A stretch of DNA of 64,000 nucleotides from Rhyzopertha dominica (lineage: Eukaryota; Arthropoda; Insecta; Coleoptera; Bostrichidae): contig QCXZ01000075.1 of the NCBI GenBank assembly GCA_025024175.1, positions 6,262,001 through 6,326,000 on the forward strand. Direction: 5' to 3'. The translations under genes and the position numbers were made by a program. This document shows positions 1 through 64,000 of this stretch, in pieces (positions within the stretch are counted from its first letter, which is position 1; each line of letters opens with the position of its first letter). Below the pieces are notes generated by a model that was not told the DNA's origin, searched no databases, and saw only the letters and a program-made list of their open reading frames with translations.

Positions 1-683
1 TTCTTCGTAAAATTCAGGATAAACATATCCCAAAACCCAAAGCTTCAAATAGTGTGACGAAAAAAAATATTATTGATGATAATAATAATAAGAAAATAGT
101 TATACATGTTACACTTAACTTAGCTGGTCTTGTCTACTGAAGGATCTTTAAATTAGAGAATTTCCTCTTAATAATAAGAGGAATGGGGGTTCCAATTATG
201 AGGGGTACTAATCAATTTCCGGATTTGGTATAACTATGAAGAAGATTATAATAAATGCATGAGCTGTTACAATTACATTATAAATTTGGTCATCTCCAAT
301 TAGGGCTCCGGGGTTTCCTAATTCAGACCAGATTAGTATTCTAGTGGCAATAATACTATTTCAAATGTAGGTTGTTATCTTGAGTAAAATTGATTATTAA
401 TGTTTTATCTAGCAAATTTCGAATCATTTCCTTCCATGGGCGTCTATATCTATATCACTCTAGATATCGTTCAAGTTGCAAGTAATCAGTTTTTGTCATT
501 CACCAAGGACCAAAACCTTACTGATTTACTCATTTTGGACAAAAAATGCAAAAAGTTCAAATGTCAAATACTTCTACTATATACATTTGGCACTCGATTC
601 GCAGATACCTTTGAATCATTTATTTTCCATGACCCATTTATGACTACGACAGGAATAACTAACACACACAAAATAAATAACAT
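1..683. other. Non-genic flank
   Basis: No coding region, RNA gene or clear repeat is seen here. A 145-codon open frame (400-837) has no recognisable domain, and its last third is simply a translation of the hammerhead repeat that starts at 684. Confidence 0.5.
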
Positions 684-920
684 AAAATGCATGTCTACGC
701 TGTGCTGTCTACACCTCAACCAACTGCAGATAGATCTATTTCGCTGTCATTACAGCTCATCAGTACAGTTTAGGTCTAGTGGAGAACACGGCATAGAACT
801 GGTTTTGCTTATACACCAAAGCAATGGTATGATGTAAGTAAGAATTTAGGATGGCAATGCCATCTGTTATCATGTCAGTGTAATGCTGACAGATGGCATT
901 GCCATCCTAAATTCATACTT
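684..920 (-). repeat. Hammerhead-bearing retroposon, copy 1
   Basis: Read on the minus strand, this copy ends in GACATGCATTTT, the same 3' end as the copies near 23.8, 29.8 and 35.2 kb. It carries an intact hammerhead at 722-770. Upstream of the ribozyme it has a segment (about 771-833) shared with copy 3. At its 5' side is a long hairpin (834-920) in which a 30-odd-base block containing ATGGCAATGCCAT is present as two inverted arms. No clean target duplication could be read. The small size, shared 3' end and lack of coding suggest a non-autonomous retroposon; this is inference. Confidence 0.75.
722..770 (-). ncRNA. Hammerhead ribozyme (type I), copy 1
   Basis: On the minus strand the order is stem I strand AACUGUA, core CUGAUGA, stem II GCUGU-AAUG-ACAGC, core GAA, stem III AUAGAUCUAU, cleavage nucleotide C, stem I return strand UGCAGUU. 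Stem I pairs over seven positions with one G-U, and stem II pairs perfectly. All conserved core bases of the hammerhead family are present. Predicted cleavage is between plus-strand positions 729 and 728. Activity is predicted from architecture and was not tested. Confidence 0.85.
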
Positions 921-991
921 ATTCTATTTAATTGTTGTAATGATGAAATGAATTAGGTTTTGATATGAGAGGATAAGTATCCCTTACTCAA

Positions 992-2581
992 TAGAGTTGG
1001 GCGGTCCGGATCCGCAGGTGGACCCGCATCCAACGGAGCTAAACAACTTGCGGACCCGGTCCGACGGACCCGTTCCAACGGACCCGAAACGAAATAATTC
1101 AGAAACGATGTGCGGCGACTATAATGGACTAGTAATGTACGGTCGGCGATAATCTCTAACGGAACCAGTGCAGTGGAACCGAATGGCTAAATCTAGCTGG
1201 GCTTCAGTATTCAGCATTGTATTGATAATCACATTTCGTCTCTATTTCTTACCTACTATAAAAATGAGTCATTAATAAAATGTTTTAACTTCATTGTTAT
1301 ACATGTTATTTAAAATATTTTTAATTAGGTATTACGAAAAATAGTATCTTAATAAAGCAGCTTCAAACGAGATTTCTTTGCAGATTGTTTGGTTTTGCAC
1401 TATTAGATTATCAAAAAATTGTATCTATAGTACTTAGGTAAGTAAATGTATCCATCCCTGTACAAAAAGAAGTAATGACTATATCAGTACAAGCTATAAA
1501 AATGAAATAAACTATTTTGTGCAGTTCATCATTCATTCATAGTTTGCTGACTTCGAAACAAAATGTATTATTTGTAAATACACCAAAACTTGGGAATTCC
1601 GTATCAATTGTGATCATGCCAAAAGCAGCCACTACATTATAGGTAAAGTTTACCCAAAGATATACAGCGTTTACGACTAAATCCGGTATTTAATTTTCAC
1701 TAATTTTTATCAAGGTCCACTAAATGTTCAACCTTAAATAAATAGTCCTGCGCTCAATATCGGCCTAGACCCGTTTGCAGTAATATTATTCCCAACTTTA
1801 AAGCATCCCGATTCATGATTTACTTATTTGTATTGTGTATTTTAATATCTTTATTATGCTCAATTTTCTTTATTGACAGTTTACGTAACTCAGAAATTAA
1901 TTAAAATTCGAAATAACTTTATATTTTTTTATAATCAATTATATACAAATATTTAAAAAAACTTTACTATTCAGACATCATTGGCCGAAAACATCTTGAC
2001 AGTATCCATTAGGTACATAATGTTTTATCTAAGTAGATATATATCAGGAAATCATCAATTTATTGTTTTTTAATTGGCTTATTGCCTGCAGGTGGGATTG
2101 AAAAATTAGCTTTTCAGGTAAATTGTTTTATATAATTTAGATAGCAACCATGTTGTTACCGCAAGGTTTACATTTTTATTTAAAAATTAAACACTTCGAA
2201 AAATATAAGTTTAAACTAGTCAAAAACTAATAAATTTCGCATTTTGAATAGTATTTAAAAGCAAAAAGATATGGAAATACAATAAATCATGCAACTGAAT
2301 CGCAACGCCCTAAAAGTCGAAAGTTTCAGTCAGTCGTTCCATTACGAAACATATCCCGATATCGCGGATGCGGTTCACGACTNANCGCGTGGCNCCACTA
2401 TTGACGGCCAGGACCAGCAGGCAAACAGCTCCGTTTCCGTTTGTATCCGTGAGTGACAGTGGCTTCCACGAACAAAACTGGATCCGGAGCCGGACCGATT
2501 CGAGAAGTGGATCCGGATCCAATCAATGTACCTTCGGATCCGCATCCGCCGAACGGGTCCGAACGGACTGACACATCTCTA
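992..2581. mobile_element. hAT-type element, non-autonomous
   Basis: The 8-bp direct repeat TTACTCAA flanks the element exactly (984-991 and 2582-2589). The termini are TAGAGTTGGG and, inverted, TAGAGATGTG, the TAGAG...G form common in hAT elements. Subterminal regions (about 1000-1120 and 2300-2570) are strikingly GC-rich, with many GGATCCG/GGACCCG motifs in an AT-rich host. A short frame at 1543-1641 has the spacing Cx2C...Hx4H and could be a remnant of a BED zinc finger, the usual hAT N-terminus, but this is weak. No transposase core was found, so a hAT source elsewhere would have been needed for movement. ORFs of 60-85 codons within the GC-rich ends are artefacts of composition. Confidence 0.8.
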
Positions 2582-2690
2582 TTACTCAATGCAATAGTGA
2601 AACTGAGACCTTCCAAACAGTGCAACTTTGACCATATGTTGGGTTATCAGAGACCTTTATTTTTAAGGAAGAATATGAAAATGCAATATA

Positions 2691-2861
2691 CAGGGTGTTC
2701 CATTTGAAAAAGTAAAGTTAGGTCAGGTGTAGAAGATGTCACACCCTGTATAATTTAATATAATTTGAGAATATGTATGAGTAGATTTGGTAAAACCTTT
2801 ATTCAAAACATATTTTCGTAAAACCTATAATAAAGACACAATCTTCCATCCACGCACCCTG
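2691..2861. repeat. TA-flanked MITE with CAGGGTG ends
   Basis: The element starts TA-CAGGGTGTTCC and ends CACCCTG-TA, with a further CACCCTGTA about 65 bp from the left end, so it may be two nested units. The same ends occur at 4594-4801 and in the larger foldback elements at 23.5 and 41 kb. TA flanks and CAGGGTG ends fit a Tc1/mariner-mobilised MITE. It lies just past the DNA polymerase beta poly(A) signal. Confidence 0.6.
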
Positions 2862-2916
2862 TATATTACCAAACATTTTTTGAAATGATTATGCATGAAC
2901 ACTGTTTAAAACTGCA

Positions 2917-2922
2917 TTTATT
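2917..2922 (-). promoter_or_regulatory. Poly(A) signal of DNA polymerase beta
   Basis: AATAAA on the minus strand, 106 nt after the TGA stop of the polymerase gene and the first such hexamer downstream. It implies a short 3' UTR of about 130 nt. Confidence 0.55.
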
Positions 2923-3027
2923 AATTATTACTGTACAATAAATATACAAACAACATACAATTCCAAAAAATTACAAAGTAACAAGCGTTGCACTGTAGTT
3001 ATGGAGTCAATTCAGACTGTCATCAAA

Positions 3028-6000
3028 TCAATTTCTTTCAGATGGTTCTTTGTAAGGATAATTTATGCAATCAAAAATGTCCTTCTCTGAAGTTACTTCA
3101 ACCGGCTCACCCGGAACACCTACAATACAAAAATCATCTATTAGACATGGTTAAACATTTCCTATTTTATTTTCTCTATTTGCTTTAGATTTTACATTAC
3201 AAATAATAACTAAAACGTGCAAATTTTAATACAAGCTTTTTTGTTTTATTAATAACATTTCCAAGTTTACTTACCAGTTGAGCCAAGTGGTCTTAAGGAA
3301 TACTCATTCAGTGTAAATCCTTCTTCTTGTGCATGTGCCCTCATTTTTTGATTAAATACATCAGAACCAGTAAAGTACAGAACACTGCAATAATACTGAT
3401 CATGTGGTGTCAGACGAATATCAAGTCTTCTTGTGGGAGTGTCATTTTTCCACTTACACGCGCCCTGCAAGACAGCTGGATGAATTAAATCAGTCAAAAT
3501 ATAATATGCACGAAGCACACCATAAACTTTGTGTCTCCCATTGATATTGTCTCTGTTATCAAGCCACATTTCTCCAGAGCACTAACAACATCCTTTAGAA
3601 GATGTGTTTTATGCTTCTTGTCGTGGTCTATGCTTGTGTATGTAGGGTGAGTGATTAGAGTGTCTATATCACCACTTTCTAGCTTGCCACGGCTAAAACA
3701 AATCAATAAATAAAAAACTGTACAACACTCTTGCCACAGTATGGAATAAGGCCACGGTATATATGTAAAAAAGTCAGGAATTTTTTTGCTTTAATAATAA
3801 TTAAACCATGCAGCAAGATTAAAAATTTGTGCAGCTTTAGTGAGCATAGAATTATTGGAAATCTACAGCCAGAGGAATCTCAAGTTTCAATTTAAGAACA
3901 AAAAACAGTGAAACCAAAACTGAAAATACAATTATAATTGGTGATCTAACCAGAACAGCTCAAAAAGTTTTAGGAACAATAAAAACATACCTGCAAGGCC
4001 CAATCACAGGCACATAATAAATTTTTCATGTGAAGTGTGGTTGCCTAACAAGTTCCTGAAGATTTGAACAAAAAAGAAGTATGGTTAATGGATATTGTGG
4101 TGTACATTGATGTAGAGATGGAAGAGGTGGTAGAACATCTATTTATTCCATATTGGAGTCTTAGGTTGACATTTTTTCCAAGCACAACTTTGATGGCAAT
4201 AATATTGTTGTCATTTACCACAAAATCTTTACAGCCAACTTATAACAAGGAATCTACCTTTATGGTACAATGTATTGCCGGTTTCTAGAAAAAGTATTTT
4301 ATAATCATTTGATTCTGCTTAATTTTTTGATATGTTTCGTGTATGTGCATGCCATTTTGTTGGTATAATACTGTTATAAATTCTATGAATTTTTTGGGAT
4401 AATAAAGTAAACCCAAAAATGTTTGGATTAAGAAGATTCACAACAAATAAGTTTGACAGTGATTCTTATGAGAAGTTCAATAATAACATTTATTTGTACT
4501 GAATGAATAAAACTGTATTTTACACAGGTCCGAAGACGACAGGAATTCATCAAAGCTGTAAAAAGCATTGTGCTCCAACATGTCTTCTATATACAGGGTG
4601 TTTTTATCTTACATTATGGACACAAACCATTCACCCTCGTATACCGGGTGCTTCATTCATTCTACCCATTTTCATCAGAAAATACACTCATTTTACAAAG
4701 AAAACTTTATATTTTTCATTTCCAGAAATGTAATTTTATAAAATGGAAAATAAATAGTCTATGACACTTCAAAGTGAACATACATTTTTTGCGGCAGCCT
4801 GTATATTTTAGGTTTTATTAATTCTAAGTTTTGAGATTTTCAGGCAGTGAACTAAAGCACTTAATGCAGTAATAGTTATTTCAAGTTCTGAATAATCTCA
4901 AGAAAGATTGCTTTAATTGATTATACTGCCTAGTAAATAGCAAGCAATGATATATTCGAACACATTTTCATTGCATTTTAAATATTTTAACTCCTTGCTA
5001 TGAATACCCCCATGTAAAAATAGTGATATAATGCTCTGTAAAACAGCATGGAAGATGGAAGTTGCCTAAACATATATTTTTTTATAATTTAGTTACTATA
5101 TACTATAAATAGTATTTGGGAAAAATTTTAAAAGGTTCATTTTTGAAAAAATTTGAAATTAAGAATTCATTCATGCTTTTTTCTACGAAGAAATTTGATT
5201 CCATAGGTAATCAGAAAGAACAATCAATTTCCTATTAGAGTCACTATTATTTATTTTCCTAAATCTTCCTAAATCAAGTAGTCGTGTTCGAACTACACTA
5301 TACTTCACTTCCCTCCCAATTTTCACGAGCTCATTGCTAGGTAAATGGGTTTCACAAAAAATATCTACTGTGTGTCTATATTTAGACCTTGCAGATGCTT
5401 TACAAGAATTGCCTCAAAATTTTAACTTACCGATAACTGCCACATATTGTGATCTTATACTCTGAATCTAATGTTTCAATTTCTCTCCTTATCATTTTTT
5501 CAATCTCCTCTATTTCTGATCTGGGAATTCTTTTCTCAAAATCTTCAAAGTACCTGCAAACATCTCGATAATTGATTTGTGCCGATAAATAAATTTCTGG
5601 TACATTTACTTTAAACCAATTTGCTGATGGTGTGTCAACAGATCTTTATGCTGGTGTAGTTCTTCCAAAGTTGTAATTCCATTGTCTACTAAACTTTGTG
5701 CTTTTGCTGGACCTATTCCAGACACTCTGGTTAACAAATTTATTGCAGTATTTTTAGGATCATTGTGAATCTATAATATAATAAAAATAATATGGTGGTC
5801 ACCATTGGGGTCTCAGAATCTGTTAAATGTAAACAGGAATGTAATATTTTTTTTTAAGAATTAACATATGTTGAAACAAGCTTTCAAAGAAACATGTTAA
5901 AAAATTTCTCGCCCCACTAGATGCTTGTGTTTTGTGGTCCTACTTTCTTCTTGTGCATACCATATTGGATTTTTACACTTCAAGATAGAGGGAAATAATA

Positions 6001-7929
6001 CACTTAAAATGATATTATATTATGTACATGTCTAACTCATTTAATAGCAAAAATTAGGAAAAACCACAAACATCAAGTAGCTGTGGATAAGACGAGCATA
6101 AAGCCAACATTAATTATAACTTAAGCAAACAATATCATCTCAAACTATAAAAAATTGATGGTGCTTAACAACAAAATTTAATAAGTATTGTTCAAAACAG
6201 CAACAGTTTTTACCACACTAGGGGTTAGCTGGAAAACATATTTATAGTTTCATTACACAAATTGGGATGTATTCCTTGTATTAAATATTCTACTGTTTGT
6301 AAGCAGTATTTCATCTGACAAATAACTGTTTTGGAAAAATCTGGGTTTCCAAAGTTTGTGCTGTCAGGTATTTAAAATCACATTATTTGTATTATTTTAA
6401 AAATCTTTTACATGATTTAGATAAACAAAATCCCTTTGCTACTATTCTTTGCAAAACTTCAGGGTCAATGTGAGTCCATACAAGCACATTAAAGTTGCCA
6501 ACATTGAATCTACTTGGAGCTGATTTCTTAATGAATCTTTTAGTTTTAGATTCAATTGCTGATAACTGAAAAAATGTGTCAAAGAACGACTGATTTAAAT
6601 ATGCTTAAACCATTAAATAAGGATGCGTATCTAGCATTTGGCACATATACTGAGAGTGTTACAAAAACGAACGGTCACCATTTTAATGGAGCCTGGCAGG
6701 ACTTGTCAACCACTGTAGATTTTGCCTGATATTTTGCAATAGTAAAAGGTTTTTCACAGACAAACGCAATGGTGCAACATGATTTTATGAATAGCTTGCA
6801 GGTGTANATGTTCGAGTAAAAATATCAGCTTCCATAAGAAGTAAGACACAATTCAATTCATGGCATGCTTGCTAGCTAGATACTGCCAGTATGCCATTGC
6901 CACTGGTTGTGATAAACCAAACAGCGTAGATAAGCTATCTTTTTGTTGTTTTTAATGCGTTTCAGTCATATTAACACCTGAAACAAGTGCACATTTTTTA
7001 TACAGACCTTCATTGTAAATAAAAATATTTCCAAAGAGCCTATATTATTATATTATATAATAGTATGTGATAAATAAGGGGTAACACCCGCACAAGACTT
7101 AATAATTACTTAGATGATATTTTTGCAAATGTCATAGTTATATTAATGTTCGTTTATATTATGGTCATGTTATCCACAGCAACTTGATGTTTTTGATTTC
7201 TCCTAATTTATGTGTGCCATATCACTTTAATTGTATTTATTCCCTCTATCTTTTAGGGTAAATATACAATACGGGGTCCATAAGAAATCAAAAGCAGGAT
7301 CACCAAACACAAACATCTAGTAGGCTGAGAAAATGTTTGAAAACTTATATCAACTTATGTAAATGCCCAAAAATGTATTTACAATTCCGTTGACAATAAA
7401 ACAGCAATTTAAAGAACAAGAAAATGCAGAGTTTACTTCTTTCAAAAGATTTCAGAAACTAAGCAAGATATTGAAAAAAACATTCCAGATCCTCAAACTG
7501 CATGAAAATGTGCAACTTTTCTCATTTAATCGACTTCGTATCTCCTCCCACTAGTGATCGCCTTAAAGGTGAACAATACTTGCACTTGAAAAAAGAACAC
7601 GTACCGTTTCTAATTTTTGTAATTTTCCTGTCTGTAAAAATTCATCAATCTTTTTAGATATCTTCTCCCCAACGCCTTTTAATTTTTTTGCCTCACTTCC
7701 AGATTTTATCTTACTTGGATGTGTTGCAATAACACTGGCGGCCTTTCTGTACGCATTATACTTGTGAATATTTCTGCTCACATTCTTTTCATACTCCGCC
7801 AGCTCTACAAATCAATGAATTAACACAGTTTATACAGTACTATTATAATAAAACTGTAATACCCGTTAACAGCTCACATATATCATGATTTGGATTATCT
7901 GACCCTGAAGGTGCTTTACGTTTGCTCAT
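3028..7929 (-). CDS. PolB: DNA polymerase beta, seven exons
   Basis: Family X repair polymerase that removes the 5'-dRP group and fills one-nucleotide gaps in nuclear base excision repair. Exons (minus): 7929-7863, 7804-7605, 5770-5610, 5553-5431, 3692-3521, 3464-3275, 3119-3028. They join in phase to 334 aa, against 335 in human. The start MSKRKAP matches the family N-terminus. The 8-kDa lyase domain (aa about 10-90) shows helix-hairpin-helix [13 protein letters not shown] with the Schiff-base lysine. A second HhH reads VSGIGPAKA. The palm has CGSYRRG and SGDID (two metal-binding aspartates), and RRLDIRL supplies the third. [15 protein letters not shown] and the C-terminal EPSERN agree with the family. 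The 56-bp intron between exons 5 and 6 starts GTGTGC, an unusual donor. The gene is divergent to PI4KA with 1.55 kb between start codons; its introns hold a MITE and a foldback element. Confidence 0.95.
4594..4801. repeat. TA-flanked MITE in PolB intron
   Basis: Starts TATA-CAGGGTGTTTTT and ends GCAGCCTG-TATA, the CAGGGTG family of this window. It lies within the intron between polymerase exons 4 and 5. Nothing else recognisable was seen in 3700-5430. Confidence 0.5.
5891..7345. repeat. Foldback element in PolB intron
   Basis: Two diverged inverted arms of about 220 bp (5891-6110 and 7130-7345) share blocks such as CTAGATG(C/T)TTGTGTTT, AAGATAGAGGGAA and CATCAAGT(A/T)GCTGTGGATAA. The roughly 1-kb centre includes a minus-strand open stretch (about 6410-6560) without a family I recognise. 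The structure fits a foldback or long-TIR DNA element inserted between polymerase exons 2 and 3. Confidence 0.65.
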
Positions 7930-8428
7930 GCTGGTTAAAGAAACATTTCTGTACCTAAATAGAATTGAATATTAAGGGAAACTAAGCAAAGTATCTTCAA
8001 AGTATTGCATTACTGACCAATGAAAAAACGTACCAAACGGTAGTTGATTTTTGGAAAACAGATGAACAGCTAATGTTCGTAGACACCCTGTTTATAAACA
8101 TGGACACATGTAAACATTTCAATTTGGAATTTGACAGCTGACTGAATGAACATGAAGTTGTCACTTGTCAATTATCATTGAGTTAACAGGGTTGTCAAAC
8201 GTTGCAGGAAATAAGAGGAATAATAGTAATACAACTATGTATGGGAAAAGTTCATGGATGATGACTTGTTGACCATAGTGTTAGTTTTATATAACAAATA
8301 ACAATAAATATCTTACCTAACCTAAGGCGCAATCCTATGTAGATTCTGCCTCTTTTTTATTATTGCACCACTTACCTATTTATGTGTGATGAATGGATAA
8401 CGCTAATTCCCAGGTTTGTTAGTGATAG

Positions 8429-8461
8429 CCTTGTGTATACATATTATATGTATACACAAGG
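8429..8461. repeat. Perfect 33-bp palindrome
   Basis: Two 16-base arms, CCTTGTGTATACATAT and its exact complement, are separated by a single T. It lies in the 1.55-kb spacer between the divergent PolB and PI4KA start codons, about 500 bp upstream of PolB. No other feature was found in that spacer. Confidence 0.8.
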
Positions 8462-9482
8462 GTGATAGTAAATAATTAAATCATGATTTATATATAAACT
8501 TCAATATTTGACTTATCGAGTATTCAAGTTCATTTTAAGAATGAATGACAAACAAAGTAGAAGTTCATTCACATACGAAAAGCATCCTACCAAATGTTCA
8601 AGACTTTTGAGTTGTTTTGTTGTAACCAAACTGCTGTACTCATATTTCATATGTGCTAAAATTTAACATTAAAATGAGGCGTTTTATAAGTTTAGCTAAA
8701 TAAAATTGTAAAACAGAATGGAAATATTTACGTAAATGATTATACTGTATTTCCTTTCAACTTTTGGACTAAATAATTTATTGCATGAGTTCTTAAATGC
8801 TTATAATATTCAGTTTTGAACTGATTTACAAACGAGTCATGTATTATAATCAATAATTGATGTAGGTAATTAATTTTAGACGTCGTTCTTTTAACAAAAA
8901 TTATTTTTCCACACAAGTCTTTCTTAATCAGAAATGACTATAATTAAATATGACAATAATTTATAATACCAATTAAAAACAACTATAACTAAAGCGAAAA
9001 CAATGCTCCTGGTTTAGAATTTCGAAGGTGGGAATTAGCATATCCTGCATGGGACAAAGGAGCAGACTTGCGGCCGAATAGTATGATAGCGGTAAATTTA
9101 AAACAAAGCAAAGTGTACATTTTTTATTGCTTCTCTTATTGGATTACAGAAAGAAATAAACATTTAATATAGTCAGAACTACATATGTTAATTTCTACGG
9201 TGTAATAATAAATATGTAAATAATAGAAAAGAAATTTGTTAGGTAAAATATGTGGCATTTCTATTAACTTTTTCATTCAAATATACATATAATCCTTCTC
9301 TTTCACTGTAAAAGCAGGAAAGAAAAATGTTTTTACTTATTTACTTACTTTTACATTGCAATGCGACAAATGATATGGCAATGTCGCTTCTACTTGGTTG
9401 TCATCTGCCATCTGCCGCTTGACGTTTGGTTTACAAATCCACAAAATTTTTCGAAAATCGATCCAAAAAATGTAAGGTTAAA

Positions 9483-12400
9483 ATGGCAAGCGACGAAAAA
9501 CTGTTTTTCCACAAAAGTGTGCAGCACCTGGCTAGATCGTTGGCTCGTATCAAAAATGCCCCGTGGCAAAAGGTAGGATTTTTTATTGCTTAAAAGCAGT
9601 TGCTTACGTTTGGCTCTAAAAATAGATGTTAACAAGTGTTTCTAATACTAACCTATATTTTTCCTATCTACAGGATCGTAACTCATAAAGCATTCATTTA
9701 GGGCAGTTAATTTTGTAGCATGCTTATGATTCAGATATTTGTGGTAACCAATATTCCGAACACAGCAAAAATTTCTGTGTTGTCATATTGGGACACTGTA
9801 GGCCCGTAGAATGCTTATGGGGGAAGGGCAAGGTTTTTAAGGCATTGTTACTTCTTAGGTGTGTCAAAACGAATTCATTTAGGCGTTGTTAAACTGTGAT
9901 TAACAGTAAACAGTCTAATATAGAAACACATTCAGGTAGCAAAATACAGATAAAACATACAGGTAGAAAATGACTAGTTTAGCGAATTAACACTTTTAAC
10001 TATCACAAATTTTCAACATTTATATCGTACTCAAAAAATTCATATTAATAATAACCGTTGTAAACTGATCCATATTACTCAACATGGATTTCTTGAATAT
10101 ATTCTTCTTAAATAAGCCTCTCCAAGTTTAATTCACAATATTTTATTAATAAATAAAGGGCTTTTGGCTAATAAGCCGTCGTCGGTACCAAATAACAATA
10201 AAAATGTTATGGAAGACAACTTTCAAACCTTCAACATAAAAATTAGTGACTGAAATGGCAAGGATCATTTAAATTGTCCAATTTTGGTCACTTCCTAAAA
10301 GTTTTGTTGGTATGTAAATATTAAATGCGCTTTTGAATATTCAAGTGTTGATTTTTGGCTACTGTGTTCATAGTGTGACATCATGTCAGTCTAAAGTTCA
10401 GACAAATCCCTAAATACTTTAACCTTGCTGCATTGCATTTATTTTTTTCTCAATAGATTTCTATTATTTTAAGCAAAAAGGTAATCAGTTACACTTTTTT
10501 TAATTATAGGTAAAGTCATTGTACAAGCANTGTCCAGGACAAACATCGAATGGAGTATTCCGTTTGAACAACAGAGACCAGAGTGCTGTTATAGCTCTTG
10601 GAATTTACTTGTTGGACTCTGGCTTGCAGCATAAAGAGAGAATAATACCATATTTTTTAAAGATAGCTAAAGGGCTGAATAAAGTTGTATTGGTAGATGA
10701 AGTCAGATTGCAACCAACAGATCGTAAGTGTTTTCTAAAGTTAAATTTACGTTTCCTATATTTTTCATTAACTGGATAAATTATGAACGTTATTGTAACC
10801 ATTTATTACCTGCTTTATTTTTTGTTGGATATTATGGTAAATTAATTTCTTATGGCCAGCGAAATAATACTAGTTTGAAGCAAGCAATAATCAAGTTTAT
10901 TATACTGGGTAATGATAAGATATCAACGTAAATAAATAATATACCTCTTTGCACTGATAATATTTGTTAGATAACACATGCACAAATTAATTGTATTTGC
11001 ATAATATGTCAGAGCGTAACTTTTAGGATTTTACTTTATGCATAGGTTTACTATATGCAGTTTCTAGCATTTACTTTTACTTCCACATCCAACAGATGGC
11101 AAGTACTGTATTGTGAAAAAAAAATACAAAAATTTTTATTTGCTCAATCGCTTTAAAATCCTTGAAAACATCTAAAAACAAAATTTGAACAAAAAAATTC
11201 TTGTCTGTGTGTCTTTCTGTCGGTCTGTGTATGAACGCCATAACTTTCAAAGACTTAACATATGAACTTGAAATTTGGTATATTTGTAAACTTTAACGAC
11301 CTAAAGCGACCTATTGTTTTTGAGATAAGTAGGGAGGGGGAAGGGGGTGAAATTGGGGGGTAACTTCCCTTTTTACGATTTCTAATTTTTTATTATTTTT
11401 TCCTTTTAGTATGTAATTAGTAGTTTAATTGCGAGTATTTTTCGTCCCTATGTTATATGAGCAATAATGAAAGGTTAAACAAATCACGGTTTTAAACAAG
11501 TATTTCAGCAATGAACTTTTAAACTATTGTAATCATTTACTAGTTCTTGCCGCGTTAGCAGTTTTACAGCTGAGAACTTCAATTTTTATCTAATCTTTGA
11601 CCGAGATAGAAACAAAAATTTATTTCAGTTGTTCTAATAGATTTTTTTGTTATCTTTCTATAGGCATATGTTTCATAACTACAAAACAGTTATTACTCTA
11701 TATATTATATCTAAAATCCTTTCTAATATATATTTTGTATAAAATGTGCATTTATGTATTATATCTAGGGTCTAAAAGTAATGTTTAGTGAACATGTATG
11801 TTTAGCTGGCATATGCAGCATAAAAAGTTAAATGTACAGTCTAGGCAAGTAATTACTGGGTATTTAGTAAATATTCTTGTCAAGGTCAAATTGGTAGGTC
11901 AGAAATCACACAGTTCAATAAATGCTTTTGCACTAGTAGGCCTTTACTATGTCATATATTCATATATACTGACACACAACAACAGATTTTTTAGATTATA
12001 TGGCTAAAATTTTATTAACCTTTAAAAAAGATGTTTTACTTGATATCTACTAATAAAATTTTAAACTTTTCTTAGGTTAAACACAATCTTTCCTTAATTT
12101 AATTATTAATGGTTAGAAATAGTCCAAAATCGGGGTTAGCTGGATTAGGGTTGTACAGTGAATGATCTAATGGTTTAAGTCCAGAATTTTGCAAAAATAT
12201 CTCGTTAAGTAGCTCTTTGTGTGGTCATGATGAGGGATAAATATTTACTCATCTTTCTGATCTTGTTAATCATTTTTGTCATACAGCCTTTAATGTAAAA
12301 AATTGTTTTCAATTACATTTGAAATCATATAACCACATCAAGCTTTCACACCTTTAGATTTTGTTGTTTTTGTGATTTAATGGGATTACATGCCCGTATT

Positions 12401-15400
12401 CTGCTTATGAGATTCACAATACAAACTTGACAACATATATCTTCGAAACTAACAAGAATTTTTAACTCATTCTTTTTTTAAATGAAGGTTTTAGTTTTCT
12501 GAAAGAGCTTAATTTTCAATTTTTGCAAAATTTTTTACTATCAATTTTTTAACAAATTAAAAAGAAAAAAATGGTGATATTAAAAAAAGGAAGGAATCCC
12601 CTTAAACTTTAATAAGTAATTCGCCTGTATGTTGTACCTCTAAAAATCACTGCTCATTATTTTTGTCGTTTACACAGTGATTATAGAAAAAATCAGTGCA
12701 AATTCTATTGTTTGTTTTCAGGGATTCCTGTAGCCGAAAAGTTCAGCTTCTGCGTACACACCATCCTAAGTGACATAGCAGCAAGATGCGAAGCTGCCAG
12801 AGCAGAAATTATCAGCACCCAAGTCGAGTGCCTGATCGACCTAACGTCGATAATAAAGAACGCCCAAGAGTCTCAAAGCTCGAGCCAGGTCAAGTTGTAT
12901 CTTTGCAAAACGACCATTCCGATCTTGATTGGCCTGGCTAGAGCTTTGGGTAGATTCGCTACCACCGATCCTCCTTTGATTTGTCGACTGTTTCCGAAGC
13001 CTGAGCCACCTATGACTCAAAATAACATTACAGTGGAGAAGAACAATTATAAACGTAGCTTCAGTAATTTCAGGTCGATTATTCCAAGGAGTCTTTCGGG
13101 AAATCTCACTGCTACGGTGGATATTTTAGCAATTACACAAGTGAGTTGATTTTTTGCAATGATGTCAATAGAAAATGTTATTAATGTCAACTGAACGGAG
13201 GCAAATGCGACATTTTTAAACTATTGGTAGAAAATAACACTTGGTTTGTTTCGGCCTTCTAGTTCTTTGTCAAAGAGTTTGTAGACAAAACTGATGCTTA
13301 TCGTAAAGGGTGACAATTTATACGAGTCATGTTTTTTAAGTAAGTACCGTTTTGCGATTCCCCCGCCGCAGCGCTACGGTCGGCGTTCCGCACATGCGCG
13401 CTGGTTACCTACATCTCTTGTCTACCCACTGACGCCATTACAGTTTGATTCTTCATTGTATACGTTGTTTACTGAGTGTTTAAGATGCCTCCGACAATTG
13501 TGAGTCCCGCCGATTGTGAAGTACGGGCTGTTATACGATTTCTTAGTGCTAAAGGCGTAAAACCGATCGATATTCATCGTGAGATCTGTGAAGTTTGCGG
13601 ACAAAACATTATGAGTGATGGAATGGTAAGGAAATGGGTTCCGAAAATGTTGACGGATTTGCACAAAACCCAACGTTTAGGCAGTGCATTGACTTTCCTT
13701 GAGCGGTACCACAATGAAGGTGAAGATTTTTTAGACCAAATTGTTACTGGTGACGAAACATGGGTGGCCTACGTCACACCAGAATCGAAACAACAATCCA
13801 TGGNATGGCGACATTCATCATCACCCAAAAAAGTGAAGTTTAAGCAAACAATTTCTGCCCGGAAAATCATGTGCACAGTTTTTTGGGACAGAAAAGGAGT
13901 ATTGCTAGTGGAGTTTCTGCCTCGTAATGAGACAATCAATGCAGCGTCTTATTGTAAGACATTGAGCAATCTGCGTCGTGCAATCCAGAACAAAAGACGT
14001 GGCAAGTTGAGTAAGGGTATCGTTTTGCTGCATGGCAATGCCCGTCCACATGTGGCTAATGGGACCAAAGATCTCATCAAATCTTTTAAATGGGAAACTA
14101 GATCATCCTCCATACAGCCCTGATCTGGCGCCCAGCGACTACCATTTGTTCCTGCACTTGAAGAAACACCTGGGTGGTCAGCGTCTTCAAGACGATAACG
14201 AAGTCGAAACATTTGTGATACAGTGGTTAACAAGTCAGGCGGCAGAATTTTATGAGGAGGGTATTCAAAAACTGGTGCCACGTTATGACAAAAGCCTCAA
14301 TATTCACGGAAATTATGTAGAAAAGAAGATGAAGGTACAGGCTTTCATGTAAGATAAAATTATTGCGATATCTTATGCACGTCTTTTTTTAATTCCAAAA
14401 CGGTACTTACTTAAAAAACATGCCTCTTACTTGTGGTTAGGGATATATTGCATTTAAAAAAAATTAAATATAAAAACCCAGGGCACTACGGGGCCTTTCA
14501 GAAACTGGAAATTTTTCAATTTAGACTATAACTCAAAAACTGTCGTGCTAATCTATCTCAAAAAAGTTGAACAGGGTCGCGAAAATCCTCTTCCCTCCAG
14601 CTTTTATAATAGCCGAGATACTTTTGGGAAAACTGAAAAAGACCGAATTAAATGAATCGACAGTCATTTAAATATATTACAACCCTTTGATTTACAACAG
14701 AGTCATCTCTCTGCTTATTGCCAAAATACTTAATACCTTGCCTTTTCTAGGGTTATGATACAACGGATGTAGCTCACAATACAGAGTCCCTCAAACGAAG
14801 TGCTGTGAGCAATCATACTCGTGAAAATTATGATCCAACAACGTACTTCTTCTCTAAAATCGGTTCAAGCTTCAACCAGTTTCCCCACATGAAGTTTGGT
14901 GAAGATACAGACAAAAAAGTTCTGTTTCCTCAGGCACACTTACAGACAATCTTGGCACTGGCCAAGAAACTGTTGACCAAGGAAATGTTGACTTATTTAG
15001 ATGAAGAAGCACTAGAAGTATACGCTACCGGGAAGATACAAATTTTTCCATACAAGACGTTTTCGGAAACTATCAATTTGGTTATGGTGACACTCTTGAG
15101 GGAGTTGTTGCAACCGCAGAGGGAGCTGCCAGCTCCTTTTACCAAAGATGTACAGGAATTTGTTAAAGGTAAAGGTTTTTTTAACCTGTTTGTTGCTTTT
15201 TTTTAATTCACTTTTTGCAGGACTATTCTTGAATGGTCAGACTGAATTACAAAGCAGAAATCATGATGCTAGTGAGAGAGAGGACAGAGAGAGCAACTAT
15301 GCTCTTGTTAACAAGTTCAAGGTTAATGTGATGGCTAACGCTGCATGTGTGGATTTACTTGTTTGGGCCATAGGGGATGAAACTGGTAAGTAAATTCCCC

Positions 15401-18400
15401 AAAAAAATTAATTTTAAAAAATTGAACATATTACATTAGCGAATGTTAATTGCGCAGTCGAAATTTGTTTGATTGTCTATTTTTTTTTAATTAATGAACA
15501 TATTGTTATGGTGTACACTAGTTCAGTTTAAGTAGGACCGAAGCTATCATGAATTGATCAAGTTTAAAATTCACTTCAGTTCAATAAACGCGAATTATCT
15601 TTAAATCTAAAAACTTCTTGTCTTATTAAGTATAAAACAGTCTAATAGTGCTAATAACTGTATTACTTTTTGACAGCTATAAATTTAAATTATCACAGTA
15701 GCACTTTTTGAACCTTTATCATTTCATTCGTGTGTTTGTTAGTTAACAAATACAATAATTCTGTAATGTACAGAATATTCTACGACAAGCCACATTTAAA
15801 GAATACTGGGAATCAATTAAAGCAACTTTCTGAAAATTTGTTTCATTACAACAATGTTTATTTGCTCAATCGCTTTAAAATGCTCGAAAACATCTAAAAA
15901 CAAAATTTGAGCAAAAAAATTTATTTTCTTAAAATTTGCATTACATATAAATCTCGATTTCCAGCGGTTTCTTTTTGTATATTAAACAGAAAACAGTTAT
16001 TTTGATATCAACCCTGTTTTTAGAGGATGGTTATCCAAAAGAAATATTTTCAGGCATGCATTTGCTAATTTACTTTTATTTGCTACATTTTTTATTCATA
16101 TTTTGATTATCCTGTTACAGTGGATGTCGAATTTAATTTGTCAACTTTGGGTCATGCCCTCACGATTATACTAGGTGAACAGCATGCTTTTGAGCTACCC
16201 TTGTTTTTATATCCTTTAGGAGCGTCTTTAAACATTTCTTGGTTTGTGAAATTTTAAAGGCGTTCCTATAGTTGTGCTGTATTTTCATACATATCGCTAC
16301 GTCCTAAAATTCAGAGATTATTGACACCTTCATCTTGTAGTATATTAACACTGCATAATTTGTAAACAGTTCCAATGGATGCAAATATTTTTTGACAAAC
16401 AACTTTGCCTAAAATAAAAATGAATTGAAGTTGGTTTGCAAATTTGGCAGTTTTGGTTTTATTTCAAACGTGTGCTGCAAAGTAGGATAGAACTTAATTA
16501 CACTAATGATTGTAATGTGATTTTGGTTTTCGGATTTCTTGTTAAAACAATACCTGAATAATTTTCTTTATAAGTGTCATATTCCAGGTGCCGATGGTCT
16601 GTGTGGAAGGCTTACAGAAAAGATTAACTCTAACCACAACCACAAACTTATTTTGGCACATATGCCATTGTTGATGGTTTGTCTGGAAGGTTTGGGAAAG
16701 CTAGCACAGAAATTCCCAAATATTGCTTCCACTTCAATATATTGTTTAAAAGATTTTCTCATCACGCCCTCTCCCATATTGTTAAAGTTACATCGACAAG
16801 CTAGCGAAAAGAACAACAAGGAGAACTTGAAAATAACAGGTATGTGTCTTAAAACTTGGACATTAAACAGTATTTTTCTTGTATATTAGCTGAAAAAATT
16901 TAAATTACTCTATTTTTTAAGAACATTTAAAACATTAAGATTTTTAAGTTAGATTCTTAGTTTTGATCGCGATAGTAGATAGAGAGGTATATGCACGGCC
17001 GTATGGTAACTGTATGCAACTGCGGCTCAGATTCGTAGTCAGTGTGGGAGAGAGAGGTCTAGTAAGAGATGCAAGATAGTAGTAAAAGCGCTCGCCAGTG
17101 ACATGCATAACCATACATTCGGTGTGGTATTTGTGTGAAGTTTTTTGAAATAACTAAAATGTGAAAGTATTGTGTGGTGCCGAACTGTAACAGTAATTCT
17201 TTCGATAGAGCTTTATATGCAAAAAAAATTTAAATCGTCGTCCACATCTAGGGATCATCTTTATCGAACAAATGTTTCTGATACAGCTGGTCCTTCATCT
17301 AGACTTACTATTTTAAAATCCAGAAAACGGCTAAGTCATCCAAATCAGATCATTTCACAGTTAACAAAGAATAGTATTTTAACCAAACATATTCACAGTG
17401 TTGTTTTTGACAATGTAGTGGATGAATTCTTTTCAAATGCATATTCTATTTCATTTCCTTGTAAAGAACACGAAGCAGAAATACTTTCAAAATTTTGTTT
17501 ATTGTTATATTATAATGAGAATTAAATAGTACTATGAGCACAATGACAGAGATACTGATAAATCAAGTGCAAGGAAGAAGAGGGAATCTAACTTACTGTT
17601 TTTTTTTAATTTTTAGATCTTGTATATGTATTTTTAATAAACGTTGACTGCAGAAGTTCCACTTTTTTTTCCTAACACTCTTATTTGATATACTTCTGAA
17701 GTTTAGTGTGAAATGAGTATCATCCTCATAATATAAGAAATATATAGAATAGTCATATTTCTGTGCTTAATTTCACTTCCACATCCAACGGATGGGAAGT
17801 ATTGTATCGGGACAGAAATTTTCAAAAATTTTAATTTGCTCAATCGCTTTAAAAGACTCGAAACGTCCAAAAACAAAATATTTCCAAAAAATGAATTTTG
17901 GACCCAGTCCACACATTTTTTAAAATTTTGCTATTATATAGAAAATTAAATTTCTGATCGAAAAGTACTGTTGCAATTGTTTTTAGTTAATAATTTTGTA
18001 GTTATTTAGAAAAAAACGATTTTACAAAATTTATGGATTTTTGCTAATATCATGAGAACAGTTTGTCGTAGAAAAAATGTCTGGAAATATTAAAATGCTC
18101 AAAACCTCATTATTGATGGTATAATATAAGAAATAAAAGCGTAAATTTCATTTTGACAACTTGATCTGGAAGTATAGATTCAATTTGCAGCGGATTTTCA
18201 TTATCTGACGCAAATCTGTTCTAAAATTGTTGCACAAGTAACAACAGAATCTTATCATTTCCACACTTTTTGAAAAATAAATGAACCATCGCTATTCGCT
18301 TAGGTAATGTTGGGAATCAAATTGATATTATCAACACAGCATGCGCTGTAAAGTATCCTTATGCAAAGCGGAGCGATTCCCACTATGCTCTATCTCTCTC

Positions 18401-21400
18401 TAACGCGACTGGCTACGGAATCGGGCAGCTCCACACGGCATCGTGCGTATACCTCTCTATCTACTACCGTGGTTTTGATGTATTGTTTGTACAGCGTTCA
18501 CAAATGGGCTCAAACTGGAAGATACTAAACATGTGTCTTCTACGCAAACTGCATTTGAGAAACTTAGGGATGCTGCAATAGAAAATTTATGTTATGCCCT
18601 ACAAGCCTCTCATAGTATTGATCCAGATTGCGTGAGGGCTCTAGTTGCAAGTGTTTCAAATAGGCTATTTACGGCTGAAAAAAGTGACAGGTAAGTGCTT
18701 GTATGCTAATATTAAATTAGATTTTTGCTGTTATTGTTTTGTATTGAGCAACTACTGTTTCAGAGATCAGAGTTTGGCAATAACTTAGTTAAGATTGTTT
18801 AAAAAACAGTTATGGTAATGAGAAAAATATAAAAAATTCTTTTACATATTTCAACTAAATTTTTCTTTAAATTAAATAGATGCTAGTGTTCTGCATCTGT
18901 ATTTAATAAATGCTTGACAGCCACACACTGCAATCTTTCAGTGGATAAGCACAATTTTATACTAATTATATAATTATAAATTTTTATGTTTTGTATGCAA
19001 AAAGATGTAGGAAGACAAAAGTTTTTAATTACGTAAATGTTTGTTTCATTTTATCCTATTTCAACTCTGTTAAATGCCACATTTTAATATTAAATATTAT
19101 TCATTTTAGTTTCTGTATTTCTGTAATTTGATTACATTATTTAATACAAACAATTCAAAATTATTAAAAGTTATTTTCAAATATTCACCATTTTTCTCAA
19201 TACATTTTTGGCATCTCCTTTTTATGCTTTTAATTACTCATTCATTTTGTAATTTTATTAAAATATTAAACAAATCAAAAAGTTTGAAATTTATAGTATT
19301 GTGACTATTAAAAACTAAAAAAAGTAATAAAAGTTTAGTTATGCTACATTGTGTATGTTTTATTATTAGTGTGCACTTGGTAAACTTCTTATTGGAATAA
19401 TAAAAATAAAATAACTAAAAACCTTCTTATTTTATTAAATGAACAGCTAATTAAGCATTTTTTTAAGAATTTGTTTTAGTTGTATTGGTATAGTTTGTAT
19501 TAACATTTATATATTATATTACATTATTATGCATTAACACATTCCAAATGTAAAAACTCAAGTAATTCATTAACTTAAATTTTTCCTTAATTTATAAATA
19601 AATAACTCCATCTCTATGGTAAAGATTTTTACCATAAAATAACTGTTTTGTTAGATTAATAAAGAAATAAAAAAGTAAACCAAAATGGAATTCATGCATT
19701 AGAATTTTCCATACTCTTTTTTTACAAAGTGTTACACTGTATTATTTTATTGCAACTAAACTTTCTAATTTTAAGTAACCTTCCAGCGAATCTACCCTAA
19801 TTGCAACGAACATAGTAATCATGTTGGGTCATGTCGCTGTGTCCATGAAGGGTGTTCCGAAAACTACTGACACCATTCTGCAGTTCTTTCAACAGCGGTT
19901 CTGTAGGGTACCTTCAACGTTAGATACTTTGATTGTTGACCAGTTGGGCTGTATGGTGATCGCCCAGTGTGATAGTAGAGTGTATGAAGTCGTCATGAAA
20001 ATGTTCATGATGATTACAGTGGAAAGTGGAAGCGCTGCTTATGGCAATAATACAAATGATCGTGCTCAGTATAGGTAAATGTTTTTAGATATTGGTTTTT
20101 GATTAATAGAAGACTTCTCAGTGCACTAGTATTGAATATGACGTGTATATATAGCACATGGACCTTAAAAAAAAATTGTGTTGCTAATGTTTTAGTATTA
20201 TTTATAATTGCTATATAACTTCAAAATTTGCCAATAAAAAATGGTGGGATTTGATTTTGAAGAATCTTTAAATATCTAAAATTATGTTTCAACATTTTTC
20301 TCTAGTTGTCACGGTATCGATACTGTTTAGCTAAATAACTTAGTAACTTCTAGATGCTGTATCCCTTAAATGTTTCCATAAACTTGAACAAGGTTGACTT
20401 ATTTTAGTAGGATTTTCAATAAGATTAGAATTTGTCATAAACTGTTACATAAGATTTCTTTCTAAAAAAAAAAAAAATTAATTTCTCGAAAAACCTGAGG
20501 TTGGAAGCATTTTTCATTTCCAAATCATTGCCAAAATATTAGGTACGACACCACAGATAACTGAGTTTCCATTTACACTCATAAACGCAATTACACTCAT
20601 ATTGTTGAAGTATTTTCAAACAAGAACTACATATAATTATATAGAGATTCTTAAAAGTCTGTTCCCCATCTATATTTTATCAGTAAATTATTTACATTTG
20701 TTTTTAACTGATATTAAAATGCCACCTAGCAGGTAATTTAGCAACTTTAAACATATTTAGAGAGTGTCTTTGGTGCATTCATATATAAGATTTTATTACC
20801 TACGTCTCATTACCCCCAGCGAATTACCCTGTATAAGACTGAAATGGAATAAAATACTGTAATTATTTTATATTTTAAGGCATGTTTCAAGACCTGTTAT
20901 TAATGCCTTAGCAAATATTGCTGCTAACATTCAAGGAGAACAGCAAATGAACGAACTGCTGGGTCGGTTACTAGAATTGTTTGTTCAGTTGGGTTTAGAA
21001 GGAAAAAGAGCAAGTGAAAAATCACCAGGTATGTAGTTTTTCTTCTCAAATTAATAATTATATTTGCAAAGAAGTTGTTTAATAGAAATATGCAATTAGA
21101 TAGAAGCTGTTTCACATTTTTTAAATATAATCGTAATAACATTTTCAATATTAATATCAAACTTGCAAAGAATGATGGGCCTGAATCTTATCTTTTGTAC
21201 AATACATTGCATATAAGATTTTATTTATTTATTTTTTCAACCAGGTGATAATGATTATATTTGAGTATTGTAGTTTTATATGATTTGCATCATTAAATAC
21301 TATATTTTCTCACTCATAGATTTTTTTATTAGGTGCTTTAAAAGCATCAAGCTCCGCTGGAAACCTTGGAGTATTAATTCCTGTAATAGCAGTGCTACTA

Positions 21401-24400
21401 AGAAGGCTTCCACCCATAAGGAACCCTAAACCAAGGATGCACAAACTTTTCCGTGATTTCTGGCTGTACTGCGTCATCATGGGTTTTACCGCAGCAGATT
21501 CAGGTAACTATCAATTTCATTTTGACACTGCTGTTTGATGAAATTACCCGAAAGAGTGTACTGCACTGTTCCCTATATGTGTTTTTTCTAAACAGCACAC
21601 TGTTCCCCTTTCCAATGTAAGTATGTGTGAATGATCATGGGGAATGTCATTGTATATGAGAACAGCATGTTTTTGTAGCCTTTTCTGCAGTTTACTGATT
21701 CTCTCCTGAATTCTTGTTCTCATATTTTCATATAAATCGGTATAGTTCATCGTAATTTCATATTGGGAATGTATCTATGCTGTCTTGTTTGAGTCGTAGG
21801 CAGTTTGTATTTGTAGCATTCTTTTTTTTATACATTATCTTCAATTTCTGAGCTATTAGTGTAGTCTTTGTGAGAATTTTTCTCATGAGAAGAAAGTAGG
21901 CCTTTCCTTTAATGATAACAATGAGATATATAAGATTTTGAACAATTATGTAAATCATTATAATTGTTACAGTTAGTTCATATTTGCATCACTTTTTTCA
22001 TCTAAAAAACCAGCTGCATAATTAGATCTTCAGTAAGGATAATCTTATTATCTGCCATCTTTTGCAATGCAGATAGGTAAAAATAAAACTGGTTTCTTCC
22101 ATTTTTGTTTGACTAAACCAAAATAAGTTCTATGTTCCTTATCTCATCCGTATGTTATGTTCTCACTAATAAGACTTCTTGACCCGCTGCAACACATATC
22201 TAGATCATGTTAGGAAATATGGAGGGCTTACTTTGTGTCTTTTTTTGTAGAATTTTGAGCTTATATTTGCTCCATTGTTGACATGCTAATTAATTAATTA
22301 TGTACCTTGATTGTAGTTTGTAGATTATGGTATAGAATGGATGGCATTCCTTAATGTTTCTGTGAAAATGTTGCTTAAGTAGATATAATTTGTAGTTGCC
22401 ATCAGATTTCTAGTGCATTTTGTTATGAAAATATAGAAGGGTTTTACTGTAACATTTTTCCTAGGTTAAAGTTAGAATTTCCAAGTTGAAATTTCCATAG
22501 TGAGTTCGATTTTGAAAAGTAAAATCTTTGAAATTGTTCTCACCCTCTCTCCATCTGGTAAATTCTGTTGTTAAACGGGAAAGACAAAAAAACTTATTAT
22601 TAAATTATCTATCATGGATTGCATCCTCTGCAGTTTTGTCTAAGAGACAGTTTTTAACTTAATAATTACTTTCTCTTGCAGTTGATATGTTTTACTCAAA
22701 ATCCAAGATCGTGTCAGTATTGCTGGCAACTCAAAATTATAAATAGCAACTGGGGTCAATTGAAAGCTACTTTCATGCATGAAATGTACTGTATATAATT
22801 GAAACAATTCGTAGCTGCAACCTGCACTGGACTACAGCATAACAGCTTGGAAGAATAATAATATTTTAATAATAACCCTTGTAAAACTCAAGGCAGAAGT
22901 ATAGTTTTTCGTACTTTAACATGGAAATTTCGACTTTAAGTTGCTATAGGTTCCCTTCTATGGTTTCGTATATTGTAGTTGATAGTCTTTCTTAGCATTG
23001 GTACATTTAAATACTCCAATATTAAACTCACACAACTTTATTAAATTATCACCATAACTGATTGAAAAGGAGATGTTAATATTCTTTAAATTTTGAAACT
23101 TTTATAGCTGCTAAAAATTTTAACTCAAGGTGTTTCTTTTCTATTACAAAAAATGGGAAAATATTTTTATTATTAACTATTAATAAATAAAATAATTTGG
23201 TGCCAAGCTTATACACAGCAAATACAGTACACGTCATAGTCTTTGTATAACGACACAAGTAAAATATGGCATAATGCAATGTTCATACTAATTTTGATGT
23301 ATAATTTTAGATCCCAAAACTCTGCTCATTTTAAATGCATTCAGGCACATAAATTTTTGTTTGCTAGGGATAAAAAATGGAAGTGTATTTTTGGATAAAC
23401 ACACAGGTAATTTTATGTCAGCACCTGGGTTTAATAGACAAGTGAAGAGCACTTTTATTGTACTGTTCAAGTAGATATATGTAATCACTTGTATTTATAA
23501 TTTTAACAATACAGTACAGGTGTCCCATTTTCGCTGTAATTGTAGGGTATCTCGGTAACTATTAATCCTAGAAGCTTATTCAACAGGCATACTCAAAATT
23601 TTTTAAGGGGTCACATTTTTGAGGTGTAACACAAACTTGCATTTTTTAATGGAAACCGTAGTTGGCTTTGTTATGGTTAAAACTACCTATTTTTATGATT
23701 AAGAAAATGTACACATTTTTCGCTTTATTTTTATAAATTCTGGTATTATTAAAAAAAAATTTTTTTTTAGTAATTCAGTCAGATTTTATTTTATTTTTAC
23801 ATCCAGGAGGCTATGGAACAAGAAAACAATATAATTTGTAAAAATGCATGTCTATGCTGTGCTGTCTACACCTCAACCAACTGCAATATAATTTGTATTA
23901 TAAAGTGAAAATTTTAATTCATTAAAAATAATATATGCATATTTGGATACATATGTATATGACTCCTAAAAGCACTCATGCAGTTCTTTCATCAGTAACC
24001 TAGGACTAATGAAAATCATTGTTTATTTGCATTGTTTAGCATCACAATATTTATTATTATTAAAATCTCATTAAACTATTATAAAAATTGGAATAATACC
24101 AAAATTTGAAATCAGAAAAATCGGTCTTTTCAATCTTAGTAAAAACCATTTAAAAAATGCAAGTTTGTGTTATATCTCTAAAATGTAACCCCCTAAAGAA
24201 ATTCTGCATAGGTCACTGGATTCAAAATAAAAATATCTACAAAAAATGTCTCCACAGTTTTTTTGTATCTCCATACCCAATCGAGATACTGAGAACTGGA
24301 GAAACATTACAAAAAAATTAGATAGTAATGACGAAACCGCAACCCTCTAGCATTAATAGTTACCGAGATACCCTACAATTATGACGAAAATGATACAGTA

Positions 24401-27400
24401 CAAAATTTTCTCTTTAGGAATGCCATGAGGCAGTTGTGATGTTGTCACTTTAAATATTATTTATTTTAAACTTACAGGAATTGAGTTTTGCTAAAATGTA
24501 CCATAAATAGTAGATAACGCTTAACTTTGTTAACTTAAAATAGATTTGTACACTATATTTCATTTGTGCCTGTCTGGTCAACGTCACTCACCACATTTTC
24601 ATGATACAGTCTTTCATGTGATTCACAGGTTTGTGGCCTCAGGAATGGTACGAAGGAGTTAAAGAAATAGCGGTAAAATCTCCCTCGCTTGTGTCGCCCA
24701 CTTCTAGTCGATCGGAAATGAGAGAATTACAGTACACTAGTGCTGTCAGGAATGATAGCGTGTCATTCAATGAATTGCACGAGCTTCGAATGCAAATATT
24801 GGAACTTCTTAGGCATCCTCCGGATGTCACAGCTTATGTTAATAAGCTATCTTTTGCTCAGTTGACGTTCTTGTTAAGTGTGTATTGGGTGGAGACTCTA
24901 AGGTAAGGATCTGTTAATCGTTTACTGTTTTGAAAAGAATTATAGAAATTGAAAATTTGTGAGTGGGGGAAAGGGGGAGGATTAAGTTTTATGGAAAGAT
25001 GATAGCAAACAGAGCATATGTATTAGTAGAAAATAACCAGTCTAATAGGGCAGTTTTGTTTATGAATGGGAGACTGTTAACATTTTGACTCTTTAGTGTC
25101 AAAGAAAGTTTGAAACAAGCTAGTTAATTCATTGATATTTTTAAGTTTTCAATTTTTTTAATTCAAAAAAGTCTTATATAGTAATTGTTTTTACCTGTTA
25201 TGTTACCTATGAATTTTGATAGTTTATATAATGGAGATTGTATATTATTGATAATTGGACGTAGGGGAGTGTTTTGTTTATGTATTTGAGGTTGTTGTCC
25301 ATAAATTTTTGGTGGTAGTGCATTGTAGGTTGAACTAAGAAAGAGAAAATAAGCGAAATTAATGCCAAAAATAAATAATACATATGGCACAAACAATGCA
25401 GGAAATTACATTATTATAGTTATTTTAAATTTTCTATTTTTTACAATGTTTTAATTATCGAAGATATTTATTTTGTAATTTTAAATTTGTACATAAATAT
25501 AAAAAATAAAGCTTGAAAGAGGTGAAAGTAATCCACCGAAATGTCTCTAAAATAAAGATAACTATATTAAATATTGGCGAAAAAATTGTTAATCAAAAGG
25601 TTACAAAATTGTGTGTGCTTGCTGATATTTTAGTATGCAAATAGACAGAGTTCTTCTCAGAAGGTTGTGCAATGGTTGACTGAATTTCAGAGTGTCTTAT
25701 TCGTCAGAGCCAAGCCTCCAACCGATCATTTCGGACTATCTGAGCGATACAGCCTTGCAAAAAGACAAAGCCGGCATGTGGAACTGTGTATCTTCGGTGA
25801 GTGAGAGGGTGTTTGAGAAATTCCTGGATGTCATGAGGAATAAGCCTAAGGATGAAGCCAGGGAAGCATATCTAGAGGAACATGCGCAGTTCTTGCTTGT
25901 CAATTTCAACAATCCACATAAGCAGATCAGAAGGGTGTCCGATAAGTTCTTGTCCGATTTGGTCGATACGTTTCCCCATCTTCTTTGGAATAAAAAGTAA
26001 GTTTATGAAATATTTTTAATTGTGCTAAGTCTTTTTTATGTATTCCCTGATCTGGTTACAAGTTTGTTCATTAAACTTGTAGAGTTTTATGGACGATGTT
26101 AGATGTACTTCAGGTTCTCTCGCATTCACTGCAGTTGGATCCAAACAAAGAAACTCCAGCGTTGCGAATTCCAAGAACATCTTATTCCATCCAGCTTGTC
26201 GATACCTTAGAGTCCAGAGAGGTACGAATAACAGAAGACTGTCAAGAGGAATTAAATGTTGAAGTTTAAAACCTGTTTTAGAGCATTATGAAGGATTTTT
26301 CGACTCATTCTGATAGGATTCTCAAGGAAGCTATGAAATGGGCACCTGAATGGACTACTTCGCATATACAGGTTGGTAAAGAAATTAGAATGTTAAATAA
26401 AGAATTTTTTCCAAAAACCTAATAATCTTATGTATGGATGCTGAAAGCAATTCACTCTCATGAAAGCATTATAATATTCTTGAAAATTAATGTTGTTGTT
26501 GTACATTTGCACAGTGCTTTATTTTTAACTGTCCGGTATTAAATAAAACATAACTCTTTAGACTATATTTAACAATACAACAAAAATACATAAATTCCTT
26601 TAGCTATAAAGCTAAATCAACACAAAATAAATAAATTTACTTTACATTTAAAACCACAAAACAATTATTAACAGAAAAATGTTAAAAGGTAAACTGCAAA
26701 GATAGCAAATTGTGCTGTTCCATGAAAAACTTTTGAACTGACATGAACTACCTTAAAGGCAATCACTTGTTGATTGCGAAGGAGAAACAACTGTATCAGA
26801 AAGTTACATAAATTTGGCTAAGAAATAAAAGAAAAGCGACTAGGGATGTTACCATGATTTTTCTAAATTTGTAAAAAAATTGTATTGTTTTTAATATAAA
26901 AAAGTTATTTGTGTTGGAAGATTTCATAATTAAAAGGCGTTAATGAAAATGTTTTTTAATACATATTTTTTTATGTTGGGAATGATATAATTTTTTGTGC
27001 TGTTTGAAGTAGTAGAAACTGTATGGCTGTATCTTTTTTAGTTTAAAATTTATTGCAGATTATCGCAGGTAACCAATTATCTTTTTTTACAAAATTTCTA
27101 ATAATCTAATAAAACAAGGGTGCTTCATTAAAAAAACCATAGTATTTGTGCTTTTTCAGTACAGTTGGAAATTGGCCACCTTTGAAAGTAAAAGGCTTTT
27201 GTATAAAACAGTTTCCATGTTTATATACATATATGTTTACCTAATCCCCGTCTATTTAATGAAATAGTATAATAGTAACATTTTTCTTCATTTTATTGAA
27301 TCCATGTTTGAGCAGAAATATTTTTTGCAGTTTTGCAGAACAAGTTCTATATTTTATCTTTTTTCAGTTTAACTGATAGGACTGTTGATAAAAATCAGTT

Positions 27401-30400
27401 TTTCTTATGGCTTATTTTTAATTGAAGAATTTTGAACATCTTTATTATTATTTTATTTTAATCGGGGCTTTGAACTGCAAGTTCATATGTATTTTTTTTA
27501 TAAATGGCAGTCTTTTTTTCTATTTTATTAATAATGGTGTGACAAAATCCCAATATAATTTTTGTTTCAGGAATACACAAGTCAGATTCATGACGTGGAC
27601 ATTTGGCATCACGCCGGTTTGTCGTTGGCCATGGAATCTATAATGCAGTTCAGTCCGTTCAATGAACAGAGCGCTTCACTTAGTCTTAACACTTTAGAAA
27701 AACGGCCTAAGTGTGTTAAAAATGATCTGCCCAAAGTCATTTCTGTCTTGAACCTAAGAGCAAAGTATAGAGGAGCGGTAAGTTAAATTTTTGTCGATTA
27801 TTGTGTATTATTCTATTAGGTCAGTGCGACTTGATTTTTGTTGTGAATATTAAAGTTTAATATTAATTTCTCATGCTCTCCTAAAGAAAAGTCTAATGAA
27901 CATATAATTTATTTTATTATTTACCTGGAAAATTTTTGAATTGACATTAAACTTTATTAACTGATTTATTGTAACTCAAAATCACCCACTTTCATCCCAG
28001 AAATCTTGAGTTTAACATCAGTATTTATGGGTTTTTGTAAAATTGTGGGTTACTGCAGCAAACTGAACATGCTTAATCATTCATGGTGAATACCAACAAT
28101 CGTCCTATTTCCTGAATTAATTTTAAGCATGCCCAGGAGATATCAGACCATTATTAATTCTAGAGATGATAATACAACGTACTAGATACTGAATGACAAC
28201 ACTAAGAATTGGAAACATTATTATTATTTTTTTTAATTCATAATTGTGATTGAAAAATTCGTTTTTTGAATAAACTTAATCTACACTTTTATAAACTTTT
28301 CCATATTTCATATTTGCCTTTACCAGATACAAGCATTTGTAATAAGCCCAAATTTCGTGAACGCCCTGAAAAGCTTTCAGTTTCTTAGACAGTTTGAGCA
28401 GTGTATTTATATAAAGTAAATTAACTGTTATTAAAAGTAATAATCTGTAAAAATTCAGAATGGTTTCATGTCATGTGAAATAAGTATTATGAATTGAAAA
28501 ATAAATTCATCAGTCAATACTTCAATTGTCAAAACTCAGAATTAGTTAAAATTACGTTGGTGTGTCAGCAGGATCTACGTGGGTTGTTCAGTAAGTCCTT
28601 AGAAAAAGATATAAAATAGTATACTACAGTCATTAAATGGAATACAGTACCGCAACTTCAGTCATATTTGGAGTAAAAGTTTTGGTGGAAACATTCAAGT
28701 TTCCCATTGTTTGTTTTTCTCTATATTGATCAATAATGGGTTTTACCATTCCAATTCCAATCTAAGTAAAATTAACATTGCTAGATCTGAACGTTCTCGC
28801 CAAAACTTTTACTCCAAATATGGCGGACGTTGCGGTACTGTATTCCCACTATACAACAAAAATGACACCATTTGATGGATACAACTGACACTTTGTCAGC
28901 TGTCAAGTGAGTAATGATGTTTAAAAAACAAGTTATCTTTGACCCCATGAGGGCCACTTACAGGAAGACCCTTGTATCAAGTTTTGCTTGAAAAACTTTT
29001 CTGTTGAATGTTATCTCTTTGTATTGCAATTATTCACAGAATAACAGCCGTAATTTACACTTAAAATTAAACTAGATCTTAGTGGGATATTTAAATGTTA
29101 TTTCTTAGGCTACGAATAAATAATAGTCGTTTTAGGTTGAAGGACTGCTCTCTCTTCGTTGTCCATGTGACGAACCTTGTCTCACTGAGCAAATCCTCGC
29201 TGGCTTGACTGAAGCGTGCAAAACACGATCGAATGATATGTACAGGGAAAATCTTTGGAAAGCAACGGCTCTGGTTATTATTAAGCCTCAACTTGTGAAC
29301 AGGATGTTGCTACACAGAATCGCATGGTCTCCAGTAAGTTCAAGAAAATGATATTTGTTTTAGTTATAGACAACAATTATTAGTTATTTAGAACTGAGTA
29401 AGTGTATTCTTTTAGAAACTCTTCTTTCTGTTATGAAGATATTATATATATTCTGTTTTCAAATTGTTGGCAAATTTAATGTTTTTTAATTTGTCTCTAC
29501 ATGCCATTATGATTGCGTTTTTTACAGAGTTCACATAGTTTAAGTGATATATTTTTTAACTTGCTTTAATTTTTCAAGGGATAAAGTGTGGTAAATGAAT
29601 CTGTAACAGTCAAAGGAATGTGGACAAAAAAATCGATATTTCCAAGTTTAACTACTTAGAAGCAATAGTGGTGGACTGGTAGACATGAATTAATTTTAAC
29701 TTTATATTCAATTTTTCACAATTGCAAATAACATTTAAACTAGATTATTACTTAAAATGTCTGTCTATGCTGTGCTGTCTGCACTGCAACCAACCGCAGA
29801 TAGATCTATTTCACTATTATTATAGCTCATCAGTGCAGTTTAGGTCTAGTTCAGACACGATGGCATAGAACTGATTTTGCCTATATACCAAAGGCTTGGT
29901 ATGATGTAAGTAAGAAATTAGATGGCAATGCCATCTGTAAGCATTACTCTGGCATGATGACAAAGCCACCTAGCTGCCATAATGGGATCTTTTATTTTAA
30001 TTTAAAAACTATTTTTTACTACTGAATATTATAATAGCTAAACATTTTTCCAAAGATACTATCTTTTACCAACCACACTATGCATTCAACAAGTTCCTAT
30101 ACCATTTGTTTACTTTTAGTGATATGTGCCTTTTTCCAGCACACTGCAGGCATCAAAATTTCCAGAAAACTGTAAATATGGCCAATACAGTACAAATAAT
30201 AGAAAGTGATACAACCTGTTTTTTTACATTTTTGTTAAAGGGTATAGCCGGATGTATATGGGAAATCTGCCCCCGCAGCATAATTTCAAACAAAGTAGAT
30301 TGAAGACTGCTCTGAGTAATGTTAGTCTTCGTCACTGACTTCATTACAAAATTAAACTTTTGATTAATAACCAGAAGACTCAATATGTCATCATGTTTTA

Positions 30401-33400
30401 CTACTTTTGCCAAGTATCTAGTGTGAGATAGATAATATATGATAGCTGCAATGTGTGAGCAGCATCCGACAATGCGGTTACCGTTAGCACAATTACAACA
30501 ATATCGACTAATTCCAGGGTTGTCATTCTTATTTTGTTGATAGTCAACAAACAACGATATGTTTTTGAATTATTGCTCACATGATCTGTTTCAGATATAA
30601 TCTGTCTCACGCTCGATACTTGGCAAAAATAGTAAAACCTGCTGAAATATTGAGTCGTCTGTTTATTGATCAAAAGGTTATGTTGTAATCAATGAAGACA
30701 GTGACGAAGACTGACGTTACTCAGAATAGTCTTCAATCTATTTCGTTTGAAATTATTACACTTGCCAATGTCAATAATTTATAATAATTTTGTTCAACAA
30801 TATTAGTGTTACAATATATCTTTTGTAATCGAACTTTTTGTTTTTATGATACTAAAACTGAAAAAAAATTGCCAAAAGTATGAAAAAACAAGATTTATTT
30901 ATTGTCTCTAAACATTTTTCATACTCTTAACTATTTTAAGTAAGGTATGTCTTAATTTTCTGTTTCTTATCTAGTGAAGATGTATTTTTGGGAAAAAATA
31001 ATTTTTAGACATTTTTTTACCATAAAAAATATAAACGCAAGATTACAAAAAAAATACTTTTTAATTTTTTTTGTATTGTTCCACCACTTTAAAAAAATCT
31101 AAAAAATTCCTGGGTATAGAGGAGTATAAAAGACATTTTTTGACAAAATTTGGTGAGTGACACNTTTCAAAAAGGTTTTCGAACAAAAGATTTAAATTTT
31201 CTCTCGCTAAAAATCGACTGTTAATATAGAAATCATAAAAAAAATATTTTTTCATACCTTTTACTCGTAAGAATTCATAAAAAAAATAGTCAATTTTAAT
31301 ATTATGAATAAAAAAAATTATAAAACCGAAAAAAAGGTTTTTTTGAAAAACTTGAAAACTGCTTGATATTAAGAACTGAAAATTTGACTGTATAATTTTT
31401 ATTTAACACCAAAACGATCCCCCAAATTGCAACAAAAAAAGCCGCGGGGGCAGATATCCCATATATATCCGGCTATACCCTTTTATTATGAATTTTTATT
31501 TACAGGTGGATATGTTCACAGTAGAGGCAATGTCTACAGCTGTTGAATGTTGGAAATGGTTAATAACAGCCTGTCCTGATTTGGAACTGCGTTTCTTGCA
31601 AGAAATGGTAGCTGCCTGGAACCACACAGTTCATAAGAAAATAGGATTGTTTTCTGTGGTGGAGCCTCAGTGTAGCCCTCTTGCTGTACACGAAGGTTAA
31701 TTGTAGTTTATTTGTTTATCTGCTTTTTTGTATAGTTACATCTTCATTGCCAACTGGTATTTTTTTACATATGTTCCGGATATTGAAGAAAAAAACTTTT
31801 TCAGTATCTCTTAGGTTGAGCATGCCATTTTTATTTAATTAACGTTAGAACAATGTTCTTTAATAGATATCCATCGCTGAGCTAAATTTTTGTTTTAATA
31901 ATTCCCATTGTGAACTTAACATTTTTTTTAAATCTAAAGGCCAGTTTTGCTTGTGACATATTTGTATATTATAAACTCTTCATCTGAAATAATTCAAACA
32001 AAGATCACAAAAAACCTTTGTAGGTGCTAACTTGGATCCAAACCCACCTTTCGTTAAACCCCATGGAGTATGGATTGACTTCATTAGTGAATTGATAGAA
32101 ACCGTCAAATACAGCAGCTACGAAAAAGTAGAGATGTTAGCTAATCTGGTGCATAGATCCCTCTCAATGGCAGTGGGAATGGAAACACCCTGTCAGACTA
32201 GGCATGTTTCTGCTGTTGGAGTGAGATTCAAGTAAGTTGCACAACTAACAATTATCCAAGGTGCCCTGTAATCATGTTTGAATATTTTGGGGTGTTCTAT
32301 AATTTTTTTTAGTCCTCGCTATCAAGCTGTGGAAGTCTCATAGTGGTTAAAAAAATGTTTTTGTTTTATTTTTTAATTCTTAAAGATTTTAATATTAGGG
32401 ATTTTATTTTTTAAGTTATGTAGAATCTACCCTAATTTTTATTTTTAAGATACTGTCCAATAAATAAATCACCTGTATGCACCAAAAGCTACTAATAAAA
32501 AGCCTATGTTTTTTAGTAATAGCTGGTTAACAAGTAATTTGAATATGGTAACGAAAACAAATTTTATTTTTTGCTTGCAAACCATTAGATATAGAAAAAA
32601 ATTACAAAAGTGAAAAAGTTTCTATTTTATTATTACTGCCCAATAAATAAATTACCTGTATGCACCAAAAGCTACTAATAAAAAGCCTATGTTTTTTTAG
32701 TAATAGCTGGTCTGGTTAACAAGTAATTTTAATGTGGTAACGAAAACAAATTTTATTTTTTACTTACAAACCATTAGATATAGAAAAAAATTACAAGAGT
32801 GAAAAAGTTTCTATTTTATTACGCTGCTTCTTTTTTGCTGACATAGAAAAACGTTTGAAAAAATAAAAATAGGGATTAAACTCATTTAAATTGTGACCTG
32901 TTTAAATGGTTGCTTTTGAAAGAGGTTCTGATTTATGTGTTTAATTGATTTTATGTGTGGCATAAAGTTTTCATTCGTTAACAGTGTCAAGTAATTGAAA
33001 AATTGAAAAAACAATTTTCAACCACAGGTAAAGAAGAAAATGTTGTCCTACCTATAAAGGGCTACAGTGCTTTTTATAGTGAACAGAGTGGAAGGTCTTT
33101 TATACTTGCTAAGGATGGTCAGTTATTACAGGAAGTTCAAAACCACCTACTAAAACCATTTATGATTCAGAGAATGCATTATAACATTTGATACCCAAAT
33201 TTTTAATTATTAGGAAATCTTGAATACGTATAACGTTCACTTATTATTTAATGTTGACTATAGATGTTTTTTGTCACCCAACTGGCACTACAAATCTTAA
33301 GGATATATTTTTACATATAATTTTGTAATAATTGTTGATTTATCCATCGGAAAGAAATAAACACAACGTTACCAAAATTTGGTAGAAGCCTAATATTCTT

Positions 33401-36400
33401 ATGCAACAACATGAAAACCTGTTGTGGATATTCATATTTTGTAATATTCTACACTTTTACCAGTCTACTAAAATCAAAAAAGAAGTAAAGTAAAAATCAT
33501 TATTCAACGATAATACTCAATGTAGGTATGAATTATTCAATTATTCCTATTTCTTTTTCACCCAAGGTAGTGTATTACATGTATTTATACTGCTGGCTAC
33601 AAATTATAAAAAATATATATTTAATTGATTATACTATTTGTTTGGATTACTTAACCTTTCTTACATTAGAAAATTTTAAATTTAAATCACATCTTATTGC
33701 AGGGTTCTTACTTGTGGATTATCACTCCTCCAAGGTGACATATTACCTAAAAGCCTGGCCAAGAACGTGCTCCGAGAGCGAATTTATTGTAGCTGCTTAG
33801 ATTACTTCTGCAAACCTATTACCTGTCCCACTCAGGAAACCCGTGCTTTGCGGGATGACATAAGTGTACTGATTCGGTTCTGGCAGACCATGCACTCTGA
33901 CAAAAAGTACCTGAAGGCCAGCGATGTAGGAGGTATAATATTTTGCTTTGTTAAACTGTTGTTTTTAATGATACATGTCATTTATATGGGAATTATTTTG
34001 ATAGCATTTCATACTCTTGGTAATTTATTGCTCTTTATAAGCACAAACAATATATTTTCCCAAAAAACAAAAGCATTAACTTTTTGCTAATAATGAAAAC
34101 CAACTTTTTTGAAAAACAAGAAAAAATATAGATTAAAAATCATATCTTGTACAGACTTAAATTTGGGTTCCTCTACTCCCATGGTGGCCATGCAGCAGAC
34201 AGCAGAACTTGCCAAACCTGGTGATTTTTCAAGACCAGCAACAGGTTGGATCAACACGGTACCTTTGTCGAACAGCAGTGCCACCCTGAGCAAGAGATCT
34301 GCAAAATCAAAAAGGATACCTGTCGCTGACAATTTCGTTCGTTGTTACATCAAGAAAAGGAACCTCATTCTTGAATTGTTGGTGAGTTATACTTATTCAC
34401 ATGTGGGACATTTCACAAATGATTTGAACATCCCAAGAAACTTTAGTTTTTAAAATTGTATTTGTGTTTGTGTATGTTTTGTGTTATTTATTAATGAATA
34501 GTAGTTTTTTGGTAGTTATTAAATAATAATAGTGAAACAATTGTTTATGATCCTACTTCCAAACTTTCATTCAAGGTAAAGCTAAATACCAGTATTTTCT
34601 TTTTTTTAAGTAAATTTTTTTATTCATTATTAATAACGACGTTCTGGTTGATGGAGTTAAACAAATATTTTAAACGCAAAACCAAAATTTCTCTGGAAAA
34701 TAATCTAAAGAATACAAATAAATTTCCGATATTATACTATCATACATTTATAATTTAGCCAACTGAAACGTATTAAAAAAAGAAATGATCACTAAGTTAT
34801 TAAACAAACACAAATAATTTAAATTTGCAATCTCTCGTGCATCTTAGTCCTGAAAAACAAGCCATATTGCATAGAAAATTTACACACCATCTTTCAATAG
34901 AACATAAATTTCAAAATTTCTTCTCTAAATTTAATATTAATCTTGCTTTTGGTAACACCTACACTTTAAGAAACTTATTAGGCAACACCCTGGATAAAGA
35001 ATACACATTAAACAAATCCGAAATTTATTAAATAAAATGCTGTAACTGCCCAAAAAACCGCTGCAAATTGAATCAATACTTCCACATCCAATTGTCAAAA
35101 TGACATTTACATTTTTAAGTAAGAATTTAGGATGGCAATGCCATCTATCAGCATTACACTGGCGTGATGACAAAGTCACCTAACTGCTACACTAGACCTA
35201 AACTGCACTGATGAGCTGTAATGACAGCGAAATAGATCTATCTGCAGTTGGTTGAGGTGCAGACAGCACAGCATAGACATGCAATTCAATTTACGTTTTT
35301 ATTTCTTATACTATACGATTAGTAATCAGATTTTGAGCATTTTGTCTCTCTACATGATTAATATTCACAGTTATACTACTAATCACATACTGAAACGAAA
35401 AAAAAAACAAAAAAATAAAAATTTGCAAAAAGGGTAGTTGCCCCCCAGTTTCGCCCCCTTCCCGATACCCTCCTTACCCCACAAACAATAGGTCCCTTTG
35501 GGTAGTTGAGATTTATACGTTTGCCAAATTTCAAGTTCATATATTGTCTTTCAAAAGTTATCATGTCCACAAACAATACCACAGACACACGGACACACAG
35601 ACGAGAAATTTTTTTGCTCAAATTTTGTTTTTTTTTTAGTTTTCGACCATTTTAAAGCGAATGAGCAAATAAAAATTTTTGAAAATTTTTTTTGCGACAC
35701 AATACTTCCCATCCGTTCGATGTGGAAGTAATATTAAAATCGTTTTTTTTTTCCAAATAACTCGAAAATTATTAACTTAACAAACAAATTACAAGAGTGC
35801 TTTCTGATTACAAATTTGATTTTCTATATAATACCAAAATTTAAAAAAAATCGTACGAGCAAGGACCAAAATAGGTTTTTTGGAAATATTTCAAAAATGT
35901 CAAAATTGTGAATAAATTTTCTAAGACACTTTTTGTGAGAAATTTTATTTCCTATCTGATGGTGTTTTCATTTTTTGGATATATTAAATATATTCGGAGA
36001 TATTTAGGAAAAACCGTTTTCTTTTAGTGACCCTTTTTTGCTAATATCTTCTAAAAAGTTTGCTGCACCAAAAATTTATAAGAACGAATAATACTCGCAA
36101 TTATCTACTAATCACATACTAAAATGAAAAAATAAAAATTTGCAAAAAGGGCACTTCGCCCCCTTCCCGATAACCTACTTACCCCACAAACAATAGGTTG
36201 CTTTGGGTAGTTGAGATTTATACATTCGCCAAATTTCAAGTTCATATATTAAGTCTTTCGAAAGTTATTGTGTCCACAAACAAAACCACAGACACACAGA
36301 CAAGAAATTTTTTTTTTCTCAAATTTTGTTTTTTTTTTTGTGTTTTCAACCATGCAATATTTCCCATCCGTTAGATGTGGAAGTAAAAATTGAGATGACA

Positions 36401-39400
36401 TCATAATAATCCTGTCTACATCAAAAAAGTTTTATCACTTTACACTCATGCTATATGGAATTTTGACATCAATATGCAGTGTGTTTTGCGACATTTTAGG
36501 CTGTGGAAATTGAATTTTTGGTTGTTTGGCATAATCCGACGTCTCGTCCCGAGCTTCAAATACCAGGTGAGGACAACATAGCCTCGTGGAGGGCGAAGAC
36601 CATTACCGAAAAACAATGGCACGATTACACACGGCTGGCTTGGGAAATATCACCCGTTCTAGCGGTTCACCTTCCAGCTAGGTAATGATTTAATCACGTT
36701 TATCTTTACATCAGGTTTGTTAACGTAGAGAACTTGTTTATTTTAGGTTCAGATTGAATGATGCCATCATAAATGAAATAACCCATCAGGTGCAGCAAAA
36801 TCCTGTTGCAGTATCTCATGTGCCCGAAGCTCTACAATATCTCGCTTCGACGGATGCCATTCTCTCTGACAGCCCAAAGTTGGTGCATATGTTGACTTGG
36901 TCCAGAGTGTCACCAGTTCAGGTAACTAATATTTGTAATTTTTAAATTATTGGTTTTTATACTCTTCTGTGTAGAATTCAGAATTTTACTATTTTAAATG
37001 AGTTTTGAGATTTCAATCATCCAATACTACATCATTTATTTAGTCTTTAATGTTGTAAAAGTTCTTTCAATTTTTCCCATTTTGTTATTATTTAATCAAA
37101 ACAAACTGCTTTATGAATGATATCTTAAAAAATTATTGTACATAATCCAGGCACTGGCGTACTTCAGCAGACAGTTCCCACCTCACCCGATATCTGCGCA
37201 ATATGCTGTCAGAGTTTTGAGCTCCTACCAAGCCGACGCAGTTCTCTTCTACATTCCTCAGTTGGTGCAGGCTGTTCGACACGATACGGTAAGCAGTTTG
37301 TTTCACTTTTGTTTGTCACTCATTCTACACATAATTTTTGTTGAAGAAAAATTCCCACTAAGGGAGCTAGGTGACTGTTTTTAGGGTGATTAAAGTGAGA
37401 GAGTACCAAATTCTTAATAACAGCCGCCATTTTTACTCCAGTCTAGGATGAGATGTCACTATGCTTAGTACTTTTAAACTTTTTGAAAAGTGACTTTTCG
37501 TTTTTAAGCTATGACTCTTTTATAAGTTCGACTTGTTGATCTCAAAAACAATTGTAAAGGCTATGGTACGATAAGTTGGTATTTGGCTCAAATTGACATA
37601 CATTGTTCCCAATTAAGGGTGTATGTCGCACACCTAATTACATACCCCAATTTCCAGTTTTTGCCATTCAACCCTTAACATTTAACATTTTCTTTTTCGA
37701 AAATTATCAGAGATAAAAGTCTAAAAAAATTGGATTAATGTAGTTCCATAAGGTCTATTCTTAAAAAATTAACAACCCTCTAGCGTTACTACCCCTAAAG
37801 TTTCAGGGGTGTTTTTTAAATAGTGATTTTGAGCTACCACTTTCTTTTCTCTATTAAAATAATCACTCATATATGAGCTATTCACAGTAATTTTTTTGTT
37901 ACTGTGAAAATGGTACTAAAGGGGTAAAATAATTATTTTGTCTACTTACCACTATCACATCCTAGGAGGCCACAGACGAACTCAGCAACATAGTAGTTAT
38001 ATAATAACGGTAATTTAAAAGATAATCATGAAATATGTATGAAAAAAATGGACTAAGGTAGTTCGATAAGGTTTATTTTTAAAAAAATAACTTCCCTCTG
38101 TCGTTACTTCCCTTAAAGTTATGGGGTACAACCCTCTCTCTGGGATGTTTTTTAATAATATTTTTGAGTGACCACTTCCTTTTCTCTATTAAAATAATCA
38201 TTTATATATGTGCTATATTTACAGTATTTTATTTCTCGTTGTAAAGATTGTACTAAAGGGGTAAAATAATTATTTTGTATATAAAATAATACTTCAACTG
38301 ACATTAATGGTGTATGAGTTATTTACTGGATTAAAAATATATAATAAAATTAAACTCATAAATAACTTGTTACTGATATTTGTTTGTTAAGGAATTGTTT
38401 AATTTGTCCCTTAATATTGGCATTTGCTACTAAGCGACACACTCTCTAACAGCTTTTTTTGTACTAGTACATAAAGTTAGTTTTGTTTTTAGTTGCTTGT
38501 GTTTTTAATTTCCAAAATTGTTTATTCATTGCTATTTTAACACATGCATGAACTAAATCTGTTCTATTAAAACACTTCTAAAATCAAACTGGCCTTAGAC
38601 AATTAACAAATATAATATAAAAAAATGCACCCTATCTCAAGAAACTTAATTCATCAATAATAATCGAAGCAGAACATTATAACATCACATGCTCAGAATA
38701 AGACAGTTTGTAATTTTATATTTCACTATATAAAACATTAAAATTCTAAGAATGAAACTGCCATATTAATATAATCGAATTATTTCTAAGAAAAAAAGAT
38801 GTTTTGACATCACCAATATAATTAAGAAGCTTACATTGAAAAATAGTTCAATGGAAAATTCATCAATTACTTTAAATGCTCGTGTTTGTTTGACTTGACT
38901 GTTATGTCAATTTCTTTCGTTACAGATGGGTTATGTGACAGAATTCATAAAGTACATAGCGAAACGATCACAAATTGTGGCCCACCAATTAATTTGGAAC
39001 ATGAAAACGAACATGTACATCGATGAAGATATGCAACAACGTGATCGTAAGCCGTACCGGTCTCATCTGTTAAGCAAATAAAATACAAATTTAATTTTAG
39101 CTATTTTATATGATGTGTTGGAAGCATTGTCTCAAAATATTCTTAGTGATCTATCGGGTCCAGCAAAACTGTTCTACGAGAGAGAATTTGATTTCTTTGG
39201 AAAGATAACAAGCATCAGTGGAGAGATCAGACCATTCCCTAAGGGACCTGAGAGGAAGAAGGCTTGCCTTGAAGCTCTTAGCAAGATAAAGGTAAGCAAT
39301 TCATTCAAATTGTTTTTTTTAATTTTAGACATATGTATTTTGATTTGATGTATGAAAACAAACTTGTAAACAGGCAGTAATAATTATCAACAAAAAGTAG

Positions 39401-42400
39401 CTACTAAAACATCAACTATTCGAATAGAACAAACAGTAATACACAGACCAATATTTAATAACAAAAATTTAATTTAATTTATTTTTGTCTTTCACTCGCT
39501 GCTTAATGTAACAAATAGATGAACCATTGTTAAGAGATTAGGACTTCCCCATTTAAGATTTTTGAGTTTTCAAAATTGAAAGATGGTCAAATTTGTAAGA
39601 AATTATTAAAAACTACTGGTCATTTTTCCGGTTGTTGGATCTCTTTTGTTTTCTTTTTGAGCGTGTTATTTAAATATCTAGTTTTCCCATTATAATAAAC
39701 ACATTGATATCCATCCAGTATAACTGTTGGTAAGTTTTTTAACGGATGTTGTTGATTTTATTTTGAAAGCAATAATTAGACTGATATGTTGCAAAATTCT
39801 ACTAGTAACTTTTTTAATTAATTACTAAGTTCTTCAGTACAAGAAATCCTATAAAATGTAATAAATGGGAGACGGAGAACCATCCTATCGGGCACCACAC
39901 AGCAGAGCTCTCAAATATTAATACACTTTAGTCAGACTATAATATGTGTTTTATCTATTTGTCAGGTAACTTTTCTTAGCTTATTCCTTTTAATTTTATT
40001 AAACAGTGTGTCCCGAAAATAACCGAACTTTATATTTAAATCATACAACACACAGCGCCATCTATTGAAAATTTGTAGCATTAAAAAGATATATTCATCC
40101 TCTTTCAAACGCACTTAAGTCCATGTAAATCGGATGACAGATGTCAAATTTACAGCCTAAGGCCAGGTCGTCCAGAAGCTAGTAATCGTGCTGAATTGGT
40201 GAAAAAAGTCCGTGAAATCATTGGTATCGATGCAAATTTTACTGTGAGAATGTTGGCTGAGGAATTAAATATGAGTAAAAACACTATTTGGGGAATTTTA
40301 ACTGAAGATTTGAGTAAAAGAAAGGTCTGTGAGCGTTTTGTTCCACATAAATTAAATAAAGACATGGCATATTAAATATGACCCTGAAACTAAGCGTCAA
40401 TCTGCTGAACAGAAGTCCAAAGGCGATCCAAAACCAAAAATATTGTGTTTTTAAAAGTCTCGAATCAAGACGATGTTGATTACTTGATTGATTACTAATT
40501 GATTTTACCAAAAAGAGGCTTAAGTTTTCTGGTTATTTATTATTTTTTCCACAATTTACTTATAAATAATGGTAACTTTAGAATTGTTATTCAAAGTGGT
40601 AGGCACTGAACTAAAAATGTAGCATAAAGGCAATTTTTTCAGGAGAAGACCAAAAATACAATACTATCTTGTACGATTGTGTAGTGTTCATGATTTATTG
40701 CATACCTTAATATGTAATTTTTATTCAGGTTCAACCTGGCTGTTACCTTCCAAGCAACCCAGAGGCTATGGTATTAGACATCGACTATAAAAGTGGCACT
40801 CCCATGCAAAGTGCTGCCAAAGCACCTTATTTGGCCAGATTTAAAGTTGTTCGATGTGGTATTACAGAATTGGAAAATATTGCCATGGCAATATCCAACA
40901 ATCAACAGGTATACATATTAAAATGGAATAAAGTTATTTTTATAATACAAACTCTACACTGTGCAATTTTGCTTTATCCATGTACAGGGTGTCCCATTTT
41001 CGTTGTAATTGTATGGCATCTTGGTAACTATTAATGTTAGAGCATTGCGGTTTCAACATTACTATATTACTTTTTTGTTGTGAGTTGAGCTGTACCATCG
41101 CCATTATTATATCGTCTTTTGTTTTAAAGCCATAGCCAATATTTGAAAAATGTAACATTTCTACAGTTCTCAATATCTTAATTGGCTATGTAGATACAAA
41201 AAAAACTGTAGAGACATTTTCTATAGATATTTTTATTATAAATCCAGTGGCATACTCAGAATTTTTTTAGGGGGTCACATTTTAGAGATATAACAAACTT
41301 TGCATTTTTTTTTTAAATGGAAACCATAGTTGGCTTTGCTGTGGTTGAAAAGATCTAGTTTTTCTGATTAACAAAATGTATACATTGTTAGCTTTATTTT
41401 TGTTAATGTTAGTATTATTCTAATTTTTGTAATAATTGGATGTGATTTTACATTTTTTGTCAAAGTGGATGTAAATAATTAATGATAAACAATGCATAGG
41501 TACTTATCTCTAAATAAACAATCATTTTCATTAGTTACATGGCCTTCTAGATTACCAATAAAAAACTGCACTAGCGCTTTTAGAAGTGTTATGTATGTAT
41601 TCAAATATATTATTTTAATGGATTAAAATTTTTACTTAATAATATAAATTATAATGTGTGTTTTCTTATTCCATAGCCTAATGGATGTACACGTAAAATA
41701 TGATAAAATTATTTAAAAAAATTTGAATAATTCCAAAATTAGTAAAAATAAACCTAACAATGTATACATTTTTTAATCAGAAAAAATAGGCCTTTTTAAC
41801 CATAACAAAGCCAACTATGGTTTCCATTTAAAAAAATGCAAGTTTGTGTTATATCTCTAAAATGTGACCCCCTAAAAAAATTCTGAGTTCGCCACTGAAT
41901 TTAGAATAAAAATATCTATAAAAAAAGTCTTTACAGTTTTTTTTGTATCTACATAGCCAATCGAGATATTGAGAACTGAAGAAATGTTACATTTTTCAAA
42001 AGTTCAAAAGACGATACAATAATGGCTATGGTATATCTCAACTCACAACAAAAAAGTAATGTAGTAATGTCGAAACCGCAATGCTCTAGTATTAATAGTT
42101 ACCGAGATACCCTACAATTACAACGAAAATGGGACACCCTGTACTTTAACATTATTTATGGTGTTTGTTTACTAAAAGCCAGCTTAATCCACAGGTGAAT
42201 ATGCAAAATTTGGGTCCTGAATTATGGCAGGCAGCCATCTTCAAAGTTGGAGATGACGTTAGGCAAGATATGTTGGCTTTACAAGTTATTGGAATATTCA
42301 AACACATATTCCAAACTGTTGGCTTAGATTTATTCTTGTTTCCGTATCGTGTAGTGGCAACAGCACCAGGGGTAAGCAAAAATTTCTGAAATGTTTTTGA

Positions 42401-45249
42401 TCTTGACTCATAGGGAATGTAAGAATATTAACTAGTAGAAAAAACCTTTAATAAAACTCAAATAATTTTATGTTTGTTTTGTAGTGTGGTGTAATTGAGT
42501 GTGTACCCAATGCAAAATCTCGTGATCAGCTGGGACGGCAGACGGACATTGGATTGTTTGAATATTTCCGTGCCACATACGGAGATGAACACACCAAAGA
42601 GTTCCAGGCAGCGAGACGAAACTTCATTGTTTCGATGGCCGCTTACAGTGTGGTTGGATTCTTGTTGCAAATTAAGGACAGGCACAATGGGAACATCATG
42701 TTGAATACAGATGGACATATCATACATATAGGTAAGGGCTTAAATTGCAAGTTGGATCCAATTGTAATAGGTTTGAAAATTTTTTTCATAATAGCATTCC
42801 ATTGGTAAATAAAAATGTGTTTATGTGAATTATTATTGCATCTCAGTCTGCATTATCTTTAAAATATTTACAGATATTACACATCATGTATAAGATGACA
42901 ATATCAATGTTTACAAGATAACAACATTTCTTTCCCTCTTAATTTGGTTTCCTAATCATTTTCTGTTTTAATGCAGGTTAGCAAAACAAAGAAAAGAAAG
43001 AAGAAATGTCTTATTATTTATGCAATAACAATTAATTGACTTTTTTCTGACATTCACTAATAGAGAATGTAAACATTATAAATAATGTTCATATTCTTTC
43101 ATTAGTTATGAAAGCGCAACTTTTAAGGATTTTGTAGATTTAAGAATAGAATCTATTGATGTTGGTTGTAATTTTAGTTTTAAAATATCAAAATTTAAAT
43201 ACTCACGCAGTCTGCACATATAAGGCGAAAAATCCTTTTCGACTGCGAAAAATTTCTGCGTCATCTCCACCTGGTGACTGAATTTCCACCAACATGCAAT
43301 CAGTCGCCCCAATAGTGTGCGGAAACCTCAATTTGATAAAATGCATGTATATGTCTTCAAGTAACTTTACTAGCTTTAAAATTTATCTTTTATTTAAAAA
43401 ATGAATGCTGATACTTTATGACTAATCAAAACATGGCTTTATACTCCAAACCAGGTGTATTTTGTAGATATTTTAATTTCATTTTAAAAACTTCATGTAT
43501 TTGTCTGCTATTTCTGAATAAATAATGAAAATTTATTAAAGTATATTCTAAAAAGCTGAAAACATTTTGAACCATTTAAATGCAGCATTTCAGTTTGTGC
43601 AGTTTTTTAATCGAATATTTAATATAGTTTTGCATTTTTTGATATCAAATATTTCATTCGTTCATTGAAATGTTATTTTTACAACGAATACTTCACAGCA
43701 GTGTGGTAAATTTACCGAACAACTCGAACATGAAAAACGGATTTTAGTGATATCTGTAAAATAAACAAAGGTGTTTAAAATTCGTTTCTTGTTTCTATTA
43801 AGGCATGAAATTATGTTTTTTTTTACCAAACAGTGTCAATTAAGGATGCTTGCTTCTGACTTCTGAGAAATTTAAACCATCAGGTACACATTGTAGTCAT
43901 AAAATTACAATTTCAGATTAATATTTAATTGATCGTATATTTCAAGCAGTAATATAAAAACTTAATGAAGTAACTATAATTGTTCAGCCACAAACACAAG
44001 TCAGACCTTGTTCCTCTAAAATATGTAACATATGGGTGTTTCTCAGATTTTGGATTCATGTTTGAATCGTCACCTGGCGGAAATTTGGGCTTTGAACCAG
44101 ATATTAAGCTGACAGATGAGATGGTAATGATAATGGGTGGTAAAATGGAAGCTCCATCGTTCAGATGGTTCTGTGATTTGTGCGTACAGGCCTACCTCGC
44201 TGTTAGGTAAGTTTATCAAATTAAATATGCAAGTGATAGAAGTTGATAATAAAATTTTCTCTTTAGATTTATTGATTTTGAGTAACCAGTCTTCTCCTTA
44301 TCTTTCTTTTAAAATTTTCAGGAAATGAACTTGTACAGGCAACATTATCCTTTATTCTTCTGTACACCCTTATACCAAAAAAATAGCCGTTTTTCATTCT
44401 CAGTCTTTTTTTTCTGTTCATATTGTTTATATTTAAACATACTTCCACTTTGGACAATTCAAAAGTTAAATTTTTGTAAGAAATCATCAAAATTAAACTG
44501 TTTAGAAATTTTAGAGATATAAAAAATTTTAAATGACCAAAATGGGACAATTCTAAATGATTCTTGCAATTTCAGTCCCCCCATTCTATATTTTTTATTC
44601 GAACGCTAATTTTTGTATTGCTGGTTTGAAAGTTGCTTTCCATTTTGTCAAGATTGCTAGTTTAAATTTTTAGATTCATTTTATTAATTTGACGTCATAA
44701 TTTTTTCTTCTTTGTAATTTAGTACTAACGATGACTTATTACCTGTCAATAAATATTGTGGATTCAACTTGGTGAGACTTATTTAACAAGAATAAATTCA
44801 AGAAATCCAAGTAGAGCAATATGGATCAGTTTTCAGCATGCAATTTGAATACACTAAGAACATATGCTATGCTATATCCCAGTTATTTTACAGATTAGTA
44901 TTTTGGGTTATACTGTGACGTCTGCGGTTAAATTTGTGTAAAAAGCTTTCTGTGTTGTATTTTAATGAAAATTAATATTTTCCAACGTACTTGATTTTCT
45001 TAACTTTATGTAATATGTTACAGGCCGTATCAGGAAGCAATAATATCCCTAGTTTCCCTGATGTTAGATACCGGTCTTCCTTGTTTTAGAGGTCAGACGA
45101 TTAAGTTGCTTAGGGCTAGGTTCGCGCCCAACGCTTCAGACAAAGAAGCAGCCGCTTACATGATCCAGGTGATCAGAAACAGCTATCTGAACTTCAGGAC
45201 GCGAACCTACGATATGATACAGTATTATCAGAATCAAATTCCTTATTAG
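9483..45249 (+). CDS. PI4KA: Phosphatidylinositol 4-kinase III alpha, 30 exons
   Basis: Makes PI4P at the plasma membrane from phosphatidylinositol and ATP, in complex with TTC7/EFR3-type partners in other animals. Exons: 9483-9572, 10510-10723, 12722-13140, 14751-15168, 15221-15385, 16588-16839, 18495-18690, 19787-20074, 20880-21028, 21333-21503, 24629-24902, 25691-25996, 26083-26221, 26282-26371, 27571-27777, 29136-29333, 31506-31695, 32024-32231, 33703-33932, 34155-34381, 36500-36681, 36747-36921, 37151-37288, 38926-39046, 39101-39291, 40729-40908, 42195-42371, 42485-42731, 44047-44206, 45024-45249. All phases agree and give 2075 aa (human about 2100). The N-terminal two-thirds is helical solenoid. 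The PIK accessory domain precedes exon 24, and the kinase domain fills exons 26-30. Landmarks are [18 protein letters not shown], the catalytic loop DRHNGNIML, the [12 protein letters not shown] activation segment, and the C-terminal [13 protein letters not shown]. One codon near 10528 contains an N. Introns hold most of the transposons listed here. Confidence 0.96.
11081..11460 (+). repeat. Fragment of ACTTCCACATCC repeat
   Basis: Begins ACTTCCACATCCAAC and continues with TTTGCTCAATCGCTTTAAAA and a G-rich run near 11330-11360. It matches internal sequence of the P-like elements at 17.0 and 62 kb. It is an isolated fragment in PI4KA intron 2. Confidence 0.7.
13323..14427 (+). mobile_element. 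mariner element, internally deleted
   Basis: Flanked by TA (13321-13322 and 14428-14429). The inverted ends of about 32 bp share the block CATGTTTTTTAAGTAAGTAC and differ only near their tips. At 1105 bp it is about 200 bp shorter than a usual mariner of roughly 1.3 kb, which fits the deletion seen in its transposase. It lies in PI4KA intron 3, same orientation as the gene. Confidence 0.92.
13485..14352 (+). pseudogene. mariner transposase, broken
   Basis: The first ATG gives [12 protein letters not shown], a mariner N-terminal helix-turn-helix. After GMVRKW the frame jumps straight to VPKMLTD, so roughly 70 residues (second helix-turn-helix and linker) present in complete mariners are missing; both junction sides end in W, suggesting deletion at a short repeat. 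TGDETW supplies the first catalytic aspartate. The second motif reads HGNARPH, where active relatives have an aspartate in place of the G. A frameshift near 14090-14110 moves to the second frame, which carries the [13 protein letters not shown] third-aspartate motif. One N occurs at 13804. It cannot encode an active enzyme as it stands. Confidence 0.9.
15855..15940 (+). repeat. Short fragment of ACTTCCACATCC repeat
   Basis: TTTATTTGCTCAATCGCTTT and the following AAAACAAAATTTGAGCAAAA match the interior of the repeat seen at 11.1, 17.8, 35.6 and 62.9 kb. It is isolated in PI4KA intron 5; the rest of that intron shows nothing recognisable. Confidence 0.6.
16968..18471 (+). mobile_element. P-superfamily-like element with THAP remnant
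   Basis: An exact 8-bp target duplication GTTTTGAT flanks it (16960-16967 and 18472-18479). The inverted ends begin C(A/G)CG(A/G)TAGTAGATAGAGAGG. Near the left end a frame at 17165-17225 reads [13 protein letters not shown], the start of a THAP zinc finger, interrupted and without a usable ATG. THAP finger plus 8-bp duplication point to the P-element superfamily; hAT shares the duplication length but not the THAP finger. The interior contains the ACTTCCACATCC repeat (from about 17775). No catalytic domain is recognisable, so it is non-autonomous. Its right end is 23 bp upstream of PI4KA exon 7. A related copy lies at 61855-63599. Confidence 0.8.
23517..24398. mobile_element. TA-flanked foldback MITE, copy D1
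   Basis: The ends are TA-CAGGTGTCCCATTTTCG and a diverged inverted copy; both arms include GTAGGGTATCTCGGTAACTA. Inner blocks such as GGTCACATTTT and TTGTGTTATATCTC also pair between arms. A second copy at 40985-42141 has better preserved ends. No coding sequence. It contains the 45-bp hammerhead-family insertion at 23841-23885. The preceding stretch of PI4KA intron 10 (21504-23516) shows nothing recognisable. Confidence 0.75.
23841..23885 (-). repeat. 45-bp truncated hammerhead-family insertion
   Basis: The 12-bp repeat ATATAATTTGTA flanks it (23829-23840 and 23886-23897). On the minus strand the insert starts TGCAGTTGGTTGAGG and ends GACATGCATTTT, so it keeps only the part of the family 3' of the predicted ribozyme cleavage site. 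The flanks share two more bases, so the 5' boundary is uncertain by up to 2 nt. The sister element at 40985-42141 has the corresponding sequence without the insert, acting as an empty site. Confidence 0.85.
28638..28846. repeat. Foldback MITE in PI4KA intron 15
   Basis: Inverted arms of about 50 bp (28638-28688 and 28797-28846) share GGAATACAGTACCGCAAC and ATATTTGGAGTAAAAGTTTT. The centre is about 110 bp with no coding sequence. No clear target duplication was read. Confidence 0.65.
29754..29990 (-). repeat. Hammerhead-bearing retroposon, copy 3
   Basis: Minus-strand 3' end GACATTTTAAG, ribozyme at 29792-29840, and the upstream segment ending in TTACTTACATCATACC shared with copy 1. The distal block containing ATGGCATTGCCAT and the following ATGCCAGAGTAATGC is in the opposite orientation, relative to the ribozyme, to the same block in copy 4. 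It lies in PI4KA intron 16. Confidence 0.75.
29792..29840 (-). ncRNA. Hammerhead ribozyme (type I), copy 3
   Basis: Minus-strand order: AACUGCA, CUGAUGA, stem II GCUAU-AAUA-AUAGU, GAA, stem III AUAGAUCUAU, C, UGCGGUU. Compared with copies 1 and 4, the fourth stem II pair has changed from G-C to A-U on both sides and the outer pair from G-C to G-U, so pairing is kept while sequence differs. Stem I stays paired with one G-U. Predicted cleavage lies between plus positions 29799 and 29798. Confidence 0.85.
30238..30554 (-). pseudogene. SWIM zinc-finger protein fragment
   Basis: The open frame (30554 down to 30153) reads [20 protein letters not shown] then [11 protein letters not shown], the CxC...CxH pattern of a SWIM zinc finger, followed by IHPAIP encoded by the element's own inverted end. 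Residues beyond 30238 are host intron. A second degenerate copy of the part after the finger ([12 protein letters not shown]) lies on the plus strand at 30600-30735 with a stop. SWIM fingers occur in several transposon-associated proteins; no catalytic domain was found. Confidence 0.6.
30238..31484. mobile_element. Foldback element with SWIM-finger remnant
   Basis: Inverted ends of about 40 bp, AAAGGGTATAGCCGGATRTA continuing to CTGCCCCCGC, mark both boundaries (30238-30276 and 31441-31484). Inside, about 140 bp of coding remnant occurs twice head to head (30300-30440 and, inverted, 30595-30740). The rest (30780-31430) is AT-rich and featureless. It lies in PI4KA intron 16, ending 21 bp before exon 17. 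I do not recognise the superfamily from the ends. Confidence 0.7.
32457..32818. repeat. Tandem duplication, period about 181 bp
   Basis: Two adjacent near-identical units each start CCAATAAATAAAT(C/T)ACCTG and contain ATGCACCAAAAGCTACTAAT and TTAGATATAGAAAAAAATTA. It lies in PI4KA intron 18. No coding potential. Confidence 0.85.
34549..35062 (+). pseudogene. Penelope-like element fragment
   Basis: A frame at 34825-35060 reads [20 protein letters not shown] followed by LNKSEIY, a stop, then IKCCNCPK. This is the linker and start of the GIY-YIG endonuclease typical of Penelope-like elements. It is 5'-truncated. Its left edge (34549-34605) is an inverted piece starting TCCTACTTCCAAACTTT, matching the end at 54.5 kb, the inverted-terminus arrangement common in this class. 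The coding part is cut at 35062 by another repeat. Confidence 0.65.
35117..35288 (+). repeat. Hammerhead-bearing retroposon, copy 4
   Basis: A 172-bp copy with target duplication ATTTAC(A/G)TTTTT (35105-35116 and 35289-35300, one mismatch). It starts AAGTAAGAATTTAGGATGGC, carries the ribozyme at 35201-35249 and ends GACATGCAATTC. The uninterrupted target sequence can be seen in the P-like copy at about 62118-62145, so the insertion boundaries are well supported. Confidence 0.85.
35201..35249 (+). ncRNA. Hammerhead ribozyme (type I), copy 4
   Basis: Plus-strand order: AACUGCA (35201-35207), CUGAUGA, stem II GCUGU-AAUG-ACAGC (35215-35228), GAA, stem III AUAGAUCUAU (35232-35241), C at 35242, UGCAGUU (35243-35249). 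All seven stem I pairs and all five stem II pairs are Watson-Crick. Stem III is a self-complementary 10-mer that leaves almost no loop, as in short-stem hammerheads that work as dimers. Cleavage is predicted after 35242. Confidence 0.88.
37725..38280. repeat. Direct duplication, spacing about 310 bp
   Basis: Two diverged direct copies (37725-37955 and 38035-38280) share TTTTCTCTATTAAAATAATC and TACTAAAGGGGTAAAATAAT. It lies in PI4KA intron 23. Nothing else is recognised in that intron. Confidence 0.7.
40003..40560 (+). pseudogene. mariner-type transposase relic
   Basis: A frame from 40157 reads [20 protein letters not shown] and then [16 protein letters not shown] and [14 protein letters not shown], the second helix-turn-helix and linker of a mariner-type transposase. 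It then stops, and in another frame continues [11 protein letters not shown] and SRIKTMLIT from the catalytic domain, so a middle part is deleted. A putative end GTGTGTCCCGAAAATAACCG lies near 40005. It is in PI4KA intron 25 and is dead. Confidence 0.75.
40985..42141. mobile_element. TA-flanked foldback MITE, copy D2
   Basis: TA flanks both ends (40983-40984 and 42142-42143). The ends are CAGGGTGTCCCATTTTCG and its inverted copy. Inverted arms run for about 300 bp on each side and include GTAACTATTAAT, GACGATA and the GGTCACATTTT/AAATGTGACC blocks. The AT-rich centre has no gene. It fills most of PI4KA intron 26. Confidence 0.85.
43203..43334 (-). pseudogene. PIF/Harbinger transposase relic
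   Basis: The minus strand reads [20 protein letters not shown] then [20 protein letters not shown], followed by TGA. This matches the region of Harbinger nucleases around the first catalytic aspartate (GxxDxxH in the family; here GATDC, histidine site altered). Only about 44 residues survive. It lies in PI4KA intron 28; no ends were found. Confidence 0.75.
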
Positions 45250-47472
45250 ATGAATTTCCTTTTGTGGTAGATTGTTTATTTGGGTTGTAAACTAGTTGAT
45301 GTTGTGGTAACATGGTTAGTATTAAAAAAAATACAACGTACAAGATGCAGTGCTGTCCAGGCTTTACTGGAATTTATATTATAGTTTCAACAATTTTTTT
45401 TTATTATTTCTGAGTAAGAAAAGGATTTAATTAATGTTTCACTATAAAAGTTTAAAAGTTAACAGTGACAGTGGATTTTTATAAAAAAAATTACTCTTTC
45501 TAATTATCAAATAGCATTTTGCAGAATTTGGTACCTGAAAACATGCCAACTTGAATTAANAANTGCCTACACTTTTCTACTTTTACATAATTTTGAAATA
45601 TGCTGGGAAATGTAAGTAGTTTGCATAATTACTATTTTGAGCTTAAACTTTTGTAGGTACTCAAAACTAAAAGCTTGTTTCAAATGAATGTGCTTTAAAT
45701 ATACTGAATTTTTGAAATATATTTCATCATCATTGCATGACATATATTTAATTTACATTTCTAATCTGCAGCCAAAATTTCCCATTAAAATAAGCAGGTA
45801 GTCCTGTTTTTTAAATGTGTTGGTGTGATATGTTTCATCAGGAATTACTAATTTCTGTTTATGTCTAATTCACACTTTTGAATAAAGAAGGAAATTCTTT
45901 AGTTCAACTTGCATTTTCAACAGTTTTTGTGAAAATTCAAGTATTAGTTTTTAGTGACATGTCTTTATGTTATACAAAAACACTGTTTTAAACCCATAAT
46001 TCAGTTCTTGAAGTTATTGCTTGTTTAATATAACTGAGAAATCAAGGGTAATAAAAGTTCAGTTAAAGCTTATTTTTTGATTTGTTTGATTTTATGTTGA
46101 GGTTTTGAGATTATCAGGAAAAAAAATTCTGTCTGAAATAACACTCATAGAAGATATTGAGACTGATGGAAATAACTTTAGTGAAGCTTGCATTCATTCT
46201 TTAAATATAATTTTAATCTTAATTTTTCAACTCTACTCAGATAAAGATAAAAGTGTTGTGTTTACAATCGATGTACTTTAATTATATTTTTTATTGTGGC
46301 TTTTAATTTTAAAACATTTTTACAATTCCAGAATCTAAAAAAATAATATCCAGTGAATTTTTTTAATTTGCACTTGGAGTCCTATTAAAATTATTAAAAG
46401 TTATTTAAATATCTTTTAACATTTTGTGTATTCATTTGCAGTTTATTTTCCATAATTTTAAGGCAAAAAACATTGTTCAATTTGTGTGTAAGATGCCAGC
46501 TTTGCAGGACAACTGCATACTAAAACCTAACTTTAAAAGCGCTTCATTTAAAAGGTTAGAAAAAATTCGTACAAATAACTTCTATTTTCATGTGTTTCAT
46601 ATTTGGAAAAGCATTCTGTTATTCTTGTGACTTTTTTAACACTAGCCATGTTTCTGTGAAATGTATATTTGTAAACACACTGTGTTACAAAATGGGTGAT
46701 TTTGAATAATGCAAATTAATTAGTAGATTTAATGTGTGGTAGAATAATTAAACTTATCTGTGGATGGCACTAACATTTATTCATTTCAAATGCATGGAAC
46801 ATACAAAATTTTCAGTAGCACATGTGCTTAAATATTGTGGTTTAGAAATGACTTTCTTTTGAACGATCTTGACGCATTTGCTCCAACAGGAATTTGAACT
46901 TTCCAAATCTAGTCAGTACAAATACATTTCCAAATCAGTTACTTGTAGATTTTAGCTTGTTAGTTTCAGTTTCTTATACCAGGTGTTTGAAAAATGTATG
47001 TCAGAATTCTGGAATCAAAGAAAAGTTTTGAAAAATGACACAACTTTTTGTTTTATGATTGACGTATCACAATTTTGTCTAATACTCTATGAAGTTTTGT
47101 ACTTAATTAATGTATACTTTACGAAACATAATTTTTGCTTAATCATTAACATCAATGTCATAGACTTGCATCAGGATTTTCAACATGCATTTTTAAAGCT
47201 ACCTAATGTTCTTTGTGGTATGTGTTGTATTTTTCACACTAAGTGTTGGTTATTCTTCAATTTGTTTGTTATTGAAGAACTTCTTGTAAATATGTGTGTA
47301 ATAAAACTATATTTTCTTCTGATGTTAATCATACTATAACAAATAAATATGTTGTTACTGAAACATGTCTTTGTCGATCAAAAAATTATATGATTATTTT
47401 GTTCGTGATGTTTTATAATTCAAATGAAAGGAGATGGCAGGTGTCGTAAACCAGGTAAGAACAGGTAACATT
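45250..47472. other. PI4KA 3' region and convergent spacer
   Basis: No coding region. Several plus-strand AATAAA hexamers could end PI4KA transcripts, for example 45881-45886, 46050-46055 and 47300-47305, implying a long or alternative 3' UTR. Two short runs of N occur near 45560. Small ORFs here show no domain. Confidence 0.5.
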
Positions 47473-47478
47473 TTTATT
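47473..47478 (-). promoter_or_regulatory. Poly(A) signal of SIRT4
   Basis: AATAAA on the minus strand, 28 nt past the SIRT4 stop. It implies a very short 3' UTR, ending near the 3' end of the converging PI4KA transcripts. Confidence 0.5.
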
Positions 47479-47505
47479 TATCTATCTAACCAGGTACATT
47501 ATTTA

Positions 47506-49650
47506 TCACAGATTAAGTTTTGGCAGTATATCACCACACTTGGCGGCAATTTTTATATTGACTAAGTCATCTGCTCTAGTCGGACCTATATTTACTAAAG
47601 CAATGCTTTTACGTTCTTCCACTGCCTGAAGAATTATCCTGTAGGATGAAAATACAGTTAAACTCGAACCTAATACCAAAAGTGAATCACTTTCTGATAC
47701 AAATCGTCGAACCATCTCGACTCTTGCTCTAGGAACGTTGTCACCGAAAAATATGATGTCTGGTTTCAAGATACCACCGCATTCTTTGCAGAAAGGGGGT
47801 TTGAATCCCTTAATCTTGTCCTGAAACCAAGTTATAGATTTATTTGCAGGTTAGATCATTTATATCGATATTACTTACTTAAAAGTAGATTTTGTACTGA
47901 TAACACAAAAAATGTTTTTATACACCTACAAATTAATATCTGTTTTGCTGTGAAAATGATAGTACAAATCCTGAACATCTAAAGCCTAAAGAGTACAAAC
48001 TTTTAGCATTCTGACAACAACAGAATTATGATTTAGGAGTGTCCGATTTGTTGGGGGTGGACCACCCAAAAAGTTTAAATTCACTTTTACAGAATTAAAT
48101 TTATTTAAATGAGAAGGGATGATTAATATACCAACTTTTCCCAAAAAAAAACTATGGCATCAACTATCTTGCTATACATTAATTTTTGTAAAAAAATGTA
48201 GTTAATGACCCATAGAGCATTTTGCCATTTTGTGAAAATAAAAATGACAATGGCAATACTTACAAAACAGCAGGCAATTTTTAAACTAAGATATAGAATT
48301 GTAGGGTTTTCGTTGTTCCACAAAGTATAAAGAACACTATCACTTCGAAACGGAAAATTTTTACTTAAGAAATTTATTTTGGGCCGTTATAGCTTTTAAA
48401 CAATTGCACGCAAAACTTGAATCTTTCAGATAGAATGCTATATTTATTTTTCCACTACTGGAGGTGCAATTAAATGTTATTTTATTTTATATAACATTGT
48501 TAATAGTTCAAATTAACTGTTATTTTTAAAAGAATAACGAACTGCTATAATTTCCAAGAAATCATCATGTTGGCATCTCTTGTTGACTTTCACTTGTTTT
48601 ATGTTTAACCAGGCTCAACACTGGATGCAAATTCTAAAAGTAAAGACCTGCATATCTGCACAAAAAATATAAAATCGTCAGTGAAGAACCCAGCTTATTT
48701 CAGAGACACCTTGAGTGACAGAAAATACAGAGAAAAATGTCAGTATTAAAATAAAATACGTAGTTTCATTAAGAATCTAAAAAAAAAGAGCAGTGGGAGC
48801 TCTGCCATGATTTCATTAAAATAAGGGAAATTATTTTTTTTTATAACAAAACAGTCAATATAATATAAATAAATATAGGTATTTGCATGTGAAAGGTTCA
48901 AAGTTACAAGCCTAGAGAAATTAATTTCTTACTAAATATATTATAAATAGTTTATTAGATAATAGATATTTTTTCGACTTAATGATCATTTTCAAATAGA
49001 CATGTAGGTACAACTCACCTCCGATATTTCTACATCTCCATCAGGCCTAATCATATCAGAAGCTTCCCCCATTTGTGAATTTGTACTTTTCAAATGATCC
49101 TGTATCTCATACCTGCTATAATTAGCTTGACACTGCAGGCAAATCACCCTGAAAGCCGTCCCATGCAACTCAATCATGTTCCTACTGCCAGCTTTACGAT
49201 GCAAACTATCTACGTTTTGTGTGACAACTGCGTTTGCCTTTTTATGTACTATTTCCAAATCTCTCACAAACTTATGCGTGTCGTTTGGCTTGCAGCTAGA
49301 AAATTTTTCCCAGCCGATGTAGTTTCGTGCCCAGTATCGCTGTCTTACAGCAGCAGATTTAAGAAACTCTTGATACTGAATCGGTTTGTGGTTGGAACGG
49401 GCATAGAGACCTACTTCTTCAGAACGATAGTCTGGAATACCTGTGGTTGCACAGTTAGGGTAATTAGGTGACATTCATGGAGTGTGCTACCTGATTCTGT
49501 TGAAATTCCAGCTCCAGTAAGCACCACAAGCTTATCGGAACTTGACAGGAAGTTTTCTAGTAATTTCACATCTGAGTCAATAACTGGTGCGTGCTTTGGG
49601 ACAAAATTTAACAGTTCTGTACTAAATTTGCGAAATAACTTAATGCCCAT
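47506..49650 (-). CDS. SIRT4: Mitochondrial sirtuin SIRT4, three exons
   Basis: Class II sirtuin, an NAD-dependent lysine deacylase and ADP-ribosyltransferase of the mitochondrial matrix that restrains glutamate dehydrogenase and other enzymes in mammals. Exons (minus): 49650-49491, 49440-49019, 47820-47506, joining in phase to 298 aa (human 314). The start is the first ATG after an in-frame TAA. The N-terminus MGIKLFRKFSTELL is basic and amphipathic, as for a mitochondrial presequence. NAD-binding motifs are GAGISTESGIPDYRS (spanning the exon 1-2 junction) and TQNVDSLH; the catalytic histidine is in ELHG. Zinc cysteines appear as CLQC and CKECGG. GSSLTVF and LVNIGPT complete the Rossmann fold. 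Intron 1 is only 50 bp; intron 2 (47821-49018) holds nothing recognisable. The gene converges on PI4KA. Confidence 0.94.
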
Positions 49651-51197
49651 ATTTAGAGCTAGTTCCAAAGTTCTTTAGAAAATTAATTATAGGTTAACAT
49701 ATTTATTTAACCTCCAATTCAAACAGACTTCTGTCAGTTGGTAGTAGTTCAGATCTCTCGAGATTTATAAACTATCTTTGGATGTAAGCGTTATTAACGT
49801 TTCTGAAAAGAAACATTTTCCAACAAGTTTTAGAGCATAAGTCTGCTTATTTGTATCTTAACTATTCTGCATCACTTGACTAAGAACTAATAACTAACTA
49901 ATAAGACTAAACAAAACTAAACTAACAAAAAATTAATAATAAAAAAATGTTTATGATCGAATACAAACAGAAGTAGTTCGCATTTTATATAAAATATTTT
50001 TTCTACAGGGTGAGCCTAATTTGATGGACCTTTTGTATTTTTGAAACGCTCATACCTTACTAGCAATATAAAACAATTTAGGCAGTATCTTCTTATTTCT
50101 CGAACATCGCTATTTTTAATTTTACATAAAAGGTATAAATACCAAATTATGTCCCCATTCAGATGTCATTCAATTTTACAATAAGTACGCTATGCTTTTT
50201 TAAATACAAACCACAGTTGGCTAGGGCTTAAAAGAATAGGCCATTTTTAAGCTTTTCTGCGACGTAGAACTTAATGGGCCAATTTCTCTTTTCTTTATTA
50301 AAGTTAGCCAAAACGCGTGTAACCTCGACAATGCCTTCAAGTACATTTAAGATATGTAATAACTGATTTAGAGTTGATTTTAGTATAAATTATAAAAGAG
50401 AAACCGACAGAATATGATTATTTAAAAAATGTAAGAGTTAAGGTGATTTTTTCTGTTTTATTCTGATTTTAAATCCAATTAACCATATTTTGATCTAAAA
50501 TTTGTAAAACAAAACAATTCAAAAGTTTTTGATAATTGGATTGAATTTTATTTCTGTGACAAAGTACTATTTAAAAATTTATGTAGGTACATATTAAAAA
50601 AATACATATAAAATATATTACAAGCAATGTTCAAAAAGACCACCATTACTTATTATATTAGTGCGTGTTACTGTACCGTTTCAGAAGAGTGAAACTTTTT
50701 TAATAGAAAACTTCTTAAACGACTTCTCTGTAAGGACTCTTTCATAACTGGTCCGTTTCCTCCAATCTAAGAGTTGGGAAAAACTTCTTATGTATTTTGG
50801 AAACAGCCTACACGCTAGGCTTATCTTAGCTTGATATTAAAATTTAAAAACTAAATAAAATGTTTTTTATAGAGAAGACCTACAATTTTAATAAAGAGCA
50901 CTCATTAAAATCAGCACGATATCGATGGGGATTTTTGCCCGTATATTATAACACCTTAGAGAAGCTAATTTTTTCAGTTATGTATGACTGAATTGTATCA
51001 TGATATCTAGGTATAATGGAACGCAGGATCGTAGAGGGCAGGCTCCCTTCAATGTAACGTCAAAATTCTTGAACACGTTCGGAAGCATTTGTCAAAATTT
51101 CCGTAATTTTTCAAAAAAAATAGTTACAAATAAGATAGTAATGCTTTGTCACGGTGTTTGAATAACACCAACGCTCCTCTTCAATGGTGTGCGTAAA
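49651..51197. other. Spacer upstream of SIRT4 and LIM gene
   Basis: No coding region recognised. A CTACAGGGTG motif near 50003-50012 may be one end of another CAGGGTG-type element. SIRT4 (minus) and the LIM gene (plus) diverge from here, so promoters of both should lie in it, but no core element can be named. Confidence 0.4.
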
Positions 51198-54100
51198 ATG
51201 CCCATTTGCGGCAGATGTTGCAGAGAAGTATACTTTGCTGAACAAAAACTAGCGCAAGGGCAGGTCTATCACGCGTTTTGCTTTAGTTGCTGTAAGTATA
51301 TAAATATGTATACTTTGTAATGTACGTTAATAGCATATATTTAGTGTGTTTTTGTACANATATGATTAANACGTATATTTTTTTAGAAATGCAAACAGTT
51401 GAATTTGTCAGCTTACGTAGACGTCACTATAGAGAGAAGTTAGGGCTGGTTGTCCAAAAGTATCAGTTCTGATGTTTTATGTTCAACTAATTTGTAATCT
51501 CCTATTAACACCACAATTTGGAGACCCAATAGCGTAATAGCAAATACTAAATAACCACTAAATCTTTGGTGATATTATTCGACTACTGTGAATTGGCACA
51601 TCCAAAAAAACTTAGTTTACTGTATTTCGTTTTTACCGAAAAATCAACACTGTAGTTATCTCCAAGCTGGAATAACACTTTAATCGGTTTTGAATCGTAT
51701 AATAAAGATAGATATTGATATCGGTCATTCTGTTATTAAACATTCTGAACTAAACCCGATTCAAAAAACTTAAATGCATCTAAGTCCTCACCCTCATATT
51801 ATATCAAAATCATGGGTTAATGTTAAATAGGTAATTCGCAAAGTCTATATCATAGCTATTCCCCCGTCCAAGGATTCATAATTCTCAAAGAAAACATAAA
51901 ATCACAGAATGAAGAGTCAAAAATCTTTCCGTTAAAAAAACATCTTTTATTTTGTACAACAAAAGAAAAGACTGCATGTTGTAAAGTAGTTCCAAATCAA
52001 AGGGTTATTTTTTAACTACACGCGACTGCGAGAAACGGATTTGAAATTTGTGTTGTACCTTTTCTAGGAATGTGCAAAATTACAGAACATTTTGACGATG
52101 GGACGCTGTAAGTAAATGATACACACACGTTTATTTATTATTATGGAGAATCTTGTTAAAAGATGCCCGGCAAGGGTTGCCAACAGCCAACTGTCCCGCT
52201 TTTGATACCTCTTGTCCCGCATACCGTTGGCAATGCTAATAGCGGGATAACGAATTTAGCAGAACTCAAACTACGATAAGCTCAAAAACATTTAAAAGGT
52301 AAATGAAACTTATGAACCAATACCTACTTAATTTAAAAAATTGTGCACCTAAACCTTATCCTTGCTGTAACTGTTAAGAGCATATTGAAAATTTATATAA
52401 CATCATTAACTTTATTAATAAAGTTAATGATAACATATTCCTATGTCACGTGCTCCTGTGGCATGATCATTGCGTTTCACTCTGAATAAGGTGATAAAAA
52501 CAATGCACAAAATGTAAAAATCTTGCAAATCCACAGATCATATAACATTATTAATGGTATGTGATCAAGTCTAGGGACTTTACCTGCACTTGTAAGTTGC
52601 CGCCATCTACCGGTGACACTTCAAACTTCTATGATCTTCATTTTTGTAGTATGACAGAAGATAGCAAAGATCGTTATCCTTTTAGGTAGTAGTTAGGTGC
52701 TGGTTACGTGTTAATATTAATATTATTACTTATTAGCAAATTAGTTGCATATTAATAATCGGTAGATACTTTTATCTGCTTCCGCGATTCAAAAAGGCAA
52801 CAGTGTGTGTTATCTCAACAGCCTGTGAATCACAGAGCTTACTCTTTTAAGTCTTTAGAAGATAATGTTAAACAAAAGATACGAATAGTAACATGCAAAA
52901 TTTTTGCTTTTCTAGCTTTGAAGGTATTAAACTGTTGTTTCGTTTGTCATGACAGTTTACATAATATATTATTATGTGTAAAATTGCTAATTACTGTGCT
53001 TATCTGTTAGTAGGTATTGATCAGTGTTGATGATTGCTGCGGATTACTTTTATATAATGTAGACTGTATGCTTCATACTTATATAGTATTTTTAAATGCA
53101 AATCATTCAAAACGTATCCTAAGTGGTTTAATAATTATAATATAATCTTGCTGGATATTATACTTTCTCGCACTTAAGAATGCTCTGTAAAAAAAAAATA
53201 TCGGAATGACTGATAACTACCTTACAAAATGTTAAAAACGTACTAGCTAGTAATCCAATAATTCTTCAAAATGTTTGTAAAAGTGAAACCTGTAAAGCAA
53301 AAAAAGTGTAATTTATCATTTTTGCTGATGACATAGTGTTGTGGGGTATTAATTGTGAATTCTGTCACTAAATAACCATTGCTTCCCTTATGTGTTGTTA
53401 ATAGCAAATATGTACAAGTTGTTGCTACTGTGAAAGACATATTAGGCATACTGCTTGATAGTAAATTTTCATCTACATATTGAATCTATAAAGTCAACAC
53501 AGCTTTATAGTGTATGAGGAGGTACTCCACATAAAACAAATATACGCATATACAAGACATTACTTCCAAATGCATATATACTTGAAACTTTTAAATAGTA
53601 CATTAGCTGTCAGTGCATTTAGGTAGTGTTTGTTTTCTTTATTTCTCTTCCAAATTTAAACTTTTACTGATGATATGGTCTTATGATAATTTATGATATT
53701 TTCATTTGTATTGTATTCTGTTATATTCCTGTTACATTTTAATTCTACTCTCTATAACTTGTAATATATATTATATCTAAAAGGTCGTCCCAGAAATAAA
53801 TAAAGAATACTATAGTAACAAAGTTTTGCAAGCTGTTAGGCCATGGTCAAAGGAATTTTCATAATCAGTGGCATGGCATTCAACTCTATCATTTTGAGTT
53901 TGGTCACTATACATCTGATACTTCGATCTAAACCACTGCACCACCGCTGATGACTGCCACAGCTATAGTCGGAAATTCTGAAACAAAATTCCTTGCACGA
54001 TGGCTTCACAGCCTGCAACTTTGTTACTATTGACAACAGCTGTAAAAGTCTTTGTAATTAGACAAAATATGCAAAAATGGATATAAGCAACTGACTTTTG

Positions 54101-57100
54101 TCATTTCAGATAGATGTAGAAAACTTTTGGACTCCTGTTCAGTAAACACATACTGCGGCGAGCTTTACTGTAATTCCTGTTACAAGTGTCTCTGTGATCC
54201 CTTTAAATTCGAAAAGTGCTGCAGACCCAGGAAGTGTTGCAGACCGAAAAGTGCTTGTTGCCCCCCCCCACCTGACTGCTGCCCCATGGAAACCTGTTGT
54301 CCCGTAAGTATTCTTACTTATTTTTATTTTTGATAGTGTTTATAAAATACCTGCTCAAAAAAATTGTCAAAAAACAAGTAGGTATGTACTGGATTTTTAA
54401 AATCCAATATATGTTTTTTTTTGTTATCTCACGTAGAAATAAATTTCCATCAGAATATCAGAATGTAAGTTTTCTTATATTAATTTTATGGAGACTGACT
54501 GGTTAAACGTGAAATTTGGATAATAATAAAACACTTGTTTAATCCTACTTCCAAACTTTTATTTTTGGCAAAGCCAAATGCCAGCATTTCAACCGCCAAG
54601 CGGCCTTCTTCGGTGGCTTAACAAGTATAACTGAATATAACTGAATATGTGAAATTTGGAGATTAGTGAATTGGATGAAATGGTCCAGTATTGTCGCCCG
54701 CCAGGGGTCCCAATTTAACAATTTTGGGTAAAGTCAATTTTATTTTAAACACATATTGTACAACAATTTAACATTTACTTCATTACATTTTTGAATAGGT
54801 TTGTTAAAAGATCGCCGAATTTTATACAACAAATCTTCATTCTGAAGAGAATCCACAGAATTTTTAATCACAAAAATTGATAGGGTTTAAGTCGGGGCTT
54901 CGCGCAGGCCAAGCTATTTGATTCCCATGGCCAATCCAACCAAAAATTGCATATTTAAGTATGTCTGAATCAAGTTCTTCTTTTGAAAAACCAATATCGG
55001 TACATGTTTTCTTCCTCTTCTTCAACTTGCGCTTGCATACTTGCGCCCATACTAACTCAATTGGGTTGAGTTGGCAGTGGTAAGGTAGGCGATTGTAGTA
55101 AAGTCAGCAAAAATCATTTTGCAACGAGTAGTTTTTTAGTGATACCTTATCGTACTTCAGTTCTTCTTATCGCTAGAGGGTGCTGTAGCAGATTTTTGCT
55201 TTAAATGCCTAGAGAGGTGGACGATAGCCATTCGCATTGCTTTTCCTACAAAGTTATCGACAGCTTTTATGAATAGAAATATTACACAAGGTATAAATTA
55301 GGTGTTAGGTATATGCTGCTGTCAACAAAATCTTCTACACAGCAGTGGCAGGACCACAAAATTATTATTGGAACTTTATTAAAAAAGTAAAATTTTGAAA
55401 GTTTGGAAGTTGGTGCATAAATCGCAAATATATGTTTTTGTTGCAAAACTTGTCAATGTCACTTAAACTTTTTTGTGTAGAATAAAATGCTGTATTATTT
55501 AGATTAGCCATTGTCTGTCATTAAAAAATAAAGTATAAATGTGTATTTAGGTATTTTTAATTAATTAATTTAATTAATGCTTCAAACGTCTTCTAAAAAT
55601 CATAGGGCAGATTTCAAAATGTTATTAGTATATTCGTCTCAAATCAATTGTTCAAGACATATACTATTTTCTGCAGTAAAAAAATTTTACCACTGTATAA
55701 TACAGTCCAGTGCAGTAATAAATGAATATGTAGGTGAAGTACTACCTTGCCCATTTTGAAAGCAGCTGCTGTTGACAATTTAACTCAATTCTACATATTT
55801 CAACAGATGCATCTTAATAGTAATTTCGTTCACGTATGCTTTATTTTTATCTTTAACTAATTACTACATTTTATATTTTATCAGGCTTTTCAGTTTTCTC
55901 AGTTAGAAATTAAAAAAAAAGATGTAAAGGTGTATCACAAAATATTTTTAAATTGATAATAGGAGGTATCTCGGGGAGATTAGAAGAGTATAAATGGTGA
56001 TTAGTTGGTCTGTGTCTGCTTGATTTTATGGGTGCTCCATCTAATAATTTAATAATATCTGTTAACTTTGTAGTATTTTATTTTTAAATTTATGGCAGTT
56101 TTCGGAAAAAGTGAACATCTGCATCATGCAAGGTATGAACTTGCAGTTTCTATAATTACTTTTAGAGTGAATTTGCCTAATTTTCCTCACTATCAGGATC
56201 TTCCAAATCCATTTTAGAAATTGTAATACCATCTTAACAACTTTTGATAAATTTAATGTTGAAATACGTGAAAAGAAGTAACCAGTCTTTGTAACTGAAC
56301 GAGTTTATTGAATGAAATTAAAATAAACTCATTCAGTTACAAAGACTGGTTACTGCTTTCCACATATTATATACAAACTGAACTGGAATAATGGACACTA
56401 ACATATGTAATGAAAGATTGATAAGCATATGTAGATTAAAGTACTGAAAATCAATTATTTTAGTTGAATGTGCTTTTATTGTGAAACATTTTGAATCATG
56501 TAAATAGGATGAAAACAGGCTGATTGATTGCTTTTCGCTTCACCCTTTTTGTCAGAAGATCATTTTCAAACAGCATCAGAACTATTTGTAGAATTTTGTC
56601 CACATCACTTATTAGTACAGGGGTGAAAAGTATCAAATATTTGTTACGGAGATCTTGTATTATGTAAAAAATCAAATCAAAAAGTGGAATAATATTACTT
56701 TTACTGAAATACAACGAACACTTAGTACGTGTGGACAATATAAGTAATACACAGTGAATGCCTGATATATATTTATCATACACCTAAAACTGCAGTAAAC
56801 TATATAATTAGCTAAATGTTCATGTAAAAAGTGAAATGTTAAAAAAGTAACTACTTACCTACCATAGATTTTTGAACAATTTATATAAGTATAACCTCGT
56901 AGATTCTATTTTATCAGGGCATCGGTGTCAATAAATTACAATTCCTTTTAACTTTTCGCCAAGTTTTCGGAGGTGTTTACCTGCTTTGTCAGGGCCTAAA
57001 ATCTTTTATTTAATTTATATACAATCTACATGTAACACTTACTTCTAGTTGTGGATTAATTAAGGGCGCTGAACAGGAACACAGAAACCAACCACAAAGT

Positions 57101-59271
57101 AACACAAAATGAACAAATTATTTGTAACAAATACAAATAAATTTTCCTAATTTTGTACCATTCCTTATAAATTAAATAAATTATTAGTAAAGTTCTGTAA
57201 TGTTCGAGTAAGTTATTACCCTCTGATTAGAGTTGGGGATTTATTTTCAAAATTAAAATCAAAAACTAAAATTGGAGATCTTACTAACATTGTTTATATG
57301 ATTAAATGTAATGATTGTTAGTCTGTTTATGTTTGGCAGACTTGCAGACATTTGAATAATAGACTAAAAGAACATAAAAGAGAAGTTTTAAATTGAAAAT
57401 CAACATCAGTAATTTTTAATCAGTTTGATTTGGATCATACATTCAATTTTGAAGATCCCACAATTTTAGACAAAGAAATAAATTTGAAAAAACGATTGTT
57501 TCTGGAAATGGTATATATTAATAAAAAAACAAATACCATAAATAAAAGAAGTGATATTAACAACTTATCAAAAATTTACACCTATTTACTCCATTTTAAA
57601 AATTTTCGTTACATGTAGTATGTATATAAATTAAATAAAAGATTTTATGCCCTGACGAAGGAGGCAAACACCTCCGAAAGCTTGGCGAAAAGTTAAAAGG
57701 ATTTGTAATTTATTGAGACTGACGCCCTGATTAAATAGAACCTACGAGTATAATTTATATAAGTCCTCAAAATGCATATTGTAAGTAAATCAATCGATAA
57801 CTAAATCGGTAATAAATATCGACAAGTTCGTGTGCTCTAAATCATTTACCTACATCCGGATGGAATGGCGAAGCTTGATTTAAGTTGCACAGATTTTAAT
57901 ATGTTTATGTAGGTAAGGATGTATTTGATAAAAATGCCAATTATAGGATTAATAGGTTTACGTTTTCCTGCAATTATTAAATTTCATGTGTGTTTCTGTT
58001 ATAACCACGTTCTGTAATAAAGTGTTCATCTTTTAAGTTTTAAAGCAATTTTAGCTTTTGCCTGCACATCAATATATCTTAATTTGGAGTTGCTATATAC
58101 ATCTTGTTATTTTTTCCACATAATATCTTGTGTTTGTTATGATTGTTGCCATCATTTTCCCTTTTCATTAAACAATAAGGCTGTGATTTATAAAGATAGA
58201 ATTATGACATTTTATGTCCAGTCATTGTTTAATATTTATTTATTTAAATTTCGCTAATATAAAGTAAAATTGATTTTACAGTGCAGTAATATTCAGGCTC
58301 TAGTGTAACAAATATTATCTAGAAATGTATCCGCTAAGGACAAAAGCAATAAATTCTAATTGCATAAAATTACAGCAGCTGGGCTACACAAATACCAGAC
58401 AGCTTTTCAGTCGCTAGGGTCTCGATATTTATATTATATTGCACATCTGCAGTAGCGCCCTCTAACGACAGGAATTTCATTTGAAGAAAAGTCTCTAGCT
58501 ATAATTTGCTTGTTCCATTTCAATTTTACCCGAGTGTACATAAAACAACATTGTTTAATATGTTTAGGTATTTTAATAATGTATCTATCATGTAATTTAT
58601 TTTTGTTTATAAAAGCTTGTGGCCCAAACGATGGGTAGCGATGAATGATCACCCCATAATATATATTCTCGGAATTAGGCCAGCAAACTGTTGCAACATG
58701 CACAGGATGCACAATGTGAGGATCTAGTTTCTAAAAAAAAATTATTACGCTAGTGCTCGTTGTTGCAGCAGGAATTATCGTTCTTCAGCTATCTCTGCAG
58801 GCACAGCAAATAAAACCCTTTTTTTTTTCGTGAATCGCGTCATCAAACCGTATACCCATTTGCTTTGGTCCACTAGCTTGCCAGCGTCTTCTAGGCTGAT
58901 CCTCATGCATTTGTTTCTCTGTTTCGAAGAAAGCCAAGACGTGCTGCGAGAGCACTCGCTGCACCGTACCGGGCAGACCCTGCTGCAACGGCGCATGTTG
59001 TTTCTCTTGCTGCGATCCGTGCACGAAAACTCTGGTATGCAATCCCTGTTGCAAGCCCATACCGTGCGTCCCGTGCTGCGATCCATGCTGCAACTGCTGC
59101 GATAAGGCCCCGCCAATCTGCTGTCCAAAAACATCTTGTTACGCTCTTAGACCACAAACACCATTGAAGAGGTGCAAACCTAAAATTATATGCTTGGTGA
59201 GTCTACAGAACTTGGACCCAACCTTTAATGTTTGTTCCTTCAACAGTATACCACATTTACAAAAGAATTGA
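51198..59271 (+). CDS. LIM-domain protein with cysteine-rich tail
   Basis: Exons proposed: 51198-51291, 54110-54303, and about 58930-59271. The first two join in phase into one complete LIM domain (aa about 4-55): CGRCCREVYFAEQ, HAFCFSC, YRCRKLLDS, GELYCNSCY, giving Cx2C...Hx2Cx2C and Cx2C...Cx2C zinc sites. Splice sites there are consensus (TGCT-GTAAGT, TTTCAG-AT). The tail in exon 2 has CCRPRKCCRPKSACC and CCPPPPDCC. A third stretch in the same phase (58930-59140) has 23 cysteines in 71 residues, with CCDPC repeats; its acceptor is a weak GAAG after a pyrimidine tract. The frame then runs through a cysteine-poor end to TGA at 59269-59271, which overlaps an AATAAA. A donor GTGAGT at 59197 could instead end the exon earlier. 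The total would be 209 aa. I know no named family with this layout; it recalls a CRIP/CSRP LIM fused to a sperm-coat or keratin-associated-like tail. Exons 1-2 are firm, exon 3 is probable. Confidence 0.72.
53307..53484 (+). pseudogene. LINE reverse transcriptase relic
   Basis: FIIFADDIVLWG is the FADD form of the reverse transcriptase active site. About 90 bp on, KDILGILLDSKFSS matches the following region of non-LTR elements. Stops and frame changes show it is dead. It lies in intron 1 of the LIM gene. The rest of that intron (51292-53300) shows nothing firm, apart from single Ns near 51360. Confidence 0.7.
53815..54027. repeat. TA-flanked MITE next to LIM exon 2
   Basis: TA flanks both ends. 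Inverted ends begin GTAACAAAGTT and include GCAAGCTGT/GCAGGCTGT and CAAAGGAATTTT/CAAGGAATTTT. It is 213 bp and ends 82 bp before the acceptor of LIM-gene exon 2. Confidence 0.65.
54541..54680 (-). repeat. Penelope-like element terminus
   Basis: The plus strand starts AATCCTACTTCCAAACTTTT. The minus strand reads ACCGAAGAAGGCCGCTTGGC followed by GGTTGAAATGC, a hammerhead-core-like arrangement (CYGAAGA, hairpin, GAAA) with the first core base pair changed. The same terminus is at 34549 beside Penelope coding sequence, which links it to that class. Confidence 0.5.
54790..55095 (-). pseudogene. Mariner-type transposase C-terminal relics
   Basis: On the minus strand LPYHCQLNPIELVWAQV (about 55095-55040) and GWIGHGNQIAWPARSPDLNP with DSLQNEDLLYKIRRSFNKPI (about 54955-54790) are two versions of the region around the last catalytic residue of DDE transposases of the Tc1/mariner group. 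They are probably two different relics side by side. Stops break both. They lie in intron 2 of the LIM gene. Confidence 0.6.
56277..56354. repeat. Long near-perfect hairpin
   Basis: Arms of about 33 bp, AGTAACCAGTCTTTGTAACT continuing GAACGAGTTTATT and its complement with one mismatch, surround an 11-base loop. No target duplication or coding. It lies in intron 2 of the LIM gene; 55100-56270 shows nothing recognisable. Confidence 0.8.
56876..57765 (+). pseudogene. Penelope-like element with GIY-YIG remnant
   Basis: The coding remnant (about 57140-57620) reads VGDLFSKLKSKTKIGDLTNI, VYMIKCNDC, a stop, SVYVWQTCRHLNNRLKEHKR, then FNFEDPTILDKEINLKKRLF, which is the C-terminal GIY-YIG endonuclease of Penelope-like elements. 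The glycine of the YIG motif is replaced (YVWQT). The reverse transcriptase is missing, so the copy is 5'-truncated. The 3' terminus (57625-57765) and an inverted copy of it (56876-57030) flank the coding part, a known Penelope arrangement. Each carries CUGACRAAG, a hairpin and CCUCCGAAA, which resembles a hammerhead core. Confidence 0.75.
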
Positions 59272-59544
59272 ATAAAATTTCTTTAAAAAGTTCTTTAAAA
59301 AATATAAATCACAATATTATTATACACAATTCAAGAAAGAAAGAGCGTATTGTAAGCTTATATTAATTAGAAATGAAAAACTATATTTAGAGGGTATGGA
59401 AGAATCTATAAATAATAATTCAAAATATTTTTTTAAATACGTTATTTGTTTGAGTAGCTTTAATTCGATTCCTTCTTCTGTTCATCTCAATGATAAGTAT
59501 GCCGATAACGGTTCAGAATCTGTTTGCTTAAAAGTTTGGTAGTA

Positions 59545-60525
59545 AAGTGTGATCAAGAAAATTTGGCATCGAGTACTAACTATTCTACCAAGCAGCCGCA
59601 TCGGCAAGCGATAGCGCATGCATGTGAGTTTCTGACCATCACAGGGTCTCCTCAGAAGTGCCCATTCTGAGATCAACATCGAGGGTCATACACTGCGATG
59701 TGTCAAGGGGTTATCCTTAACCCCAGGCACACCAGTTGTCGATTTGCGTATCGGACATTAACTGGACCGACGGTATACCAAATACCATCGGTTCCCCCGT
59801 TGCTGGCAGGGCACCCAGATACCAGATTCATACAATAATCTCATAAACTGTCCCAGTTTGGTAGCAACATAATAATCTGACGTCAGGACTTTCAACAACA
59901 AAAATGCTATCCTCTTAATGTTTCAAAGAGANAACAATCAAAATACATNTCAGTAGGTACTCACTACTTTAGTACTTTAAATATGGTAATACTACAATTG
60001 TCCATCAATTCTGGTCTAGCCACAAAACAAAGGAACAATCACCACTCAGAATTAACCAACTAACACATTCCAGCACTCTAGTCATACTAATGTCGCGCTG
60101 CTCCGAAAAGGTTCTCGCCCAGAGGTTTCTTTCTTGTAAACAAAACATAACTCATCTGAACTGTTGGTTCATTCTCAACTAAGTAAAACACATACCTAGT
60201 CGAAATAATCTTATAATCAAACTTTAAGTCAATATGGGTATAAATCAATAACGAAAATGGATATTAATAAAAGTAAATCTACTTATTAGAATAGAATTAA
60301 ACAAGGGAAAAAATGTCGCCTTTCAGTATCATTAATATTTTTAGCATTCATATTGATAGAAACTGCTGCCAATAAAATTTATTTTCAACGGTCAATTAAG
60401 AACAAATTAATTTTAATTAAAATGTATCACTCACAGCTAACTTGAACCACAACCTAACCTCACTTTTGTACAACCTTTTCCACAATTTGACATTTAGCCA
60501 TGTGGTTCAATCATCGACATATCCA
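59545..60525. other. Insertion of unknown type inside the LINE
   Basis: Inverted copies of about 27 bp, TGTGATCAAGAAAATTTGGC plus ATCGAGT, border this stretch (about 59549-59575 and its complement near 60535-60561). The right copy is LINE coding sequence (PNFLDH). The core 59580-59870 is GC-rich for this window, with motifs such as TTATCCTTAACCCC and CGGTATACCAAATACC. No coding or transposon class could be assigned. Two Ns lie near 59932-59949. Confidence 0.4.
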
Positions 60526-61854
60526 AGGCTAACTCGATGCCAAATTTTCTTGATCACACGATATATACATATAAAGATATAAATTTAGATGGCACTCCAG
60601 TTTTGTTTGATATTAGGAATATTACCTTAACTATAAATGATATTCAAGATGTCATCTGTCACTTAAGCGTCGCACATAGTCCTGGTCTAGACAGACTTCA
60701 TCCATTGATAATTATCAATTGTCGTGACTCTATACATATGAGTAGCTAATACAATATTTTAGGAGGGGCTTAAGTCCCTCAAGTAGAAGTAATAATAATT
60801 ATTTACGATAGGTAATAAAACATTAAATATTGAAGTTAACTTTCTCAGTGGAGGCAGCTTTGGCGATGGCAGTTTTACCGTATTTCATACAAAGTTAAAG
60901 TCAATACATGTAAATAAATTATTATATTTAAACCTTGAGAAAAATTTTAGGGGAGCTAAGTTTTGGGGGGGGGGGGGTTAATTGAACCTATCTCTTAAAC
61001 TCAGTGTTTTTCCTCATGCATTGAATTATCGTATTTTTCACCTCTTCTTAAAGGTGGTGACTCCACCGATGTTGCTAATTATCAATAAATATAAAATCTT
61101 TGCCAAAATGTTCGAATATTTGGTTAACCTCAAAGTTCTTCCCTATCTCAAAAAATTTATTATTCCAAATCAGCATGGCTTTCTCGAAGGGCGTTCTACT
61201 ATTACTAACCTAACTGTTTATTCCAAATTTATAATTTCTCATTTAAATAATGGAGTTATAGTAGAATCAATTTATACAGATCTCATCCGCTCTTTTGATT
61301 TGGTTAATTTTGACTTGCGTTGTAGAAAGCTTTATGTGTATGGAATTGTTGGCTCACTTTTAGCTTGGTGATCGTAAGCAAGATTAAAGGGTTCACTTCA
61401 TACCCTATTGATACGAAACTATTTAGAGCTATATAAAAACCCAAGAAACGTTAAATGGTCTGAGATATAACTCAAAAAATGCTTCTGTATAAGGTTTGGA
61501 AATTCGAGACTTCCAAATAATTTCTGTTTGCTTGCTGGAGTAGCATTAGAGAATGTCGAACATATATGCGTGATTTGGGAGTCATTTTTGAGTCTGGAAT
61601 GACCTTTAAAACACATATTGAGCATTTGGATATTAATATTCACAGCAAGATTTACTGCATAAAAAGGTTTTCTTTTAAATTTAAAATGACTAATACTTTT
61701 CGAGTGCTCTATTTCTCTTTTATTTACTCAAAATTAATCTATGCCTTTACAATATGGAGACCTCATGAATTAGGTTTGATTAAAAATTAAAATCATTGGA
61801 CCATTTATATTTAAGATTTGCAGCTTATAAATCTGACTATCCATTACATTATAC

Positions 61855-63599
61855 GAATCAGCCGGTCACGTTAGAGAGGGATAGAGCATAGTGGGAATCG
61901 ATCCTCTTTGCATAAGGCTACTTTACAGCGCACGCTGTGTTGATAATATCAGTTTGATTCCCAAAATTACCTAAACGAATAGCGATGGTTCATTTATCTT
62001 CCAAAAAGTGTGGAAATGATAACATTCTGTTGTTACTTGTGCAACAATTTTAGAACACATTTGTGTCAGACAATGAAAATCCGCTGCAAATTGAATCAAT
62101 ACTTCCAGATCAAGTCGTCAAAATGAAATTTATGCTTTTATTTCTTATATTATACCATCAATAATGAGGTTTTTAGCATTTTTTATCTCTAGACATTTTT
62201 TTCTACGACAAACGGTTCTCGTGATATTAGCAAAAATCCATAAATTTGTAAAATCGGTTTTTTTCTAAATAACTCGAAAATTATTAACTAAACAAAACAA
62301 TTTGCAAGAGTACTTTTCGATTAGAAATTTAATTTTTTATATAATAGCAAAATTTAAAAAAATTGTGTGGACAAGGCCCAAAATTCATTTTTTTGGAAAT
62401 ATTTCAAAAATGTCAAAATTGTGGAAACAATTTTTAAACACTTTTTGTGAGAAATTTTATTTCCTATCGGATGATATTTTCATATGTGAATATTAAGTAT
62501 TTTCTGAGATATTTGGGAAAAAACGTTTTTTTTTAAAATGACCGTTTTTTCTTCTAAACAGTTTGCTGCACTGAAAATTTATAGGGACTAATAATGCTCG
62601 CAATTATACTACTAATTACATACTAAAAGGCAAACAATAAATGTTTGCAAAAAGGGTAGTTACCTCACAATTTTAGGGAAGGGGGCCCTATACCCTACTC
62701 ACCCCAAAAACAACATATTGCTTTGGGTAGTTGAGATTTATATGTATGCCAAATTTCAAGTTCATATGTTGTCTTTCGAAAGTTATCGTGTCCACACAGA
62801 CAGACATACAAACACGAAATTTTTACTCAAATTTTGTTTNTGGATGTTTTGAAGCATTTTAAAGCCATTGAGCAAATAAAAAATTTTGAAAATTTCTGTC
62901 GCAATACAATACTTCCCATCTGTTGGATGTGGAAGTAAAATTAAGTACAGAAATACGACTACTCTATATATTTCTTATATTATGAGGATGATACTTATAT
63001 ATCAAATAGAGTGTTAGGAAAAAAGTGGCCCTTCTGCAGCCAATGTTTATTGAAAATACAATACAAGGAGATCTAAAAATTAAAAAAAACTGTAAGTTAG
63101 ATTCCTTCTTCTTTCTTGCACTTGATTTATCAGTATCTCTGTCATTGTGCTTATAGTACTATTTAATATTATAATATAACAATAAACAAAATTTTGAAAG
63201 TATTTCTGCTTCGTGTTATTTACAAGGAAACGAAATAGAATATGTGTTTGAAAACAATTCATCCACTACATTGTCAAAAACAACTGTAAATATGTTTGGT
63301 TAAAATATAGATATAGATGATCCTTACATGTGGAGCATTTCGATGATTTAATTTTTTTTTGCATATAAAGCTCTATCAAAGAATTACTGTTACAGTTCAG
63401 CACCACACAATACTTTCACATTTTTGTTATTTCAAAAAACCACACCGAATGTATGGTTATGCATGCCACTGGCAAGCGCTTTTACTACTATATTGCATCT
63501 CTTACTAGACCTCTCTCTTCCACACTGACTACGAATTTGGGCCGCAGATGCATACAGTTACCATATGGTCGTGCGTATACCCCTCTATCTACTACCGTG
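61855..63599 (-). mobile_element. P-like THAP element, second copy
   Basis: Same family as 16968-18471, in reverse orientation. The right end is ...CTACTACCGTG. The THAP start reads KYCVVLNCNSNS on the minus strand near 63415-63380. It is longer than the first copy because it keeps a segment of the ACTTCCACATCC interior that the first lacks. The left tip is missing about 50 bp, and flanking octamers (CATTATAC, GCTAATAC) match at only five positions, so no duplication can be claimed. It lies within LINE coding sequence. Confidence 0.75.
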
Positions 63600-64000
63600 G
63601 CTAATACTTACCAGTCTTTTCTATTTCAAATCTAGAATCGGCGAGAAATAGAATGGATCTTCTTTTTGCATATAAAATTCTAACTAATTCTATTGACTGT
63701 TCTAGTATTATCAATAGTTTCAACTTCCATACACCAACTCGAATTCTTCGTACCAATCAATATTATTTTGAAATTCCTATGTTGGCTTATGGAAAAAAGG
63801 AATAGTCGTACTTACTTATCTAAGTTGTGCAAATTGATCTCCCATTGGTTTGATCTTCACAATAAATCTTATCGCTACATAAAAAATAAGTCTAAAATGG
63901 TTCTGGAGTATAAATGAATTTTGTATATTGAGATTCCATAATTATGATTCATACCAATCATTACCTTAGTTTTAAGAAAACATAAATTTTGCTGTGTTTT

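Follow-up and report, generated by a model that had tools for sequence, protein, structure and literature searches.

A 45-bp insertion that starts at a predicted hammerhead cut, and the two-ended insertions of its retrozyme-like family in Rhyzopertha dominica

Does a hammerhead ribozyme take part in the retroposition of the repeat family that carries it? The question is raised by a 45-bp fragment, here called D, in the 64,000-nucleotide stretch of Rhyzopertha dominica DNA that we analysed (the window). An initial annotation had described D as an insertion beginning at the ribozyme cleavage site and had read it as the likely reverse transcription and insertion of the self-cleaved 3' product. 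A sharp peak of 5' ends at TGCAG among the genomic copies was set beforehand as the test of this model, and 5' ends spread evenly along the family without an excess at the cut as the outcome that would speak against it.

The insertion and the hammerhead copies of the window

Fragment D occupies positions 23841-23885 on the minus strand and runs from u1 to u45 of its family, where u1 denotes the first base 3' of the predicted hammerhead cut. Read on the minus strand, the letters are TACAAATTATAT, then the insert from TGCAGTTGG to CATGCATTTT, then TACAAATTATAT(TG). The flanks form a perfect direct repeat of 12 bp (23829-23840 and 23886-23897), or of 14 bp (23827-23840 and 23884-23897) when the TG common to insert and flank is included; in a chance control, 9 of 20,000 random 45-bp intervals of the window were abutted by repeats of at least 12 bp. 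Because a paralogous stretch (41560-41700, plus strand) aligns across the site without the insert, D is an insertion. Immediately 5' of TGCAG, D has a T where the family has a C, which rules out a start further upstream; the common TG leaves the start uncertain by 0-2 nt. The letters and a strict hammerhead scan (see below) thus bear out the anatomy that had been proposed: a 45-bp insertion beginning at the predicted cut, with 12-bp target duplications (perfect over 12-14 bp and matched by an empty paralogous site), that keeps only family sequence downstream of the cut and has a boundary in doubt by up to 2 nt. A 25-nt piece of the family tail occurs in the window at 703, 23860 and 35244 (at most three mismatches; chance mean 0.00). 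D itself sits inside one copy (23642-24397) of a repeat with long inverted repeats, whose other copy (40982-42144) provides the empty site.

The strict scan for type-I hammerheads found three motifs in the window; 30 Markov-chain shuffles contained no such motif. They belong to three further copies of the family, A, B and C, with predicted cuts between 729 and 728 (minus strand), 29799 and 29798 (minus) and 35242 and 35243 (plus), respectively. All three have a stem I of 7 bp, CUGAUGA, a stem II of 5 bp with a 4-nt loop, GAAA, and a stem III of 3 bp with a 4-nt loop, and the type-I features (CUGANGA and GAA core, three helices, H17 before the cut) are present in the window motifs. The helices are kept among the copies: 98.7% of the paired cells are standard pairs, as against 25-41% in slid versions. 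Covariation among A, B and C gives no support, with one pair changed on both sides and 158 of 500 shuffles scoring equally high. The best Rfam match is HH9, at 28.5, 25.2 and 23.5 bits, all below the gathering score of 52, and in the isolated stretch the hammerhead fold is not the minimum-energy fold (e.g., -15.6 versus -23.1 kcal/mol). Self-cleavage of these hammerheads is a prediction, as is an extended stem I that would reach about 21 nt past the cut.

Copies A (684-921, minus; hammerhead 704-785) and C (35117-35286, plus; hammerhead 35186-35267) have the two-ended form discussed below. In A, an inverted arm with its outer end near u243 is joined to a forward arm that runs to u45; in C, the inverted arm (35117-35187) is joined to a forward arm that runs to the tail, and paralogous empty sites are present at 62076-62191 (plus) and 18092-18198 (minus). 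Copy B (29754-29977, minus; hammerhead 29773-29855) has the single-ended form; it is 224 nt long, ends at the tail and is more divergent. A search of the window copies for target duplications of at least 9 bp with at most one mismatch gave none for A, B or C and a partial one for D, within the limits of the search windows. The shared start of B and C (GCAGYTAGGTGRC) was considered as a cleavage end from its likeness to the tail, and rejected: the longer unit places it mid-unit, and 11 of 127,974 positions match the tail 13-mer equally well, family tails included. Similarly, a candidate MIR1033 at 839-917 (a long hairpin; Rfam 40.5 bits, gathering score 70) is really the inverted arm of copy A around GATGGCAATGCCATC. 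No relatives were found in scans of viral contigs, genome contigs and plasmids, in protein searches or in the PDB.

The window also contains a piece of a Mariner-type transposase (13476-14120, plus; Pfam Transposase_1), a Sir2-family exon (47509-47850, minus; Pfam) and a near-perfect hairpin at 56276-56355 with a weak mir-95 score (26 bits, E 1). Exons between about 12 and 45 kb on the plus strand seem to resemble those of a phosphatidylinositol 4-kinase gene, in which case B, C and D would be intronic.

The family and the position of its 5' ends

How common are such insertions, and where do they begin? We searched the genome assembly (479,159,283 bases, 138 contigs). With a 131-nt query we obtained 816 candidates and scored 40 of them; a 31-nt tail pattern matched exactly at 2982 places, against 0 for the control. 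The four natural tandem units that were measured are 351, 348, 343 and 345 nt long, and the tandem copies listed for the tail pattern are spaced 350-352 nt apart. The tail ends at u45 in CATTTT. Beyond it, 21 of 100 sampled copies continue into unit body and the other 79 into other DNA; no repeat tail follows CATTTT in the sampled copies. The family is retrozyme-like. In several copies (L070, L041, L051, L161, L166 and L174-L176) the hammerhead is partly or wholly absent through internal jumps, some of them between short repeats such as CTGCA.

The sample consists of the first 100 of the 2982 tail matches, chosen blind to the 5' end, from one contig and with exact tails. Thirty were taken as 3-kb loci and 70 as 261-base stretches, each extended leftwards against the natural units; some rows are one insertion (L064/L065, L078/L079). 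Seventy-two 5' ends were resolved and 28 copies reached the edge. The ends are scattered along the unit, with one at u1 (L118), one at u3 and one at u4. The region between 173 nt upstream and u14 has 188 three-nucleotide intervals; 49 of them contain at least two ends and 21 at least three, so the two ends in u1-u3 are ordinary. Clusters occur elsewhere, at u312/313 (five rows, four insertions), u237 (four rows), u219 (three rows) and u246 (three rows). The sample lacks the sharp peak at TGCAG: only one of its 72 ends is at u1, and u1-u3 together contain two. With this count at u1, the position of D alone is weak evidence. Most arms in the sampled copies cross the cleavage site; a cut linear RNA is therefore not the usual template, and the 5'-end test on the sample argues against it as well. 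Arms also stop recurrently away from the cut, for example at u94-103 (L073, L075, L080), u172 (L071, L072, L076) and u312/313 (L078, L085, L097, L121).

The immediate surroundings of the cut were covered by a start pattern for u1-u14, which has 276 matches in the genome. Among the first 100, 34 antisense matches, 7 shifted hammerheads, 11 unassigned matches and 7 ends at u11-u12 were left out, and the remaining 41 were classed by hand. Where script and letters conflicted, the letters were used (L162 and L165 are short inverted arms, L178 is a hammerhead); L179 and L181 are one sequence. From u1 to u10, the hand-classed ends number 8, 4, 6, 1, 1, 2, 0, 1, 3 and 0, that is, 18 in u1-u3 versus 8 in u4-u10 (Poisson 2.6e-8, a comparison with the 3' side only). 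The density in u1-u3 is about five times that in u4-u10 and, by a rough estimate, about twice the upstream density. The excess covers three positions, and in many cases the end is a junction with an inverted arm. Relative to the 3' side the excess is thus local and broad, with no sharp peak, and no excess over the upstream ends is visible in the 72-end sample. A pattern for copies of one subfamily that start at u1 has 26 matches genome-wide. In 7 of them, D included, the upstream DNA is unrelated; 10 adjoin an inverted arm of the family, and the other 9 are mutated or deleted hammerheads. An additional genome pattern (1883 matches, the first 100 of them) was discarded, being confounded by the antisense of stem I.

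What, then, becomes of the self-cleaved 3' product as template? A retroposed fragment of a hammerhead family does start at the predicted cut, and the local excess (18 versus 8) agrees with the proposal, but the scattered ends and the missing peak do not. For D in particular, the RNA would have been cut by its hammerhead, the 3' product, with its UGCAG start, would have been the template, and the cDNA would have run off at its 5' end. This could hold for D without being the usual route. The start of D coincides exactly with the predicted cut, other copies that start in u1-u3 have target duplications (L031, 13 bp; L045, 9 bp; L157, 10 bp, at u1; L167, 9 bp, at u3), the hand-classed ends are denser in u1-u3, and, given the predicted reach of stem I about 21 nt past the cut, a stall at the hairpin foot would be expected to begin the copy later than u1. 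Set against these are the ordinary number of ends in u1-u3 in the 72-end sample and the spread of the hand-classed excess over three positions, with its many inverted-arm junctions. Moreover, in the cited portion of a study of a Penelope-like element, insertion in vitro was the same with hammerhead mutants, and none of the RNA-seq reads had its end at that element's cut (PMC11167929). We consider a cut template rather unlikely as the origin of D.

A cut template fits D exactly, and an ordinary stop joined at TG fits too. The latter may have been a 5' truncation that reached the cut by chance, through the TG common to flank and element, or a joining favoured by the TGCA palindrome. The common TG is present at D, ends fall all over the unit, four copies (L033, L042, L053 and L056) meet an inverted arm at AAAATGCA, and the junction of L046 is at TGCA. 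Such joining leaves the roughly fivefold density in u1-u3 over u4-u10 (first 100 of 276 matches) to be explained, together with the unrelated upstream DNA in 7 of the 26 u1 matches. We give it somewhat less than even odds as the account of the exact start of D.

Insertions with two paired 3' ends

The outer 3' ends of the insertions cluster at u43-54 and at about u235-250. Two outward-facing 3' ends, arranged head to head, are found in 29 of 60 insertions (sets L001-L030 and L057-L086); for the second set, two segmentations disagree on whether 18 or 19 are two-ended. In 25 of the 29, one end lies near u47 and the other near u243, and pairs of two u47 ends number 0. Every copy was selected via tail or hammerhead, so that insertions with two u243 ends are under-sampled and pairs of u47 ends are the one alternative against which the pairing rule is tested. 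In four copies (L033, L042, L053, L056) the inverted arms are joined at AAAA-TGCA-GTTGG, as though a TGCA-ended cDNA had looped back onto the tail at its TGCA.

Target duplications go with the two-ended form. In the set that is unbiased with respect to the 5' end (L057-L086), duplications with a score of at least 9 flank 17 of 19 two-ended and 1 of 11 single-ended insertions; the corresponding figures in L001-L030 are 6 of 10 and 3 of 20, and random pairs give 4 of 400. D, a single 45-bp arm with a target duplication, is unusual among single-ended insertions. The duplication is 13 or 14 bp long in 14 of the 17 two-ended insertions of L057-L086. Sixteen perfect duplications, chosen by hand, have an A+T content of 84%; for the window, its profile gives about 69%. 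Arms longer than one unit exist (357, 360 and 396 nt). The fixed paired 3' ends, one per strand, with a short target duplication, argue that each of the target strands primes reverse transcription, at two set positions within the RNA.

These insertions bear on the cut template once more. A cut linear monomer would give u243 arms that end at u1; none does in 18 two-ended rows (17 distinct insertions), the nearest ending at u17.

Could twin priming of the LINE type produce the same arrangement? There, a target-primed cDNA from the RNA 3' end and a second, internally primed cDNA give a 5' inversion. Twin priming yields head-to-head inversions with target duplications, and both are present here; a reverse transcriptase-like fragment also lies in the window (60982-61368, plus; Pfam RVT_1, E 0.015, below the cut-off). 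However, no fixed place is expected for the outer end of the inverted arm, and here 25 of the 29 two-ended insertions have that end at a constant place near u243, and the sampled 3' ends are CATTTT without a repeat tail. Twin priming is therefore improbable in our judgement. ARAGORN found no tRNA in the window; a diverged SINE head is beyond the reach of such a scan. A foldback or inverted-repeat DNA transposon would account for inverted arms as such, but here the ends correspond to two separate positions within one unit, the junction varies, some copies are single-ended and arms may exceed one unit, so that we give this origin almost no weight.

A proposed route and its relation to known elements

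Priming from two target strands remains the preferred reading. D is probably an extremely short copy of a hammerhead retroelement that is non-autonomous and belongs with the animal (non-LTR) retrozymes, made by two-strand priming on a circular or multimeric RNA. The template would be the 343-351-nt unit in circular or multimeric form; long arms could alternatively stem from transcripts of tandem loci. We infer the following order of steps. A helper with reverse transcriptase and endonuclease, most likely Penelope-like, would cut the target strands about 13-14 bp apart. Each target 3' end would then prime a cDNA at its own fixed place inside the RNA, near u47 for one and near u243 for the other, and the two cDNAs would be joined at their stops, often at small homologies, into a head-to-head insertion. 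Stops occur all along the unit, the cleavage site being one place among many; stops there would perhaps be aided, in a small share, by ribozyme-cut templates or by the TGCA palindrome. In D, the u47 cDNA would have stopped after 45 nt, with the u243 arm absent.

No coding unit was seen for the family. A peptide at 34804-35028 (plus) seems to resemble the part of a Penelope-like protein that precedes the endonuclease; it had no match in Pfam, the PDB or a protein database.

It is attractive to speculate further, though with some reserve, that the reverse transcriptase is a Penelope-like dimer which grips a single circular hammerhead RNA at two fixed start points, about 196 nt from each other, and copies it simultaneously from the two target strands. 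A complete insertion would then be a head-to-head pair of u47 and u243 cDNAs, the retrozyme would be a Penelope-like satellite, and rare short copies such as D would come from circles opened by their own ribozyme. The mover of animal retrozymes and the role of the hammerhead in Penelope-like elements are described as open in the cited parts of recent accounts (PMC7761336, PMC11167929). The fixed paired ends are a genomic footprint that can be tested with purified Penelope-like protein and in any genome with such repeats.

How does the family compare with known systems? With animal non-LTR retrozymes, as described in the cited portion of Cervera and de la Pena (2020; PMC7229834), it shares a type-I hammerhead with a short helix III, the unit length (343-351 nt, within their 170-400 nt), tandem copies and target duplications longer than 4 bp. 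In contrast to those elements, the family is mostly dispersed in our sample, and many of its insertions are two-ended and head to head, with ends fixed near u47 and u243. Penelope-like elements have been proposed as helpers of animal retrozymes, with circular RNA as template (PMC7229834, PMC7761336, in the parts cited), and the review states in its cited part that retrozyme repeats carry no motif that indicates the helper (PMC7761336).

We liken the route to that of Penelope-like elements because the anole Penelope-like protein, according to the cited portion of that study, cleaves both strands of the target, extends each of them and initiates reverse transcription internally on the RNA, at two adjacent sites (PMC11167929). 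Among the literature matches listed for insertion of retrozymes or Penelope-like elements in head-to-head or both-strand fashion, this study was the only close one, and we do not claim that two-ended retrozyme insertions are unreported. Rotifer Penelope elements are described, in the part cited, with inverted head-to-head parts, an optional 3' tail and short target duplications (PMC3846280). Head-to-head inverted parts, a tail and short target duplications (PMC11167929, PMC3846280), as well as AT-rich targets and a type-I hammerhead, are common to these elements and the family. The differences, as far as the cited descriptions go, are that Penelope-like elements are protein-coding and have pLTRs, whereas the family is known from repeats in which no coding unit was seen; that their hammerheads are minimal and lack helix III, which in the family has 3 bp and a 4-nt loop; and that the start sites of the anole element are adjacent (PMC11167929) and those of the family about 196 nt apart. 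R2 and its relatives, with HDV-like ribozymes, share the principle that self-cleavage can set the 5' end of an insertion; in the cited account their ribozyme is located 5'-terminally and the 5' junctions agree with its cut (PMC3774820), whereas the 5' ends of the family are scattered.
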